From an uncultured Aquimarina sp. (GTDB taxonomy: Bacteria > Bacteroidota > Bacteroidia > Flavobacteriales > Flavobacteriaceae), in assembly GCF_947496855.1 (NCBI RefSeq), contig NZ_CANMED010000007.1, positions 310,001-374,000 on the forward strand: 64,000 nt of DNA. Reading direction: 5' to 3'. Every line of letters starts with the position of its first letter. The first letter of the stretch is position 1. The notes under the pieces are model-generated. The model was not told the origin of the DNA. It ran no database searches and saw nothing but the letters and a program-made list of their open reading frames with translations. Both the position numbers and the translations under genes were made by a program. Below, piece by piece: positions 1 to 64,000 of this stretch.

Positions 1-1156
1 GAAGATTAAAAACCATAATAACAATCACCAAAATAGTAATCAATATCTCTAGAGTTAATGCTTCTTTTAATGTCCCTAAGGTTTCTTGAATCAATTCAGT
101 TCTATCGTAGAAAGGAACTATTGTTAACTGAGAAGTACGACCATCTTTAAGAATTTTGGTAGGCAATCCTGAACTTAGTTCATTGATTTTATCCTTTACA
201 TTGGTGATTACTTCCATAGGGTTTGCTCCATATCGAGCTACTACTACTCCCCCTACAACCTCCGCTCCTTCTTTATCTAGAATACCACGTCTAGCGGCTG
301 GTCCAAGAGAGACTTTTGCAATATCTTTTATTCTAATTGGTGTATACTCTTCAACACCCACAGTAGCATTTTCTATATCAGCAATAGATGTAACATATCC
401 TAAACCACGAACCAGATATTCTGCCTGATTAACCTCAAGAGTTTGAGCTCCGATATCACGATTACTTTCTTTTACTGCTTTTACAACATGATGTAATCCA
501 ATATTATATTGCTTCATTAATTCTGGATTTACATCTACCTGGTATTCCTTTACGTATCCTCCAATCGAGGCTACTTCAGAAACTCCATTAGCTGAGGATA
601 AAGCATATTTAACATAATAATCCTGAATACTTCTCAACTCATGCAGGTCCCAACCACCAGTTACCTTTCCTTGATCATCTCGCCCTTCTAACGTATACCA
701 GAATATTTGACCTAAGCCGGTTGCATCAGGGCCTAAAGATGGAGTTACCCCATTAGGTAGTAATCCGTTGGGTAATGAATTTAGTTTCTCTAAAATACGG
801 CTGCGACTCCAATAGAACTCTACATCTTCTTCAAAAATGATATAAATACTAGAAAACCCAAACATAGAAGAACTACGAATGGTTTTTACTCCAGGAACTC
901 CTAATAAGGAGGTAGTAAGTGGATATGTAATTTGATCTTCAATATCTTGTGGAGATCTTCCAGACCATTTCGTAAAGACTATCTGTTGATTTTCTCCAAT
1001 ATCAGGAATTGCATCAACTGCTACCGGATCATTAGGCAAAAAAAACAGATCTGATTGAAAAGGCGAATGGATGAGTCCCCAACCTATTAAAATCAGCAGC
1101 AATAAAACTGCTATGAACTTGTTTTCGATTAAAAATTTAATGCTTTTATTGAGCAT
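1..1156 (-). CDS. CusA/CzcA family heavy-metal RND efflux transporter, N-terminal part (truncated by window edge)
   Basis: Minus-strand translation from the ATG at 1156: MLNKSIKFLIENKFIAVLLLLILIGWG...DPVAVDAIPDIGENQQIVFTKWSGRSPQDIEDQITYPLTTSLLGVPGVKTIRSSSMFGFSSIYIIFEED..., typical of CzcA/CusA. Open to base 1, so absent from the ORF track. Confidence 0.93.
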   Translation of the reverse strand, partial: MLNKSIKFLIENKFIAVLLLLILIGWGLIHSPFQSDLFFLPNDPVAVDAIPDIGENQQIVFTKWSGRSPQDIEDQITYPLTTSLLGVPGVKTIRSSSMFGFSSIYIIFEEDVEFYWSRSRILEKLNSLPNGLLPNGVTPSLGPDATGLGQIFWYTLEGRDDQGKVTGGWDLHELRSIQDYYVKYALSSANGVSEVASIGGYVKEYQVDVNPELMKQYNIGLHHVVKAVKESNRDIGAQTLEVNQAEYLVRGLGYVTSIADIENATVGVEEYTPIRIKDIAKVSLGPAARRGILDKEGAEVVGGVVVARYGANPMEVITNVKDKINELSSGLPTKILKDGRTSQLTIVPFYDRTELIQETLGTLKEALTLEILITILVIVIMVFNL

Positions 1157-1278
1157 ATATAATAAGATTTAGTCAACTATTAATTGAAATCAGTTGTATT
1201 CTTTATGTTAGAAACAACATCTCTTTAACACAAATAACCGTATAAATTACTTTTGTTAATCAATAATAATAAACTAAA

Positions 1279-1695
1279 TCAAATCAAGAAAGTCTCGTGT
1301 AGAATGAGAATATCTGTAACCCGTTCGGGTGGAGAATATTCTTTAGAAATCAAGTGCTTTTCTTCTGGCAGAGAAAAGAGATTTACATAAGAATGTATAT
1401 ATGATATAATGAACCCTTGTTGAGAAAAATCTATTTGATCAAAAGAAACTTTAAGTTCATCCTGTCCTTCCAGAACAATAATCTCATCTTTACAACAAGA
1501 TTTTTTCTGCATTCGTACGCTTTGATCATCAGAATGACTCATCATGTTCATTCCACAATCTTTGGCTTTAGAAAACACAGCAACATCAACCAAAAAACGC
1601 CCACAGTAATGTTTTTCCACAGTAAACGAAAACGTAGAAAGTAATACTAAGCAAGCTAATAATATTGACGTTATTTTCTGAAAAACTTTTTTCAT
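1279..1695 (-). CDS. Small secreted Cys-containing protein, HYC_CC_PP family-like
   Basis: 138 aa with signal peptide; motifs EKHYCGR, KKSCCKDE and SPPER in order; adjacent to a metal RND pump on the same strand. Confidence 0.75.
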   Translation of the reverse strand: MKKVFQKITSILLACLVLLSTFSFTVEKHYCGRFLVDVAVFSKAKDCGMNMMSHSDDQSVRMQKKSCCKDEIIVLEGQDELKVSFDQIDFSQQGFIISYIHSYVNLFSLPEEKHLISKEYSPPERVTDILILHETFLI

Positions 1696-1833
1696 TTACA
1701 AACAAAAATACGTAATATTTATAGAATCGTGATTTTTTTGCGTTTTCCTTAGAAATTTTTAACAAAACAATACCATTCTAAAAAACCCTCATTTTTAAAT
1801 ATTTTAAATACTTTTGCCGAAAAATTGTAAGGA

Positions 1834-2289
1834 ATGCTATTTGAAAATTTAAAACCTAAGGTTGTTAACATCCTTAAAAATGAAGACAACCCTGTCACTG
1901 ATAGATTACATCAAGTTTGTCAATTGCTGAATGATACGATTGAATACTATGATTGGGTTGGTTTTTATTTCAAAAATGGTGATAAAGAAGAGCTAAAATT
2001 AAGAACATACGTTGGTGAGGAAACTGATCATACTATTATTCCATTCGGAAAAGGGATTTGTGGTCAGGTAGCAGTATCTAATGAGAACTTCATAGTTCCT
2101 GATGTTCAGGCTCAGGACAATTATATTGCTTGTAGTTTTACGGTTAAATCAGAAATTGTTATTCCATTATTTAAAAATGGAGAGAATATCGGACAAATAG
2201 ATATTGATTCTGAAACTCCAGATCCGTTTACAGAAAAAGATGAACGATTTCTGGAATTTGTGAATCAGGAAGTAGCTAAAATTATATAA
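1834..2289 (+). CDS. GAF domain-containing protein (free-methionine-R-sulfoxide reductase-like)
   Basis: 151 aa; DWVGFYF...PFGKGICGQVAVSNENFIVPDVQAQDNYIACS...EIVIPLF...GQIDIDSETPDPFTEKDERFLE, typical GAF/fRMsr-like. TACTTTTG -7-like box at 1809-1816. Confidence 0.85.
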   Translation: MLFENLKPKVVNILKNEDNPVTDRLHQVCQLLNDTIEYYDWVGFYFKNGDKEELKLRTYVGEETDHTIIPFGKGICGQVAVSNENFIVPDVQAQDNYIACSFTVKSEIVIPLFKNGENIGQIDIDSETPDPFTEKDERFLEFVNQEVAKII

Positions 2290-2712
2290 TTAGTAGAATT
2301 TCTATAACTATAAAGAGTAAAGATCTATTGATTGTTCTTTAATTGTTTTTATTGCTCGCCCTACAGTAACATCACGCTGAGGGCTTACAAACATTTCATA
2401 ACCTACCATAAATTTTCATCTATAGCAGTGGGCAAAAAAATCCATTATTATAATCAGTATGTTCACCAAGAAAATTAACTATTCCTAGAGAATAAACAAC
2501 CAATTATAACGTAAAACCTTTTACAAAACTCTCATTTTTTGTCATTTTTTGAACATAGTTTGATAGATAGTATTTAAACAAATACCGATTTTAATTTTAA
2601 AGTTCAGACAAACATAATAAATGTGTTTTTTACATTTACTGTTGATAGTGTATTTTTTATTAATTTGCATCCAAATCCATTTTCGGGATAATAAAACCTG
2701 TTAACTGACAGC

Positions 2713-3399
2713 ATGAACTCATACCAAGAAAAAGATAAATTTTATGTTGCCGTTGATTGTATCATTTTTGGATTTGAAGAAGGAAAATTAAAGTTGTTAG
2801 TTTTTAATCGAAAATTAAACCCTTTTAAAGATTCATTATCTCTTATCGGAAGTTTTGTGAAAATCGGAGAAAGTGTTTCTGACGCCTCAAAAAGGATTCT
2901 AAAAGAATCTACTGGCCTTCAAAATGTATATATGAAAGAGTTAAAAACATATAGTTCTGTAGATAGAGACCCCGGATTCCGTTGTATATCAATTGCTCAG
3001 TATGCTTTAATACGAATTAATAAGTACATAAAAAACACAGTTAAGGAAAACCAAGCAACATGGTTTGACATAGATATAATTCCCAAATTAATTCTGGATC
3101 ACAATCTTATGGTATCCAATGCTCTAAAAAGAATTGAAGAAATTGCAAGATATAAGCCTATCGGTTTTGAACTTTTACCAGAAAAATTCACTATCCCACA
3201 GCTACAGTCATTATACGAGGCTATTTATAGAAAATCATTAGACCCTAGAAATTTTCGAAAAAAAATACTTTCTTTTGATGTAATCATCAAACTAGAAGAA
3301 AAAGACAAAAGCAGTTCTAAAAAAGGTGCTTATCTATATAAATTTGATCATACCAAATATCAAAAACTACAAGAATCTGGATATAATTTTGAAATCTAG
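2713..3399 (+). CDS. NrtR-type transcriptional regulator (degenerate Nudix domain plus C-terminal winged helix)
   Basis: 228 aa; Nudix-like N-terminus (VAVDCIIFGFEEGKLKLLVFNRK...GSFVKIGESVSDASKRILKESTGL) and C-terminal FELLPEKFTIPQLQSLYEAIYRKSLDPRNFRKKI, typical of NrtR-like regulators. Confidence 0.85.
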   Translation: MNSYQEKDKFYVAVDCIIFGFEEGKLKLLVFNRKLNPFKDSLSLIGSFVKIGESVSDASKRILKESTGLQNVYMKELKTYSSVDRDPGFRCISIAQYALIRINKYIKNTVKENQATWFDIDIIPKLILDHNLMVSNALKRIEEIARYKPIGFELLPEKFTIPQLQSLYEAIYRKSLDPRNFRKKILSFDVIIKLEEKDKSSSKKGAYLYKFDHTKYQKLQESGYNFEI

Positions 3400-3442
3400 T
3401 ATTTAAGCTTAAATTTATAGACCGTAGAATTCACAATTAAAT

Positions 3443-4459
3443 ATGTCATCGTTACTTCAAAAAATATACGACCTTCAGGATATAAATACATTATCGAAGC
3501 ACGAACAAATCGTTAACGGGATTATAAATGCAATTGACTCTGGAGTCCTAAAAGTAGGAGACAAATTACCTTCTATTAATGAAATGGTAGCATCAGTGGG
3601 ATATGCAAGAAAAACATTTGTAAAAGCGTATACCGAATTAAAAGAACGCGGACTAGTAGAATCTAAAAACCTTAAAGGGTATTATATTATTAGCGAAGAA
3701 ACTAATGTTAAATTAAAAGTGGCATTAATTTTATTTGCGTTCCATAGTTTTCAGGAAGATTTTTACAATACTTTTAGAAAAGAACTTGGTGAAAAATACC
3801 ATATTGATATTTTCTTTCATCACAATAACCTTACTTTACTTAAGACAATAATAGATAATATATCTCGTAAATATGGTATGTATGTTATAGCACCAATCCA
3901 AGAAAAAGAAGTTTCATCTATGATGAAACAAATACCTTCTGACCGACTATTAATTGTCGACCGCTATCTAAAAATGTCCAAAGACTATTCCTATATTTCT
4001 CAAGAATTTGAAGAAGTAACATATCAAAAACTGGTGGAGCTTACTACCTACATAAAAAAATACAACAGATTCGTATTATTTTTTAAGAAAAATTCTGATT
4101 TCCCTCCCGAAATTTTAAACGCTTTTAACCGCTACATATCTGACTACGATATTAATGGTGAGGTAGTAGATAGTTATGAACCTAATACATTGACAAAAAG
4201 CACGGCATACTTTTCTATTAGTGACACACAACTTTGGAAAGTTCTAAAAGATGCCCGGAAAATGGAATACCGAATTGGTTCTGATATTGGTATCCTAGCA
4301 CATGATGATAACATCGTAAAAGAAATTGCTTTTGGCGGAATAACAACAATTTCTACCGATTTTACGCAGATGGCAAAAAAAGCGGCTCATTTCGTTAAGG
4401 AAGGAAAGCCTATTCAAGAAATCGTTCCTACATACTTAAGACAACGCAATTCTCTTTAG
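3443..4459 (+). CDS. GntR family transcriptional regulator with sugar-binding-protein-like effector domain
   Basis: 338 aa; N-terminal GntR wHTH (IVNGIINAIDSGVLKVGDKLPSINEMVASVGYARKTFVKAYTELKERGLVESKNLKGYYI), then a periplasmic-binding-protein-like domain. Confidence 0.88.
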   Translation: MSSLLQKIYDLQDINTLSKHEQIVNGIINAIDSGVLKVGDKLPSINEMVASVGYARKTFVKAYTELKERGLVESKNLKGYYIISEETNVKLKVALILFAFHSFQEDFYNTFRKELGEKYHIDIFFHHNNLTLLKTIIDNISRKYGMYVIAPIQEKEVSSMMKQIPSDRLLIVDRYLKMSKDYSYISQEFEEVTYQKLVELTTYIKKYNRFVLFFKKNSDFPPEILNAFNRYISDYDINGEVVDSYEPNTLTKSTAYFSISDTQLWKVLKDARKMEYRIGSDIGILAHDDNIVKEIAFGGITTISTDFTQMAKKAAHFVKEGKPIQEIVPTYLRQRNSL

Positions 4460-4649
4460 CAATATCTTGCTACTTCAAAGTTCTAACATATTTATATAAA
4501 AACCGATTCTTCTACACATTATAATTTTGTGCTATACACTACAAAATTCTTGTTTTAATAATTTCACAATTTTTGTATTGTTTATCTACCATATTTCTAT
4601 TTTTACAACCTCCTAACTAACTATTACATAAAAATTTATAGTTTTAAGC

Positions 4650-4679
4650 TTTGATATAAAAATAAATATTCTACATTTG
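4650..4679 (+). promoter_or_regulatory. Predicted Bacteroidetes-type promoter upstream of PUL-1 susC (TTTG-N18-TACATTTG)
   Basis: TTTG at 4650-4653 and TACATTTG (TAnnTTTG) at 4672-4679, about 87 nt upstream of the SusC ATG. Confidence 0.5.
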
Positions 4680-4765
4680 CATTGTAGCATAGAGTATCAT
4701 AGCATAATAAAATACTCTTATCTAACTTCAACTCAGAAAAAACTATTAACAAACACACAAATCAT

Positions 4766-7700
4766 ATGAAGCGAAAAATATTTAATCGTATCATGATGTT
4801 ACTCATTGGCCTAACAACCACCTTTGTTAGCGCACAACAAACGGTTTCAGGAACGGTAAACGAGCCAAATGGTCCTTTACCCGGAGTTAACATCCTAGTA
4901 AAAGGGAATGATAATGGTACTACCACAGATTTTGATGGCAAATACACCTTAAATAATGTAGCCGATAATGCCATCTTAATATTTAGTTATGTTGGTTTTA
5001 TTACGGCAGAAGTGCCTCTAAACGGTAAAACCATTCTAGATATTACACTTCAAGAAGATGCTGCCGCTCTTGATGAAATAGTAATTGTTGGGTATGGTTC
5101 ACAATCCAAAAGAGATGTTACGGGAGCTATATCTCAAATTAAATCAGAAGATATAGCACAAGTTGTTACGGCAAACCCAACCTCTGCATTACAAGGTAAG
5201 CTCGCAGGAGTTCAGGTAGAAACTGCAGGTGGTGCACCTGGTAGTCCTGCGAATGTTTTTGTACGTGGGGTAAGCTCTTTAACTAATTCTTTTCCTTTAT
5301 ACGTAGTTGATGGTGCTATTTCTGATAATATAAATTTCTTAAATGCTAAAGACATTGTGAATCTTCAAGTGTTAAAAGATGCGACATCTGCAGCAATATA
5401 TGGTTCTCGTGCCGCAAATGGAGTTATTATAGTTACTACCAATAGAGGTAAACAAAATTCCTCTCCTACAGTAAATATTGATATACGAAGTGGGGTTAAC
5501 ACACAACCAAAAAAACTTGATTTACTTAATGGTCCTGAGTATATCGCATTTCTTAATCAACGTAGAGTTAATGATGGTCTTGATGGAAACATCCCTGATC
5601 CAGGAATCAATACAGATTTTCAAGATTTAAGTGTAAACTCAGGTACAATTCAAGATTTTGGATTTAATATATCTGGTGGTGGAGAAAACTCAAAATACTT
5701 TTTTAGTGCAAATTATTATGATGAAGAAGGCTTATTAATAAGTGAAGAATTTAACCGTAAAAATGTACGTTTAAACAGTGAGTTCAAAATAGGTAGACTT
5801 AAAATTCAAGAATCTTTCGGGTTTTCTGAAAATAGATTTACTCGTAATAATGCATTTGGAAACCAAGGAGGTACTGTACCTATTATTCGTCCTTTTGCTC
5901 CAGAAAATGAAGGTGGATTTGAGGCTATTAGTGATCCTATTTTTGGAATTGGAGGAACTAATAAATTTGCAAACGCACAATTAGTAAATGATCAGAATAC
6001 GGAACGTAATTTTCTAGGCAATATGAATTTTTCATATGAAATTATAGAAGGACTTACTGCTAAGCTCAACGTAGGTGCTGAATACACCAATTTTTATAGA
6101 AATACATTTCAACCCACTTTTTTTCAAAGTAATATAGATAGTGAAACTAATGCAAATCCTCTCAATGATCTTACTGAGGTAAGAGGAGAACGTTATGCCA
6201 CAAATGTAGAACCCACTCTTAACTATAAAAAAGGTATTGGAGCACATAATTTTGATGTTCTTATAGGGAGTGCTCGCCAGGACATTACAACAAATACAAT
6301 TGCAATTTATGCAGAAGGACTGCCAAGTAATAATATTACCAATATAGCACAGTTTACTGATAATATTATAAACTCAGGTGGAGGACGTTTTGATAATAAG
6401 CTTTTCTCGTTTTTTGGGCGTATAAACTATAATTATAGCCAAAAATATTTATTTACAGCTATCGTACGTCGAGATAAAACCTCTCTTTTTGCAAGTGGTT
6501 TTAATACAGGCACATTTCCTTCTTTCTCTGTTGGATGGGTCATTAGTGATGAAAATTTCTTTAACAAAGACGGGATATTTAATTCCCTTAAGTTTAGAGC
6601 TGGATATGGAGAATTAGGATCCCAAAATGTAGATCCTTTTTCGAATCAATCAGTTGTAGAACCTAATTCTCCTATTACCGTTGGTGGTTCTTCCGGACAA
6701 ATTCCAGGATTTGCAATTACAAGTTTAGTAGATCCCACATTAAGTTTTGAAACATCAAAAACCATCAATTTTGGTTTAGACACTTCACTATTAGACAATA
6801 GTTTAAAACTAAGTCTAGATTATTTTAACAGAGATAATGAAGATGTAATTCAAGCTGTTGCTATTCCAGATTCTAATGGATCTGTAAATCCTGTATTTCA
6901 AAACGCATCCTCTATTAATAATAAAGGTTTTGAATTTGAAGCAGCATATAGTTATGACAAAGGCGATGACTTAACCTTCAATATAGGTTTTAATATTTCT
7001 GCGATCCAAAATGAGTTAACTGATTCTCCAAACCCTATTGTAGGTCCTTCATATAATGAAGAAGGACTAAGAGCAAATCGGTTTGAAGTTGGACAACCTT
7101 TGGGGTTTTTCTTTGGATTTACGACAGATGGAATTTATAATGATCAAGCGGAAATAGACAACGATCCTTTTCTAGCTAATGATCCAGATCGAAGAGCATT
7201 ACTACAACCAGGAGATTTTAGAAGGATAGACATTAATAATGATGGTAGAATAAACGATGAAGATCAGACTTATTTGGGCGATCCAACACCAGATTTCACA
7301 TATGGTATTAACCTTTCTGCAAATTATAAAAATTGGGATATTGGAGCCTTCTTTAATGGAGTCCAAGGAAACGAAATTTATAATGTTACCAAATTCTTTG
7401 GATATTTCTTCTTGGACGATAATAAACTTGGGATTGTAAGAGATGCTTATACTCCTGCGAATCCAAATACAAATCTTCCTCGTGTAACTACACAAGATAA
7501 TGCAGGAAACCAACTTCCGTCTGATTTCTTTGTAGAAGACGGTTCCTTTTTCCGTCTTAAAACACTAGAAATCGGATATAATTTTAATGATTTTATAGGA
7601 AAAAAATGGGTCTCTAATGCTAGGGTATTTGCAAATGTTCAGAATGTATTTACTATTACAAATTATTCTGGATATGATCCCGAAATAGGATCCAACAATA

Positions 7701-7837
7701 GTGGATTAGGAACTAATCGTGGTTTCTTTGGTTTTACGCCATTAACTAGCGCCGATTCTGTTTTTGACAGAGGCCTTGATGTGAGGGCGCAACCGAGACC
7801 TCGTACTTTTACAATCGGGATACAAATGTCATTTTAA
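4766..7837 (+). CDS. SusC/RagA family TonB-linked outer membrane protein (PUL-1)
   Basis: 1023 aa; signal peptide, CarboxypepD_reg-like domain (VSGTVNEPNGPLPGVNILVKGNDNGTTTDFDGKYTL), DEIVIVGYGSQSKRDVTGAI, plug (YVVDGAI...VLKDATSAAIYGSRAANGVIIVTT), C-terminal beta-barrel F. Confidence 0.97.
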   Translation: MKRKIFNRIMMLLIGLTTTFVSAQQTVSGTVNEPNGPLPGVNILVKGNDNGTTTDFDGKYTLNNVADNAILIFSYVGFITAEVPLNGKTILDITLQEDAAALDEIVIVGYGSQSKRDVTGAISQIKSEDIAQVVTANPTSALQGKLAGVQVETAGGAPGSPANVFVRGVSSLTNSFPLYVVDGAISDNINFLNAKDIVNLQVLKDATSAAIYGSRAANGVIIVTTNRGKQNSSPTVNIDIRSGVNTQPKKLDLLNGPEYIAFLNQRRVNDGLDGNIPDPGINTDFQDLSVNSGTIQDFGFNISGGGENSKYFFSANYYDEEGLLISEEFNRKNVRLNSEFKIGRLKIQESFGFSENRFTRNNAFGNQGGTVPIIRPFAPENEGGFEAISDPIFGIGGTNKFANAQLVNDQNTERNFLGNMNFSYEIIEGLTAKLNVGAEYTNFYRNTFQPTFFQSNIDSETNANPLNDLTEVRGERYATNVEPTLNYKKGIGAHNFDVLIGSARQDITTNTIAIYAEGLPSNNITNIAQFTDNIINSGGGRFDNKLFSFFGRINYNYSQKYLFTAIVRRDKTSLFASGFNTGTFPSFSVGWVISDENFFNKDGIFNSLKFRAGYGELGSQNVDPFSNQSVVEPNSPITVGGSSGQIPGFAITSLVDPTLSFETSKTINFGLDTSLLDNSLKLSLDYFNRDNEDVIQAVAIPDSNGSVNPVFQNASSINNKGFEFEAAYSYDKGDDLTFNIGFNISAIQNELTDSPNPIVGPSYNEEGLRANRFEVGQPLGFFFGFTTDGIYNDQAEIDNDPFLANDPDRRALLQPGDFRRIDINNDGRINDEDQTYLGDPTPDFTYGINLSANYKNWDIGAFFNGVQGNEIYNVTKFFGYFFLDDNKLGIVRDAYTPANPNTNLPRVTTQDNAGNQLPSDFFVEDGSFFRLKTLEIGYNFNDFIGKKWVSNARVFANVQNVFTITNYSGYDPEIGSNNSGLGTNRGFFGFTPLTSADSVFDRGLDVRAQPRPRTFTIGIQMSF

Positions 7838-7858
7838 AAACAAAAAAAAGAATACGAT

Positions 7859-9448
7859 ATGAAAACCATTAAAAAATTATTCCCCTTCATAATGTTATTA
7901 CTTTTTGTAGTAATTTATTATAGCTGTAACGAAGAAGACCTTAACATCTCAAATCCAAATAATGTAGCAGAACCTGCATTTTTTCAGTCTGAGAATGACT
8001 TTAGACTAGCCGTAAATGGCATGTACCATTCAATAACTGCGGTACTATTTTGGGGGCGGGTTATTCACACAGGTGCTATGCTACGATCAGACGCCTACAA
8101 TGTAATCCCATTCCAACAAAATACAACTATGTCTACGTTAGAAGGACAGCCCGGTATTTCCAGATGGGCAGTAGACCTTTATCCTCAACTATATCAATCT
8201 ATAGCTAGAGCTAATAGAATTATTGAAGAAGATACAGAAAACGGAGTACTATCCGGAGAGGTTCAAAACGAAATTTTAGGGCAAGCACATTTTCAACGTG
8301 CATTCTGTAATTGGTATTTACTTAACCTGTTTGGAACTGCTCCACTTGTTATGCAAACACCCGATACGCAAAACCCAGAAGAATTTTTTCCTTTTAACGC
8401 AACACCGACAATGTTTAATGAGGCAATTATTGCAGATCTTACAGAAGCAGTAAATAGACTCCCACAATCTTGGGGGCCTAATGATTTAGGACGTCCTACT
8501 AGAGGAGCTGCACTCGCTTTACGTGGGAAAACCTACCTATATATGGAAGATTGGCCAAATGCAATTACAGATTTTACAGAAGTAACTACACTAGGATATT
8601 CTTTACTTCCTTCAGGTAGTTATAGAGATAATTTTTCATCTAACTCTTCTTTAGAAAATAATTCAGAATCTGTATATGAACTTCAATATGTAGGACAAGA
8701 TAATTTTGTTTGGGGAGCAGATTCACCACTTACAGGATCTCAATCCAATTGGTATATTGATTATTCTCCTCCGCATATAAGTTTAGATCAAGGACATGTT
8801 ATAAACCCACATATTCTTCAAGTTTTTGAAGATAATGGAGATACTGTAAGAAGAAATACAACCATTGCCTTTGATTATCCTGGAGCAACTGGATATGGAG
8901 GCGCTCCATTTGTAGAAGATTTTGCTCCAAGTATTGAAGTTGCCGAGAACCTAGGAGTTCCAGCTATATTCTCTAGAAAATACGCAGGTTTAGATGAAGG
9001 TTTATCAAGCGCAGAAATTCCTGGTTTTGGACATACGTTGGGAACGAACTGGAGAATCATTAGATATGCTGATGTATTATTAATGTTAGCCGAAGCTCTT
9101 AATGAAGATGGTGCCACGGCAAATGCCATTCCCTTTATCAATCAGGTTAGAGAACGTGCGCAGATTTCACTATTGCCCAACACATTATCCAAAGAAGAAA
9201 CAGAACAAGCTATTATAGATGAACGGGTCATGGAATTGACTGGCGAAGGGCATCGCTTTTTCGATTTAGTACGTTGGGAATTAGCGGATGATATATTAGG
9301 CCCTAGTTCTACCGTAGCAGGAGGTCGTCATCCTAAATCTCTGGCAGGACCAGCAGCTGTATTTACTACCGGACAAGATGAATTTTTATGGATTCCTTTA
9401 CCAGAATTACAAGCCAACCCTAACTTAAACCAGAATGATGGATACTAA
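7859..9448 (+). CDS. SusD/RagB family nutrient-binding lipoprotein (PUL-1)
   Basis: 529 aa; lipoprotein signal (LLLFVVIYYSCNEED), RAFCNWYLLNLFGTAPLV, WRIIRYADVLLMLAEALNE, ERVMELTGEGHRFFDLVRW; directly after SusC. Confidence 0.96.
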   Translation: MKTIKKLFPFIMLLLFVVIYYSCNEEDLNISNPNNVAEPAFFQSENDFRLAVNGMYHSITAVLFWGRVIHTGAMLRSDAYNVIPFQQNTTMSTLEGQPGISRWAVDLYPQLYQSIARANRIIEEDTENGVLSGEVQNEILGQAHFQRAFCNWYLLNLFGTAPLVMQTPDTQNPEEFFPFNATPTMFNEAIIADLTEAVNRLPQSWGPNDLGRPTRGAALALRGKTYLYMEDWPNAITDFTEVTTLGYSLLPSGSYRDNFSSNSSLENNSESVYELQYVGQDNFVWGADSPLTGSQSNWYIDYSPPHISLDQGHVINPHILQVFEDNGDTVRRNTTIAFDYPGATGYGGAPFVEDFAPSIEVAENLGVPAIFSRKYAGLDEGLSSAEIPGFGHTLGTNWRIIRYADVLLMLAEALNEDGATANAIPFINQVRERAQISLLPNTLSKEETEQAIIDERVMELTGEGHRFFDLVRWELADDILGPSSTVAGGRHPKSLAGPAAVFTTGQDEFLWIPLPELQANPNLNQNDGY

Positions 9449-9502
9449 ATTATAATATTAGTAATTGTTTGATTGTAGTAATGTTTTTATTGTTTTAGTC
9501 AG

Positions 9503-9536
9503 CCAAGCAAACCTTCCCTTGGGTTTGCTTGGTTTT
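9503..9536 (+). terminator. Hairpin (terminator/attenuator) between PUL-1 susD and the VCBS gene
   Basis: Perfect 11-bp arms CCAAGCAAACC (9503-9513) / GGTTTGCTTGG (9522-9532), followed by TTTT. Confidence 0.65.
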
Positions 9537-9555
9537 GAAAATTAACACCATCTTT

Positions 9556-12500
9556 TTGAAAAAATATATAATTCATATTGTACTTGTTCTGTTTCTTTTG
9601 GGATGCAAAAAACAGCCGTCCGAAGATTTTCTATTTACTCTTGTTCCGTCTTCACATAGCACTGTAGTTTTTCAAAATACAATTATTGAAAACGATTCTA
9701 TCAATGTTATTGATTTTCAATATTGTTATAATGGTGGAGGTGTTGGCATCGGTGATTTTAATAATGATAATTTACCAGATATTGTTTTTACTGCAAATCA
9801 AGCATCCAGTAAGCTTTACTTAAACCTTGGAGACCTGAAGTTTAAAGATATATCAGTAGAGTCACATTTTAAAACAAGTTCATGGATTACCGGAGTAAGT
9901 ATTGTGGACATAAACGCAGATGGATTAGATGATATTTATCTTAATGTAGGTGGAGCTAACTGTAATAATGATTGCAACAATTTATTGTTCATAAACCAAG
10001 GATTAAACAAAAAAGGCACCCCCTATTTTAAAGAGCAAGCCTCGATCTATGGTTTAGATGATGGAAACTACAGCCAACAAACTGTTTTTTTTGACTATGA
10101 TACTGATGGCGACCTAGATGCTTATATTGTTCATAATGGAAATACAAAAAGAGATAGAAACACTCCTATCCCTAAGAAATACCAACCTAAACATTTATCA
10201 GATTATTTATTAGAAAACAAAACTAAAGAAGATAAAAATCAAATATACTTTACCAACGTATCCGATAGTTTAGGAATCACTCATAAAGGATTTGGTCTTG
10301 GTGTTGCTATCAATGATTTTAATGATGATAATTTACCAGATATCTATATTAGTAATGATTTTATAACTAATGATCTTTTGTACCTAAACAAAGGGACTGA
10401 TACTATTGGAATGCATCTTGGGTTTGATGAAATAAATCAACAAATTTTATCAAAACAAACCTACAATGCGATGGGGGTAGACGTAGCAGATATTAACAAT
10501 GATTTATTACCTGATATTATGGTTGTAGATATGCTCCCTAATGATTATGAACGGCAAAAGAAAATGTTAGTTTCTAATAATTATGATCGATACTTATTGG
10601 CACAAAGAAACGGATATACACCTCAATATATTCATAATACGTTGCAGGTACATAATGGTTTTATCAATGACAAAATAATACCTGCCTCAGAAATTGGATT
10701 TGCTTCGGGTATTGCTAGCACAGATTGGAGTTGGGCTCCACTTATAGCAGATTATGACAACGATGGAAATAAAGATCTTTACATCACTAACGGTTATGTA
10801 AAAGATATTACCGATTTGGATTTCATCAATTACTCGGAACAAAACAACATCTTTGGGACCCCAGAAGCTCGAAAAGATAAATTTAAGACCTTAGTCAAAA
10901 AACTTCCGGGAATTCATCTTGCCAATGTGATGTATCAAAATAACGGTAAAACTCAATTTACTGATGTTTCTTCTCAATGGATCAGGAATCAAAAATCATA
11001 CTCTAATGGTTCTGCTTATGCAGACTTAGACTTGGATGGAGATTTGGATTTAGTTATAAATAATATTAACAGCCCGGCATCGATTTTAGAAAATCACACT
11101 TCAGAAAAAGGTAAAAAATTTTTGAGAGTACAGCTAGAAGGAACTTACAAAAACAAAAACGGAATTGGAGCAAAAATTACTTTGTGGGAAAATGCAAACA
11201 AACAAACACAATATCAATCTACAGTTAGAGGGTATTTATCATCTGTAGAACCGATTATTCATTTTGGTATTCACTCAGAAAAAATTGACTCATTACAAGT
11301 AATATGGCCAGATGGAAACGTTAGTTACAAAAAAGATATTCCATCAAATCAAGTTTTAACTATTTCTCATCAAAATTCTTATCACAATAAGTCTAGAAAA
11401 GAAACGGATCTAATATTTCAAAAAGATAAAACCACCTTTTCATACATACATACAGAAAATTATTTAAATGATTATTTACAACAATCATTACTAAGTCATC
11501 AATTTAATGCTCTAGGTCCTTGTATCATAAAAGGAAATATTGATAATCAAAAAGGCGATGAGATCTTTATTGGAGGTAGTAAAAATGTTCCAGGTACTCT
11601 TTTTGCGGAAGACAAAAATGGAATTTATAAACCTATTCAAAAATTAGATACCAAATATGAAGATACCGCTTCATTGTTTATTGACATTGATCACGATGGA
11701 GATAACGATTTATATATTGGAAGCGGAGGAAGTGATGCAGGAAATAATGAAGAATTATTAAAAGACAGAATATTTATTAACAATGGCAAAGGGCATTTTT
11801 CTATGTCGCATGACAAAGTTCTTTCCAAAATTAAAACAAATACAACTTGTGTTGTTGCAAATGATGTAGATAATAATGGATTCCAAAATATTTTTATCGG
11901 TGGGGGTGTTCTGCCAGGTAAGTACCCGCTTCATACACCTAGCTATATACTTACTAATCAAAAAGGTAATCTATCAATAAATAATAAAATTTCTTTCTCT
12001 AAACCCGGTATCGTAACTGATGCGAGCTGGGCAGACATTAATAATGATAAAACAAAAGAACTAATCGTAGTTGGACAGTGGATGCCTATCTCCATCTATA
12101 ATATCAACAAAGACAAAGCAAAAGAAATCCCTATACAATGGCTAGATACAGAAGGAAAAAAAATAAAAATGTCTGGTTGGTGGAACAGTATAACGCTCGC
12201 GGATTTCGATAATGACGGTGATCAGGACATACTAGCAGGTAATCAAGGAACTAATGGATTTATACAACCAAGGTTTGATCAAGCTGTATATGTTTACACA
12301 GAGGATTTTGATCATAATGGAAGTATCGATCCTGTTTTAGCTCAGTATTTCGAAACTACTGATGGCCTATCTCTTAAACCTATACATACTCGAGATGACA
12401 TTATGAAACAATTGGTAAGTTTAAAAAAACGATACCCTACATACAATGAATTTGCTAAAGTCAACTTTCAAGAATTATTAAATATCAATGATTTAGACAA

Positions 12501-12915
12501 AGAAACTCTTAGTGCTCATATATTTCAATCAATTTACGCAGAGAATATAGGAGACAACATTTTTAAAGTGCATTATTTACCTCAAGTTTGTCAACGATCT
12601 CCTATCAATGATTTTCTTATCCAAGACATTGATCAAGATGGTTTTAAAGATGTTCTAATCGTAGGCAATAATTATTCTGCAGAAGCCAATTACGGCAGAC
12701 ATGATGCTATGGTAGGAATCTACTTAAAAGGATCAAAAAAAGGTTTTATTCCAATAGAAAATAATAAAAGTGGTTTTTTGATAACAAAACAATCCAATCA
12801 TATCATTTCTGTCCAAAAGAGAAATAAAGAAAATTTAGTTTTTGCCACGCAAAACAATGACAGCATAGTTGTACATCGTATAATTAAAAAAAGAAATGTT
12901 TTAGCAAAAGACTGA
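9556..12915 (+). CDS. VCBS/FG-GAP repeat lipoprotein with ASPIC/UnbV-like region (PUL-1)
   Basis: ORF track begins at TTG 9529, but that codon lies inside the hairpin. The in-frame TTG at 9556 gives MKKYIIHIVLVLFLLGCKKQPSED, a clean lipoprotein signal. Repeated D-x-[DN]-x-D-G blades and ...GIGAKITLWENANKQTQYQSTVRGYLSSVEPIIHFGI...DSLQVIWPDG (ASPIC/UnbV-like). Confidence 0.88.
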   Translation: MKKYIIHIVLVLFLLGCKKQPSEDFLFTLVPSSHSTVVFQNTIIENDSINVIDFQYCYNGGGVGIGDFNNDNLPDIVFTANQASSKLYLNLGDLKFKDISVESHFKTSSWITGVSIVDINADGLDDIYLNVGGANCNNDCNNLLFINQGLNKKGTPYFKEQASIYGLDDGNYSQQTVFFDYDTDGDLDAYIVHNGNTKRDRNTPIPKKYQPKHLSDYLLENKTKEDKNQIYFTNVSDSLGITHKGFGLGVAINDFNDDNLPDIYISNDFITNDLLYLNKGTDTIGMHLGFDEINQQILSKQTYNAMGVDVADINNDLLPDIMVVDMLPNDYERQKKMLVSNNYDRYLLAQRNGYTPQYIHNTLQVHNGFINDKIIPASEIGFASGIASTDWSWAPLIADYDNDGNKDLYITNGYVKDITDLDFINYSEQNNIFGTPEARKDKFKTLVKKLPGIHLANVMYQNNGKTQFTDVSSQWIRNQKSYSNGSAYADLDLDGDLDLVINNINSPASILENHTSEKGKKFLRVQLEGTYKNKNGIGAKITLWENANKQTQYQSTVRGYLSSVEPIIHFGIHSEKIDSLQVIWPDGNVSYKKDIPSNQVLTISHQNSYHNKSRKETDLIFQKDKTTFSYIHTENYLNDYLQQSLLSHQFNALGPCIIKGNIDNQKGDEIFIGGSKNVPGTLFAEDKNGIYKPIQKLDTKYEDTASLFIDIDHDGDNDLYIGSGGSDAGNNEELLKDRIFINNGKGHFSMSHDKVLSKIKTNTTCVVANDVDNNGFQNIFIGGGVLPGKYPLHTPSYILTNQKGNLSINNKISFSKPGIVTDASWADINNDKTKELIVVGQWMPISIYNINKDKAKEIPIQWLDTEGKKIKMSGWWNSITLADFDNDGDQDILAGNQGTNGFIQPRFDQAVYVYTEDFDHNGSIDPVLAQYFETTDGLSLKPIHTRDDIMKQLVSLKKRYPTYNEFAKVNFQELLNINDLDKETLSAHIFQSIYAENIGDNIFKVHYLPQVCQRSPINDFLIQDIDQDGFKDVLIVGNNYSAEANYGRHDAMVGIYLKGSKKGFIPIENNKSGFLITKQSNHIISVQKRNKENLVFATQNNDSIVVHRIIKKRNVLAKD

Positions 12916-12947
12916 TTTTACAAAACATCAAAGAATAAAAAAAACAC

Positions 12948-14714
12948 ATGAAAGAAGTCATTACTCATAATATAGAGATAATACAGGAGTCCAAAGATTT
13001 TCAAGTTCATATAACCTTACTTGAAGAACAACATGGAGTAACTATATATAATATTAATTTTTCATCTGAAACTAAATTTCAACCACAAAAAGTGACTTTT
13101 AAATGGAAAATCCCTGTTGTTAATGTAAAAGGTGTCTGGAAACCTACAACAGATTTTGCAAAAAGAATCATGGATGATTGGGAATTGGATCATATGGAAT
13201 CAAGAATTTCTGTAGATTCCCCTGTAATTTCTTTATTTGGTCATGATGACAGTAACATCATTACATTTGCCTGTTCTGATGCTATTAATACTAAAAAATT
13301 GAATGCATTATATAGAGAAGAAGATAATTGTATTTATTGTCATATTTCATTTTTCACAGAAAGACATCACGCAATTACAGATTATAACGCACAACTAAGA
13401 ATTGATCAAAGTAACCAACCTTTTTCGGAGTCTTTAAAAAATGTAGGGAAATGGTGGGAGAGTTTTGAAAGTCTCACTCCGGCAATTGTTCCTGATTTAG
13501 CAAAAGTTCCTGTATATTCTACCTGGTATCAATTTCATCAAAAACTAGATATAGAAAATCTTATTGAAGAATGTAGAATTGCTTCCACATTAGGATACGA
13601 GTTAATAATAATCGATGATGGATGGCAAACCAATGATGAAAACAGAGGTTATGATTATACAGGTGATTGGTATCCCGAGAGGATTCCTGAAATGAAAAAT
13701 TTTGTCAACAAAATCCATACTACAGGAATGAAATTAGCTTTATGGTATTCTGTTCCTTTCTGTGGGAAGAAATCAAAAGCGTATAAAAAATTTAAAGGTA
13801 AATTCCTTACAGAAGAACATCGTTGGGCTCCTGTATTTGATCCCAGGTATCCTGAAGTAAGAGAATATCTGATAAGCTTATATGTAAATGCATTAAAAAC
13901 TTGGAGAATTGACGGTTTCAAACTGGATTTCATCGACGAATTTAAAGTATACCCTAGTACCAAACTAACTAAAGAAGAAGGAAGGGACTACTCCTCTGTA
14001 AATCTAGCAGTAGATCGATTAATGACAGACATAATGAGTTCATTACATGCCATTAATCCAGAGGTTGTTATCGAATTTCGTCAAAAATATACAGGTCCTG
14101 CCATGCGCAAATATGGTAATATGTTTAGAGCATTTGACTGCCCTGGTGATTCTGTAATGAATAGAGTGCGGATTACTGATATCAAGATCCTTTGTGGCGA
14201 AACTGCTGTGCACAGTGATATGTTTACTTATCATACAGAAGAACCTTTAGAAATAAAAGCATTGCAATTAGTGAATACCTTATTTGGAGTCCCACAACTT
14301 TCTATTTTACTTCAAAAAGCAACATCAGAAGAATTATCAATGATCCATTTTTATACACATTATTGGAGAAATCATTCCGATGTTTTCTTAAAAGGAAAAT
14401 TTATCCCACAAAAACCTTTAGCAAATTATCCAGTACTTAAATCTTCTTTAGAGGACCATACAATTATTGGGTTATTTGACAATTATATTATTGATTTTCA
14501 GGAAGAAACGAACAGAGTTGATATCATTAATGGTCAGTTAAACACCAAAATCGTACTGAGTAGTGATAAAAATTATGGAGCCTATCATTGTGTGATCTAT
14601 GATTGTACTGGAAAAAAAATAAATGAATGCAATTTAATGGTTCTCATAGGAGTCGTTCAAATAAAAGCACCTGTTTGCGGATTAATTATATTAGAAAAAA
14701 ACGCCGAAACTTGA
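12948..14714 (+). CDS. Alpha-galactosidase, GH36-like, no signal peptide (cytoplasmic)
   Basis: 588 aa; VPVYSTWYQFHQKLDIENLIEECRIASTLGYELIIIDDGWQT...LALWYSVPFCG...GFKLDFIDEF...VVIEFRQKYTGPAMRKYGNMFRAFDCPGDSVMNRVRI, GH36 (melibiase) clan features. N-terminus MKEVITHNIEIIQ lacks an export signal. Confidence 0.85.
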   Translation: MKEVITHNIEIIQESKDFQVHITLLEEQHGVTIYNINFSSETKFQPQKVTFKWKIPVVNVKGVWKPTTDFAKRIMDDWELDHMESRISVDSPVISLFGHDDSNIITFACSDAINTKKLNALYREEDNCIYCHISFFTERHHAITDYNAQLRIDQSNQPFSESLKNVGKWWESFESLTPAIVPDLAKVPVYSTWYQFHQKLDIENLIEECRIASTLGYELIIIDDGWQTNDENRGYDYTGDWYPERIPEMKNFVNKIHTTGMKLALWYSVPFCGKKSKAYKKFKGKFLTEEHRWAPVFDPRYPEVREYLISLYVNALKTWRIDGFKLDFIDEFKVYPSTKLTKEEGRDYSSVNLAVDRLMTDIMSSLHAINPEVVIEFRQKYTGPAMRKYGNMFRAFDCPGDSVMNRVRITDIKILCGETAVHSDMFTYHTEEPLEIKALQLVNTLFGVPQLSILLQKATSEELSMIHFYTHYWRNHSDVFLKGKFIPQKPLANYPVLKSSLEDHTIIGLFDNYIIDFQEETNRVDIINGQLNTKIVLSSDKNYGAYHCVIYDCTGKKINECNLMVLIGVVQIKAPVCGLIILEKNAET

Positions 14715-14937
14715 AGCTTATTATTTAAAAAGTGTGTAAAAATGATCATACTCAATATAAAAAATAATACAACCGATTACATTTTTTTTAATTAGCAATT
14801 ATCTTTTTCATTGCTTAAATAATTTAGATATTTATAATCAATTGATTAATATTTTAAAATTTATGCTATTTTTTAAGATACCTATAGAAAATCAATAATT
14901 AAATAAAATATATAGAAATAAAGTCAAACATCCTCTG

Positions 14938-17900
14938 ATGAATAAAAAATATATTATTGCTTTTGACCAAGGAACCACAAGTACCAGAGCCATCATTTTT
15001 GACAATAAAGGTACTATTTGTGGAATTGCTCAAAAAGAATTGACCCAATATTACCCTAAATCAGGATGGGTAGAACATGATCCTATTGAAATTTTCAGAC
15101 ATCAACAAGAAGTCTTTGAAGAAGTATTAGACATATCCAAAATAAGTATAGATAAAATTGCAGGTATAGGCATCACCAATCAAAGGGAAACTACTGTAGT
15201 TTGGGATAAAACAACGGGAGAGCCTATTTATAACGCTATTGTATGGTTAGATAAAAGAACATCCAGGATTTGTAAAAACCTAAAGGCTATTGGTCTTGAA
15301 GATTATGTTACCAAAAACACGGGATTAGTAATAGATTCTTATTTTTCTGGAACAAAACTAAAATGGATTCTGGATAATGTAGAGGGTGCAAGAGAAAAAG
15401 CAGAAAACGGAGATCTGTTATTTGGCACCGTCGATACCTGGTTAATCTGGAAATTCACAAATGGTACTAGCCATGTTACCGATCATTCCAACGCTTCCAG
15501 AACCATGTTGTACAATATTATACAATTGAAATGGGATGACACGATGTTAACAGCATTGAATATTCCAAAGGACATGCTCCCTAAAGTTCAATATTCTTCA
15601 TCCGATTTTGGAAGTATTTCTTATCAAGGAAAAGAAGTTCCGATATATGGTGTTGCTGGAGATCAGCAAGCTTCGTTATTTGGTCAAGGAGGTTATAAAT
15701 CCGGAATCGCTAAAAACACCTATGGAACTGGTTGTTTTTTATTATTAAATACGGGGAAAAAAGCCTATCAATCTAATAATGGTTTACTGACCACCTTGTG
15801 CTGTAGTCTTCCGGAAGATAATATAAAATATGCCTTAGAAGGTAGCGTTTTTGTAGGAGGTGCTTCTGTACAATGGCTCCGTGATAAATTACAAGTAATC
15901 ACAAAAGCTTCGGAAACCGAAGAAATCTGCAAATCTACTCCGTCTTCAGAAGGCTTATACGTAGTCCCTGCATTTGCGGGTTTAGGAGCTCCTTATTGGG
16001 ACATGAGTGCTAAAGGTGCTATTTATGGATTAACACTGGATTCAGGGAAAAATGAGATTATAAAAGCCACCGTAGATGCCTTAGCTTATCAAACTCGTGA
16101 TGTATTAGACGCAATGATAGAAGATAGTGGCAAACTCATGAAAGAACTTAAAGTAGATGGCGGAGCATCTGCTAATAACTATTTAATGCAATTTCAGGCC
16201 GACATTCTAAATGTAGAAGTAGATCGACCTGCAATGTTAGAAGTAACGGCACTTGGTGCTGCATTCCTGGCAGGAATAAAAGCTGGGGTTTGGACAAAAA
16301 AGGATATTTCAAAAATTAGAATTGTAGATACCAAGTTTAAACCCCAGATTACAGAGCATGAGCGAAACAGAAAATACAGTGGATGGAAAGAAGCAGTAGA
16401 ACGCACTAAATCTTCTAATGCCAAAATGCTCTCTACTAAAGAGGAAGGTCCAATTCGATTTTCTATTCTTGATCGGCACATACAATTGCAAAAAGCTCAG
16501 ACAACTAAATATGACATCATTATTATTGGCGGAGGAGTCACCGGGGCAGGAATTGCTTTGGATGCTGCTTCTAGAGGATTAAAAGTATGTTTAGTAGAGA
16601 AAAACGATTTTGCTTCTGGAACCAGTAACAAATCTACAAAACTCATTCATGGTGGATTGCGATATCTTAAACAAATGGAAATCGCACTTGTAAAAGAATC
16701 TGGAAGTGAGCGCGCTACTGTTCATAAACTTGCCCCACATTTGGTAGTGCCAGAAAAGATGTTGTTACCATTGATAGAAGGAGGAACTTATGGAAAAATG
16801 ATGACCGCCATAGGATTAAAAGTATATGATTTTTTGGCAAATGTAGAAGGAGATGACAAACGAAAAATGCTTAGCATAGAAGATACAATTGCAAAGGAAC
16901 CGTTATTAAATAAAAACAAACTTACGGGAGGAGGTTATTATGCAGAGTATCGAACTGATGATGCGAGACTTACTGTAGAACTTTTGAAAAAAGCAGCTTC
17001 TTATGGAGCCAATATCATCAATTATTGTGAAATGACGACTTTTAATTACGATGATGAAGGAAAGATTAAAAGCTTAGAATGTCTAGATCATAATTCACAA
17101 AAAAGATTTATTATCAAAGCAAGAAATTACGTTTCAGCAGCAGGTCCTTGGGTAGATTTATTACGAGAAAAGGATCATTCTATGAATAACAAACACTTGC
17201 ACCTTACTAAAGGAGTGCATATTGTTTTTTCTAGAGAACAGTTTCCACTTACCCAATCTGTATACTTCGATGTACCAGATGGAAGAATGATTTTTGCTAT
17301 CCCTAGAGGCAGAGCAACGTACGTTGGAACTACGGATACCAACTACAAAGCCAACCTAAATCGTGTGGTAGCTACACAAGAAGATGCTCAATACTTATTA
17401 GATGCAGTAAATAATATGTTTCCAACCGTAAAACTTACTGAAGAAGACATAGAATCCAATTGGGCCGGACTAAGGCCACTCATTCACGAAGATGGTAAAG
17501 ACCCTTCAGAATTATCTAGAAAGGATGAAATCTTTGTTTCTAAAACAGGATTAATTTCGATTGCCGGAGGAAAACTTACTGGATATCGAAAAATGGCGCA
17601 ACGTGTAATTGATACTGTTCTGAAAACAATGAGTTCTAAGAAAAGGGAACAGTTTTCAAAATCGTTTACTCAAAACATACCTCTTACCAGTGACCCCCTT
17701 AAAGATACAGAGGAAGTAGAGAAGTATCTTCTGAAAATTAATCAACAGCTAAAAGAACTAAACGTACAGGATGAATATTATGGATGGTATCTAGCCACCA
17801 CATATGGCAAACAAGCCAATACTATTATCGATAAAGTAAGTTATTTTTTAAATGATTCTATCGAAGAAAAATTAATACGATCCGAAGTATGGTATGGCGT

Positions 17901-18117
17901 GCATCATGAGATGATTAATGGATTGGCTGATTTTTTTGTAAGACGAACCGGAAGATTATATTTTGGGATCGATAGTGTCCGTCAATATCGATCTATGGTG
18001 CAAGAAGATCTTATAAAGTATTTAAGATGGGATGAACAACGTCTGGAAAACGAAAATAAATATCTCGATTTATTACTACAAGATGCATCGACATATTATG
18101 AGCATGAAGTTACTTAA
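14938..18117 (+). CDS. Bifunctional glycerol kinase (residues ~1-497) :: FAD-dependent glycerol-3-phosphate dehydrogenase (residues ~500-1059) fusion
   Basis: Single 1059-aa ORF. N-half: [25 protein letters not shown]...[11 protein letters not shown]...[14 protein letters not shown]...[41 protein letters not shown] (GlpK). C-half: [55 protein letters not shown]...[16 protein letters not shown] (GlpD). Confidence 0.95.
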
Positions 18118-18170
18118 AATTAAAATAGTAAATCGCAAGATTTTCTAAATTCATTTAATACATAACACAA

Positions 18171-19817
18171 ATGGGAATATTCTCTTTTATTGGATTTACA
18201 TTACTTGTAGCAATATATGCTTGGTGGAAAACCAGGAACACTGATGAAAAATCGGCTGATGGCTACTACCTAGGAGGTAGAAGTCTTGGCGCTATAACTA
18301 TTGCAGGTTCATTATTACTCACGAATTTATCCGCAGAACAGATTGTAGGACTTAATGGGCAAGCCTTTACGGAAGGAGTACTGGTTATGGCTTGGGAAAC
18401 ATTGGCTGCCATTGCTATGGTACTTACCGCCATATGGTTACTTCCTAAATACATGAAAGGCGGTATTACTACAATTCCTGAGTTTATAGAAAAACGCTTT
18501 GATGAAAATACAAAAGCCATATTATCTGTTTTATTTCTGGTAGCTTTTAGTATCGTGCTATTACCTACAATTCTATATTCCGGATCACTCGCCTTTAGTA
18601 CTATGTTTGACTTGCCAACATTATTGGGTTGGTCTAAATCTTCTACTATTTGGCTTTGCGTATGGAGCATTGGACTCATAGGAGTCATATATGCAATTTT
18701 TGGAGGATTAAAGGCGGTTGCAGTATCAGACCTTATAAATGCTATAGGATTATTAATAGGTGGACTATTAATTCCATACTTTGGATTAAAGTTAATTGGT
18801 GATGGAAGTATGATGGATGGCATCAATACATTATGGACAGAAAATCAAGATAAGTTTAATGTTACCGGAGGAGTTACTTCGTCTATTCCTCTAGGAACTA
18901 TTTTTACGGGAATGATGATAGCACAAATGTACTATTGGGGAACTAATCAATCTATTTTACAGCGCGTTTTTGGTGCAAAAAGTTTAAAAGAAGGGCAAAA
19001 AGGAATGATGCTTGCAGCCTTTGTGAAATTTCTCATTCCCATAATCGTTGTACTTCCTGGTATTATAGCCTGGAATGTATTTAATGGAAACCTTGATTCT
19101 GCAGATCAAGCATATCCAGAACTTGTTCGTAAAGTACTTCCTCCTGCATTGCTTGGCTTTTTTGCAGCTGTCCTTTTTGGTGCTGTATTGAGTTCGTTTA
19201 ATAGTTTGTTGAATAGTAGTGCTACACTTTTTGGGTTTGATCTCTATAAAAAATTCTTTAAACCTGATGCAAGTGACCTTCAAACGGTGAAAGCAGGTAA
19301 ATTATTTGGCCTTATAGTCGCTTTAATTTCTATGACAATCGCACCATTTATTGCCAATGCTCCAGAAGGATTGTTTTCTTATATTCAGCAAGCTTTAGGA
19401 AGCTTAAGTGTTCCTATTTTAGCAGTGGTTATCATTGGAATACTTACAAAAAAGGTACCTGCTCTTGGAGCTAAAGTAGTACTAATTGCTGGAGTTCTTA
19501 TGTATCTAGCAAGTTTACTTATCTTAGGTCCTTATTTCACAAACGAAGCATTATCCCAAGCAACTTCTAACGGCATTACAGATCCAGACCAATTAGCCAT
19601 TATCAAAGCTGAAGCATATCCCCATTTTTTACACATTATGGGAATTTTATTTGTAATTAATGTAACCATTATGCTCATCATTGGAGTTCTTAAACCAAAA
19701 ACAGACATGTATGTCCCTATAACTACAGATGTGATAGACACAACATCTTGGAAATATGCTTTTATAGTTGGTGCGATTATCACAGTGTTAGTCATTAGCA
19801 CTTACTTGATTTTCTAA
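18171..19817 (+). CDS. SSS (solute:sodium symporter) family transporter, SGLT-like
   Basis: 548 aa multispan; GYYLGGRSLGAITIAGSLLLTNLSAEQIVGLNGQAFTEG, AIFGGLKAVAVSDLINAIGLLIGGL, MYYWGTNQSILQRVFGAKSLKEGQKG. Confidence 0.92.
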   Translation: MGIFSFIGFTLLVAIYAWWKTRNTDEKSADGYYLGGRSLGAITIAGSLLLTNLSAEQIVGLNGQAFTEGVLVMAWETLAAIAMVLTAIWLLPKYMKGGITTIPEFIEKRFDENTKAILSVLFLVAFSIVLLPTILYSGSLAFSTMFDLPTLLGWSKSSTIWLCVWSIGLIGVIYAIFGGLKAVAVSDLINAIGLLIGGLLIPYFGLKLIGDGSMMDGINTLWTENQDKFNVTGGVTSSIPLGTIFTGMMIAQMYYWGTNQSILQRVFGAKSLKEGQKGMMLAAFVKFLIPIIVVLPGIIAWNVFNGNLDSADQAYPELVRKVLPPALLGFFAAVLFGAVLSSFNSLLNSSATLFGFDLYKKFFKPDASDLQTVKAGKLFGLIVALISMTIAPFIANAPEGLFSYIQQALGSLSVPILAVVIIGILTKKVPALGAKVVLIAGVLMYLASLLILGPYFTNEALSQATSNGITDPDQLAIIKAEAYPHFLHIMGILFVINVTIMLIIGVLKPKTDMYVPITTDVIDTTSWKYAFIVGAIITVLVISTYLIF

Positions 19818-19912
19818 CAAATACTAAAACTAAATCCTGATCTATTTTTAGTTATGGTTTATATTATATTAACTTTACACTTTATTACAACAAAACTCTT
19901 GAAAATAAAAAA

Positions 19913-20935
19913 ATGAAAATATTAGTTACCGGTGGATTGGGGTTTATCGGATCACATACAGTAGTGGAATTACAAACAGAAGGATATGATGTCATTATTA
20001 TTGATAACTGCTCTAACTCTTCTACTGATGTTCTAAAAGGAATAGAGGCAATTACAGGAAAGCTACCAATTTTTGAAAACTTTGATCTTAGAGAAAAAGA
20101 TAAGGTTGAGGATTTTTTCACACGTCATAAGGATATCGAAGGTGTTATTCATTTTGCAGCGTCTAAAGCTGTTGGAGAAAGTGTAGAAAATCCTCTCTTA
20201 TATTATGAGAATAATATAAGTGTACTTGTATATGTTCTCAAAGAACTACAGAAAAAAGATAAAACCAGTTTTATTTTCAGTTCTTCTTGCACTGTATATG
20301 GTCAGGCGGATGAATTACCTATTACTGAAAATGCGCCTGTGAAAATTGCAGAATCCCCTTATGGAAATACGAAGCAAATTGGTGAAGAAATTATAAAAGA
20401 TGTCTGTAAGGTAAAACCAAATCTAAACGCAATTGCATTGCGTTATTTTAATCCTATTGGCGCGCACCCTTCTACAGAAATTGGTGAATTACCCATTGGA
20501 GTTCCTCAGAATCTGATTCCATTTATTACCCAAACAGGTATTGGAATTAGAGAAGAACTTTCTGTTTTTGGGGATGATTACCCAACAGAAGATGGAACAT
20601 GTATTAGAGATTACATACATGTTGTAGATCTCGCCAAGGCTCATGTGATTGCTCTTCAACGTCTTCTAAACATGACTAACACATCCAATTATGAAGTATT
20701 TAATGTTGGAACAGGAACTGGTAGTTCCGTATTAGAAGTTATACAGTCTTTTGAAAAAGTATCTCAACAAAAATTGAACTATAAAATTGTAGATAGAAGA
20801 GAAGGGGATATTATCTCTGCTTTTGCTAATACTGACAAGGCTAACAAGGAACTCGGCTGGAAAGCTAAGAGCAGTTTGGATGAAGCATTATCTTCTGCTT
20901 GGAAATGGGAACAAAAAGTGAGAGGAAAGAACTAG
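19913..20935 (+). CDS. galE: UDP-glucose 4-epimerase
   Basis: 340 aa; MKILVTGGLGFIGSHTVVELQ, SSCTVYGQ, SPYGNTKQIGEEI (YxxxK), ALRYFNPIGAHPS, GTCIRDYIHVVDLAKAH, NVGTGTGSSVLEVI. Confidence 0.95.
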   Translation: MKILVTGGLGFIGSHTVVELQTEGYDVIIIDNCSNSSTDVLKGIEAITGKLPIFENFDLREKDKVEDFFTRHKDIEGVIHFAASKAVGESVENPLLYYENNISVLVYVLKELQKKDKTSFIFSSSCTVYGQADELPITENAPVKIAESPYGNTKQIGEEIIKDVCKVKPNLNAIALRYFNPIGAHPSTEIGELPIGVPQNLIPFITQTGIGIREELSVFGDDYPTEDGTCIRDYIHVVDLAKAHVIALQRLLNMTNTSNYEVFNVGTGTGSSVLEVIQSFEKVSQQKLNYKIVDRREGDIISAFANTDKANKELGWKAKSSLDEALSSAWKWEQKVRGKN

Positions 20936-20960
20936 AAAATCATATAACCATTAGCAATAA

Positions 20961-20996
20961 AAAAAACCTGAAGAACATATATTCTTCAGGTTTTTT
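20961..20996. terminator. Bidirectional rho-independent terminator between convergent galE and ppiD
   Basis: 15-bp perfect arms AAAAAACCTGAAGAA / TTCTTCAGGTTTTTT, 6-nt loop, T-tract in both directions. Confidence 0.9.
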
Positions 20997-21025
20997 ATTA
21001 TCGTAAATATTTAGCTTACTATTTC

Positions 21026-23101
21026 TTAGTAGAAATTAGCTCTTTTATCTTCTATTTCAGCAGCTTCCTTAAGTGCATTGAACACGTTAGTATTAACTGC
21101 AGTAGCTTGTGTCTTGGATTCCTGAGCAGCATAACTCATATATGTATCTAATCCACTAGCTGGAGTCTTCTTAGTAACTTCTACTACATACACTCCATTA
21201 TTACCTACAATTGGCGCAGAAATTCCGCCAACTTCTAAAGCAAATGCTGCACCAACCACTTTAGGCTCTGTTCCCGCACCACCTATAGTAGGCGTTTTCA
21301 TATTTAAAGCAGACGCTGTTTTCACCGTCTGAGATTGATTTTTAGCAATATCAGCTAACGTACTTCCAGAAATTTTCTTTTTAAGCATTTCTGCTTTTTT
21401 CTCTTTTACTAGAATTGGTTTTACAGAAGCACTAGCATCTTCTACTTTTTGTACACCTTTAGAAGCTTTAGCAGTTAATTGTATCACAGCATATCCATCA
21501 GTTACGTCAAAACGCTTTACATCTCCTACCTTAGTTTCCTCATTAAACGACCATTGTACAATAGACCTCTGAGCTCCTAATCCAGGTATGTTTTCTGCTA
21601 ATTCGCTAATCTTATTGACCGGGCGAACAGCATACTCACTCTCTTTAGCTTTCTCTGCAAAATCAGCATCTTTTGCAGCAATCTGAAATTTCGTAGTTTC
21701 AGTAAAAATAGTATTTATTGTTTTTTCACTAGCTTCAATTTCCTGAGCAACAGTAGCTACTTTTACAGCCTTTTGTTCGTTTTTCTTATCCTCTATAGTA
21801 ATTACGTGATACCCAAAAGCAGTCTCTACAATTCCGATATCACCAACATTATTATCAACAATATAGTCGTTAAATGCAGGCACCATTCTTCCTGGAGCGA
21901 AATAACCTAAATCTCCCCCTTTGTCTTTATTAGAGCTGTCGGCAGAAAAGTCTTTAGCAAGTGACACAAACTGTGTTTTATCAGACTTAACCACTGTTAA
22001 CAAACTATCTGCAAGTGTTTTAGCTTCTTCTTTTGTTCTTTCTGTATCACCAGCTGTACCTAACCCTTTCCAAGAAACAAGAATATGACTAGCTTTTAAC
22101 GAATCATGCAATTGTCTCTGAGCAATAACCTTAGATATTTTTATGAACTTCCCATCTTTATAAGGCCCAAAAACTTCACCAACAGGTACATTATACAATG
22201 TATCCGCTACAGTTGCTGGTAAATCTTTTTTAAACACGAAACGATCATCGTATTTTAATGCAGAACTTTGATCTACATTTACAAATTCTTCAATATTTTT
22301 CGCTGCTTTGAATTCTGGTATAACCTTAGCAACATCTGCCGTTAACGCATCTTCATCTTCTTGACTTGGTTCTTCTTTAAAGAAGACATATCTCATATTT
22401 CTTGAAGCCTCAGCCTTATATAACTCAGGATGTTTATCCACATATGCCTGGATTTCAGCATCTGATACATTTACATCAGTATCCACAATAGAAGAAAATG
22501 GAAGTTGAACATATTTAATGTCAACTACATCGTTTTCCATTTTATATGCTAACTCACCTTCTTTAAGTGTAACACCTACTCCTGCTTTAATCATATTAAG
22601 GTATGTTTGCTCTAAGGCTCCTTTACCTAAAGATATTTTATAATCTCTCCATTGTTGATAAGCAACAGGATTTGATTGAATACTAGCTACATATTCCTGC
22701 ATTTTTGCATTATCAAACACACCTGCTTCATTCTGAAAAGTTGGATTATTAGCCAATCCTTCTTTTAATAAGTCATTAACTTCATCAGCACCGGCTCTAA
22801 TTCCAAGTTCTTCAAACTGACCATCAAAAACTATTTGTCTAACTTCCTGATTCCAAACGTAGTTTACAGTCTGAATATTAGATCCATTCGATCCAAAATT
22901 TCTAGATGCTGCTTCAACTTTTTTAGCAAAATCAGTTCTATCAATTTCTTTCCCATTTATCGTAGCAATTGTGTTTGCTGCTTTTTGAGAAATCGCTCCT
23001 CCATTTCGAATCAAATCCGCTAATACAAATGAGAAAAGCGCTAATGCGATAATCACAATTAAGAAAACGGATCGTTGTCTGATTTTATTTAAAACTGCCA
23101 T
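21026..23101 (-). CDS. Peptidylprolyl isomerase, PpiD/SurA-like
   Basis: 691 aa; MAVLNKIRQRSVFLIVIIALALFSFVLADLI TM anchor; parvulin region ASHILVSWKG...AKDFSADSSNKDKGGDLGYFAPGRMVPAFNDYI. Confidence 0.93.
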   Translation of the reverse strand: MAVLNKIRQRSVFLIVIIALALFSFVLADLIRNGGAISQKAANTIATINGKEIDRTDFAKKVEAASRNFGSNGSNIQTVNYVWNQEVRQIVFDGQFEELGIRAGADEVNDLLKEGLANNPTFQNEAGVFDNAKMQEYVASIQSNPVAYQQWRDYKISLGKGALEQTYLNMIKAGVGVTLKEGELAYKMENDVVDIKYVQLPFSSIVDTDVNVSDAEIQAYVDKHPELYKAEASRNMRYVFFKEEPSQEDEDALTADVAKVIPEFKAAKNIEEFVNVDQSSALKYDDRFVFKKDLPATVADTLYNVPVGEVFGPYKDGKFIKISKVIAQRQLHDSLKASHILVSWKGLGTAGDTERTKEEAKTLADSLLTVVKSDKTQFVSLAKDFSADSSNKDKGGDLGYFAPGRMVPAFNDYIVDNNVGDIGIVETAFGYHVITIEDKKNEQKAVKVATVAQEIEASEKTINTIFTETTKFQIAAKDADFAEKAKESEYAVRPVNKISELAENIPGLGAQRSIVQWSFNEETKVGDVKRFDVTDGYAVIQLTAKASKGVQKVEDASASVKPILVKEKKAEMLKKKISGSTLADIAKNQSQTVKTASALNMKTPTIGGAGTEPKVVGAAFALEVGGISAPIVGNNGVYVVEVTKKTPASGLDTYMSYAAQESKTQATAVNTNVFNALKEAAEIEDKRANFY

Positions 23102-23393
23102 TATAAGTTTAATTTATTGAAATATAGTGGGCGAAAATACCATTTTATTAGAATATTACCAATTAAAGACAGAAAGTCTTTACAACTTTTTTTGCTTTTT
23201 ATTTTTGAAGATATTGAGAAGTATAAAATCATTGATGTTTCGATCAAAAAAAAACAAGTATCTTATTGATTTAAAACACAATACAATATTCTGAATTAAT
23301 TTTTAGGATAGATGATATTTTTCCAGAAACAACTGTTTTACAGTAAACACTAACTTTGAAATATGCTCCAAAAACAATCGATGAACATAAATA

Positions 23394-24662
23394 TCAATCT
23401 TCTAATAACAACTGTAGCTCCACAATCTCTATTTTGGTATTAGAGGTCTCAATAATATTGATTATTACTGTATTTATTTTTACAATATCGCCTTGTTCCG
23501 GAATCTCTTCAGTGTGATTAACAATCATTCCACCAAGTGTTTCGTAATATTCACTTTCCGGAAGGTTTAACTTATAAGTTTCATTAATATAATCTACTTC
23601 CATTCTTGCAGAAAAACGGTAATGATTTTCTTCTAATTTTTCCTCTATAAGGTCAATAGAATCATGTTCATCCTCAATCTCACCGAATAGTTCTTCTACG
23701 ATATCCTCTACCGTAATAATCCCACTAGTTCCGCCATATTCATCAATAACTACCGCAATACTTTTGTGTTTTTTTGTCAAAAGATTAAGTACGTCTTTTA
23801 CATACATAGTTTCAGGCACAAAAACCACAGGAAGCAATATAGACTTTAAAGACTTAGGTTTTTTAAATAATTCAAAAGAATGCACATATCCTATTAAATC
23901 ATCAATAGTTCCATTATACACTAATACTTTGGACAACCCTGTATCAATGAAAAGTTGACTTACTTCTTCTAGAGATTGAGATTTTTCAATTGCAATAATC
24001 TCAGTGCGTGGAATCATAACCTCACGAGATTTTACATCCGAAAAATCAAGGGCATTCTGAAAAATCTGAATCTCACTATCGATCTCATCATGTTCTTCAA
24101 CCGTTTCCATTTGCTCGTTGATATAATCCCCTAATTCTGTTTTCGTAAATGCTAACTGAACCTCATCTCCATCTGTTTTAAGGAATTTCTTTAGCACAAA
24201 ATCAGATATTCGAATAACAAAAAACGAAATAGGCCAAAAAATAATATAAAAAACATAGGCAGGAAATGAAAAAAACTTCAGCAGTGTGTTTGCATAAATT
24301 TGAAAAAACACCTTAGGAAGAAACTCCGCTGTAAGCAATATCACTAAAGTAGAAATTATTGTTTGCAGCAATAAATTAACGCTTCCGGCCATATCTGGAT
24401 AATAACCCTCAATAAACCCCATTAACAGTTCACCCATATAAAAACCATAAACAACCAAAGCAATATTATTACCTACTAACATAGTAGCAATAAATTTTGA
24501 AGGTTTTTTGGTTAGTCGAGATAGGATACCAGAAAGAAATCCGTCTTGTTTTTTTTCTATTTCGATATGGATTTTATTGGAGGATATGTAGGCTATCTCC
24601 ATCCCAGAAAAAAAAGCGGAGAGAATAATAGAAAGTACAATTACAATAATTTGTAGTTCCAT
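23394..24662 (-). CDS. Hemolysin/CorC family protein (CNNM domain, CBS pair, transporter-associated domain)
   Basis: 422 aa; SAFFSGMEIAYISSNKIHIE, SREVMIPRTEIIAI, IAVVIDEYGGTSGIITVEDIVEELFGEIEDEHD. Confidence 0.92.
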   Translation of the reverse strand: MELQIIVIVLSIILSAFFSGMEIAYISSNKIHIEIEKKQDGFLSGILSRLTKKPSKFIATMLVGNNIALVVYGFYMGELLMGFIEGYYPDMAGSVNLLLQTIISTLVILLTAEFLPKVFFQIYANTLLKFFSFPAYVFYIIFWPISFFVIRISDFVLKKFLKTDGDEVQLAFTKTELGDYINEQMETVEEHDEIDSEIQIFQNALDFSDVKSREVMIPRTEIIAIEKSQSLEEVSQLFIDTGLSKVLVYNGTIDDLIGYVHSFELFKKPKSLKSILLPVVFVPETMYVKDVLNLLTKKHKSIAVVIDEYGGTSGIITVEDIVEELFGEIEDEHDSIDLIEEKLEENHYRFSARMEVDYINETYKLNLPESEYYETLGGMIVNHTEEIPEQGDIVKINTVIINIIETSNTKIEIVELQLLLED

Positions 24663-24859
24663 TAATTATCCTTGTTATTAGCATCAAATCTTTTGCGGAA
24701 ATTCCTTTTAAAGAAATACATAAAAATTGCTACCCCTGCAAAACATAAGTATAAGATACTTCTACTATCTTCCTTACCCCAATCCTCATACGACTGGTAT
24801 AAGAAGAAACACATAATCGCGAGATAAGCAAGTTCAAAAAATCTAAAAATTTTCATCAT
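24662..24859 (-). CDS. Small membrane protein, function unknown
   Basis: 65 aa, two predicted TM stretches, in the same-strand block between lptC-like and CNNM genes. Confidence 0.65.
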   Translation of the reverse strand: MMKIFRFFELAYLAIMCFFLYQSYEDWGKEDSRSILYLCFAGVAIFMYFFKRNFRKRFDANNKDN

Positions 24860-24865
24860 ATAAAA

Positions 24866-25423
24866 TTATTCCTCGATGAACATTATTCCTTCATTGACCC
24901 GAGAATTCAATATAGTAAAATCTTGATTAGCATCAAAACCATCTGCTTCGTTAACAGTCCCATCTGGAAGAATACTCTTGTAAGGCTGATCCGTAAATAC
25001 CCAGTTTATACTCTGATCCCAGTAAAGTTGACGTGCCATAAGATGAGTGCTATCGGCTGTTTTAATATCCACATTTCCTCTCATATCAATAAGCCCTGTT
25101 TCTTTATAATAAATAGCATAGTCTGATTTAACTATACTAATCTTACCATCTTTATCAATGATATCTAGAATAATACCTTCTGGAAATTCCTGATACCCAA
25201 AATTTTTATTAGTATAATCTTTTACCTTGGGTGTTTTAAGAATCGCTGTAAGTCTACCCGAATCTGTATATTTCAGATTCAGCTCATAACCTTCAGCCAT
25301 TGGAGCATCTTCTGTTACAAGATAGTTATTAGTTTTTGATGTATTTGATTGACATGAAAAAAACAATGTCACAGCAAGCGCTGTGACAAAGTTTAATAGT
25401 ATATATGAATTATTTTTTTGCAT
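24866..25423 (-). CDS. lptC: LPS export ABC transporter periplasmic protein LptC
   Basis: 185 aa lipoprotein (LFFSCQSN); PEGIILDIIDKDGKISIVKSDYAIYYKETGLIDMRGNVDIKTADSTHLMARQLYWDQSINWVFTDQPYK, LptC-like. Confidence 0.85.
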   Translation of the reverse strand: MQKNNSYILLNFVTALAVTLFFSCQSNTSKTNNYLVTEDAPMAEGYELNLKYTDSGRLTAILKTPKVKDYTNKNFGYQEFPEGIILDIIDKDGKISIVKSDYAIYYKETGLIDMRGNVDIKTADSTHLMARQLYWDQSINWVFTDQPYKSILPDGTVNEADGFDANQDFTILNSRVNEGIMFIEE

Positions 25424-26793
25424 TATAGCTTCGGTACTTTTACCGTTTCACCGATCCAACATCCTATTTTCACTGAAGTAATTCCAGGGTTATTAAAGAT
25501 ATCTGTTTTAGAAGGTGCTTTTGCTCTATAATTAGCAGCTGTTGCGGCAGCAGTCTTCTTAAGACTTGGATCGACTCTACCCGCTTTTAGCGCATATCGC
25601 TCTGCTAACCAGTACACTGCTCTTTTACTAAATACATCCGCTCCACAGCCATTAGCACTTTTAGCTACCATTGCAGCAATCCTAAGATATGCAGCACCAT
25701 AAGAAGGCTTATTCGCTATAGCTTTCTTATAGTAAGATCTAGCTTTACTATAGTTACCTTGTTTTTTAACCACTTCTCCAATTCTAAAGTACACTTTAGC
25801 TTTATCACTAGCTTTTGTTTCTAACTGTGCTGACTGGTTAAAATATTCTAATGCTTTAGATGTTTTTTTGTCTTTAAGCGCCAATATACCTAAATAGTAA
25901 GCTGATTTTGCAGAAGGATCTGCTTTATGTAACGCTTCTACTAATTTAAAGAATAACGGATCATCAGTACATTCTTTTGTAGACATTCTACTTGCTGCTC
26001 CTTTTAACCAATTAATATCATTCTTTTTACCTTCGAACTGACCATTATAAAGAGGTATTAAGTTTTTACAATCTGCCAATTCTCCTAGCTTTTGATTAAC
26101 ACCACCTTTTACCTTACTATAGTTGTTTAAGATTTTACCATATGTTTTCAATCTCTTTTTCTCTTTACTGGAAAGCGCTGTTCCTGACTCTTCCTTTTCA
26201 GTTAATTCAGCAATTGTTTTTGCTTTTTTACTTTCCTGATCTTCAATTTTTTCTATAACTTCATCATATAAATCAAAAACATCCTGAATATCCTTCTTAC
26301 CTTCTGACTGCAAACCAACCATTAAAGAAAAATAAGTATATACTTTTTTTGGACTTGAAAAACTCTTATTATCCTCAGTCCACGCTTTATTAAATTCAGC
26401 AAATTGACTTTCTTTATTACCAATCTTATTATCATACATAATCTGACCTATATCAGAATACATGTCTCCCACCTTAGTTTTAGCAGGAAAATACTGAAGA
26501 CGTTCCTTCCATAAAGCAATCATCTCATTAGCAAAAGTCATTTTTTCCGCACCAGCTGCCTTCTTATATTTACTCTCTAATAATTTTTTCCCAAACTGAA
26601 AAGTTGCAAGACTGTGTGTAGGACATTCTTTTCTGACTTTCCATAAAGGCGCTTCTGCCGCCTCGTAATTTTTTACTTTAGCATGCTCATAGGCTATTGA
26701 AGCCGTAGTCGCACAATCAGTAGCCTGAGCACTAACACTTGTAGCACTTAAAACTAATCCTGCCGCTATTGTATATAAAACTTTAGTATTCAT
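25423..26793 (-). CDS. Tetratricopeptide repeat protein
   Basis: 456 aa; signal peptide; TPR-like AYYLGILALKDKKTSKALEYFNQSAQL, AKVYFRIGEVVKKQGNYSKARSYYKKAIANKPSYGAAYLRIA. Confidence 0.85.
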   Translation of the reverse strand: MNTKVLYTIAAGLVLSATSVSAQATDCATTASIAYEHAKVKNYEAAEAPLWKVRKECPTHSLATFQFGKKLLESKYKKAAGAEKMTFANEMIALWKERLQYFPAKTKVGDMYSDIGQIMYDNKIGNKESQFAEFNKAWTEDNKSFSSPKKVYTYFSLMVGLQSEGKKDIQDVFDLYDEVIEKIEDQESKKAKTIAELTEKEESGTALSSKEKKRLKTYGKILNNYSKVKGGVNQKLGELADCKNLIPLYNGQFEGKKNDINWLKGAASRMSTKECTDDPLFFKLVEALHKADPSAKSAYYLGILALKDKKTSKALEYFNQSAQLETKASDKAKVYFRIGEVVKKQGNYSKARSYYKKAIANKPSYGAAYLRIAAMVAKSANGCGADVFSKRAVYWLAERYALKAGRVDPSLKKTAAATAANYRAKAPSKTDIFNNPGITSVKIGCWIGETVKVPKL

Positions 26794-26809
26794 AGCTGTA
26801 TAATTGTAG

Positions 26810-28054
26810 TTAATTAAATTTCACTTTTCTAAACCATCTATCATTTAAAGATAGTCCTAACGATATATTAAAAAATTCTTCTTTTACTAAACCAGCGTCC
26901 GTTGTTCCTCTTGTACCGAACTCAAAACCTATATTAGCATTAGAAAATAATCTGCCGACTGGTAACCCTACTCCAAAAGATATGCCAAACTCATCAATAG
27001 CCTGCCCATTAATGTTTAAACCTGTCTCTTCATATCTTACTCCTGCTCTATACACAATCCTATTAAGGTAGCTAGTAAGCGAATTATATTTAGGGATGTA
27101 ATACCCTCCTAATTTTACTTTTGACGCATTCTCAAACACTGCATTATCGGCAGCAAATGATCTATTTTCAAAACTATTTGCGTTAAGGTAGATATACTCT
27201 GCTCCAATGAACCATTTTTTCGGCTCTCCAATTCCAGCACCTACTTTTAACTCAGCCGGAAGGTCTAATTTTTGATCTTCAGTATTTTCTTCTGTCCTGT
27301 TATTAACTATTTCTGCTCCATTCGGCAATATAGTTACTGTAGCTAATTCTATAGAATTTTCAGAATTTAAATTAAATGAAGGAGTAGACACAAGCGATGT
27401 CGTCAACTTCAATTTTTCTGAAATCATTGTATTATAAGCAATACCAAAAGACAGACTAATACCTGATAGATCAGAATTATCAATTCTTCTACTTTCAAAT
27501 TCAAAGTCAGTTCGTTTAATAGACTTGTTCTCTATATTACCAAAGTTATAATTAATATCCAAACCTATACTTAAATTCTCGTTAACTTTGAACCCTGCAG
27601 CAACGAATACCCTATTCAACCCACCAGTTCCAAAGAACTGATTTTCAGACCCATCACTATTAAAAGAGTTTGTCTGATATCCAACAGAACTGACTGGAAT
27701 AACTCCAAAACCAAAACCGAATTTACCTGCTGGAATACCAATTGCTAGGTAATCCAAAGATGCATTATCTTTATAAGAATCATCTCCTGCCGCATTGTCA
27801 AGATTCAATCCATTATAATTAGCACCTAATGTATAGGTTGTTAATGCCAATTCACCATAAGATGCCGGATTCTGAAGATTTAAGTGAACACTATCTGCAA
27901 GTATACCCAATCCCCCCATCGACCTATTTTCTACTGTTCCTTTAAACTTCTGCAATCCTATTCCAAAAAAAGAATAGGGTGAAGAGGTACCTTCCTGAGC
28001 ATACGATACGCTGGTAACTATTACCAGAATTACTACTAAAATCTTCTTTATCAT
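26810..28054 (-). CDS. Putative outer membrane beta-barrel protein
   Basis: 414 aa; signal peptide, alternating beta-barrel pattern (SSPYSFFGIGLQKFKGTVENRSMGGLGI...), C-terminal strand SLNDRWFRKVKFN. Confidence 0.75.
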   Translation of the reverse strand: MIKKILVVILVIVTSVSYAQEGTSSPYSFFGIGLQKFKGTVENRSMGGLGILADSVHLNLQNPASYGELALTTYTLGANYNGLNLDNAAGDDSYKDNASLDYLAIGIPAGKFGFGFGVIPVSSVGYQTNSFNSDGSENQFFGTGGLNRVFVAAGFKVNENLSIGLDINYNFGNIENKSIKRTDFEFESRRIDNSDLSGISLSFGIAYNTMISEKLKLTTSLVSTPSFNLNSENSIELATVTILPNGAEIVNNRTEENTEDQKLDLPAELKVGAGIGEPKKWFIGAEYIYLNANSFENRSFAADNAVFENASKVKLGGYYIPKYNSLTSYLNRIVYRAGVRYEETGLNINGQAIDEFGISFGVGLPVGRLFSNANIGFEFGTRGTTDAGLVKEEFFNISLGLSLNDRWFRKVKFN

Positions 28055-28782
28055 TGACTATTATTAAAAGCTAAAATGTGATTTAGTCCCTCCAATAAAA
28101 AATTAGAGGTGGCAAATATGCTATTTTTTAATCTTTTAGACAAAAAATGTGCATCTCCTCCGGTTAAAATAACTGTTAAATTGGGGTAAGTGTTGCAATA
28201 TTCGGCAATTGCTCCTTCAATTTCATACAAAACACCCTTCACAACTCCGGAATGAATGGCTTCATTTGTAGTATTCCCAATATGGTTTTTTGGAGGTTCG
28301 GGGTCCAACAATGGTAGTTTTGAAGTAAAACTATTTAAACTTGTATACCTTAATCTAAGACCAGGTGCTATAGCTCCGCCTAAATATTCTTCTTGTTTAT
28401 TTTTAAAATCATAAGTGATACACGTTCCTGCATCAATGATTAATGCATCTTTTTCAGGAAACTTAAGTACAGAAGCAGCTACTAATGCTAATCTATCCGC
28501 GCCTAGTGTTGTTGGAGTAGCGTATAAATTTCTAAAAGGCATCTTTAAGGTATGATCCAAAATCAACATATCAAATAAATCTTGTGCAAATACTACATCT
28601 TTTTCTTTAATATTAAAAACTGAAGACAGTATACCTCGTTTTATTAATGGGTAATCATTTTTAATTTTTTGAATAACTTCTAAGAAGTTTTCTGATTTCA
28701 ATGTTTCGTGATGAACAATTGAAGCTTCTTCAAAAACTCCAATTTTTATAGAGGTATTACCAACATCAATAACCAGATTCAT
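28051..28782 (-). CDS. coaX: Type III pantothenate kinase
   Basis: 243 aa; MNLVIDVGNTSIKIGVFE, TLGADRLALVAAS, ALIIDAGTCITYDF, YLGGAIAPGLRLRYTSLNSFTSKLP, VILTGGDAHFLSKRL. Confidence 0.95.
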   Translation of the reverse strand: MNLVIDVGNTSIKIGVFEEASIVHHETLKSENFLEVIQKIKNDYPLIKRGILSSVFNIKEKDVVFAQDLFDMLILDHTLKMPFRNLYATPTTLGADRLALVAASVLKFPEKDALIIDAGTCITYDFKNKQEEYLGGAIAPGLRLRYTSLNSFTSKLPLLDPEPPKNHIGNTTNEAIHSGVVKGVLYEIEGAIAEYCNTYPNLTVILTGGDAHFLSKRLKNSIFATSNFLLEGLNHILAFNNSQ

Positions 28783-28922
28783 CTGTCCTTATTTAGGGTT
28801 TCTATAGAAGCAAGTATAATTTGTAATAATAATTTATTAATTACAACATTAAATGTCACAGCTCTTTACATACTTTAATTATGAATTTGCAAAAGTACAA
28901 AACGATTTTTTTAAATTTTTCT

Positions 28923-28953
28923 TTTGAGGATTAAAAAAAGCGTTATATATTTG
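28923..28953 (+). promoter_or_regulatory. Bacteroidetes-type promoter of tRNA-Phe (TTTG-N19-TATATTTG)
   Basis: TTTG at 28923-28926, TATATTTG at 28946-28953, 16 nt before the mature tRNA 5' end. Confidence 0.65.
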
Positions 28954-28969
28954 CATCCGCTTACAGCAA

Positions 28970-29042
28970 GGTGCCTTAGCTCAGTTGGTAGAGCAAAGGA
29001 CTGAAAATCCTTGTGTCCCTGGTTCGATTCCTGGAGGCACCA
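28970..29042 (+). tRNA. tRNA-Phe (GAA)
   Basis: GGTGCCTTAGCTCAGTTGGTAGAGCAAAGGACTGAAAATCCTTGTGTCCCTGGTTCGATTCCTGGAGGCACCA folds as a cloverleaf; anticodon loop CTGAAAA; GGTGCC/GGCACC acceptor; no encoded CCA. Confidence 0.97.
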
Positions 29043-29046
29043 CCTT

Positions 29047-29074
29047 AAAAACCCGAACAAATGTTCGGGTTTTT
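29047..29074 (+). terminator. Rho-independent terminator after tRNA-Phe
   Basis: AAAAACCCGAACA-AA-TGTTCGGGTTTTT hairpin with T-tract. Confidence 0.88.
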
Positions 29075-29167
29075 TATTTTATCTAATTACAACTTCACTT
29101 TACATGTAAGCCAATTCTATACATTATAATTTTTATTTACGAATAAGTTGTTATTTTTACTTTCCAA

Positions 29168-30100
29168 ATGCTGCCTATGAGACATTTTAATATACATCCT
29201 GTTTTTTTATTACTACTTCTATTTTCTGTTGCAACCTATGCACAAGAAAAACCAGAAGAAAAAACAGAAAAACAATTAGAAGGGGAACAATCAGAATCAA
29301 CCCCAGAAGAAAAAACAGAAAAAACAGAAAAATCGGAACATGAAATGACCAGATGGCAAATGCTAAAATACGACGGCGTTTCTGCTTTTGGTGGAGTTAA
29401 AAATGCATATACACAGCCTTTCAGATGGAAAAGTAAAGATTGGGCAACACTTGGAGGGATCGTTGCGGGAACTGCTCTCATTTATCTAATAGACGAACCT
29501 GCAAGTGATTTTTTCACAGATCAAGAGGATGACATTCCTAGCTTTATAAAAGAAACAGGATTTCGTTTCGGCAAACCTCTTATCAATTACGGATTGACAA
29601 CAGGAGTATATGCTTTCGGGTTAATTACAAAGAATGAAAAAGTAAGAAAGACTGGAGTCTTACTTATAGCATCAGCAACAGCTGGCGGAATAATACAAAC
29701 TATCAGTAAAACTTTAGCTGGTCGCGCTAGACCTTACACGGGAAAGGGTAAAGACAGCTTCAAATTTTATGCAAGTGAAGCAGATTATCATTCATTCCCA
29801 TCAGGTCACGCTATATTATCATTCACTACTGCATATGCCATTAGTAAGCAATTTAATAATCCTTATGTCAAAGGAGGTATTTATGCGCTAGGATTAGTAT
29901 CTCCAATTTCTAGATTATGGAGTGGCGCACATTGGTTAACCGATGTTACACTAGGTATTGTACTAAGTGTAGTTATAGTTGATGGTATCGACAACTATCT
30001 AAACAAAAAAGAAAGATATGTTTATGATAGTAAGAAGTTTAAAATCAAATGGGATCTTAAGCTTGGAGCCGGTCAGTTGGGTGTTGTTGGAAGGTTTTAA
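29168..30100 (+). CDS. PAP2 family phosphatase
   Basis: 310 aa; motifs KTLAGRARP, FPSGHA, SRLWSGAHWLTDVTLG; Glu/Lys/Thr-rich low-complexity segment after the signal peptide. Confidence 0.9.
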   Translation: MLPMRHFNIHPVFLLLLLFSVATYAQEKPEEKTEKQLEGEQSESTPEEKTEKTEKSEHEMTRWQMLKYDGVSAFGGVKNAYTQPFRWKSKDWATLGGIVAGTALIYLIDEPASDFFTDQEDDIPSFIKETGFRFGKPLINYGLTTGVYAFGLITKNEKVRKTGVLLIASATAGGIIQTISKTLAGRARPYTGKGKDSFKFYASEADYHSFPSGHAILSFTTAYAISKQFNNPYVKGGIYALGLVSPISRLWSGAHWLTDVTLGIVLSVVIVDGIDNYLNKKERYVYDSKKFKIKWDLKLGAGQLGVVGRF

Positions 30101-30127
30101 TGAGATTTTGACACTTTTCAGCACTAA

Positions 30128-31030
30128 TTACCGAATAGGCAAGAAAATTTCTGCTTTCCACTTAGAGGAGTTTCCATCTTGCATTGGGTTATTATAGAAT
30201 ATCTCTAAAGGTGTTTTTTTAATTAAAATATCTCTCCTTTTTGCATAATTTACCAATGCAAACCATGCCTGATCACTGTTCCTATAATTACCATAAAATG
30301 TAGCTTTAAGAGCCTTTTCAGGAATTAATTTATCATATTTTATTATAGAATTTACTGGTAGAGAATCCATATATATTATAGGAAATCCAAAACTAAATTT
30401 GATAACATCTGTAACAGAATCCCATTCTTTTATTTTTACAAAGGGATAGCCATTCTGTTCTACCTTATTTTCTAATATTTTAGGATACAAATCAGCATTG
30501 ACCCTTAGCATAGTACCTGCTTTTTCTGATCGACTGGATTCTGACGAGATATAAAGGTATTCTAATGATGGTATTGCAGACACTCCTTCAATTTCTACTC
30601 TAAAATTTTTAGCAAAGTTATTTACTCCTTTCCCAAAATCTTTTAATTCTTTTTTTAGTGATTTGCTAAAATTAGTTTCTCCAGTGAGTATTCCTAATCT
30701 ATTAACAATTGAATGTTCTTTTGATTTTATTCCTACTTTAATTTGGGTTATTGAATCATTAACACTTTCTAAATTCCATTCCAAATTAAGAATTGTATCT
30801 TTTAAGATAACTCGCTGCGTAACTTGCTTAAATAGAATTGTATCAACTGTATTAATATTCTTTATTTGTGGATCACCTCCCCATGATTCCCAACTCAATA
30901 TTTGATGGTAAATGCCTCCCGGCGAACCTTTCGCTTTAAAAGAAACTTGATAATCATACTGCTTAATAAATAAATACCAAATAACCGCTCCTAAGAATAT
31001 AGTGAGCATTATAATTCCTGCTTTTTTCAT
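30128..31030 (-). CDS. SRPBCC/effector-binding (GyrI-like)-type protein, membrane anchored
   Basis: 300 aa; N-terminal TM; VSFKAKGSPGGIYHQILSWESWGGDPQIKNINTVDTILFKQVTQRVILKDTILNLEWNLESVNDSITQIKVGIK (SRPBCC-like), C-terminal effector-binding-like region. Confidence 0.55.
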   Translation of the reverse strand: MKKAGIIMLTIFLGAVIWYLFIKQYDYQVSFKAKGSPGGIYHQILSWESWGGDPQIKNINTVDTILFKQVTQRVILKDTILNLEWNLESVNDSITQIKVGIKSKEHSIVNRLGILTGETNFSKSLKKELKDFGKGVNNFAKNFRVEIEGVSAIPSLEYLYISSESSRSEKAGTMLRVNADLYPKILENKVEQNGYPFVKIKEWDSVTDVIKFSFGFPIIYMDSLPVNSIIKYDKLIPEKALKATFYGNYRNSDQAWFALVNYAKRRDILIKKTPLEIFYNNPMQDGNSSKWKAEIFLPIR

Positions 31031-31034
31031 ACTA

Positions 31035-32447
31035 CTAATTAGTCACCACTTTAGACTTTGAAGCATTCATTTTTAGATTCTGAACTACGAACTTACCTAA
31101 TTCTCGACCTTGATCTAACCCTAAATCTATTGCCGCTCTATAATGAATTCCGCCATAAAGTCTGCTTACCGCAGCTTCATCAGCTGCCTTATTAAAGGAT
31201 TCAAAAGAACGAATAGGTAAGCCGTATTGTAGTTCCGTATCATCATCAAAAGCAAAATCATCGCCGAAGATATCAGTCAACACTGTTGAAGCAGCTCCTG
31301 AAACTACAGAATGTCCACTAGTATATTCAGGAAAAGGAGGTGTTTGTAAAACTGGAGTCCAATTCTCATCAATATGTTGATTGATCAATGTTTCAGGACG
31401 AATCAAATTACTTCTGTATTTCTCATCCCAGCAACTTATAAAAGCATCGGCAATCGCAACAGAAGTTTTGGTATAAGCAAAAACGGTTTTCGCGAAATCT
31501 GCGTTAGTTTTTTTGCAAGCAATTTTACAAATACCTATCCAATGAGCACCTGGCGTAATTTTCTTTGTCGCAAACATTAAATGACCTTTATGTGTTGAAA
31601 CATAAGGGTTACAATCCCAAAATTGTGCAATTTCCAGTTTTTCTGAATCTTCTCCTTCTTCCTTAATTTTCTGACCAACTTCATAAGTCTCTATCAATTC
31701 TTTATAGAATGGCGTATCTTTTTCTAATGAAAAATCTGGATATCTTGCTGGTTTAAATTGTGATGAAGAATCTATAATGGACGGTCTTATTTCTTTCCAA
31801 TGAGGCTCAATCCCATCCATATAATCCGGCGGAGTAGGCTGCCACCTAGAAGGATCTTCCGTATTTACTGAAAACTTGGGCATTGTTCTAGTTTGCGCAT
31901 AATTATCTGAAGCATACCATTTTTTCACATGTTCTGCCATCTCTAATCCATATGCTTGAGAGTCGTTAAAAGTTACTTCATTTTGTAATTTCCAGGTATT
32001 ATACAAACTATCACGATATACTTCTACACGTTCTTCTGAAAAAAGTAATGATTTACCGACTTCCAAATACGCAACTAACGCAGAAAGCTTATAATTAATA
32101 TTTTTGGTTGTATCAACAGCAGGAATAGATTTTAGACCATGTAATTGATTTGATAAGGTTCTATAATCCTTACCTTCTTGTCGCATCACTTCGTATGCAG
32201 CGATATTAGCATAATTATATATTCGACTTGCTACAGGTGGTGAAAAAATATCGTGTACCATTACCTCTGTAATTTTATCTACAGCTTGGTGGTAATCATC
32301 AGGAGTGATTTCAATCTCTTTGACTTCTTTTTGGCAAGCATTTAAAAACAATAGCAAAAAAGTGAATAAAAATATATTCTTGCTTCTTCTTAAGAAGGCG
32401 CTTTCACTTACTTTATTGAAGTATTTCATGAATTTCTGCTTTTCCAT
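31035..32447 (-). CDS. Vanadium-dependent haloperoxidase-like / PAP2 superfamily lipoprotein
   Basis: 470 aa; lipobox LFLNACQK; motifs KYRSNLIRP (K-x6-RP), YTSGHSVVSG, SRLYGGIHYRAAIDLG (SR-x5-H). Confidence 0.87.
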   Translation of the reverse strand: MEKQKFMKYFNKVSESAFLRRSKNIFLFTFLLLFLNACQKEVKEIEITPDDYHQAVDKITEVMVHDIFSPPVASRIYNYANIAAYEVMRQEGKDYRTLSNQLHGLKSIPAVDTTKNINYKLSALVAYLEVGKSLLFSEERVEVYRDSLYNTWKLQNEVTFNDSQAYGLEMAEHVKKWYASDNYAQTRTMPKFSVNTEDPSRWQPTPPDYMDGIEPHWKEIRPSIIDSSSQFKPARYPDFSLEKDTPFYKELIETYEVGQKIKEEGEDSEKLEIAQFWDCNPYVSTHKGHLMFATKKITPGAHWIGICKIACKKTNADFAKTVFAYTKTSVAIADAFISCWDEKYRSNLIRPETLINQHIDENWTPVLQTPPFPEYTSGHSVVSGAASTVLTDIFGDDFAFDDDTELQYGLPIRSFESFNKAADEAAVSRLYGGIHYRAAIDLGLDQGRELGKFVVQNLKMNASKSKVVTN

Positions 32448-35400
32448 TGTTTAATGTGATTAATAAATAATCCTTATTTACAAAATTAATAATATTTAAT
32501 CCTCTAACCGATTTTTGACTCAAGTTAATACCCAATTCTCTTGCTTCAATCACAGAAGTATCTTCCTTCATAATAGCTCCAGCAAAACCATCAAATCTAC
32601 CGTGATAAGGAATCATTCCAAAATAGTTCCCCGCCATAAACACTTCTTCTTTTCCGTCTTTGTTAAAATCATATTTTAACATGTCCATGATTGGTGCTAC
32701 TTGAAGTAAATTTTCAAAAGGAACGAAAACGAATGTTCCTTTTTCGTTTTTCAAATACCCAGAAGCTAATTGATCTACTTCTAATAACTCTGCATCTTTT
32801 AATGCATCTTGTCCAAAAACTTCTTCTACAGTTTTACCAGCAAAGCTGTTGTATGTCGTAAACTTTTTCTTTAGATAGTTTAACTGACTTGACAATTCAT
32901 CTAAGCCCAATGCCGTATAATATTTCTCTTTTTTAGGCAATGCCAAAATTGTTTCGGTTTTGTTATTATTGTCAAAATCAGAATAATACATTTTTAAAGG
33001 GAAATCTGAAGAAGCTGTTAGCTTAGAATTTAATCCAAAATTACCTATTAGATAGTCAACATCTCCATCATTATCGATATCAAAGTCAATAATTGATTGC
33101 CAAAGGCCTTTTAACTTTTCTGGTAAAAACTTATCTGTTACATCTATCAAATCCCCTCCTATATTTTTGAAAAACTGAGGAGACATCCACTCTCCGATAA
33201 CAATTAAATCTTTTACCTCATCATTATCAAAATCGCTCCAAATGGCGTCGGTAACCATTCCAACTTTTAGTAAGTCTGTATTTTCTTTTACTTTAAACCT
33301 TCCCGAATCATTAATCAATATATAAGAATTCGGGATTTTACCAAAATCATTAGAAACAGCATAACCCCCGACAAAAAGGTCTAGATCTCCATCTCCGTCT
33401 ACATCAAAAGGTTTGATTACAGATTCGTGTTCGTATAATTCTAGGAAATCGCTTTTAGATAAACCAGCATCTGAGTTTATATATAACCTATCTGCTAACT
33501 CCTTGGATGTCCCAAAAAACTCTCCTCCAGAAGATGCAACCAGTAAGTCTTTTTTACCATCATTATTTAAATCTTCTATAATAGCAGCTACGTCTTCTTT
33601 CTTTTTATCGGCATTAAGAATCTCGGATAATTGTTCTTTAAAACCAGTGGCGGTTTGGATGTATATTTTAGATGCTTCAAATTTTGAACTTCCAAAAAAA
33701 ACATCGTCTTTCCCATCACCATTTAAATCTCCTATCGCAGTAGCTGGTCCTCGATCTGAAATTTTATATGGAATTAATTTTTGTCGATTAAAATCTGTGT
33801 AATTATTCTCTTTATGCACATACTGTAAACCAAGAATAGAATCTACTTTTTTAAACCATCCCTTATTTTTAGGAAATAACTTTTCATAATTCACAGCATT
33901 TCTTTTGTGTAATAATTTAACTGTTAAGGTTTGATTTGTAATAATATTTTCTGCGACTTGGATAGTATTATCTGGCCATATAATTTTTAACGAATCTATT
34001 GTTGTGATGGTATCGTATCCAAAATGAATCATAGGTTCTGAAGAAGACTGGAAACCTTTTGAAGTAAATAACTGCTTGTACTGTGCAATTCCTTGATGAT
34101 ATGAGATTACTTTGGTTCCTATTCCAAATTTGTTTTTGTCTTTAAAATCAAATTTCAGTTTTAAAAACCTCTTTTTTTCATTCGTTTTATTTTGATAAAA
34201 AGAAGCTGGAGCATTTATATTATTTGTTACTATATCTAAGTCTCCATCGTTATCAAAATCAGCATAAGCACTTCCTGTAGAAGCCGTGTTTTCTAATGGA
34301 AGCCAGCTAAAAGACTTATCTAAAAAGCTAACTTCTTTATCTCCTTTAAAAACAGAATTCTGCACTTTGCCGGAGGGCATCATATTTAAAGCTTCATTAT
34401 TTACTAACTTTCTAGTGCTTAGTTTTTCCTGTATTTTTTCATTAGAAATATATTTAATATAGTCTAGGTCATTAGGGCGCTTAGGAATTCCATTGGATAT
34501 AAATACATCTTGTTCTCCATCTTGATCATAATCTGCAAACAATGCAGACCAACTCCAATCTGTAGCTGATACACCGCTTAGTAATGCGGTTTCAGTAAAA
34601 TACTCCCCTTGATTGATCTGAAGCATATTGCGGGCATACTGATAGTGGTATCCTAATCGATTGATACGCATTTGCAACATATCTACCGTTTCATCTCCAG
34701 CAGAAGTCTTCAAGACTGTTTCATCACCTGGAGTCATATCCAACGTAATTATATCTGCATATCCATCGTGATTAATATCTGCAACATCATTACCCATGGA
34801 GAAACGGCTCGTATGTCCAAAAATTTCTTTTAGAGATTCACTGAAGGTACCATCTCCATTATTGACATAATAATAATCATCCTCGTGAAAATCATTACTC
34901 ACATAAATATCTGTATATCCATCATTATTAAAATCCGCTGTTGCTATTCCAAGACCATATCCATTTCCACCACCAAAAATTCCTGCTTCTACACTGACAT
35001 CAGTAAATACACTTCCATCATTGCGAAGTAATTTATCACCGCTTTCGTAACTTCTTTTATTTCGGAGTGTAGCTCTTCCAAAAGAATTCTGTGTATGAAT
35101 TGCATGATTTAATAAATACATATCTAAATCACCATCATTATCATAATCAAAAAACGCAGCTGATGTAGTATAATTTTTAAAATCTAATTTATACTCAGAA
35201 GCTTTCTCTGTAAATGTATTATCTCCATTGTTTATGAATAATTCATTTCTCCCTTCTAATCCCTGAAGACCAACTACGGCACAGACATAGATATCCAGAT
35301 ATCCGTCTCCATTAACATCTGCCATTACTGTCCCAGTATTCCAATCCGAATTTCCTGCTACTCCTGCTTTATCTGTTATATTTTCGAATTGAAAGTTTCC

Positions 35401-35742
35401 TTTGTTTAGATAGAGTTTATTCTCTCCTTGATTAGATGTAAAGAATACATCAACTAGATCATCCTTATTGATATCTCCAACGGCTACACCAGCACCATTG
35501 TAGTAATACAAATAATCAAGAATATTCAATTCTTCAGTAGGAACTAATGTATTTTGGAATGAAATATTTGTAATCTCCGAAGTAATCTTATCAAATAATT
35601 CACCTTGATGAATTTCTTGTTTGGAACAGGAATTCAACACGAGTAAAACAACGATGAATGATCTTTTTATTAAAGCCCAGACACCTGACAGGTTTTTAAA
35701 ACCTGTCAGGTCTGTTTGTAACATTTGATTGAGAATAATCAT
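32413..35742 (-). CDS. VCBS/FG-GAP repeat lipoprotein with ASPIC/UnbV-like region (PUL-2 copy 3)
   Basis: 1109 aa; many D-x-[DN]-x-D-G repeats; FGIGTKVISYHQGIAQYKQLFTSKGFQSSSEPMIHFGYDTITTIDSLKIIWPDNT; start overlaps the upstream stop as ATGA. Confidence 0.93.
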   Translation of the reverse strand: MIILNQMLQTDLTGFKNLSGVWALIKRSFIVVLLVLNSCSKQEIHQGELFDKITSEITNISFQNTLVPTEELNILDYLYYYNGAGVAVGDINKDDLVDVFFTSNQGENKLYLNKGNFQFENITDKAGVAGNSDWNTGTVMADVNGDGYLDIYVCAVVGLQGLEGRNELFINNGDNTFTEKASEYKLDFKNYTTSAAFFDYDNDGDLDMYLLNHAIHTQNSFGRATLRNKRSYESGDKLLRNDGSVFTDVSVEAGIFGGGNGYGLGIATADFNNDGYTDIYVSNDFHEDDYYYVNNGDGTFSESLKEIFGHTSRFSMGNDVADINHDGYADIITLDMTPGDETVLKTSAGDETVDMLQMRINRLGYHYQYARNMLQINQGEYFTETALLSGVSATDWSWSALFADYDQDGEQDVFISNGIPKRPNDLDYIKYISNEKIQEKLSTRKLVNNEALNMMPSGKVQNSVFKGDKEVSFLDKSFSWLPLENTASTGSAYADFDNDGDLDIVTNNINAPASFYQNKTNEKKRFLKLKFDFKDKNKFGIGTKVISYHQGIAQYKQLFTSKGFQSSSEPMIHFGYDTITTIDSLKIIWPDNTIQVAENIITNQTLTVKLLHKRNAVNYEKLFPKNKGWFKKVDSILGLQYVHKENNYTDFNRQKLIPYKISDRGPATAIGDLNGDGKDDVFFGSSKFEASKIYIQTATGFKEQLSEILNADKKKEDVAAIIEDLNNDGKKDLLVASSGGEFFGTSKELADRLYINSDAGLSKSDFLELYEHESVIKPFDVDGDGDLDLFVGGYAVSNDFGKIPNSYILINDSGRFKVKENTDLLKVGMVTDAIWSDFDNDEVKDLIVIGEWMSPQFFKNIGGDLIDVTDKFLPEKLKGLWQSIIDFDIDNDGDVDYLIGNFGLNSKLTASSDFPLKMYYSDFDNNNKTETILALPKKEKYYTALGLDELSSQLNYLKKKFTTYNSFAGKTVEEVFGQDALKDAELLEVDQLASGYLKNEKGTFVFVPFENLLQVAPIMDMLKYDFNKDGKEEVFMAGNYFGMIPYHGRFDGFAGAIMKEDTSVIEARELGINLSQKSVRGLNIINFVNKDYLLITLNNGKAEIHEILQ
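35683..35711. repeat. REP-like perfect palindrome located inside the 5' coding region of the 32413-35742 ORF
   Basis: ACCTGACAGGTTTT (35683-35696), T, AAAACCTGTCAGGT (35698-35711). Confidence 0.85.
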
Positions 35743-38700
35743 TTCAACTTAAAAATCTTAGGCATTTCGTTATTAATTAATACTAATAAATACTTTTCTC
35801 CTGATTTATTCTCCATCCAGCGCATGTTTCTTACTTCATCCTCTACTAAAAACCCAGAATATTTTTGATCTTTAAAATTTCCTTTTCCATCTCCTAACAA
35901 AATATTTCCTCGACTAGCATCTAATCTAGAAAATTGAGGTTTAAAATTATAATTATTACCTGCAACAATAAGGTCTAGGTGGCCATCCTTATTTACATCT
36001 TCGGTTTCAACATCACAGATACAGGATAATTGTGTTTCTTTTGGAAGTTCTCTTATTTGAAAAGTATTGTCACCATTATTATAAGCTACTAAATTGGCGA
36101 AATTATTTACGGTTTTAATAGTTGTATTTGCTAATACATCTTTCGAAAATAATTCATCAATAGACTTGGTTGCATACTCAGAAAACTTTAAGTTTTGCTT
36201 CTTTAGCACATTGATTTGTGCTGTTATTTCACTTTTTAAATGTATAGGAACGTCTTTTCCATCAATAGTTTGCGTCACAATTTGTTCTACTGTTCCGTTA
36301 TTATCAAAATCGTTGATATACATCTTGGAAGGAGTTTCTTTACCACATTGATAAATAGAATTTAGTCCTCTATTTCCTAAAACTAAATCTATATCTCCAT
36401 CTTTATCTAAATCAGTTGCTTCTACTGTATTAAACCAACCAGAAACCTCATCTAAATTTGTTTTAATTAAATCTAACGTATTGCCGTTGTTTATGAACAC
36501 TTTTGGAGACATCCATTCTCCTACGAGAATTAAATCCTTTTTACTATCGCCATCCATATCCTGCCAAGTAGCACTAGTGATCATTCCAATAGATTGAGCA
36601 TCTGCAGCTTTATTTGCAGTTACATCTTTAAAATTTCCTTTGCCATCATTCTCTAGAAAATAACTTTGCGGAGAAACCCCATATTTTCCTATGATACTAT
36701 GACTCCCAACAAATAAATCAATGTCGCCATCCTGATCGTAATCATATGGTGCTAATGTAGAGATGTTAGTAATTGTAGGTAAAATAATTTCTCCTCGTGA
36801 AAAATATCCTCTCCCATCATTAATATAACTTCTAACACCTGTTCTTGCTCCTTTAAAATTTCCCCCAGACCCTACTACCAAATCTAAATCCTTATCTCCA
36901 TCAATATCTTCAAAAATAGCTACGGTATCTTCAAAAAACTTTTCAGTTTCAAATTTTGATAACGTTAATCGTCCTCTTCCGTTCTGATAGTACAATTTAC
37001 TAGGTTGATCATATGCTCCTCCAACAAAGACATCATCATTACCATCTCCATTAACATCTGCAATTGCAATCGCTGGACCTTCTCTGGATTGCATTTTGTA
37101 AATCAATCCTTCGTAATCAAAATCAACATAAGGATCTTCTTTATGAGATTCTAAAGTGTTGCTAATTTCCTCAAAAAAAATATCTTGTTTCTTTTCTGGA
37201 TGTATATAATTTTTCGTTGCATTTTTCTGAGCTAATTGAACTACTGTATTAAGGGCAATATCTTTAATAGTTTCTGTCTTTCCATTAGGATAAATCACCT
37301 GTAATGAATCTACCTTCTTTGTTTTGCCCAACCCAATAGTCATTATATATTCTATAGAAGATTGGAAGCCCCTTGTTGGTATTAATTCTTGCCTTATAAT
37401 CTCGTCATTAGTATATAATTCTATGACACTACCAATCCCAAAGGTGTTTTTATCAGCTCCTTCTATTTTAATTTTTAAATAATTATTTCCTTTTTCTTCG
37501 CTATTATTTTGATAAATAGCGACTGGCATATTAAAATTATTAACCACCAGATCTAAATCTCCATCATTATCTAGATCTCCATAAGCAGATCCATTAGAAA
37601 AAGTTGGCTCACCAAACCCCCAATTATCTGTTAGGTCAGAAAAAGTAAGGTCTCCATTATTTTTAAAAGCATAATTAGATATTGGAGTAGAAGGCATTTT
37701 ATTAATAATAGAATCTATTTCTTCTTTTTTACCGGTTAATGTCATCTTCTGAATGATATCATTGGCGAAAAAATTCATGAAATCCATATCAGTCAGATCG
37801 TGATAAATTCCATTACTAACATAGATGTCGCGATAACCATCATTATCCATATCAAACAACAATGCTCCCCAACTCCAATCTGTTTTTGCTACACCACTAT
37901 AAAAAGCAATTTCTGAAAAGGTATTATTTCCATTATTAAGCTGAAGTGAATTCTGCATGTACTGATTATAAAAATCTCTATTCTTTTTTAATTGATATAC
38001 ATCATAGCTTTCGAAAGAACTGGTTTCTTTTAATCGTTGATCATTTTCTGGTAACATATCGGTTACAAAAATTTCAGGATATCCATCATTATTAATATCT
38101 GCCATATCTGCTCCCATTGAAGAAATACTAAGATGTTTGACCCAATCCTTAATTTCTTCCTTAAATGTTCCATCACCTTGGTTTATATATAGGTAATCTC
38201 TTTCGTAAAAATCATTTGACACATAAATATCTGGAAGCAAATCTTTATTAACATCTCCAATAGTGACTCCTAATCCAAAACCAATAAGGCTTCCGAAAAT
38301 TCCAGCAATTTCGCTTACATCTGTAAACACACCATCATCATTTCTAAGTAACTTATCTCCTCCTCCTTTTAAAATCTCAGGAATATTCCAATCTTCTGCT
38401 CTAAGATTACGCTTGTTTACGTATCCTAAGCTACTAACTGGTATAAAACTATTATTAAGAATATACACATCCAGATCTCCATCTTTATCATAATCAAAAA
38501 ACGCAGCGTGGGTTGTAAAACCGCTATCTGCCAGATTATAATCTGCTGCTTTTTCTGTAAAAGTTATGATTCCTGAACTTGCCGAAGGGCCATTGTTTAT
38601 AAAGAGTTCATTCTTTTGATCATCTCCTTCTACATTACCTGCATTGCAAACGTAAATATCCAATAATCCGTCTGCATTGATATCTACCATCACAACTCCG

Positions 38701-39059
38701 GTAGACCAAGAATTTTTACCTTTTGTATTGGAAGATTCTGAAATATCTTCAAACGTAAAATCCCCTTTGTTAAGATATAGTTTATTTTCTTTTCTATTAG
38801 CAGTCAAATATACATCCGGCAAACCATCATTGTTTATGTCGCCAATAGCTACTCCTCCACCATTATAAAAATTTCTATAGGTGAAAATATTGAAGTCCTT
38901 TTCGTTATCAACTTGGTTAATGAAATCAATATTTGTCTTTTCTGGAGTCAGTTTAGTAAATAATGTATCCTCTTTCTCTACTAGTTGCTTTTGTTTTTCC
39001 TCTTTTGTACAGGAAAAAAGCATTAGGGATATCAGAATACTATATAAAAATTTATTCAT
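35739..39059 (-). CDS. VCBS/FG-GAP repeat lipoprotein with ASPIC/UnbV-like region (PUL-2 copy 2)
   Basis: 1106 aa; lipobox SLMLFSCTK; FYNGGGVAIGDINNDGLPDVYLTANRKENKLYLNKGDFTFEDIS; paralogous to the neighbouring ORFs. Confidence 0.95.
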   Translation of the reverse strand: MNKFLYSILISLMLFSCTKEEKQKQLVEKEDTLFTKLTPEKTNIDFINQVDNEKDFNIFTYRNFYNGGGVAIGDINNDGLPDVYLTANRKENKLYLNKGDFTFEDISESSNTKGKNSWSTGVVMVDINADGLLDIYVCNAGNVEGDDQKNELFINNGPSASSGIITFTEKAADYNLADSGFTTHAAFFDYDKDGDLDVYILNNSFIPVSSLGYVNKRNLRAEDWNIPEILKGGGDKLLRNDDGVFTDVSEIAGIFGSLIGFGLGVTIGDVNKDLLPDIYVSNDFYERDYLYINQGDGTFKEEIKDWVKHLSISSMGADMADINNDGYPEIFVTDMLPENDQRLKETSSFESYDVYQLKKNRDFYNQYMQNSLQLNNGNNTFSEIAFYSGVAKTDWSWGALLFDMDNDGYRDIYVSNGIYHDLTDMDFMNFFANDIIQKMTLTGKKEEIDSIINKMPSTPISNYAFKNNGDLTFSDLTDNWGFGEPTFSNGSAYGDLDNDGDLDLVVNNFNMPVAIYQNNSEEKGNNYLKIKIEGADKNTFGIGSVIELYTNDEIIRQELIPTRGFQSSIEYIMTIGLGKTKKVDSLQVIYPNGKTETIKDIALNTVVQLAQKNATKNYIHPEKKQDIFFEEISNTLESHKEDPYVDFDYEGLIYKMQSREGPAIAIADVNGDGNDDVFVGGAYDQPSKLYYQNGRGRLTLSKFETEKFFEDTVAIFEDIDGDKDLDLVVGSGGNFKGARTGVRSYINDGRGYFSRGEIILPTITNISTLAPYDYDQDGDIDLFVGSHSIIGKYGVSPQSYFLENDGKGNFKDVTANKAADAQSIGMITSATWQDMDGDSKKDLILVGEWMSPKVFINNGNTLDLIKTNLDEVSGWFNTVEATDLDKDGDIDLVLGNRGLNSIYQCGKETPSKMYINDFDNNGTVEQIVTQTIDGKDVPIHLKSEITAQINVLKKQNLKFSEYATKSIDELFSKDVLANTTIKTVNNFANLVAYNNGDNTFQIRELPKETQLSCICDVETEDVNKDGHLDLIVAGNNYNFKPQFSRLDASRGNILLGDGKGNFKDQKYSGFLVEDEVRNMRWMENKSGEKYLLVLINNEMPKIFKLK

Positions 39060-42000
39060 GTTCCTTTTTTATTTTTTTAATCATCTGAATACTGCCATTA
39101 TTAATTCCAAATAGAAAATATGTTGAATCCTTTATTTTGATCATTTTAATAGATCTTACAGCCCCATTGACACTTAAACCAGAGTTTTCAAAGCTTTCAA
39201 AGCTTCCTTTTTTATCATTTAGTAACACAACCCCATACGATGCATCTAATCTACTTAATTGCGTATTGATCTCATACGTATTACCACCAAGAATTATATC
39301 AGGATATTGATCATCATTTATATCGTGAACCAATATATCATGAACAGAAGATATTTGTGCCTGCCAGGGTAAATCGTGCGGTGTAAAATTAAGATTCCCT
39401 TTATTCTCGAAATACGTAGTTTTAAGCGTAAAAACCTGTTTTTTATCTGATTGACTAATTTTTTCTTCTGAGAAATAATCTTTGAAATTGGCCTCAGAAA
39501 AGGCTTTGTATGATAAGAATTTCTTATTGAGTTGTGGTATTTGCTTGGTTAATTCATCTTTGGTTGCGATTGGTGTTTCTCTTCCTTGATAAAAATAGGT
39601 CACAATTGGATCTATTTTACCATTATCATCAAAATCATTGAGATACAACTGTATTGGCTCATTTTTCGAAGCTATCAAGCGGCTATTAAGTCCCCAATTA
39701 CCTGCAATAATATCTATGTCTCCATCTTTGTCCATATCCTGAACCACAATACAATTCCACCAACCATTTGTATTTTCTAAAGAAGGTACTGATGTTTTGT
39801 TAAAACTTCCTTCTCCATCATTCATAAGAATAGTAATTGGCATATAATGCCCAGCCACAATTAAATCCTGATACCCATCACTATTAACATCTATAAATTT
39901 ACCATCATATACTTGTCCAATAGTATATAAATCTGGAGCTATTTCCGAGGTCATCTCCTTAAAACTACCATCTCCATTATTAACAAAAAGATAATTTTTT
40001 GGTGATTCTCCATATGATCCTGGAACACTATTACTCCCTATAAAAACATCTTCATAGCCATCTTGATCAATATCCGAAGATATCACAACAGAAGCGTTCA
40101 TTTTAATACTAGGAAAAGCATTTAGACTTATTTTAAACTTTCCGTTCTCATTAATTAAAAGCGTTGGACTCGTCTCATACCCTGAATATTTTTCATTACC
40201 CCCATAAATTGTAATAAGATCTAAATCACCATCTGAGTCAGCATCAAAAAAACATTGATCAATATCTTCATATTTTTTTTCTAAATCCAGATCCGGCTGT
40301 TCTATTTTATTAAATTTTCCAGAGACTTCCTGCAAAAACAGCCTTCCTGCTCTAAATCTTCCTCCAGGAACAAAAACATCTTCTAATCCATCTTTATTTA
40401 CATCCTTTACAGATATATGAGGTCCTTCATTAGAAACTGCATATGGTGCTAAAGGTTCTACACTAAAATCTTTAGTTTCATAATCCTGATGTTTATAATT
40501 TATGTGCAACGAATCATTCTTTAAAATGTGTGGAGCTTTTTCAGGATTAATTGACGAAACAGCTACACCTTCCTTAGTTAAGGTAATTTTAGTATTTACT
40601 TTTAGATTTTTATATATCGATTGATCTCCTTCTGGCCATTGAATACGGATGGAATCTATTCTTGAACTATTACCAAGTCCGAAATGTAATATTGACGAAA
40701 CAGATGATAAATATCCTCTGGTTGAATATACTTCTGAAGTCTGCAATCCATATTCGGTAAAAATGGTTGCTTTAGCTCCTATAGCATCCAAATTTTGAGC
40801 TATTCCTTTTAGTTTTATTTTGATATAATTATTATGCTCTAAAGTATCTACTTGATTTTTATATAAAAAAGCTTTCTCGTTAATATTATTAGTTACAATG
40901 TCTAAATCTCCATCATTATCTAAATCCGTATAAACTGCACCATTACTATAAGATGGTGGATTCTCTGACCAGGTATCAGAAACATCCTCAAAAGTTAAAT
41001 CTCCTTTATTACGATAGAAATAATTCGCAGTTTTTTTATCTGGCAATTCCTTAATCAAAGCCAAATCTTCTTTAGTCATTCCTTCATTAATACGTTTTTG
41101 GATATTATCATTAGCAATAAAGCTAATAAAATCCATATCGTTAGTTGCTCCTTTTATTCCGTTAGAAATAAAAACATCTTTAAAACCGTCATTATCATAA
41201 TCTGCTATTAAAGGTGACCAACTCCATTCTGTTGCTGCTATCCCAGAAAAAAACGCTATCTCACTAAAATTCTCATTACCTCTATTTAATTGTAATGCAT
41301 TTTGCATATACTGAGGTTGATATCCATTTTTAAGATATTGATTATAGATAGTGAACCCATATTCAGTTCCGGAAGATTTATAGGTTGTTAAATCTTCTGG
41401 CAACATATCCAATGATAAAATATCCGAAAACCCATCATTGTTTATATCTGCAATATCAGTACCCATCGAAAAATGAGATGTATGCTGTATTTTTTTTAAA
41501 TCTGAAGAAATTACTTCTTTAAAAGTCCCATCTTTTTGATTAATATATAAATAATCATTTTCAAAAAAATCATTCCCAATATAAATATCTGGATATCCAT
41601 CATTATTAACATCACTAGTTGTAATACCTAATCCATACCCTATTGGCCCCTGAAAAACACCTGTTTCTTTAGTAACATCTATATATTTATTGTTGTCATT
41701 TCGATATAATCGATCTCCAGACAAAGAATCTATTTGTTTTCGTTTAGCCCCTCTTCCATAGGTACGATTAGGGTGTACAGAATGATTTAAAAGATACATA
41801 TCCAGATCTCCATCCAGATCGTAATCAAAAAAACTAGCCTGAGTAGAAAAGCTTGATATATCAAGATTATAATTAGACGCTTCTTCTTTAAAAATGGGAT
41901 TTCCATCGGCATCTAACCCTTGATTCACAAACAGCTTATTTTTCCCTTTTATGTCTCTATAATTTCCAACTTTACATAAATATATATCAGACAATCCATC

Positions 42001-42372
42001 ATTATTGATATCGACTATAGTGACACCTGTGGACCAGCCTTCTTTATCTTTTAAAAGATCAGAAGTAACTTCTTTGAATTGAAAATCTTTTTGATTAATG
42101 TATAACCTATTTTGATTTTGATTAGCTACAAAATATAAATCTTCCCAGCCATCATTATTAAAATCTCCTACACCAACTCCTGCTCCATTATAATAATAGA
42201 GATATGTCAGTATATTGAGTTCTGGGGTATCTTCTAGTTTATTGTTAAAAGAAATTCCTGTCTCTTTTTCTGATAAGAGTTCAAAAAAGTGATTCTCTTT
42301 ATTGTTTTTACAGGAGATTAAGATAATTGTGAATAGTACACTTAAACGAATATTTGTAAAGAATTTTGTCAA
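39052..42372 (-). CDS. VCBS/FG-GAP repeat lipoprotein with ASPIC/UnbV-like region (PUL-2 copy 1)
   Basis: 1106 aa; lipobox TIILISCKN; YYYNGAGVGVGDFNNDGWEDLYFVANQNQNRLYINQKDFQFKEVT; LDAIGAKATIFTEYGLQTSEVYSTRGYLSSVSSILHFGLG. Confidence 0.95.
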   Translation of the reverse strand: MTKFFTNIRLSVLFTIILISCKNNKENHFFELLSEKETGISFNNKLEDTPELNILTYLYYYNGAGVGVGDFNNDGWEDLYFVANQNQNRLYINQKDFQFKEVTSDLLKDKEGWSTGVTIVDINNDGLSDIYLCKVGNYRDIKGKNKLFVNQGLDADGNPIFKEEASNYNLDISSFSTQASFFDYDLDGDLDMYLLNHSVHPNRTYGRGAKRKQIDSLSGDRLYRNDNNKYIDVTKETGVFQGPIGYGLGITTSDVNNDGYPDIYIGNDFFENDYLYINQKDGTFKEVISSDLKKIQHTSHFSMGTDIADINNDGFSDILSLDMLPEDLTTYKSSGTEYGFTIYNQYLKNGYQPQYMQNALQLNRGNENFSEIAFFSGIAATEWSWSPLIADYDNDGFKDVFISNGIKGATNDMDFISFIANDNIQKRINEGMTKEDLALIKELPDKKTANYFYRNKGDLTFEDVSDTWSENPPSYSNGAVYTDLDNDGDLDIVTNNINEKAFLYKNQVDTLEHNNYIKIKLKGIAQNLDAIGAKATIFTEYGLQTSEVYSTRGYLSSVSSILHFGLGNSSRIDSIRIQWPEGDQSIYKNLKVNTKITLTKEGVAVSSINPEKAPHILKNDSLHINYKHQDYETKDFSVEPLAPYAVSNEGPHISVKDVNKDGLEDVFVPGGRFRAGRLFLQEVSGKFNKIEQPDLDLEKKYEDIDQCFFDADSDGDLDLITIYGGNEKYSGYETSPTLLINENGKFKISLNAFPSIKMNASVVISSDIDQDGYEDVFIGSNSVPGSYGESPKNYLFVNNGDGSFKEMTSEIAPDLYTIGQVYDGKFIDVNSDGYQDLIVAGHYMPITILMNDGEGSFNKTSVPSLENTNGWWNCIVVQDMDKDGDIDIIAGNWGLNSRLIASKNEPIQLYLNDFDDNGKIDPIVTYFYQGRETPIATKDELTKQIPQLNKKFLSYKAFSEANFKDYFSEEKISQSDKKQVFTLKTTYFENKGNLNFTPHDLPWQAQISSVHDILVHDINDDQYPDIILGGNTYEINTQLSRLDASYGVVLLNDKKGSFESFENSGLSVNGAVRSIKMIKIKDSTYFLFGINNGSIQMIKKIKKEHE

Positions 42373-42395
42373 TTATAAGTTTTAATATATTAATT

Positions 42396-42428
42396 AACAG
42401 AGCCCTTCAAGTATTGAAGGGCTCTGTT
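42396..42428 (-). terminator. Hairpin (terminator/attenuator) between PUL-2 susD and the first VCBS gene
   Basis: Perfect 15-bp arms AACAGAGCCCTTCAA / TTGAAGGGCTCTGTT with a 3-nt loop; AT-rich but no pure U-tract downstream on the minus strand. Confidence 0.65.
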
Positions 42429-42454
42429 CTAACAAATCTTAGCAATTTAATATG

Positions 42455-43996
42455 TTAGTAACCAGGATTTTGTATCAAATTAGGATTAGAAATAATAGCC
42501 GTTGCCGGTATTGGAAACAGAGCTCTAAAAGATTCTGTATTACTCTTAAGACCCCAAGCTTCATCAAATTTTCCAAAACGAATTTGATCATTACGTCTCC
42601 AGAATTCTTTATACAATTCTCTTCCTCTTTCATCTAGGATATCTTGTTCTGTCAATGCTGTAAAAGGAGTAGCATTTCTAATTGTTCTCAGTTCATTAAT
42701 CATAGCTAAAGGATCCTCTCCAGAGGTACCTCCTCTAAAAATTGCTTCCGCTTTCATTAAATGAGCATCTGCATATCTAAATACAATCTCGTGCTCTGTA
42801 AATGCTCCGTTCTCTGGGTGATATTTTATAGTACGAATACCATTATTTTCATCATTCCCTACAATTCCAGCAAATTCTCTAGTAAATACAAGCGGGTTAC
42901 CTGGCCTGTCTTTAAGAGCAACTCCATTCGAATCATATTGTTGACCTACTAAGAATCCAAAACCAATACCTAGATTAGAACCATCTGTTGGTACAAATCC
43001 TCTTCGCTCTTCTTGTCCACTTCCAGGAACATTGGTATTAGGGTCTCCTTCGAAAAGGTCATAAAACTCAGCCAATGTAGACCAACCGTTCCAACCTCCA
43101 CCTGCTTGATCCGGTGCGTTCTGATTGTAGTGTAATCCATTCCACATTCTATTACCAACACCTGTTCTCACGAACATAATAGTCTCTGTATCCGCATCTG
43201 GCTTAAAAATATCAAAATAACCAGCTTGCAATGCAAAGCCATCGGCTATAATTGCATCTACAGCATTTACAACTCTAGTCATATCCTCTGTACTTACAAC
43301 TCCAGTACCATTATAAATATGCGCATTTAAAAGAACTTTTGCTAATAAATAATTACCCGCTGCTCTAGAAGCCAATCTTGAGGCGTCAATATCCTGATTA
43401 ACGGGTAAATTAGGTATTGCTTCTGTTAGATCATTAATTACAAAATCTAAAGCTTCTGATCTTGTAAAAACGCTAGGATCGACATCAGAACCATCACTTG
43501 GGCCTCTAAAAGGAACTTGTCCAAACATATCCATTACCCAAAACATATTAAATGCTCTTAAGAATCTAGCTTGCGCTTCTTCTTCTGGTGAAGAGTTACT
43601 TAATGGATCTATAATTGCCGTAGTATTAAAGACATTAGCATTAAGATTATTCCAAGTATTTAATACAAATGCATTTAGGGTTCCCCAATTATGTTCATGT
43701 AATACTCTCCATTGTCCATTATCAGACCAATCGGTTCCTCTTGTCGGCACCAATAACTCATCTGAAGTTACTTCATTTAAAGCGTATAAATCTGCCTGAT
43801 TTCCAATTTGTCCACTTAAGGCTCCTATTACTTGATTTAAAGACCCTTCTACATCAGCTACACCCACAAACTCCCCTGTCTGATTGGGAATTATTGAATC
43901 CGTAGGTTCAATTTCTAAATCAGTACAGGAAATCATTAGCATAACTAATAAAAAACCTAATAATCTGATTCCTAATTTTCTTTCTTTCACTTTCAT
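42455..43996 (-). CDS. SusD/RagB family nutrient-binding lipoprotein (PUL-2)
   Basis: 513 aa; LVMLMISCTDLE lipobox, ARFLRAFNMFWVMDMFGQVPF, HEIVFRYADAHLMKAEAIFRGG, ERGRELYKEFWRRNDQIRFGKF. Confidence 0.96.
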   Translation of the reverse strand: MKVKERKLGIRLLGFLLVMLMISCTDLEIEPTDSIIPNQTGEFVGVADVEGSLNQVIGALSGQIGNQADLYALNEVTSDELLVPTRGTDWSDNGQWRVLHEHNWGTLNAFVLNTWNNLNANVFNTTAIIDPLSNSSPEEEAQARFLRAFNMFWVMDMFGQVPFRGPSDGSDVDPSVFTRSEALDFVINDLTEAIPNLPVNQDIDASRLASRAAGNYLLAKVLLNAHIYNGTGVVSTEDMTRVVNAVDAIIADGFALQAGYFDIFKPDADTETIMFVRTGVGNRMWNGLHYNQNAPDQAGGGWNGWSTLAEFYDLFEGDPNTNVPGSGQEERRGFVPTDGSNLGIGFGFLVGQQYDSNGVALKDRPGNPLVFTREFAGIVGNDENNGIRTIKYHPENGAFTEHEIVFRYADAHLMKAEAIFRGGTSGEDPLAMINELRTIRNATPFTALTEQDILDERGRELYKEFWRRNDQIRFGKFDEAWGLKSNTESFRALFPIPATAIISNPNLIQNPGY

Positions 43997-44006
43997 AATC
44001 TATTTT

Positions 44007-47000
44007 TTAAAATGTTACATTAAAACCAAAATTATATACTCTAGGTCTTGGAAATGATGTGTAATCAATTCCTGCAGTAGGAATTCCATTTACAGATGCA
44101 TCGACACTAACTTCCGGATCTAATCCACTATAATCTGTAATAACAAATAAATTCTGACCACTTACAAATAAACGAAGACTTTTAAAAAGTCCATCTCCTG
44201 ATAATGGCCAATTATATCCGATACTAGCATTTTGTAAACGCAAGAAATCTCCTTTTTCTAAGAATTGAGTAGAAGGCTCTGGAGCATTAGATCTGTCTTC
44301 ACCATTTGTGATAACATCCACAGTAACATTACGTCCAGCCCCTATGGAACCTGCAGTAAACAGTGCATTTTGTGTAGCATTATATATATAATGCCCAAGC
44401 TGACCAGCAAAAAAGACGGAAGCGTCAAAGTTTTTATAGCTAAAAGAAGTAGAAATACCAACATTATAATCTGGTAAAGCACTTTTTCCAACAAAACTTC
44501 TATTATCTACTCCATTTGGAAAAATTGATTGTCCATTAGCATCAAATCCACCAAACTCCCTTAAGAAAAAAGAAAATAATGGTTGATCAGAAGCTAAAAG
44601 TTGAACATCAGTACCTGTAAGTCCTTGTCCATTCAATCGCCCTGTGGGTATTTGTCCATTAAAATCCTGAACTTCATTCTTATTATAAGCAATATTAAAA
44701 CCAAAATCCCAACTAAGATCTTCTTGTTCTATAATGGCATAATTAATAGAAAACTCAACTCCTTGGTTAATTACATTGGCATCTATGTTTCTAAAGCTAA
44801 ATGCTTGAGGACTTGGCTGAGCTGTTTGAGCGTTTAAAAGTAAGTCTTCTGTATTTTTATGATATACATCAACAGTACCTGTTAATCGATCACCAAAAAA
44901 CCCAAAATCAATCCCTATATTTGTTTGTGTTGTTTCTTCCCACCTTAGATCATCTTCCTGAAAAGAAACTCTATTTAATCCTGGAGGAGTAATATCACCA
45001 CTTGGTGAAATTGCTGGATTTGCAATTGTTGGAGAAGAAAATCTTTCTCTAATTGTAAAGTTACCGAAACCTAGCCCGTCCTGGTTTCCTGTAATACCGT
45101 ATCCTACTCTTAATTTTAGTGTAGAAAATGATTCTCCTATAAAATCTTCTTGATCCAATTTCCAGGCAAATGCGGCAGAAGGAAAATATCCATATTTATT
45201 ATTTGGTCCAAAACGTGAAGATCCATCTGCACGAACAGTAGCTGTTAGGATATATTTATCTGCTATTGTATAAGTTCCTCTAACAAAGAATGATTGTAAC
45301 TCATCTGTAAAATCAAAAGTATCTCCAAAAACTGATGTTGGAGCTACATTAGGAACATTATTTAATACCTCTGCAGAAACTACATCAGGAAATAATCTAT
45401 TAACAAAAGATCCATTTGGTGCTACACCATACTGCTGAAAAGATCCTACTATAGAGTTTTCAATTATATCTGCAGCATCTTCTAATTGCTCACCTATTTC
45501 ATCTAGATTAGAACTACTAAAACCAAATCCTTGCACATTTCTGCCACTTCTGGCAAAATCCTGATAAGAAAAACCTCCTAATAATTCCAAGTTAGAATTA
45601 CCAATTTCTGTTGTGTAATTTAAAGTAGCCTCTAACAATCTATTTTGTACATCAACGTCACTAACAGTTGCTCTACCATTTCCTGATGTTGCTCCATTGG
45701 TTATATTCCTAACATTTCGTGATATTACTCCTATTGCAGTAGATTCAGAATCATCATATCCAACACTAACCTTAGCATTTAATCCTTTAATAATTTCATA
45801 ATCAGCAGAAAAATTTAGTAAATATCTATTCGTACTAGTTTCGTTTTGTGTAGTAGCCAGCAAATTAAGAGGATTGATCAAAGTCCCCCCTGCATTAAAT
45901 GCTGTGCTTGCAGGCCAGGTTGGGTTTGCACTATAAGCTGCTCCTAATAAATCTCCTTGAAAACCTGCATTATTACTAATTGGTGGAGCTTCATCATTTA
46001 CTCTTGATAATGTACCTTGTAGATTTAATTTCAATTTATCATTAAAAAAACGATGAGTTGCATTAATTCTTCCTGTAATTCTTTCTAAAGAACTTTTCTT
46101 AATTATTCCAACCTGATTTCCATACCCAAAAGAAGCTCTTACATTTCCTCCAGTATAATTATGGGAATATGACAAACTATTTATTGTAGATTCAGCTTGT
46201 CTGGTTATCTCATCCTGCCAATCAGTACTAGCACCAAAATCCAAGTCAGAAGGAGTATTTCCGATATCTTCACTTACACGTAAAAATTCCTCCCTATTTA
46301 ATAAATCAAAATTCTTTCTTGCCTTTGCAACACTTAAAGTTGAAGAAAACTCAAAAACTCCTTTAGGCGCTCCTCTACCTGCTTTAGTCGTAATAATAAC
46401 TACTCCATTCGCACCTCTAGATCCGTATATTGCAGTAGCAGAAGCATCTTTAAGAATACTCATGCTTTCTATATCATTGGGGTTAATGAAATTTAATGGA
46501 TTTCTAGCTGAACTCGTTCCAAAACCTAAATCACTACCAACTGCTGAAGTATCATCTCCTGCTAACGGCACACCATCTATTACAAATAATGGATTGTTAT
46601 TAGATCGAACTGATGTTGTTCCTCTAATTCTAAGTGATACTCCTGCTCCTGGCTCTCCACTCGCTTGTGTAATCTGTACCCCTGCTGTTTTACCCTGAAT
46701 TAATTGTTCTGGAGAAACAATAGCTCCTTGATTAAAATCTTTAGAACTAACCACTGCAACAGCTCCTGTTGCGTCTTTAATAGATTGTGTTCCATATCCA
46801 ATTACTACTACTGTTTCCAATTGAGCAGCATCTTCTGTTAGGGTAACACTAATTACTGTTTTACCTTTAACTTCTATTGCTTTAGTTTGGAATCCGACAT
46901 AACTAAAAATTAAAGTAGCATCTTCTGCTACATTGTTTAGCGAATAGTTTCCATCGAAATCAGAAATTGCCCCATTTGTTGTACCTCTTACTAGCACATT

Positions 47001-47123
47001 TACCCCAGGTATGGGACCGTTTGCATCAGAAGTCACCCCTGTAACTGTGATTTGTGCAAACATCATATTCCCCGAGATAAATACAAAAAGAAACATGAGT
47101 TTTTTGAGTATCATACTTTTCAT
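44007..47123 (-). CDS. SusC/RagA family TonB-linked outer membrane protein (PUL-2)
   Basis: 1038 aa; signal peptide, TVTGVTSDANGPIPGVNVLVRGTTNGAISDFDGNYSL, LETVVVIGYGTQSIKDATGAVAVV, ILKDASATAIYGSRGANGVVIITTKAG. Confidence 0.97.
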   Translation of the reverse strand: MKSMILKKLMFLFVFISGNMMFAQITVTGVTSDANGPIPGVNVLVRGTTNGAISDFDGNYSLNNVAEDATLIFSYVGFQTKAIEVKGKTVISVTLTEDAAQLETVVVIGYGTQSIKDATGAVAVVSSKDFNQGAIVSPEQLIQGKTAGVQITQASGEPGAGVSLRIRGTTSVRSNNNPLFVIDGVPLAGDDTSAVGSDLGFGTSSARNPLNFINPNDIESMSILKDASATAIYGSRGANGVVIITTKAGRGAPKGVFEFSSTLSVAKARKNFDLLNREEFLRVSEDIGNTPSDLDFGASTDWQDEITRQAESTINSLSYSHNYTGGNVRASFGYGNQVGIIKKSSLERITGRINATHRFFNDKLKLNLQGTLSRVNDEAPPISNNAGFQGDLLGAAYSANPTWPASTAFNAGGTLINPLNLLATTQNETSTNRYLLNFSADYEIIKGLNAKVSVGYDDSESTAIGVISRNVRNITNGATSGNGRATVSDVDVQNRLLEATLNYTTEIGNSNLELLGGFSYQDFARSGRNVQGFGFSSSNLDEIGEQLEDAADIIENSIVGSFQQYGVAPNGSFVNRLFPDVVSAEVLNNVPNVAPTSVFGDTFDFTDELQSFFVRGTYTIADKYILTATVRADGSSRFGPNNKYGYFPSAAFAWKLDQEDFIGESFSTLKLRVGYGITGNQDGLGFGNFTIRERFSSPTIANPAISPSGDITPPGLNRVSFQEDDLRWEETTQTNIGIDFGFFGDRLTGTVDVYHKNTEDLLLNAQTAQPSPQAFSFRNIDANVINQGVEFSINYAIIEQEDLSWDFGFNIAYNKNEVQDFNGQIPTGRLNGQGLTGTDVQLLASDQPLFSFFLREFGGFDANGQSIFPNGVDNRSFVGKSALPDYNVGISTSFSYKNFDASVFFAGQLGHYIYNATQNALFTAGSIGAGRNVTVDVITNGEDRSNAPEPSTQFLEKGDFLRLQNASIGYNWPLSGDGLFKSLRLFVSGQNLFVITDYSGLDPEVSVDASVNGIPTAGIDYTSFPRPRVYNFGFNVTF

Positions 47124-47407
47124 AATTTAGAGTTTGATTAAATTTAAATATTTAGTTGTTAATTATTAATACTTTTACCGTTAAAAAATTATTTTTTTCT
47201 CAAAAAAAAAGTAACAGGGACGTCTCAGTCTTACTAGAACAATCGACATATTAGTAACTACAAATAAATATTTGAAAACAAAAGTTACAATTTTAAGATG
47301 CCCCTATGTTACCTTTTATAAAGGAGTTCCTATCAGAAAAACTCCTTCGCTAACAAACAAAAACTAATTTCACTTTCTACTTGATTCATCTTTGTTATAA
47401 TTCAATT

Positions 47408-49078
47408 TTATTTTAAATTCAGTATCACCCCTTGATATGACTTCAAGACGATCTTATTATTTTCAATAATTAGGTTTTGATAGTTATTTGAAAGAATCTC
47501 AACTTCATTTATACCAATTTCAGCATCAAATGACTCCTCAGAACTATTGAAATTAAGCATTACCATAATTTGATCTTCACCAAATTTCTTTTTGTATATA
47601 TAAAGCTTGGGGTTGTTAAATTCTATCTCTTCGAAATCACCGTGTACAAATACATCGTGTTTTTTCCTTATTTTTAATAGACTTCTATAAAAATTCAATA
47701 TAGAATCGGAATCTTTATCCTGATTCTCTACATTAATATCTTTATAATTTGGATTAGCTTTTAGCCAGGGTTCCTCCCCAGAAAAACCCCCATTTATTTC
47801 ATCACTCCATTGAACCGGAGTTCTTGCGTTATCTCGACCTTCCTTATTAATCATCTCCAGAGCGAGTTCCTCACTATACTTATGGGTTACTTTATTTTCT
47901 TTAAAAAAATTTAAAGACTGAATATCTCTCACCTCATCAATATTAAGCAAGGATATATTCGTCATTCCAATCTCATCACCTTGATATATGTTCAAGGTAC
48001 CATTTTGGGTGGACAGCATAGTCATTAACATCTTAGCAGATTCTTTATGATATCTCTTATCATCTCCAAATCTAGATACCATTCTTGCAAAATCGTGGTT
48101 TCCCATAGCATTAGCAATCCAACCAGTTTCATGTATGGCATCTCGCCATTTTTTAAATATACGTTTCATCTGGACCAGATCGAATGGAGAAACTTCTTCA
48201 AATTTTCCATTCACTATTGTACACTCTAGAATATCAAAATGATATAACATATCTAATTCCTTTCGATCATGATTTACATAAAGCCCAGCAATCTCTTCAT
48301 TAATTCCAACCCCTTCTGCCAAAGAGAAAGCATCATATTTACTGATAACTTCTTCATTCATTTCATTAAGATACCGATGAACATTAGGACCATTGGCATA
48401 GACATCTTCAATAATTTTCCTAAAACCTACTTCGGGTGCATCCGGATACCCATTAGGTTTGGATATCAAAGGAATAACATCCATCCTAAATCCATCAACT
48501 CCTTTATCTAACCAAAAACGCATTGCATCATATATTTCTTCTCTTACTTTAGGATTTTCCCAATTTAGATCAGGTTGTTTTTTAGTAAAAAGATGCAGAT
48601 AATATTCTCCTGAAACTTCATCCAATTCCCAAGCGCTTCCTCCAAAAAAGGATTTCCAATTATTTGGAGGGCCTCCATCAATTAAAGGCCTCTCCCAATG
48701 AAAATAATCCCTATATGGATTATCTTTAGATTTTTTAGCTTCTTCAAACCATTTATGTTCATCAGAACAATGATTAGCAACCAGATCCAAAATCAGCCTC
48801 ATCCCTCTTTTATGAGTTTCTTTTAATAATTCTTCAAAATCATTCATAGTGCCAAACTCTGGCATAATAGAACAATAATCGCTGATATCATACCCGTTAT
48901 CATCATTTGGGGAACTAAAAATTGGACTCAACCATATAATATCAATATGTAAACTATGTATATAATCCAATTTTTCAATAATCCCTCTCAAATCTCCAAT
49001 TCCATCGTCATTACTATCATTAAAACTCCTAGGGTATATTTGATAGATTGTTCCTTTTTTAAACCAAGTAAGCTCCAC
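47408..49078 (-). CDS. GH13 family alpha-glucosidase (oligo-1,6-glucosidase/trehalose-6-P hydrolase-like)
   Basis: 556 aa; FKKGTIYQIYPRSFNDSNDDGIGDLRGIIEKLDYI...DLVANHCSDEHKWF...GVDGFRMDVIPLI...NARTPVQWSDEINGGFSG; no signal peptide. Confidence 0.93.
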   Translation of the reverse strand: MELTWFKKGTIYQIYPRSFNDSNDDGIGDLRGIIEKLDYIHSLHIDIIWLSPIFSSPNDDNGYDISDYCSIMPEFGTMNDFEELLKETHKRGMRLILDLVANHCSDEHKWFEEAKKSKDNPYRDYFHWERPLIDGGPPNNWKSFFGGSAWELDEVSGEYYLHLFTKKQPDLNWENPKVREEIYDAMRFWLDKGVDGFRMDVIPLISKPNGYPDAPEVGFRKIIEDVYANGPNVHRYLNEMNEEVISKYDAFSLAEGVGINEEIAGLYVNHDRKELDMLYHFDILECTIVNGKFEEVSPFDLVQMKRIFKKWRDAIHETGWIANAMGNHDFARMVSRFGDDKRYHKESAKMLMTMLSTQNGTLNIYQGDEIGMTNISLLNIDEVRDIQSLNFFKENKVTHKYSEELALEMINKEGRDNARTPVQWSDEINGGFSGEEPWLKANPNYKDINVENQDKDSDSILNFYRSLLKIRKKHDVFVHGDFEEIEFNNPKLYIYKKKFGEDQIMVMLNFNSSEESFDAEIGINEVEILSNNYQNLIIENNKIVLKSYQGVILNLK

Positions 49079-49339
49079 TTAATAAATTTTAATTTTTTAA
49101 ATAATAATTATTTTTACTTATCAATGGATTTAGATACAATTAAATCGATTCTAATTAGGTTTTTCTCAAAAAACACTACATATAATCGAATCAATAAAAA
49201 AAAGGTTAAAATGCATTAATATTAATACATGTTGAGTTCTTTTTTTATCAAAACTACAATAATATTCATATAGAACTTCAAATATCTAAATCTTTACATT
49301 AACTATACAATATAGTATTAATAGCCGATTTTACAATAC

Positions 49340-49362
49340 AATAATCTGATTATCAGATTATT
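49340..49362. promoter_or_regulatory. 23-bp palindrome AATAATCTGAT-T-ATCAGATTATT, putative operator
   Basis: Perfect 11-bp arms in the intergenic region between divergent GH13 and lacI-family genes. Confidence 0.45.
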
Positions 49363-49714
49363 AATTAGCACCGATGTAATGTAAAAAGAAGCTATAAATG
49401 AAGAACGTAAACGATTAAGTATAGATTTTATATAGACACATCATTGAAATTTTTCTATACAATCACAAAAAAATAACCCTTAAACTTCTTATCAAACCAT
49501 TTTTCAATTTCTTAAAAAAACATAGGTACTAACGTTATTTATCATAAATTAGCGTAGGTCATTCAAATACTGAAATTTGAATATCTTATTTTGGGGAAGG
49601 TTTTATAAACTTATTATTTAGTAAATCATAATACTGTATTGCTCATGCTAATTAATGTTATCACAAATTACACAACAAATAGCATCCTAGAAAAGTAAAT
49701 CTTCTACTAAAAAA

Positions 49715-49732
49715 AATACAAACGTTTGTATT
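49715..49732. promoter_or_regulatory. LacI-family operator AATACAAACGTTTGTATT (perfect palindrome), upstream of the lacI-like gene
   Basis: 18-bp perfect palindrome with central CG; near-identical copy at 50886-50903. Confidence 0.75.
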
Positions 49733-49784
49733 ATCGTTTTTTTACCAAAATAAGAGATTTATTGATAATTTTTTAATACTAATT

Positions 49785-50819
49785 TTGATGGGTTTTAAAA
49801 AAAGAAGAGTAAAACTTGAAGATATTGCAAGAAAGCTTAACATTTCTATTGCAACTGTATCTCGTGCTTTAGATGAAAACCCAAGAGTAAAACCAAGCAC
49901 TCGGGAAAAAGTATTCAATACTGCAAAGACGATGGGATATATGCCTAATCAAATTGCTAAAAGCCTTAGTTCAGGGAAAACGAATATTATTGGAGTTCTG
50001 ATACCTAGATATGATGAGCCTTTTTTTATTGAAGTATGCAGAGGGATTGATCAATATGCTAGAAATCATAATTATAAAATACTTATTAGTTCCTCCAGAA
50101 ATTCATATGAATTTGAAAAAGAAAACTTAATTTCTTTTGAAAAAGGTTTAGTAGATGGTATTATATTATCTCCCACACATGAAACTGAAAATGTAGCTCA
50201 CCTAAATGATTTGATTAGTAAAGGAATGCCAATAGTATTATTTGATAATATAAGAGAACAAGTTTCAGGAGCTGATCATGTAATGATAGATGACAAAAAA
50301 GCTTCTTTTGCAGCCGTAGAATTCCTAATAAAAAAAGGAAAGAAAAAAATTGCTTTCATCGGAGGGATAAAAGAAAAAAAGGTGTTCCAAGATCGATATA
50401 AAGGTTTTATTGCAGCATTAACCGAATACCACATTCCTGTTCACCAAGAACTAATTTTGCACTGTAATTCTCTTCATCGAGAATTTGAAGATAAAGAAAT
50501 CCTTGATTTTTTCAAAAGTTTATCTACTCCTCCTGATGCAGTTTTTGCCTGTACTGATAATTACGGTTTATTAACTATGAAAACTCTACTAAAAACAGGT
50601 AAAAAAATACCTGAAGAAGTTTCCGTAATAGGCTTTGGAGATTTAGGCCTAGGGGAAATATTTGTCCCAACGTTAACCTGTATATCCCAACCAAGTTTTG
50701 AAATGGGTCAAAAAGCAGCGGAACTTCTTATCAATCAACTTAATGAGCCTGATGAAATGGACCATAAGAAAACAATAGTCCAATTAGAAACTCAACTAAC
50801 TGAAAGAGAAAGTACTTAA
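49785..50819 (+). CDS. LacI family transcriptional regulator
   Basis: 344 aa; VKLEDIARKLNISIATVSRALDENPRVKPSTREKVFNTAKTMGYMPNQIAKSLSSGKTNIIGVLIP. Confidence 0.96.
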   Translation: MMGFKKRRVKLEDIARKLNISIATVSRALDENPRVKPSTREKVFNTAKTMGYMPNQIAKSLSSGKTNIIGVLIPRYDEPFFIEVCRGIDQYARNHNYKILISSSRNSYEFEKENLISFEKGLVDGIILSPTHETENVAHLNDLISKGMPIVLFDNIREQVSGADHVMIDDKKASFAAVEFLIKKGKKKIAFIGGIKEKKVFQDRYKGFIAALTEYHIPVHQELILHCNSLHREFEDKEILDFFKSLSTPPDAVFACTDNYGLLTMKTLLKTGKKIPEEVSVIGFGDLGLGEIFVPTLTCISQPSFEMGQKAAELLINQLNEPDEMDHKKTIVQLETQLTEREST

Positions 50820-50885
50820 GACGTTCTGCGCAAGAAAAGTATTGATTAATTATAAGAGATGTTTTGGTTTTTCAGAAAAAATCAC

Positions 50886-50903
50886 AATACAAACGGTTGT
50901 ATT
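50886..50903. promoter_or_regulatory. LacI-family operator AATACAAACGGTTGTATT upstream of GH65
   Basis: Differs at one base from the perfect palindrome at 49715-49732; about 90 nt upstream of the GH65 ATG. Confidence 0.72.
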
Positions 50904-50994
50904 ATTATATCAACTTATTTTATTACAGTTTTCAAAATTTGTTTAGTAAATTGTTTTGTGTATTCATTCTTATACTTCACAAAATCATCTTCTT

Positions 50995-53046
50995 ATGTCA
51001 TTTAAGATTACCAAAAATTTTCGTTTCCTTATTTTATTAAACCTTTTTGTTATTACCTCTGCGCTTTCACAAGAAAGCGGATGGGTCTTATCTACTACTG
51101 AAAGTCAAAATTACACCGGTATTGTAACCGCTAATGGAAGAATTGGCATTCTTCCATCTTCTAATATTTTAGAAACTGATAAAATCATTCTAAACAATGT
51201 TTATGACAAAGAATCTCCTCTTGGTGTTAGCAGAATACTTTTGGGAATGAACTTTGGAAATCTTGATCTGTATATAAACAATACTAAGCTAAGAAATGAA
51301 AATATTAGTAACTGGAAGCAGACATTGAATATGAAAGAAGCCAGTTTTACAACAACATTCAACTATAATTCTATTGCAGAAATCTCATATACCGTATATG
51401 CGCTTCGAAATGTACCTTATTCAGGATATTTTGATTTCGAAATAAAGGCTTCTAAGGATATTGACCTTAAAGTAGTTGGAAAAATTCAAACTCCAAAAGA
51501 ATACCTTACTCCATTGAGCACTTTTAGAATATTGAAAGATGCAGAAACGACAATGCCCATTCTTCAAACAGTTGCAAAAAGTAGATTAGGTAAACACACC
51601 GTTGGTACGTCTGCTACTTTTATATGGCATGATATTAATTCTGGAAAAGAAAATCAACGTCCCAAACTAACGCACCATAAAATTTCTGAGTATAACAATC
51701 ATTTATCTTTTGAAAAAAAAGTAAAAAAAGGAGAACATTATAAATTTGCATGGACTGCTGCCCAATGTTCTACTCAGGATTTTTTTGATCCCCAAAACGA
51801 AAGTGAGCGTTTTGTTATTTTCAACTTACTAACTCCCCAAAATGACTTACTCAATCAACATAAAGGTTTATGGGAAAATCTTTGGAAAGGGGACATTATT
51901 ATAGATGGGGATCTGCAATCCCAATTGGATGTAAGATTGGCACTATATCATCTTTATGCATTTTCAAGAGGCGATTCTAATCTTAGTATTGCGCCAATGG
52001 GCTTAAGCTCACAGGGTTATAACGGACATATTTTCTGGGATACTGAGCTATGGATGTATCCTCCATTATTAGTATTGAATCAGGATATTGCTCGTTCTCT
52101 GGTTAACTACAGATCAGATAGACTAGAAATAGCAAAAAGAAAAGCTGTTAATTTTGGGTATAAAGGAGCTATGTTTCCTTGGGAAAGTGATGATACAGGA
52201 GAAGAAGCGACTCCTCCTTGGGCTCTAACGGGAACTTTTGAACATCACATCACTGCAGATGTAGGTATCGCTTTCTGGAATTATTATAGAGTGACTAAGG
52301 ATAAAAAATGGCTTCAGGAACGTGGTTATCCTTTATTAAAAGAAGTAGCAGATTACTGGATAAGTCGAACCACAAGAAACTCTGATGGATCTTATTCTAT
52401 TAAAAACGTAGTAGGAGCCAATGAATTTGCTTCTAATATAGATGATAATGCTTTCACCAATGGATCCGCCATCACCTGTTTAAGATATGCTTCTCTTGCT
52501 GCTACTGAAATTGGGCTTACACCAGATAAAATTTGGAAAGAAGTATCTAATAAAATAATTATCCACAAGTTTGAGGATGGCACTACCAAAGAGCATAGTA
52601 AATACGATGGCGATCAAATAAAACAAGCAGACGTAAACCTATTAGCTTACCCTCTTGATATCGTTTCTGATCAAAAAACAATCCTTAAAGATTTATCCTA
52701 CTACGAACCTAAACTAGCTGAAGAAGGTCCTGCTATGGCACAAAGTGTATTTGCAGTTATTTATGCCAGATTAGGAGATGCTGAAAATGCTTTCAGACTT
52801 TTCAAAAGAAGTTATGAGCCTAATAAAAGACCTCCTTTTGGAGCACTTGCTGAAGCCGCAACAAGTAATAATCCATATTTCGCAACAGGAGCTGGTGGTA
52901 TGTTACAAACGGTCATTTTTGGATTTGCAGGATTGCACATTACCGATGACGGCATTATTCAAAAAAATCCAGTTTTACCATCAGGCTGGAAAAAATTAAC
53001 TATTACTGGAGTCGGCCTTAAAATGAAAACCTTTGTAATTGAATAA
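50995..53046 (+). CDS. GH65 family glycoside hydrolase (exported)
   Basis: ATG 50995 preferred over the upstream TTG-type start at 50956 (gives MSFKITKNFRFLILLNLFVITSALSQESGW signal peptide); GYNGHIFWDTELWMYPPLLVLNQDIARSLVNYRSDRLEIAKRKAVNFGYKGAMFPWES...NVVGANEFASNIDDNAFTNGSA...GAGGMLQTVIFGFAGL, GH65-like. Confidence 0.85.
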   Translation: MSFKITKNFRFLILLNLFVITSALSQESGWVLSTTESQNYTGIVTANGRIGILPSSNILETDKIILNNVYDKESPLGVSRILLGMNFGNLDLYINNTKLRNENISNWKQTLNMKEASFTTTFNYNSIAEISYTVYALRNVPYSGYFDFEIKASKDIDLKVVGKIQTPKEYLTPLSTFRILKDAETTMPILQTVAKSRLGKHTVGTSATFIWHDINSGKENQRPKLTHHKISEYNNHLSFEKKVKKGEHYKFAWTAAQCSTQDFFDPQNESERFVIFNLLTPQNDLLNQHKGLWENLWKGDIIIDGDLQSQLDVRLALYHLYAFSRGDSNLSIAPMGLSSQGYNGHIFWDTELWMYPPLLVLNQDIARSLVNYRSDRLEIAKRKAVNFGYKGAMFPWESDDTGEEATPPWALTGTFEHHITADVGIAFWNYYRVTKDKKWLQERGYPLLKEVADYWISRTTRNSDGSYSIKNVVGANEFASNIDDNAFTNGSAITCLRYASLAATEIGLTPDKIWKEVSNKIIIHKFEDGTTKEHSKYDGDQIKQADVNLLAYPLDIVSDQKTILKDLSYYEPKLAEEGPAMAQSVFAVIYARLGDAENAFRLFKRSYEPNKRPPFGALAEAATSNNPYFATGAGGMLQTVIFGFAGLHITDDGIIQKNPVLPSGWKKLTITGVGLKMKTFVIE

Positions 53047-53047
53047 A

Positions 53048-54061
53048 TTAATTGGTGGAATCTCTAAGTATTAAAGAAGTTTTCACAATCTCAGTATTTG
53101 TTTGATAATTATTCTCTGATGTATTGGATATTCGGTCAAGCAACATTTTTGCTGCTTTGGTGCCCAACTCTTCTGCATGTTGAGAAACAATAGTTAATTT
53201 GGGGTATGAATGCTTGGACAATATTCCATCTGTAAAACCAATTACAGAAATCTCTTTTGGTATTTTGTATCCCAACTTATTTGACATATTTATTGCAACG
53301 GCTGCCGCAGTCTCATCCAAACCAAGTACTGCATCTATTTTGTTATTTTTAATAAAAAACTCTATCTCTTTTTCTTCAGTTTCAATATTTTTTATAGGCA
53401 GTTCTATTAAGGTTACTCCATCATTTGATGCAACCTCTTCTCGAGCTCCTTCTAACCTTAATTTACCTACACTAAGATCAAAAATAGTAGAAATCACTGC
53501 TATTTTTTTACATCCAGTTTTTATCAAATGCTGGATAGCCGTTTTTGACGCATGTTTATCGTCAACAATTACTTTATCACAATCTATTTCTTCGCTTACC
53601 CTATCAAACATTACCAAAGGCACATTGTCTCTTTTTAGGTCTTTAAAATGGTCTAGCTTATTAAGCATTTGTGTTTCTTTACTCAACGCAAGAATAAATC
53701 CATCTACACTACTATAATTAAGCATTTCTACATATTCTACTTCTTTTTTATAAGATTCGTTGGTTATACAGGTAACGATTTTATATCCGTTTTTAGAAGC
53801 TTCTTGCTCAATACCGTATAACACTTTTGCATAAAAATGATTTAAAATTTCTGGCAGTAAAACCCCTATGGTATTTGTTTTATTACTTTTTAAACTTACT
53901 GCTAATGCATTAGGCTTATAATTATAAAAATTAGCTAATTCATGAACTCTATTAATGGTTTTCTGACTTATTTCCGAATCATTCTTTAATGATTTAGAAA
54001 CTGTAGAAATGGACAGGTTCAATTCTTTTGCAAGCTGTTTTAGGGTAACCTTTTTCCTCAT
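53048..54061 (-). CDS. LacI family transcriptional regulator (second copy)
   Basis: 337 aa; VTLKQLAKELNLSISTVSKSLKNDSEISQKTINRVHELANFYNYKPNALAVSLKSNKTNTIGVLLPE. Confidence 0.96.
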   Translation of the reverse strand: MRKKVTLKQLAKELNLSISTVSKSLKNDSEISQKTINRVHELANFYNYKPNALAVSLKSNKTNTIGVLLPEILNHFYAKVLYGIEQEASKNGYKIVTCITNESYKKEVEYVEMLNYSSVDGFILALSKETQMLNKLDHFKDLKRDNVPLVMFDRVSEEIDCDKVIVDDKHASKTAIQHLIKTGCKKIAVISTIFDLSVGKLRLEGAREEVASNDGVTLIELPIKNIETEEKEIEFFIKNNKIDAVLGLDETAAAVAINMSNKLGYKIPKEISVIGFTDGILSKHSYPKLTIVSQHAEELGTKAAKMLLDRISNTSENNYQTNTEIVKTSLILRDSTN

Positions 54062-54082
54062 GACCTTACTATTAGAAATTTC

Positions 54083-56869
54083 TTATTTTAGACTTATAAG
54101 AATATTAGTCAAATTATCTTTGGAGCCTAAATTAAGCTTTTTTCTTAATCTATGCCTGCTAACATCAACACTTTGTGAACTTATTCCTAATAGTGGAGCT
54201 ATTTCTTTTGAAGAAAGATTCATTTTAAGGTATGCACATAACCTTAAATCCTTAGAAGTAAGGTTAGGGTAGTTTTTAGAAAGTTTTTCATAAAATTCTT
54301 GATGTGACTTATCAAAATTAATTTCAAACAACTTACTTTCTTTATCTGTAATATAATAATCAACCAATCTTACCAATTCGTTATAGCTATTAGTAGGTAG
54401 TTTCTGAGCAGAAGCATCTTGTACTTTGACAATTTTATCCTTTATTTTCTTAAGAATCTTATTTTTATTTAAATTAACATAAGCGATCTGAGTAAGCTCT
54501 CTACTTTTGGCCTTTATTTCATCATGTAATTTAGAATTATTAAGCTCAATAATTTTATGTTCCTGTTCTAATTTTTGAGCTCTATGCTCTTCCTCTTGTT
54601 TTTGAAGTTTTTCTGCTTTCTGTTCTAACAAAATTCGTTCTTGCTTCTTCATTTTATATCGATTAATTCCGATTACCGAAATAATCAACAATAACAATAG
54701 TAGCAGATACAAAACATACGCCCAATGTGTTCTATAAATAGGAGGTTTTATGCTGAAATCAAAAGTGCTTTCTCTAAAATCACCATTGTATTTAGCTCTT
54801 ATTTTAAACGTATATTCACCTTCTTTTAGATTAAACAAAGTTTGCTCGGTTGCCATAGTTTTTTCACTCCATTCATTGTCATTTAAACGGGTTTGATATA
54901 CTATTTCCTGACCATATATAGGTAGTGCATAATTAATCTTAAGGTCGTTATCCGAAAATGGTATTTCGGAATCAAAGACATATGATTTCCCACTATTCAC
55001 CGAAACGAAATTTCTGATTAACACATCACTTTCAATATTTCTAGCTATCGTTTTTTTACCTTTAGAATACATGGCATAACCATTAAAAACAGGAATAATT
55101 TTATTCTCTCCACTCAATGAAAAAACATTAAGAACATCAGGTATCAACTGGTCCTTTAACTCAGGCAATGCTGTAAGACCATCTTGGTACTGTACAACGA
55201 CTTTATCATTATCCACATACCAGGTTTCATCATCTCTTTTAAGTATTCTGGGAGCATATCCTTTAGTTAAACCAATTTCAGACTTTGTAAAAGTGTTTTT
55301 ATCACTAGAGTATGTATACGAATGGAAATTTGATGTTATAACAATCTTATTTTCAACTTTTGAAAGCGATATTCTTTTTCCGTCAAAATCACTTACTGGA
55401 TAAAACGCAAGGTTTTTTAATTCTTTACTATCGTAATCCAAACGATACTTGAACACACCATCAGTTCCAAGAGCCACCCAAAGATTGTTTTCTTCATCAA
55501 CTTCCAAATATCTCCCTGATTTTTCAAAACCTTTTAATTTATACCCTTCCCATTCGTTATCTTTTCTTTGATATAAGGAAATTCCATTATAATTTCCGGA
55601 AACAATTACATTATCAAGTCCTGGAACTTCATACTTACGAAAATTCCAAGCACCCAAATCTTCTCCCATTCTTGTTAAAACTCTTCCATTTAAAGCATAA
55701 GCACCTTTATCGTGTCCAACATAAATTTCGTTTCCAACTCTTTCTATATTCCATACCTGTCCGTTAAGTAATAATTCTAAATCGTCATTAGAATTTCCTG
55801 AGACATTATCCGTAACATATAGTCCCTGATTCGTTCCTAAATAAGTTAGATTTTGTTCTTTAACAACAGCATAAGTTGATCCTAGGTCTCCATAATAATC
55901 ATAATAATAAGTAAGAGGAGAGTTCAATTTTACGTAATCTACTCCATAGTCTAACGCTAGCCAAAGATTATCCTCGTCATCTTGATATATAGAAAGTATG
56001 GTGTTATTTTGTAACCCATTTCGCTTATTTATATTATTTGTTTCTCCTGTTTTAAGATCTATGATGTATAGGCCATTAGAGACCGTTCCAAGTGCTATTC
56101 TATTATCACTAAGTTTTAGAAAAGAAAAGATCTGAGCTTTCTCTATATTATCAGATACTGAAAAGTTAAGAGGAATCAAACTATCTCCAATAAGTTTATA
56201 CAACCCTTTGGTATCTGTAATAACAATTAGATCTTCATCAACTTTCGTAACCCCAATAATATTCTCATTTAAACTAGAATCGCTAATTACTGGGATTAGG
56301 TTCGTTTCTTGTAATCTAAAAACTCCATACTTAAGATCGTTTACATATATTTGATCATCTACCTTGTAACTCCATTTGAAGCGATAAGGAGCTGGTATTT
56401 TAGTAATGATATTATCTTGATTAACATATAAATTCCTGAAGGTTTGAAAAATAATCTCATTATTAATAAAATGAGTCCTCCAATATTCTTCAATATCGGC
56501 TACCACATCTTTTTTACTATTCCTTAATGGCTGCAAATTATAGTTATCGTAACCATTTTTTATTAACATACCATGATGCCCATCCGCACCAAAATAAATT
56601 GTATCCTTATTCTTAACAAGTAAACTTCTATTGACCATTTCGGAATTAGTAGCTACAGAAGACCAATCAGTCCCATCAAATATCAAAACCTGATGCCCAT
56701 TTGCTATATAAATCAGACCATTCTCATCCTGCTGAATATCCCAAGACTGAGCATTAAACCCCATATTTTTAGTATCATAGTGGGTAATTTTAGGAAGTGT
56801 CTTATTCTTTATAGATTGGGAATAAACCGAAAAGGATAAACAACAAAGTATAATAAAAAAACGATACAT
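54083..56869 (-). CDS. Membrane-bound sensor-regulator: periplasmic propeller, Y_Y_Y-like domain, TM, coiled coil, LuxR-type HTH
   Basis: 928 aa; signal peptide; GLQNNTILSIYQDDEDNLWLALDYGVDYVKL (Reg_prop-like); TLFNLKEGEYTFKIRAKYNGDF (Y_Y_Y-like); TM YVLYLLLLLLLIISVIGI; YPNLTSKDLRLCAYLKMNLSSKEIAPLLGISSQSVDVSRHRLRKKLNL (LuxR HTH). No histidine kinase or receiver motifs seen. Confidence 0.88.
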   Translation of the reverse strand: MYRFFIILCCLSFSVYSQSIKNKTLPKITHYDTKNMGFNAQSWDIQQDENGLIYIANGHQVLIFDGTDWSSVATNSEMVNRSLLVKNKDTIYFGADGHHGMLIKNGYDNYNLQPLRNSKKDVVADIEEYWRTHFINNEIIFQTFRNLYVNQDNIITKIPAPYRFKWSYKVDDQIYVNDLKYGVFRLQETNLIPVISDSSLNENIIGVTKVDEDLIVITDTKGLYKLIGDSLIPLNFSVSDNIEKAQIFSFLKLSDNRIALGTVSNGLYIIDLKTGETNNINKRNGLQNNTILSIYQDDEDNLWLALDYGVDYVKLNSPLTYYYDYYGDLGSTYAVVKEQNLTYLGTNQGLYVTDNVSGNSNDDLELLLNGQVWNIERVGNEIYVGHDKGAYALNGRVLTRMGEDLGAWNFRKYEVPGLDNVIVSGNYNGISLYQRKDNEWEGYKLKGFEKSGRYLEVDEENNLWVALGTDGVFKYRLDYDSKELKNLAFYPVSDFDGKRISLSKVENKIVITSNFHSYTYSSDKNTFTKSEIGLTKGYAPRILKRDDETWYVDNDKVVVQYQDGLTALPELKDQLIPDVLNVFSLSGENKIIPVFNGYAMYSKGKKTIARNIESDVLIRNFVSVNSGKSYVFDSEIPFSDNDLKINYALPIYGQEIVYQTRLNDNEWSEKTMATEQTLFNLKEGEYTFKIRAKYNGDFRESTFDFSIKPPIYRTHWAYVLYLLLLLLLIISVIGINRYKMKKQERILLEQKAEKLQKQEEEHRAQKLEQEHKIIELNNSKLHDEIKAKSRELTQIAYVNLNKNKILKKIKDKIVKVQDASAQKLPTNSYNELVRLVDYYITDKESKLFEINFDKSHQEFYEKLSKNYPNLTSKDLRLCAYLKMNLSSKEIAPLLGISSQSVDVSRHRLRKKLNLGSKDNLTNILISLK

Positions 56870-57005
56870 TCGATGAGTTTTTACATAAGTAAGCTTATCA
56901 AATATACCATTAAAATCTTAACACATTTTACAAACTACTTGCTTATAAAACATTAATAAGTCATCAATGCTAATTGACAAAAGACAGACACTAAGTCTAG
57001 CTAGT

Positions 57006-59282
57006 TTATTTAAGCTTAATTTTTTTCTTCAAATCTCCAATACTAATTTCGAAATCACCAGGTTCTGCTACTGTTTCTAAATTTTCATTAACAAAGGATA
57101 ATTCATCTTTTGTGATCGTAAATGAAACCTTTTTAGATCCTCCTTTGTCCAATGTTATCTTATCATATCCTTTCAGTGCACGAACTTCTGGTGTAATACT
57201 AGCATACAGATCACTTACAAAAAGTAACACCGCTTCTTTTCCTTTTCTACTTCCAGTATTAGTAACAGTTACAGAAACCTCAATCGAACCATCTTGATTC
57301 ATTTCAGTTGTGCTTATCGATAAATCACTATACTCAAAGCTAGTATAGGATAACCCATCACCAAATTCATATTGCTGGTCGTAGTCTGACTCATAATAAT
57401 TTGGAACAGCAATATTATCAGAATGCTTATGATTATAATTCACAAAAGCATGTGGGTGTTTCGGGTAATTAATTGGTAATCTCCCTGATGGGTTTTCTAT
57501 TCCAAATAGTAAGTCCGATAGAGCATCTGCTCCATAATTACCCGGCAAATACCCCATAAAAACAGCATCTACCAACGGTTCTATTTCGTTAAAAATAACA
57601 GGCCTTCCTTCCAATAAAACAAGTATTATTGTTTTTCCAGTTTTAGACAGTGCTTTTGCCAAATCGATCTGATCCTTTGGCAATAGAATTGAATTTGTGT
57701 TTCCAGGTGTTTCTGTGTATGAGTTTTCGCCTAAGCATAATACGATTACATCGCTTTGTTTTGCAGCTTTCACCGCTGCATTAATATTATTTTCACCTTC
57801 AAAAGAAACTCCTTGCACAAAAATTGAATTTCCTTTTTTAGCAAAAGCCTCCACAATTGTATTCTTATCAGCTGCATAGGTATCTGCTTCACTCCCTTGC
57901 CAATTGTAGGACCAACCACCATTAAGAGGTCTCATAGAGCTAGCCGTGGGGCCTGTGACTAATACTTTAACACCATCTGCAAGTGGTAAGATATTATCTT
58001 TGTTTTTTAATAATGTAAAAGATTCTACTGCTGCTTTTTTACTCACTGCTGCAAATTTATCCGATCCAAAATCAGGATAGTTCTTTGGATCTGTAACCGG
58101 GTTTTCAAATAACCCTAATTGCATTTTAACTTTTAAAATTCTAGAAACTGCACTATTGATTCTTTCTTCAGAAACACTTCCTTCTTTTACCAGTTCTACC
58201 AATAATTCTGTGAATTCAAAATCATGCGGAACCATACTCATATCTATTCCTGCATTAACAGACATTTTAATTGCATCTTTGATAGTTTCAGCTACTTTAT
58301 GTCTTGTATGGAGGTAATTTATATCTGCCCAATCTGTAACTGCTATGCCACCAAAACCTAATTCGTCTCTTAATATATCTGTTAGCAAAAACTTACTGGC
58401 GTGCACAGGGACCCCATTAATCTCTCCAGAATTAATCATTAACGTTACAGACCCTGCATCTACGGCTTCTTTAAATGCTGGTAAAAAGTACTGTCTTAAT
58501 TCTCTCTCCGGGATCCATGCAGGTGTACGATCTTTACCAGAAAGAGGAACACTATAGCCCAAATAGTGTTTCATACATGAAGCAACTGTATTCGGATCTC
58601 CCAATGTCCCCTGATATCCTTCTACCATGGCAACACCCATTGTTTTCCCTAAATACACATCTTCTCCAAATGTTTCCCATAATCTTGGCCATAATGGATT
58701 TCTTCCTAAACCTAAAACAGGAGAAAAATTCCAGGGAATTGAAGAAGCTCTGGTTTCATAGGCAGAAATTTTTGCTACTTCTTTTACCAAATCTTTATTA
58801 AAAGTTGCAGCTAATCCTATTTGTTGTGGAAATAAGGTAGCTCCAATTGTATAGTTTACTCCATGGATAGCATCAATTCCATAAATAATCGGAATCTGTC
58901 TTGGCGTTTTTGCTGCTTCATCTTGAAAGGTTTTAATAGTTTTATACCAATCCTGTCTAGACAAAGGTATTCCTGGAGTATTCAATATTGAGCCAACCTT
59001 ATACGTATGAATAGCTTTATAAACCAATGCAGAGTCTAATTCGTAAGGTTGTGATGAGCTATATTGATTATCGCCTTTTGTGATAACATCAAGCGTAATC
59101 TGTGTCATCTGACCAACCTTTTCTTCTAGAGTCATTTTAGAAAGTACGGCTGCCACTTCTTTATCAAATTCTGTGCTTACAGTTGGTTTTTCTGACATTG
59201 GTTTTCCATCATCTTTATTTGATTCTGAATTACAACTTACAACAATTAGAACCAATAATATTATATATAATTTTTGCATCAT
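57006..59282 (-). CDS. GH3 family beta-glycosidase lipoprotein
   Basis: ORF track starts at 59312, but the ATG at 59282 gives MMQKLYIILLVLIVVSCNSESNK (lipoprotein) and removes a 29-nt overlap with the upstream GH3; LGLGRNPLWPRLWETFGEDVYLG, GGIAVTDWADI, QQYEFGDGLSYTSFEY. Confidence 0.92.
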   Translation of the reverse strand: MMQKLYIILLVLIVVSCNSESNKDDGKPMSEKPTVSTEFDKEVAAVLSKMTLEEKVGQMTQITLDVITKGDNQYSSSQPYELDSALVYKAIHTYKVGSILNTPGIPLSRQDWYKTIKTFQDEAAKTPRQIPIIYGIDAIHGVNYTIGATLFPQQIGLAATFNKDLVKEVAKISAYETRASSIPWNFSPVLGLGRNPLWPRLWETFGEDVYLGKTMGVAMVEGYQGTLGDPNTVASCMKHYLGYSVPLSGKDRTPAWIPERELRQYFLPAFKEAVDAGSVTLMINSGEINGVPVHASKFLLTDILRDELGFGGIAVTDWADINYLHTRHKVAETIKDAIKMSVNAGIDMSMVPHDFEFTELLVELVKEGSVSEERINSAVSRILKVKMQLGLFENPVTDPKNYPDFGSDKFAAVSKKAAVESFTLLKNKDNILPLADGVKVLVTGPTASSMRPLNGGWSYNWQGSEADTYAADKNTIVEAFAKKGNSIFVQGVSFEGENNINAAVKAAKQSDVIVLCLGENSYTETPGNTNSILLPKDQIDLAKALSKTGKTIILVLLEGRPVIFNEIEPLVDAVFMGYLPGNYGADALSDLLFGIENPSGRLPINYPKHPHAFVNYNHKHSDNIAVPNYYESDYDQQYEFGDGLSYTSFEYSDLSISTTEMNQDGSIEVSVTVTNTGSRKGKEAVLLFVSDLYASITPEVRALKGYDKITLDKGGSKKVSFTITKDELSFVNENLETVAEPGDFEISIGDLKKKIKLK

Positions 59283-59283
59283 T

Positions 59284-61599
59284 TTATTTTTTAAAAGAAA
59301 AATTGACTTCAAGATCCGTATCTGAAGTACCTCCTACAAAAGCCTTGAAATCTCCAGATTCAGCTTCCCATTTTTTATTGGCTGTATAAAACTGGATTGT
59401 CTCTTCGTTAATATTAAAAGTTATTGTCTTACTTTCTTTAGCCTCTAGTTCAACTAACTCAAATCCTTTTAGTTCTTTTACCGGACGTGTTAAGCTTCCA
59501 ATTAAATCCTTAATATATAATTGCACGACTTCTTTTCCTTTTCTCTTACCTGTATTTGTAATAGTTACAGAAACAGATAGATTTCCTCCGGAAGCAAAAG
59601 ACGGAGCATTTATTTTAAAATCTTTATACTTAAAATCAGTGTAACTTAGTCCATGTCCAAAAGGGAATAATGCGTCATTCTTTTCATCTGTATAATGCGA
59701 CCAGAATACCATTCCATCAGCATTAACTGGTCTTCCTGTATTCTTTACATTATAATATAATGGCAATTGTCCAACACTTCTAGGAAAAGAAACCGGTAAT
59801 TTTCCAGAAGGATTATAATCTCCAAACAAAACATCAGCAATTGCATTTCCTGATGCTGAACCCAAATGCCACGTTTCTAATATCGAAGGTGCCTTTTTCG
59901 CAATATCCGAAATTGCCATAGGACGACCATTCATAAGTACAACTACAATGTTTTTATTTACAGCATAAATCTCATTGAATAATTTTTGTTGAGGCTTTGT
60001 TAACTCTATACTTACCTGACTCCTAGCTTCTCCAGACTGAAAAGCTTCTTCTCCAATTGCTAAAACCACAACTTCAGCCTCTTTAGCCACCTTTACTGCT
60101 TCTTCAATGCCCTCAAAACTATCTCTGTTAACTTTTAAATCACGAACAAAACTTCTTTCACCCACTCCAAGGGCTACTCCTTTTGCATATGATATTTTAA
60201 CACTTTTATCTACTGTTGTTTTAATTCCTTCTAAAAGTGAAACTGCGGAATTAGGTGTTGCCATACCTCTCCAACTACCAATTGGAGTATCTTTATCATC
60301 TGCTAATGGACCTATAACTGCAATGCTATTGATATCTTTTTTAAGAGGCAATATGTCATTCTCATTTTTTAGCAAAACGATAGATTTTCTAGCTACATCC
60401 CTAGAAATTTCTATATGATCCTCGGTGTATATATCTTTTTTCTCTCGTTCTTCATCACAATATTTGTATGGATCATCAAATAATCCCAACTTAAATTTAA
60501 CTCTAAGTATTCGCTTAGCAGCGTCATCAATTAGTTTTTCATCTACTTTCCCCTCTTTCACCAACTCTTCTAAACCTGTTTCATAGGCTCTTCCTTCCAT
60601 ATCCATATCATTACCGGCATGTATCGCCAGTTCCGCTGCGTGTGTTTTATCTTTTGCATACCCATGAAATATCATCTCGGAAATAGATGCCCAATCAGAA
60701 ACTATAAAGCCGTCCCAATCCCAAGTATTCTTAAGAATATCTCTCTGCAATCCTTTATGTCCAGTCGCAGGTATACCATCTATTTCATTAAATGAACTCA
60801 TCATGGAGGCCACACCGGCATTTACTGCAGCTTTAAAAGGAGGTAATACTATATTATGCAACTCATATTCACCAATACTTACTGTGTTATAATCTCTTCC
60901 TCCTTCTGCAAAACCATATGCAGCAAAATGCTTAGCGCAAGCAGCTAACGTGTTATTTTTAGATAAATCATCTCCTTGAAAACCTTCAATTCTCGCAACA
61001 GCAATTTTTGAAGCTAAAAAAGGGTCCTCTCCAGCCCCTTCCATAACCCTACCCCAACGAGCGTCTCTAGAAATATCCATCATAGGTCCAAATGCCCAAT
61101 TAATCCCAGAAGCCGTTGCTTCTTTTGCTGCTATGGATGATGACTTTGTAATTGCTTCTAAATCCCAACTTGCGCTTTCTCCTAGTGGAATAGGAAATAT
61201 GGTTTTAAAACCGTGTATGACATCATATCCAAAAAGCAATGGGATTTTTAATCGTGAGTTTTCAATAACAGTTTTCTGCAATTCTTTAGTTCCTGCAACG
61301 GATGTAGCATTAAGCATGGCTCCAACTTCTCCATTTTTTAGTTTTTCGTATTTTTCTTTATTCCCAACATCAGAAGGTGGTCCCGTTACATCCCAACTCC
61401 CGTTATATAATACAAGCTGTCCTATTTTTTCTTTAACTGTCATCAAAGAAAGTAGTGAATCTACTTTTCTTTCAATAATATCTAAAGATTCCTGACTTCC
61501 TTTATCCTGAGAAAAACTAAATTTAGGAGCTAATAATAAAAAACTTATTACTACAATTACATTAATATTACTAAAATTATATTTCTTATAAATTTTCAC
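59284..61599 (-). CDS. GH3 family beta-glucosidase, BglX-like
   Basis: 771 aa; signal peptide; MMDISRDARWGRVMEGAGEDPFLASKIAVARIEGFQGDDL, WDGFIVSDWASISEMI, DALFPFGHGLSYTDFKY; C-terminal fibronectin-III-like domain. Confidence 0.95.
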   Translation of the reverse strand: MKIYKKYNFSNINVIVVISFLLLAPKFSFSQDKGSQESLDIIERKVDSLLSLMTVKEKIGQLVLYNGSWDVTGPPSDVGNKEKYEKLKNGEVGAMLNATSVAGTKELQKTVIENSRLKIPLLFGYDVIHGFKTIFPIPLGESASWDLEAITKSSSIAAKEATASGINWAFGPMMDISRDARWGRVMEGAGEDPFLASKIAVARIEGFQGDDLSKNNTLAACAKHFAAYGFAEGGRDYNTVSIGEYELHNIVLPPFKAAVNAGVASMMSSFNEIDGIPATGHKGLQRDILKNTWDWDGFIVSDWASISEMIFHGYAKDKTHAAELAIHAGNDMDMEGRAYETGLEELVKEGKVDEKLIDDAAKRILRVKFKLGLFDDPYKYCDEEREKKDIYTEDHIEISRDVARKSIVLLKNENDILPLKKDINSIAVIGPLADDKDTPIGSWRGMATPNSAVSLLEGIKTTVDKSVKISYAKGVALGVGERSFVRDLKVNRDSFEGIEEAVKVAKEAEVVVLAIGEEAFQSGEARSQVSIELTKPQQKLFNEIYAVNKNIVVVLMNGRPMAISDIAKKAPSILETWHLGSASGNAIADVLFGDYNPSGKLPVSFPRSVGQLPLYYNVKNTGRPVNADGMVFWSHYTDEKNDALFPFGHGLSYTDFKYKDFKINAPSFASGGNLSVSVTITNTGKRKGKEVVQLYIKDLIGSLTRPVKELKGFELVELEAKESKTITFNINEETIQFYTANKKWEAESGDFKAFVGGTSDTDLEVNFSFKK

Positions 61600-62254
61600 T
61601 GATTTTATTTTTTGGTTATTTATGATAAATGATTAAACAAATCCATCTTTCCTATTTACTTTAAAAATATTAACTCAATTATTGTTTAAAGAGTAAATAA
61701 ATATTTTAGATTTTTTACTATGAATATTGATAAAACTACGACATTACATCCTAATTCGCTATAATAAATTAATCTTAACATTGTATTTACATCTAGTCAT
61801 AAAAGCTTAAAAAGAATTCTTGAATACTCAAAAAAAACACTGTAATTCAGCTGTTTATGCTTTTTATTTGTTAAAATATTAAAGTGTTTAATATTGAATA
61901 AAAAAAAACTAGTAAAGATTAATTAAATATATTACATCAAAGAATTTTATAATTACTACTAAATATCATCTATCAATTTTCAAATCAAAAAGAAGCCTTT
62001 TATCTTAACATTTATAATTAAAAAAAAGCAATATCAAAATTAAAACAACACTTCTACTAGTATAAGCTTCAAACGTTTTGACGTTTTTACAATCAATAAT
62101 TTGTCATAAAAAGACTTAATTATTTAACATTAGCTTTTATTTTAACAGCATTATGCAGACTTTAGTCCTTATAAAATAAATATAAATTTATTGTAAGTTT
62201 TGGTTGTTACCATACGACCAACAATAAATGTCTGTAACTAAAAAATGACACAGC

Positions 62255-62590
62255 ATGTCTAAAACATATTATGATCCCGCGGATCTTAGAAAATTTGGAA
62301 AAATAACAGAGTGGAGCGAAGAACTAGGAACTAAATTCTTTGATTACTATGGAAAAGTTTTTGAAGAAGGTGCACTTACTGCCCGTGAAAAGTCTTTAAT
62401 TGCATTAGCAGTCTCTCATGTAGTTAAATGTCCTTATTGTATTGATGCTTATACCAAAGATGGCCTTCAGAAAGGAATTACGAAAGAAGAAATGATGGAA
62501 GCAGTGCATACTGGTGCTGCAATAGAAAGTGGAGCCACATTAGTACACGGTGTACAAATGATGAATAAATATGAAAAACTTTCTATGTAA
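62255..62590 (+). CDS. Arsenosugar biosynthesis-associated peroxidase-like protein (AhpD/carboxymuconolactone decarboxylase-like)
   Basis: 111 aa; GALTAREKSLIALAVSHVVKCPYCIDAYTKDGLQKGITKEEMMEAVHTGAAIESGATLVHGVQMMNK; immediately upstream of ArsS. Confidence 0.88.
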   Translation: MSKTYYDPADLRKFGKITEWSEELGTKFFDYYGKVFEEGALTAREKSLIALAVSHVVKCPYCIDAYTKDGLQKGITKEEMMEAVHTGAAIESGATLVHGVQMMNKYEKLSM

Positions 62591-62648
62591 AAAGATTCTT
62601 ATTTACACGTATAATATAAAAAGAAAATATCATTGCTAAAAATAATGT

Positions 62649-63704
62649 ATGGCTACTAAGTCACTGAAAAATAGAAATAACGAACTCGCTGATTCTCATA
62701 GACAATTAGAGATTCTTAATAACGGAATTTTCGCAAATGGCGAGCTACCAAAATTTGCTGATAAAATTGCTGAAACTGGTCATAATCCGTTGCGCCCTAA
62801 TAAACTAGAAATACTTCAGATTAATGTAGGCTATATGTGTAATCAGGTTTGCGAACATTGTCATGTAGACGCAGGTCCTGACCGAAAAGAAATTATGACT
62901 AAAGAGACCATGAAACAGTGTCTGGAAGTCATTAAAAAAACTGAAGCTCATACATTAGATCTTACCGGTGGTGCTCCAGAAATGAACCCTAATTTTAGAT
63001 GGTTTGTAGAAGAAGCTAGCAAAGCCGGAATCAAAGATTTTATTGTACGAAGTAATCTGACTATTATTAGAGCAAATAAAAAGTACTATGATTTACCAGA
63101 TTTTTTCAAAAAACACAATGTACACGTAGTTTCCTCGATGCCACATTGGACTAGAGGTAAAACAGATAAACAGCGTGGAGATGGTGTCTTTGATAAATCT
63201 ATTAAAGCGCTTCAGGAACTTAATGAACGTGGATATGGCATGCCTGATAGTGATCTAAGATTAGATTTAGTTTATAACCCTTCTGGTGCTTTTTTACCAA
63301 GTGATCAAGCGTCTATGGAAAAAGATTTCAAAAAAGCTTTATTAGAAGATTTTGGAATTCACTTTCATAATTTGTTTGCAATTACTAATTTACCAGTCAG
63401 TAGATTTTTAGATTATTTGATTGCGTCAGAAAATTATGAAGATTATATGTATGCATTGGTAGAGGCATATAATCCATCTGCTGTATCCAGTGTAATGTGC
63501 ACTAATACTATTTCTATAAGCTGGGATGGGTGGTTATATGATTGTGATTTTAATCAAATGTTAGATCTTAAAGTCGCTAGTAAAGTAAAGCACATTAGTG
63601 AGTACAATGAAGAATTACTACAGAACAGAAATATTATTATTTCTCAACATTGTTATGGCTGCACAGCCGGTGCAGGAAGTAGTTGTCAAGGAACTGTAGC
63701 ATAA
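62649..63704 (+). CDS. arsS: Arsenosugar biosynthesis radical SAM protein ArsS
   Basis: 351 aa; VGYMCNQVCEHCHVDAGPDRKEIM (CxxxCxxC), TLDLTGGAPEMNPNFRWFV, C-terminal QHCYGCTAGAGSSCQGTVA. Confidence 0.92.
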   Translation: MATKSLKNRNNELADSHRQLEILNNGIFANGELPKFADKIAETGHNPLRPNKLEILQINVGYMCNQVCEHCHVDAGPDRKEIMTKETMKQCLEVIKKTEAHTLDLTGGAPEMNPNFRWFVEEASKAGIKDFIVRSNLTIIRANKKYYDLPDFFKKHNVHVVSSMPHWTRGKTDKQRGDGVFDKSIKALQELNERGYGMPDSDLRLDLVYNPSGAFLPSDQASMEKDFKKALLEDFGIHFHNLFAITNLPVSRFLDYLIASENYEDYMYALVEAYNPSAVSSVMCTNTISISWDGWLYDCDFNQMLDLKVASKVKHISEYNEELLQNRNIIISQHCYGCTAGAGSSCQGTVA

Positions 63705-63716
63705 TATGATTAACAG

Positions 63717-64000
63717 ATGAATATTAAAACCGCCATATTAGTTTTTGCAAACTCCTCTAAGGAAGAGCTTCTGCATAAACCCATTATTGGTGGTGAAAAA
63801 CTATTCACAGAACTCACTAAAAAAACACTTTCTGTCGTTGAAAGCTCTGGGCTTCCTTTTTTTGTGTTTACAGAAAGAAAACAAAGTGGAAAGACCTTTG
63901 GGGAACGTTTCGTAAACGCAATTCAATCCATCTACGATCTTGGATATGAAAATGTAATTACTATCGGAAATGACACTCCTCATTTAAAGAAACATCATCT
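63717..64000 (+). CDS. TIGR04282-type (DUF2064) arsenosugar biosynthesis glycosyltransferase, N-terminal part (truncated by window edge)
   Basis: Translation from ATG 63717: MNIKTAILVFANSSKEELLHKPIIGGEKLFTELTKKTLSVVESSGLPFFVFTERKQSGKTFGERFVNAIQSIYDLGYENVITIGNDTPHLKKHH; absent from the ORF track because it runs off the edge. Confidence 0.85.
   Translation, partial: MNIKTAILVFANSSKEELLHKPIIGGEKLFTELTKKTLSVVESSGLPFFVFTERKQSGKTFGERFVNAIQSIYDLGYENVITIGNDTPHLKKHH

Follow-up and report, generated by a model that had tools for sequence, protein, structure and literature searches.

A single-gene fusion of glycerol kinase and glycerol-3-phosphate dehydrogenase in Aquimarina and related Flavobacteriaceae

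Glycerol kinase (GlpK) and glycerol-3-phosphate dehydrogenase (GlpD) are usually separate proteins that catalyze consecutive steps, from glycerol to glycerol 3-phosphate (G3P) and from G3P to dihydroxyacetone phosphate (DHAP). The Bacteroidota glpK-glpD pairs that we examined outside the clade described here are likewise separate genes; they are often adjacent, the closest pairs lying a few bases apart, and glpF often adjoins them. Here, we analyzed a 64,000-nucleotide stretch of DNA from an uncultured Aquimarina sp. (hereafter the window), in which the same two enzymes are joined in one chain instead of being made as two proteins. Both halves are members of known families, and it is their combination that is new. 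A search of the open-access literature returned no account of a GlpK-GlpD fusion, which is weak evidence, and the main text of a gene-fusion survey (PMC4921024) names neither glpK nor glpD. We consider it likely that the gene encodes a genuine bifunctional glycerol-to-DHAP enzyme that was fused once and that here most likely handles glycerol derived from galactosylglycerol.

Domains, catalytic residues and linker

The gene opens with an ATG codon and runs to its end without an internal stop (Table 1). A domain search with Pfam placed FGGY_N at residues 5-249, FGGY_C at 259-447, DAO at 526-856 and DAO_C at 945-1035, all above the curated cut-offs, in accordance with an earlier note on this DNA that had read the frame as a single-ORF fusion of two complete enzymes. 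The same uninterrupted architecture recurs, at 64-97% identity, in dozens of independently sequenced species. This excludes the missed stop or frameshift between the domains that the note had considered, and leaves only a negligible probability that sequencing or assembly produced the fusion as an artefact. Automated naming may label such a protein "glycerol kinase" alone, and GlpD could then appear to be absent from pathway reconstructions.

Table 1 Features of the window discussed in the text, in order of position
Feature	Coordinates	Strand	Basis and remarks
NrtR/AraR-type NUDIX regulator	2713..3399	+	Precedes the SusC/SusD genes
GntR-type regulator with periplasmic-binding-like domain	3443..4459	+	Precedes the SusC/SusD genes
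SusC-like TonB-dependent transporter, 1023 aa	4766..7837	+	By eye: carboxypeptidase-like/plug start, directly before SusD
SusD-like protein	7859..9448	+	Directly after SusC
FG-GAP / UnbV_ASPIC lipoprotein-like protein	9529..12915	+	Part of the locus
Alpha-galactosidase-like hydrolase (Melibiase / clan GH-D, remote)	12948..14714	+	Melibiase match; co-occurrence with glycerol kinase; signal peptide not apparent by eye
GlpK-GlpD fusion gene, 1059 aa	14938..18117	+	Single open frame; Pfam/NCBIfam; same fusion across many species
Glycerol kinase half (residues 1-490), with an intact set of glycerol/ATP-site residues	14938..16407	+	Aligned with E. coli GlpK (3ezw/1bu6); these residues do not vary among 51 fusions
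Linker (residues about 491-507), which varies among fusions, measures 12-17 aa and is modelled with low confidence	16408..16458	+	Comparison of 51 fusions; structure model
GlpD half (residues 508-1059), with DAO and DAO_C domains, an FAD site and a native FSxLDR N-terminus	16459..18117	+	Pfam; residues invariant in 51 fusions
SGLT-type sodium:solute symporter (SSS)	18171..19817	+	Nearest solved structure is the Vibrio galactose symporter vSGLT; adjoins the fusion in several genera
UDP-glucose 4-epimerase-like gene (galE)	19913..20935	+	Found with the fusion in loci of Aquimarina, Dokdonia and the Leeuwenhoekiella type

The gene is under purifying selection, with dN/dS values (dS being near saturation) of 0.040 for the GlpK half (41 pairs), 0.045 for the GlpD half (42 pairs) and 0.125 for the linker (35 pairs), which we read as strong and equal constraint on the two halves. 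Across 51 fusions, the mean fraction of the top residue was 0.79 in both halves, compared with 0.50 in the linker. A structure model of the whole fusion was confident for GlpK only, and every Foldseek match was to GlpK; residues 558-675 of the GlpD half were badly modelled, probably because the alignment is shallow.

Like described GlpK proteins of the FGGY family (models TIGR01311 and NF000756; E. coli structures 1bu6/3ezw), the kinase half is full length, aligning end to end with the E. coli enzyme, retains all catalytic residues and exceeds the cut-off of the NCBIfam GlpK equivalog TIGR01311 (695.9 bits, cut-off 590.35). In an alignment of 51 fusions, R83, E84, W103, Y135, D242 and Q243 were present and invariant. 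We take them to match the catalytic Asp and the glycerol-binding residues of E. coli GlpK (R83, E84, W103, Y135, D245 and Q246), and this half is predicted to convert glycerol and ATP to sn-glycerol-3-phosphate. It differs from the E. coli enzyme in that its C-terminus runs on into GlpD and in its fructose-1,6-bisphosphate loop, which is three residues shorter in the alignment, with Arg236 replaced by Glu, so that fructose-1,6-bisphosphate inhibition through an E. coli-type site is unlikely.

The second half shares with described GlpDs (3da1; E. coli 2qcu) the DAO and DAO_C domains and conserved substrate and FAD residues, and differs from them in forming the C-terminal half of a longer chain. 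Its Rossmann FAD motif, GGGVTGAG, lies at residues 531-538. Mapped by alignment, R575, Y576, R846, R861 and K879 are invariant across the 51 fusions and are presumably the counterparts of the E. coli GlpD substrate residues R54, Y55, R317, R332 and K354. A loss of catalytic residues, which the earlier note had also considered, was thus found in neither half. The score against the NCBIfam equivalog PRK12266 fell below the cut-off (338.2 versus 360 bits); this model probably derives from the E. coli-type branch, with the GlpD half of the fusion nearer to the 3da1 branch. We therefore classify this half as GlpD-like from its domains and residues, without the support of PRK12266.

The model that matched this half best was the NCBIfam type 1 G3P oxidase (NF033461), and type 1 GlpO proteins (2rgh, 2rgo), which belong to the same subfamily and have an N-terminal FS...R motif in common with it, are its closest oxidase relatives. 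An oxygen-using GlpO that produces hydrogen peroxide, instead of a quinone-linked dehydrogenase, is nevertheless improbable, as the score of 453.9 bits is far short of the cut-off of 840, at about half of it, and the closest solved structure is the one named glycerol-3-phosphate dehydrogenase (3da1, 512 bits), ahead of GlpO 2rgh (357 bits) and E. coli GlpD 2qcu (185 bits). As an FAD-dependent dehydrogenase, the C-terminal half would convert G3P to DHAP and most likely pass the electrons to the quinone pool.

The linker proved shorter than the roughly 25 residues proposed earlier, since part of that stretch is the native N-terminus of GlpD: it is present in unfused GlpDs (M...FSVLNR...), and in the alignment with streptococcal GlpO it is matched by FSNKTRQDSIQKMQ. 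What remains is poorly ordered in the structure model and little conserved among the fusions. An internal start at Met497 could in principle yield a separate GlpD beside the full-length protein, and a Met is indeed found at position 497 in 22 of the 51 fusions, and somewhere in the linker in 27. However, the linker of the other 24 contains no Met, so an internal start cannot be a conserved mechanism, and we regard a second product as very improbable.

Distribution and history of the fusion

The fusion is conserved across many Flavobacteriaceae genera. Of 93 loci compared (partly overlapping, from two collections), 82 contain the single-ORF form; these come from Aquimarina, Dokdonia, Tenacibaculum, Polaribacter, Leeuwenhoekiella, Psychroflexus/Mesohalobacter and Ulvibacter. 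Among 69 genomes of the Aquimarina genus, 38 encode the fusion, 10 GlpD only, two an unrelated unfused pair and 19 neither enzyme. In a family-wide sample of 201 genomes, mostly one per genus, it occurred in nine genomes from eight genera, the window's own included, and the seven fusions outside the Aquimarina genus were verified by their ORFs. A wider, phylum-level spread had been considered on account of distant matches with open frames of 1020-1180 aa, and was rejected when the fetched loci proved to contain separate GlpK and GlpD frames.

The window belongs to a 5.8 Mb genome of the Aquimarina group that is 99.99% complete. The earlier note had suggested a check for separate glpK and glpD genes; a fusion query of this genome returned no second GlpK or GlpD, only the fusion itself and one FGGY-family kinase at 27%. 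The same is true of the Aquimarina-group genomes bearing the fusion in general, in which it is the sole GlpK and GlpD; no separate close GlpK copy accompanies it in the fusion-bearing genomes of the 69-genome sample.

We built a tree for each half, with 88 rows for GlpD and 80 for GlpK, and in both of them all fusions fall in one strongly supported Flavobacteriaceae clade. Nested within this clade are unfused close relatives, namely Lacinutrix with G180 and a group formed by G100, G053, G067, G051, G069 and L046. The fused and unfused states change six times on the GlpD tree and five times on the GlpK tree, a count that alone does not separate gains from losses. Because every fusion lies in one flavobacterial clade in both trees, a single fusion followed by several splits is the simplest reading. 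The fusion would then have arisen once, when an adjacent glpK-glpD pair a few bases apart was joined in an ancestor of a Flavobacteriaceae subclade, and would afterwards have broken up several times. In most split pairs of the clade, the glpD start lies 4-13 bases from the glpK stop, the two genes overlap, or one in-frame stop stands between them (L046, L058), so that a single mutation can be enough to gain or lose the fusion. The exception is G180, with a spacer of about 190 bases.

Some Aquimarina have lost the kinase half. Three lone GlpDs of Aquimarina (L094, L095 and L096, in genomes G004, G002 and G019) keep the linker of the fusion at their N-terminus (AKEESPIRFSVLDR), and their loci share a downstream PAP2 gene with fused species. 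The direction of change is plain here: the kinase half was lost from a fusion in these three genomes, none of which contains a glycerol kinase. In a further genome (G001), just the last ~30 codons of the fusion gene are left, in the same genomic place.

Gene neighborhood and the substrate question

In the window, the NrtR-type and GntR-type regulators are followed by SusC, SusD, the FG-GAP/UnbV protein, the hydrolase, the fusion, the SSS symporter and galE. The locus thus combines adjacent SusC (called by eye) and SusD with a glycoside hydrolase, the composition by which a polysaccharide utilization locus is recognized. The fusion does lie between an alpha-galactosidase and an SSS transporter, as noted earlier, with the likeness of the hydrolase only remote: it scored 37 bits against Melibiase and 32 bits against the best solved structure, alpha-galactosidase 3mi6. 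Its substrate is uncertain for this reason.

The order hydrolase, fusion, symporter, galE is found in Aquimarina and Dokdonia loci, and the order hydrolase, symporter, fusion in those of Tenacibaculum and Polaribacter. Leeuwenhoekiella-type loci have galM, the fusion, a HAD gene and then galE or galT. A HAD-type phosphatase gene was repeatedly seen downstream of the fusion (L056, L080 (Hydrolase_6), L035, L118), in several cases before galE. Upstream in the window, at positions 2426-2500 of the minus strand, we observed a galactokinase relic, in which a stop codon comes no more than about 10 codons after the signature IVNFLGEHTDYNNGF. As an intact galK-galT pair is located elsewhere in the genome (L156), the locus probably once had its own galK.

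Across the 69 genus genomes, an orthologue of the hydrolase (at least 60% identity) was present in 29 of 40 genomes with a glycerol kinase and in none of the 29 without (Fisher p = 2e-10, kinship ignored); all 10 GlpD-only genomes lack it. This association fits an intracellular release of glycerol by the hydrolase. Glycerol together with galactose suggests a galactosylglycerol, such as floridoside or a galactolipid head group, and the fusion in the window's locus probably serves the use of such a floridoside-type compound. The galactosylglycerol would be imported via SusC/SusD and the SGLT-type symporter and cut inside the cell by the alpha-galactosidase-like hydrolase, which would free glycerol for the fusion, with the galactose passing to GalE and the Leloir enzymes. 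If this assignment is true, the locus shows a route by which marine Bacteroidota use galactosylglycerol; we found no floridoside or galactosylglycerol locus of Bacteroidota described in the open-access literature.

The link to this substrate belongs to some loci only and is no property of the fusion as such, since many fusion loci in other species have neither the hydrolase nor the symporter within 4 kb. The idea of one substrate tied to the fusion in all species was rejected on the same grounds, as gene contexts vary. Unfused pairs also adjoin the same hydrolase and symporter (L046; L099-L105). The earlier note had taken the fusion to be substrate-specific rather than part of a general glp operon. 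For the window, this agrees with the SusC/SusD-hydrolase-symporter-galE locus, with the hydrolase tracking the kinase across the genus and with the location of the genome's glpF genes, which are absent from the fusion locus and sit elsewhere. The denial of a general role does not stand, however: as the only GlpK and GlpD of a nearly complete genome, the fusion must also cover whatever general glycerol or G3P needs of this type arise, and the same fusion occurs in unrelated contexts in other species.

One glpF operon of the window's genome (L158, G000 contig C7:463000-475500) contains dhaK, dhaL and an 826-aa DhaM-HPr-enzyme I-like gene; together with a separate fused 565-aa DHA kinase, it makes up what, by eye, looks like a complete flavobacterial dihydroxyacetone route of the PTS type. 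In two Cyclobacteriaceae / Flammeovirgaceae loci (L081, L089), unfused glpK-glpD occurs with an SSS transporter, a GH13 hydrolase and a GH37 trehalase-type gene (Pfam-tested in L081). These loci may be the equivalent, for glucosylglycerol or trehalose, of the galactosylglycerol locus.

Possible consequences of the fusion

Joining the two enzymes may have had little effect on fitness. If an overlapping, co-translated operon lost a single stop codon, this would be harmless and would fix a 1:1 ratio of the two activities, and we give such a near-neutral origin about an even chance. It is favored by the repeated fission of the gene and by the arrangement of the clade's unfused pairs, which overlap or lie 4-13 bases apart, some with a single in-frame stop. 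The retention of the fusion over many genera and the equal constraint on both domains could be held against it, but are compatible with neutrality as well. A kinetic or spatial advantage, in which G3P is channelled between the active sites or the kinase is held at the membrane beside the respiratory chain, appears doubtful to us. The fusion has been kept over many genera with a short linker, and no separate close GlpK copy was found beside it in the genus sample, which speaks for such an advantage. Against it, the linker is variable and modelled with low confidence, and G3P is a stable intermediate that is needed for phospholipids too. Moreover, the fusion was split several times within its clade, some of the split pairs staying in the same type of locus, which indicates that tethering is not essential.

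A more elaborate proposal would combine these elements: a locus devoted to floridoside of red algae and other galactosylglycerols, a fused enzyme by which G3P is channelled or the kinase linked to the respiratory membrane, and a kinase half that is dropped once a lineage loses the hydrolase. Taken as a whole, we consider this rather unlikely. The bifunctional enzyme that we favor places two textbook consecutive enzymes in one chain that is conserved over marine genera and repeatedly broken, and so constitutes a natural experiment on fusion versus flux. As close relatives carry fused, split-in-place or GlpD-only versions, the comparison needs no engineering.

Two minor observations concern the 3' side of the gene. 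Remnants of its 3' end were seen at L098:4000-4110 and in G656 (contig C2:1846193-1846550), both in genus genomes without the rest of the gene. In Flavobacteriaceae bacterium NBU2973, a WS/DGAT gene (wax ester synthase/diacylglycerol acyltransferase; L067:7251-9083) is located directly 3' of the fusion.
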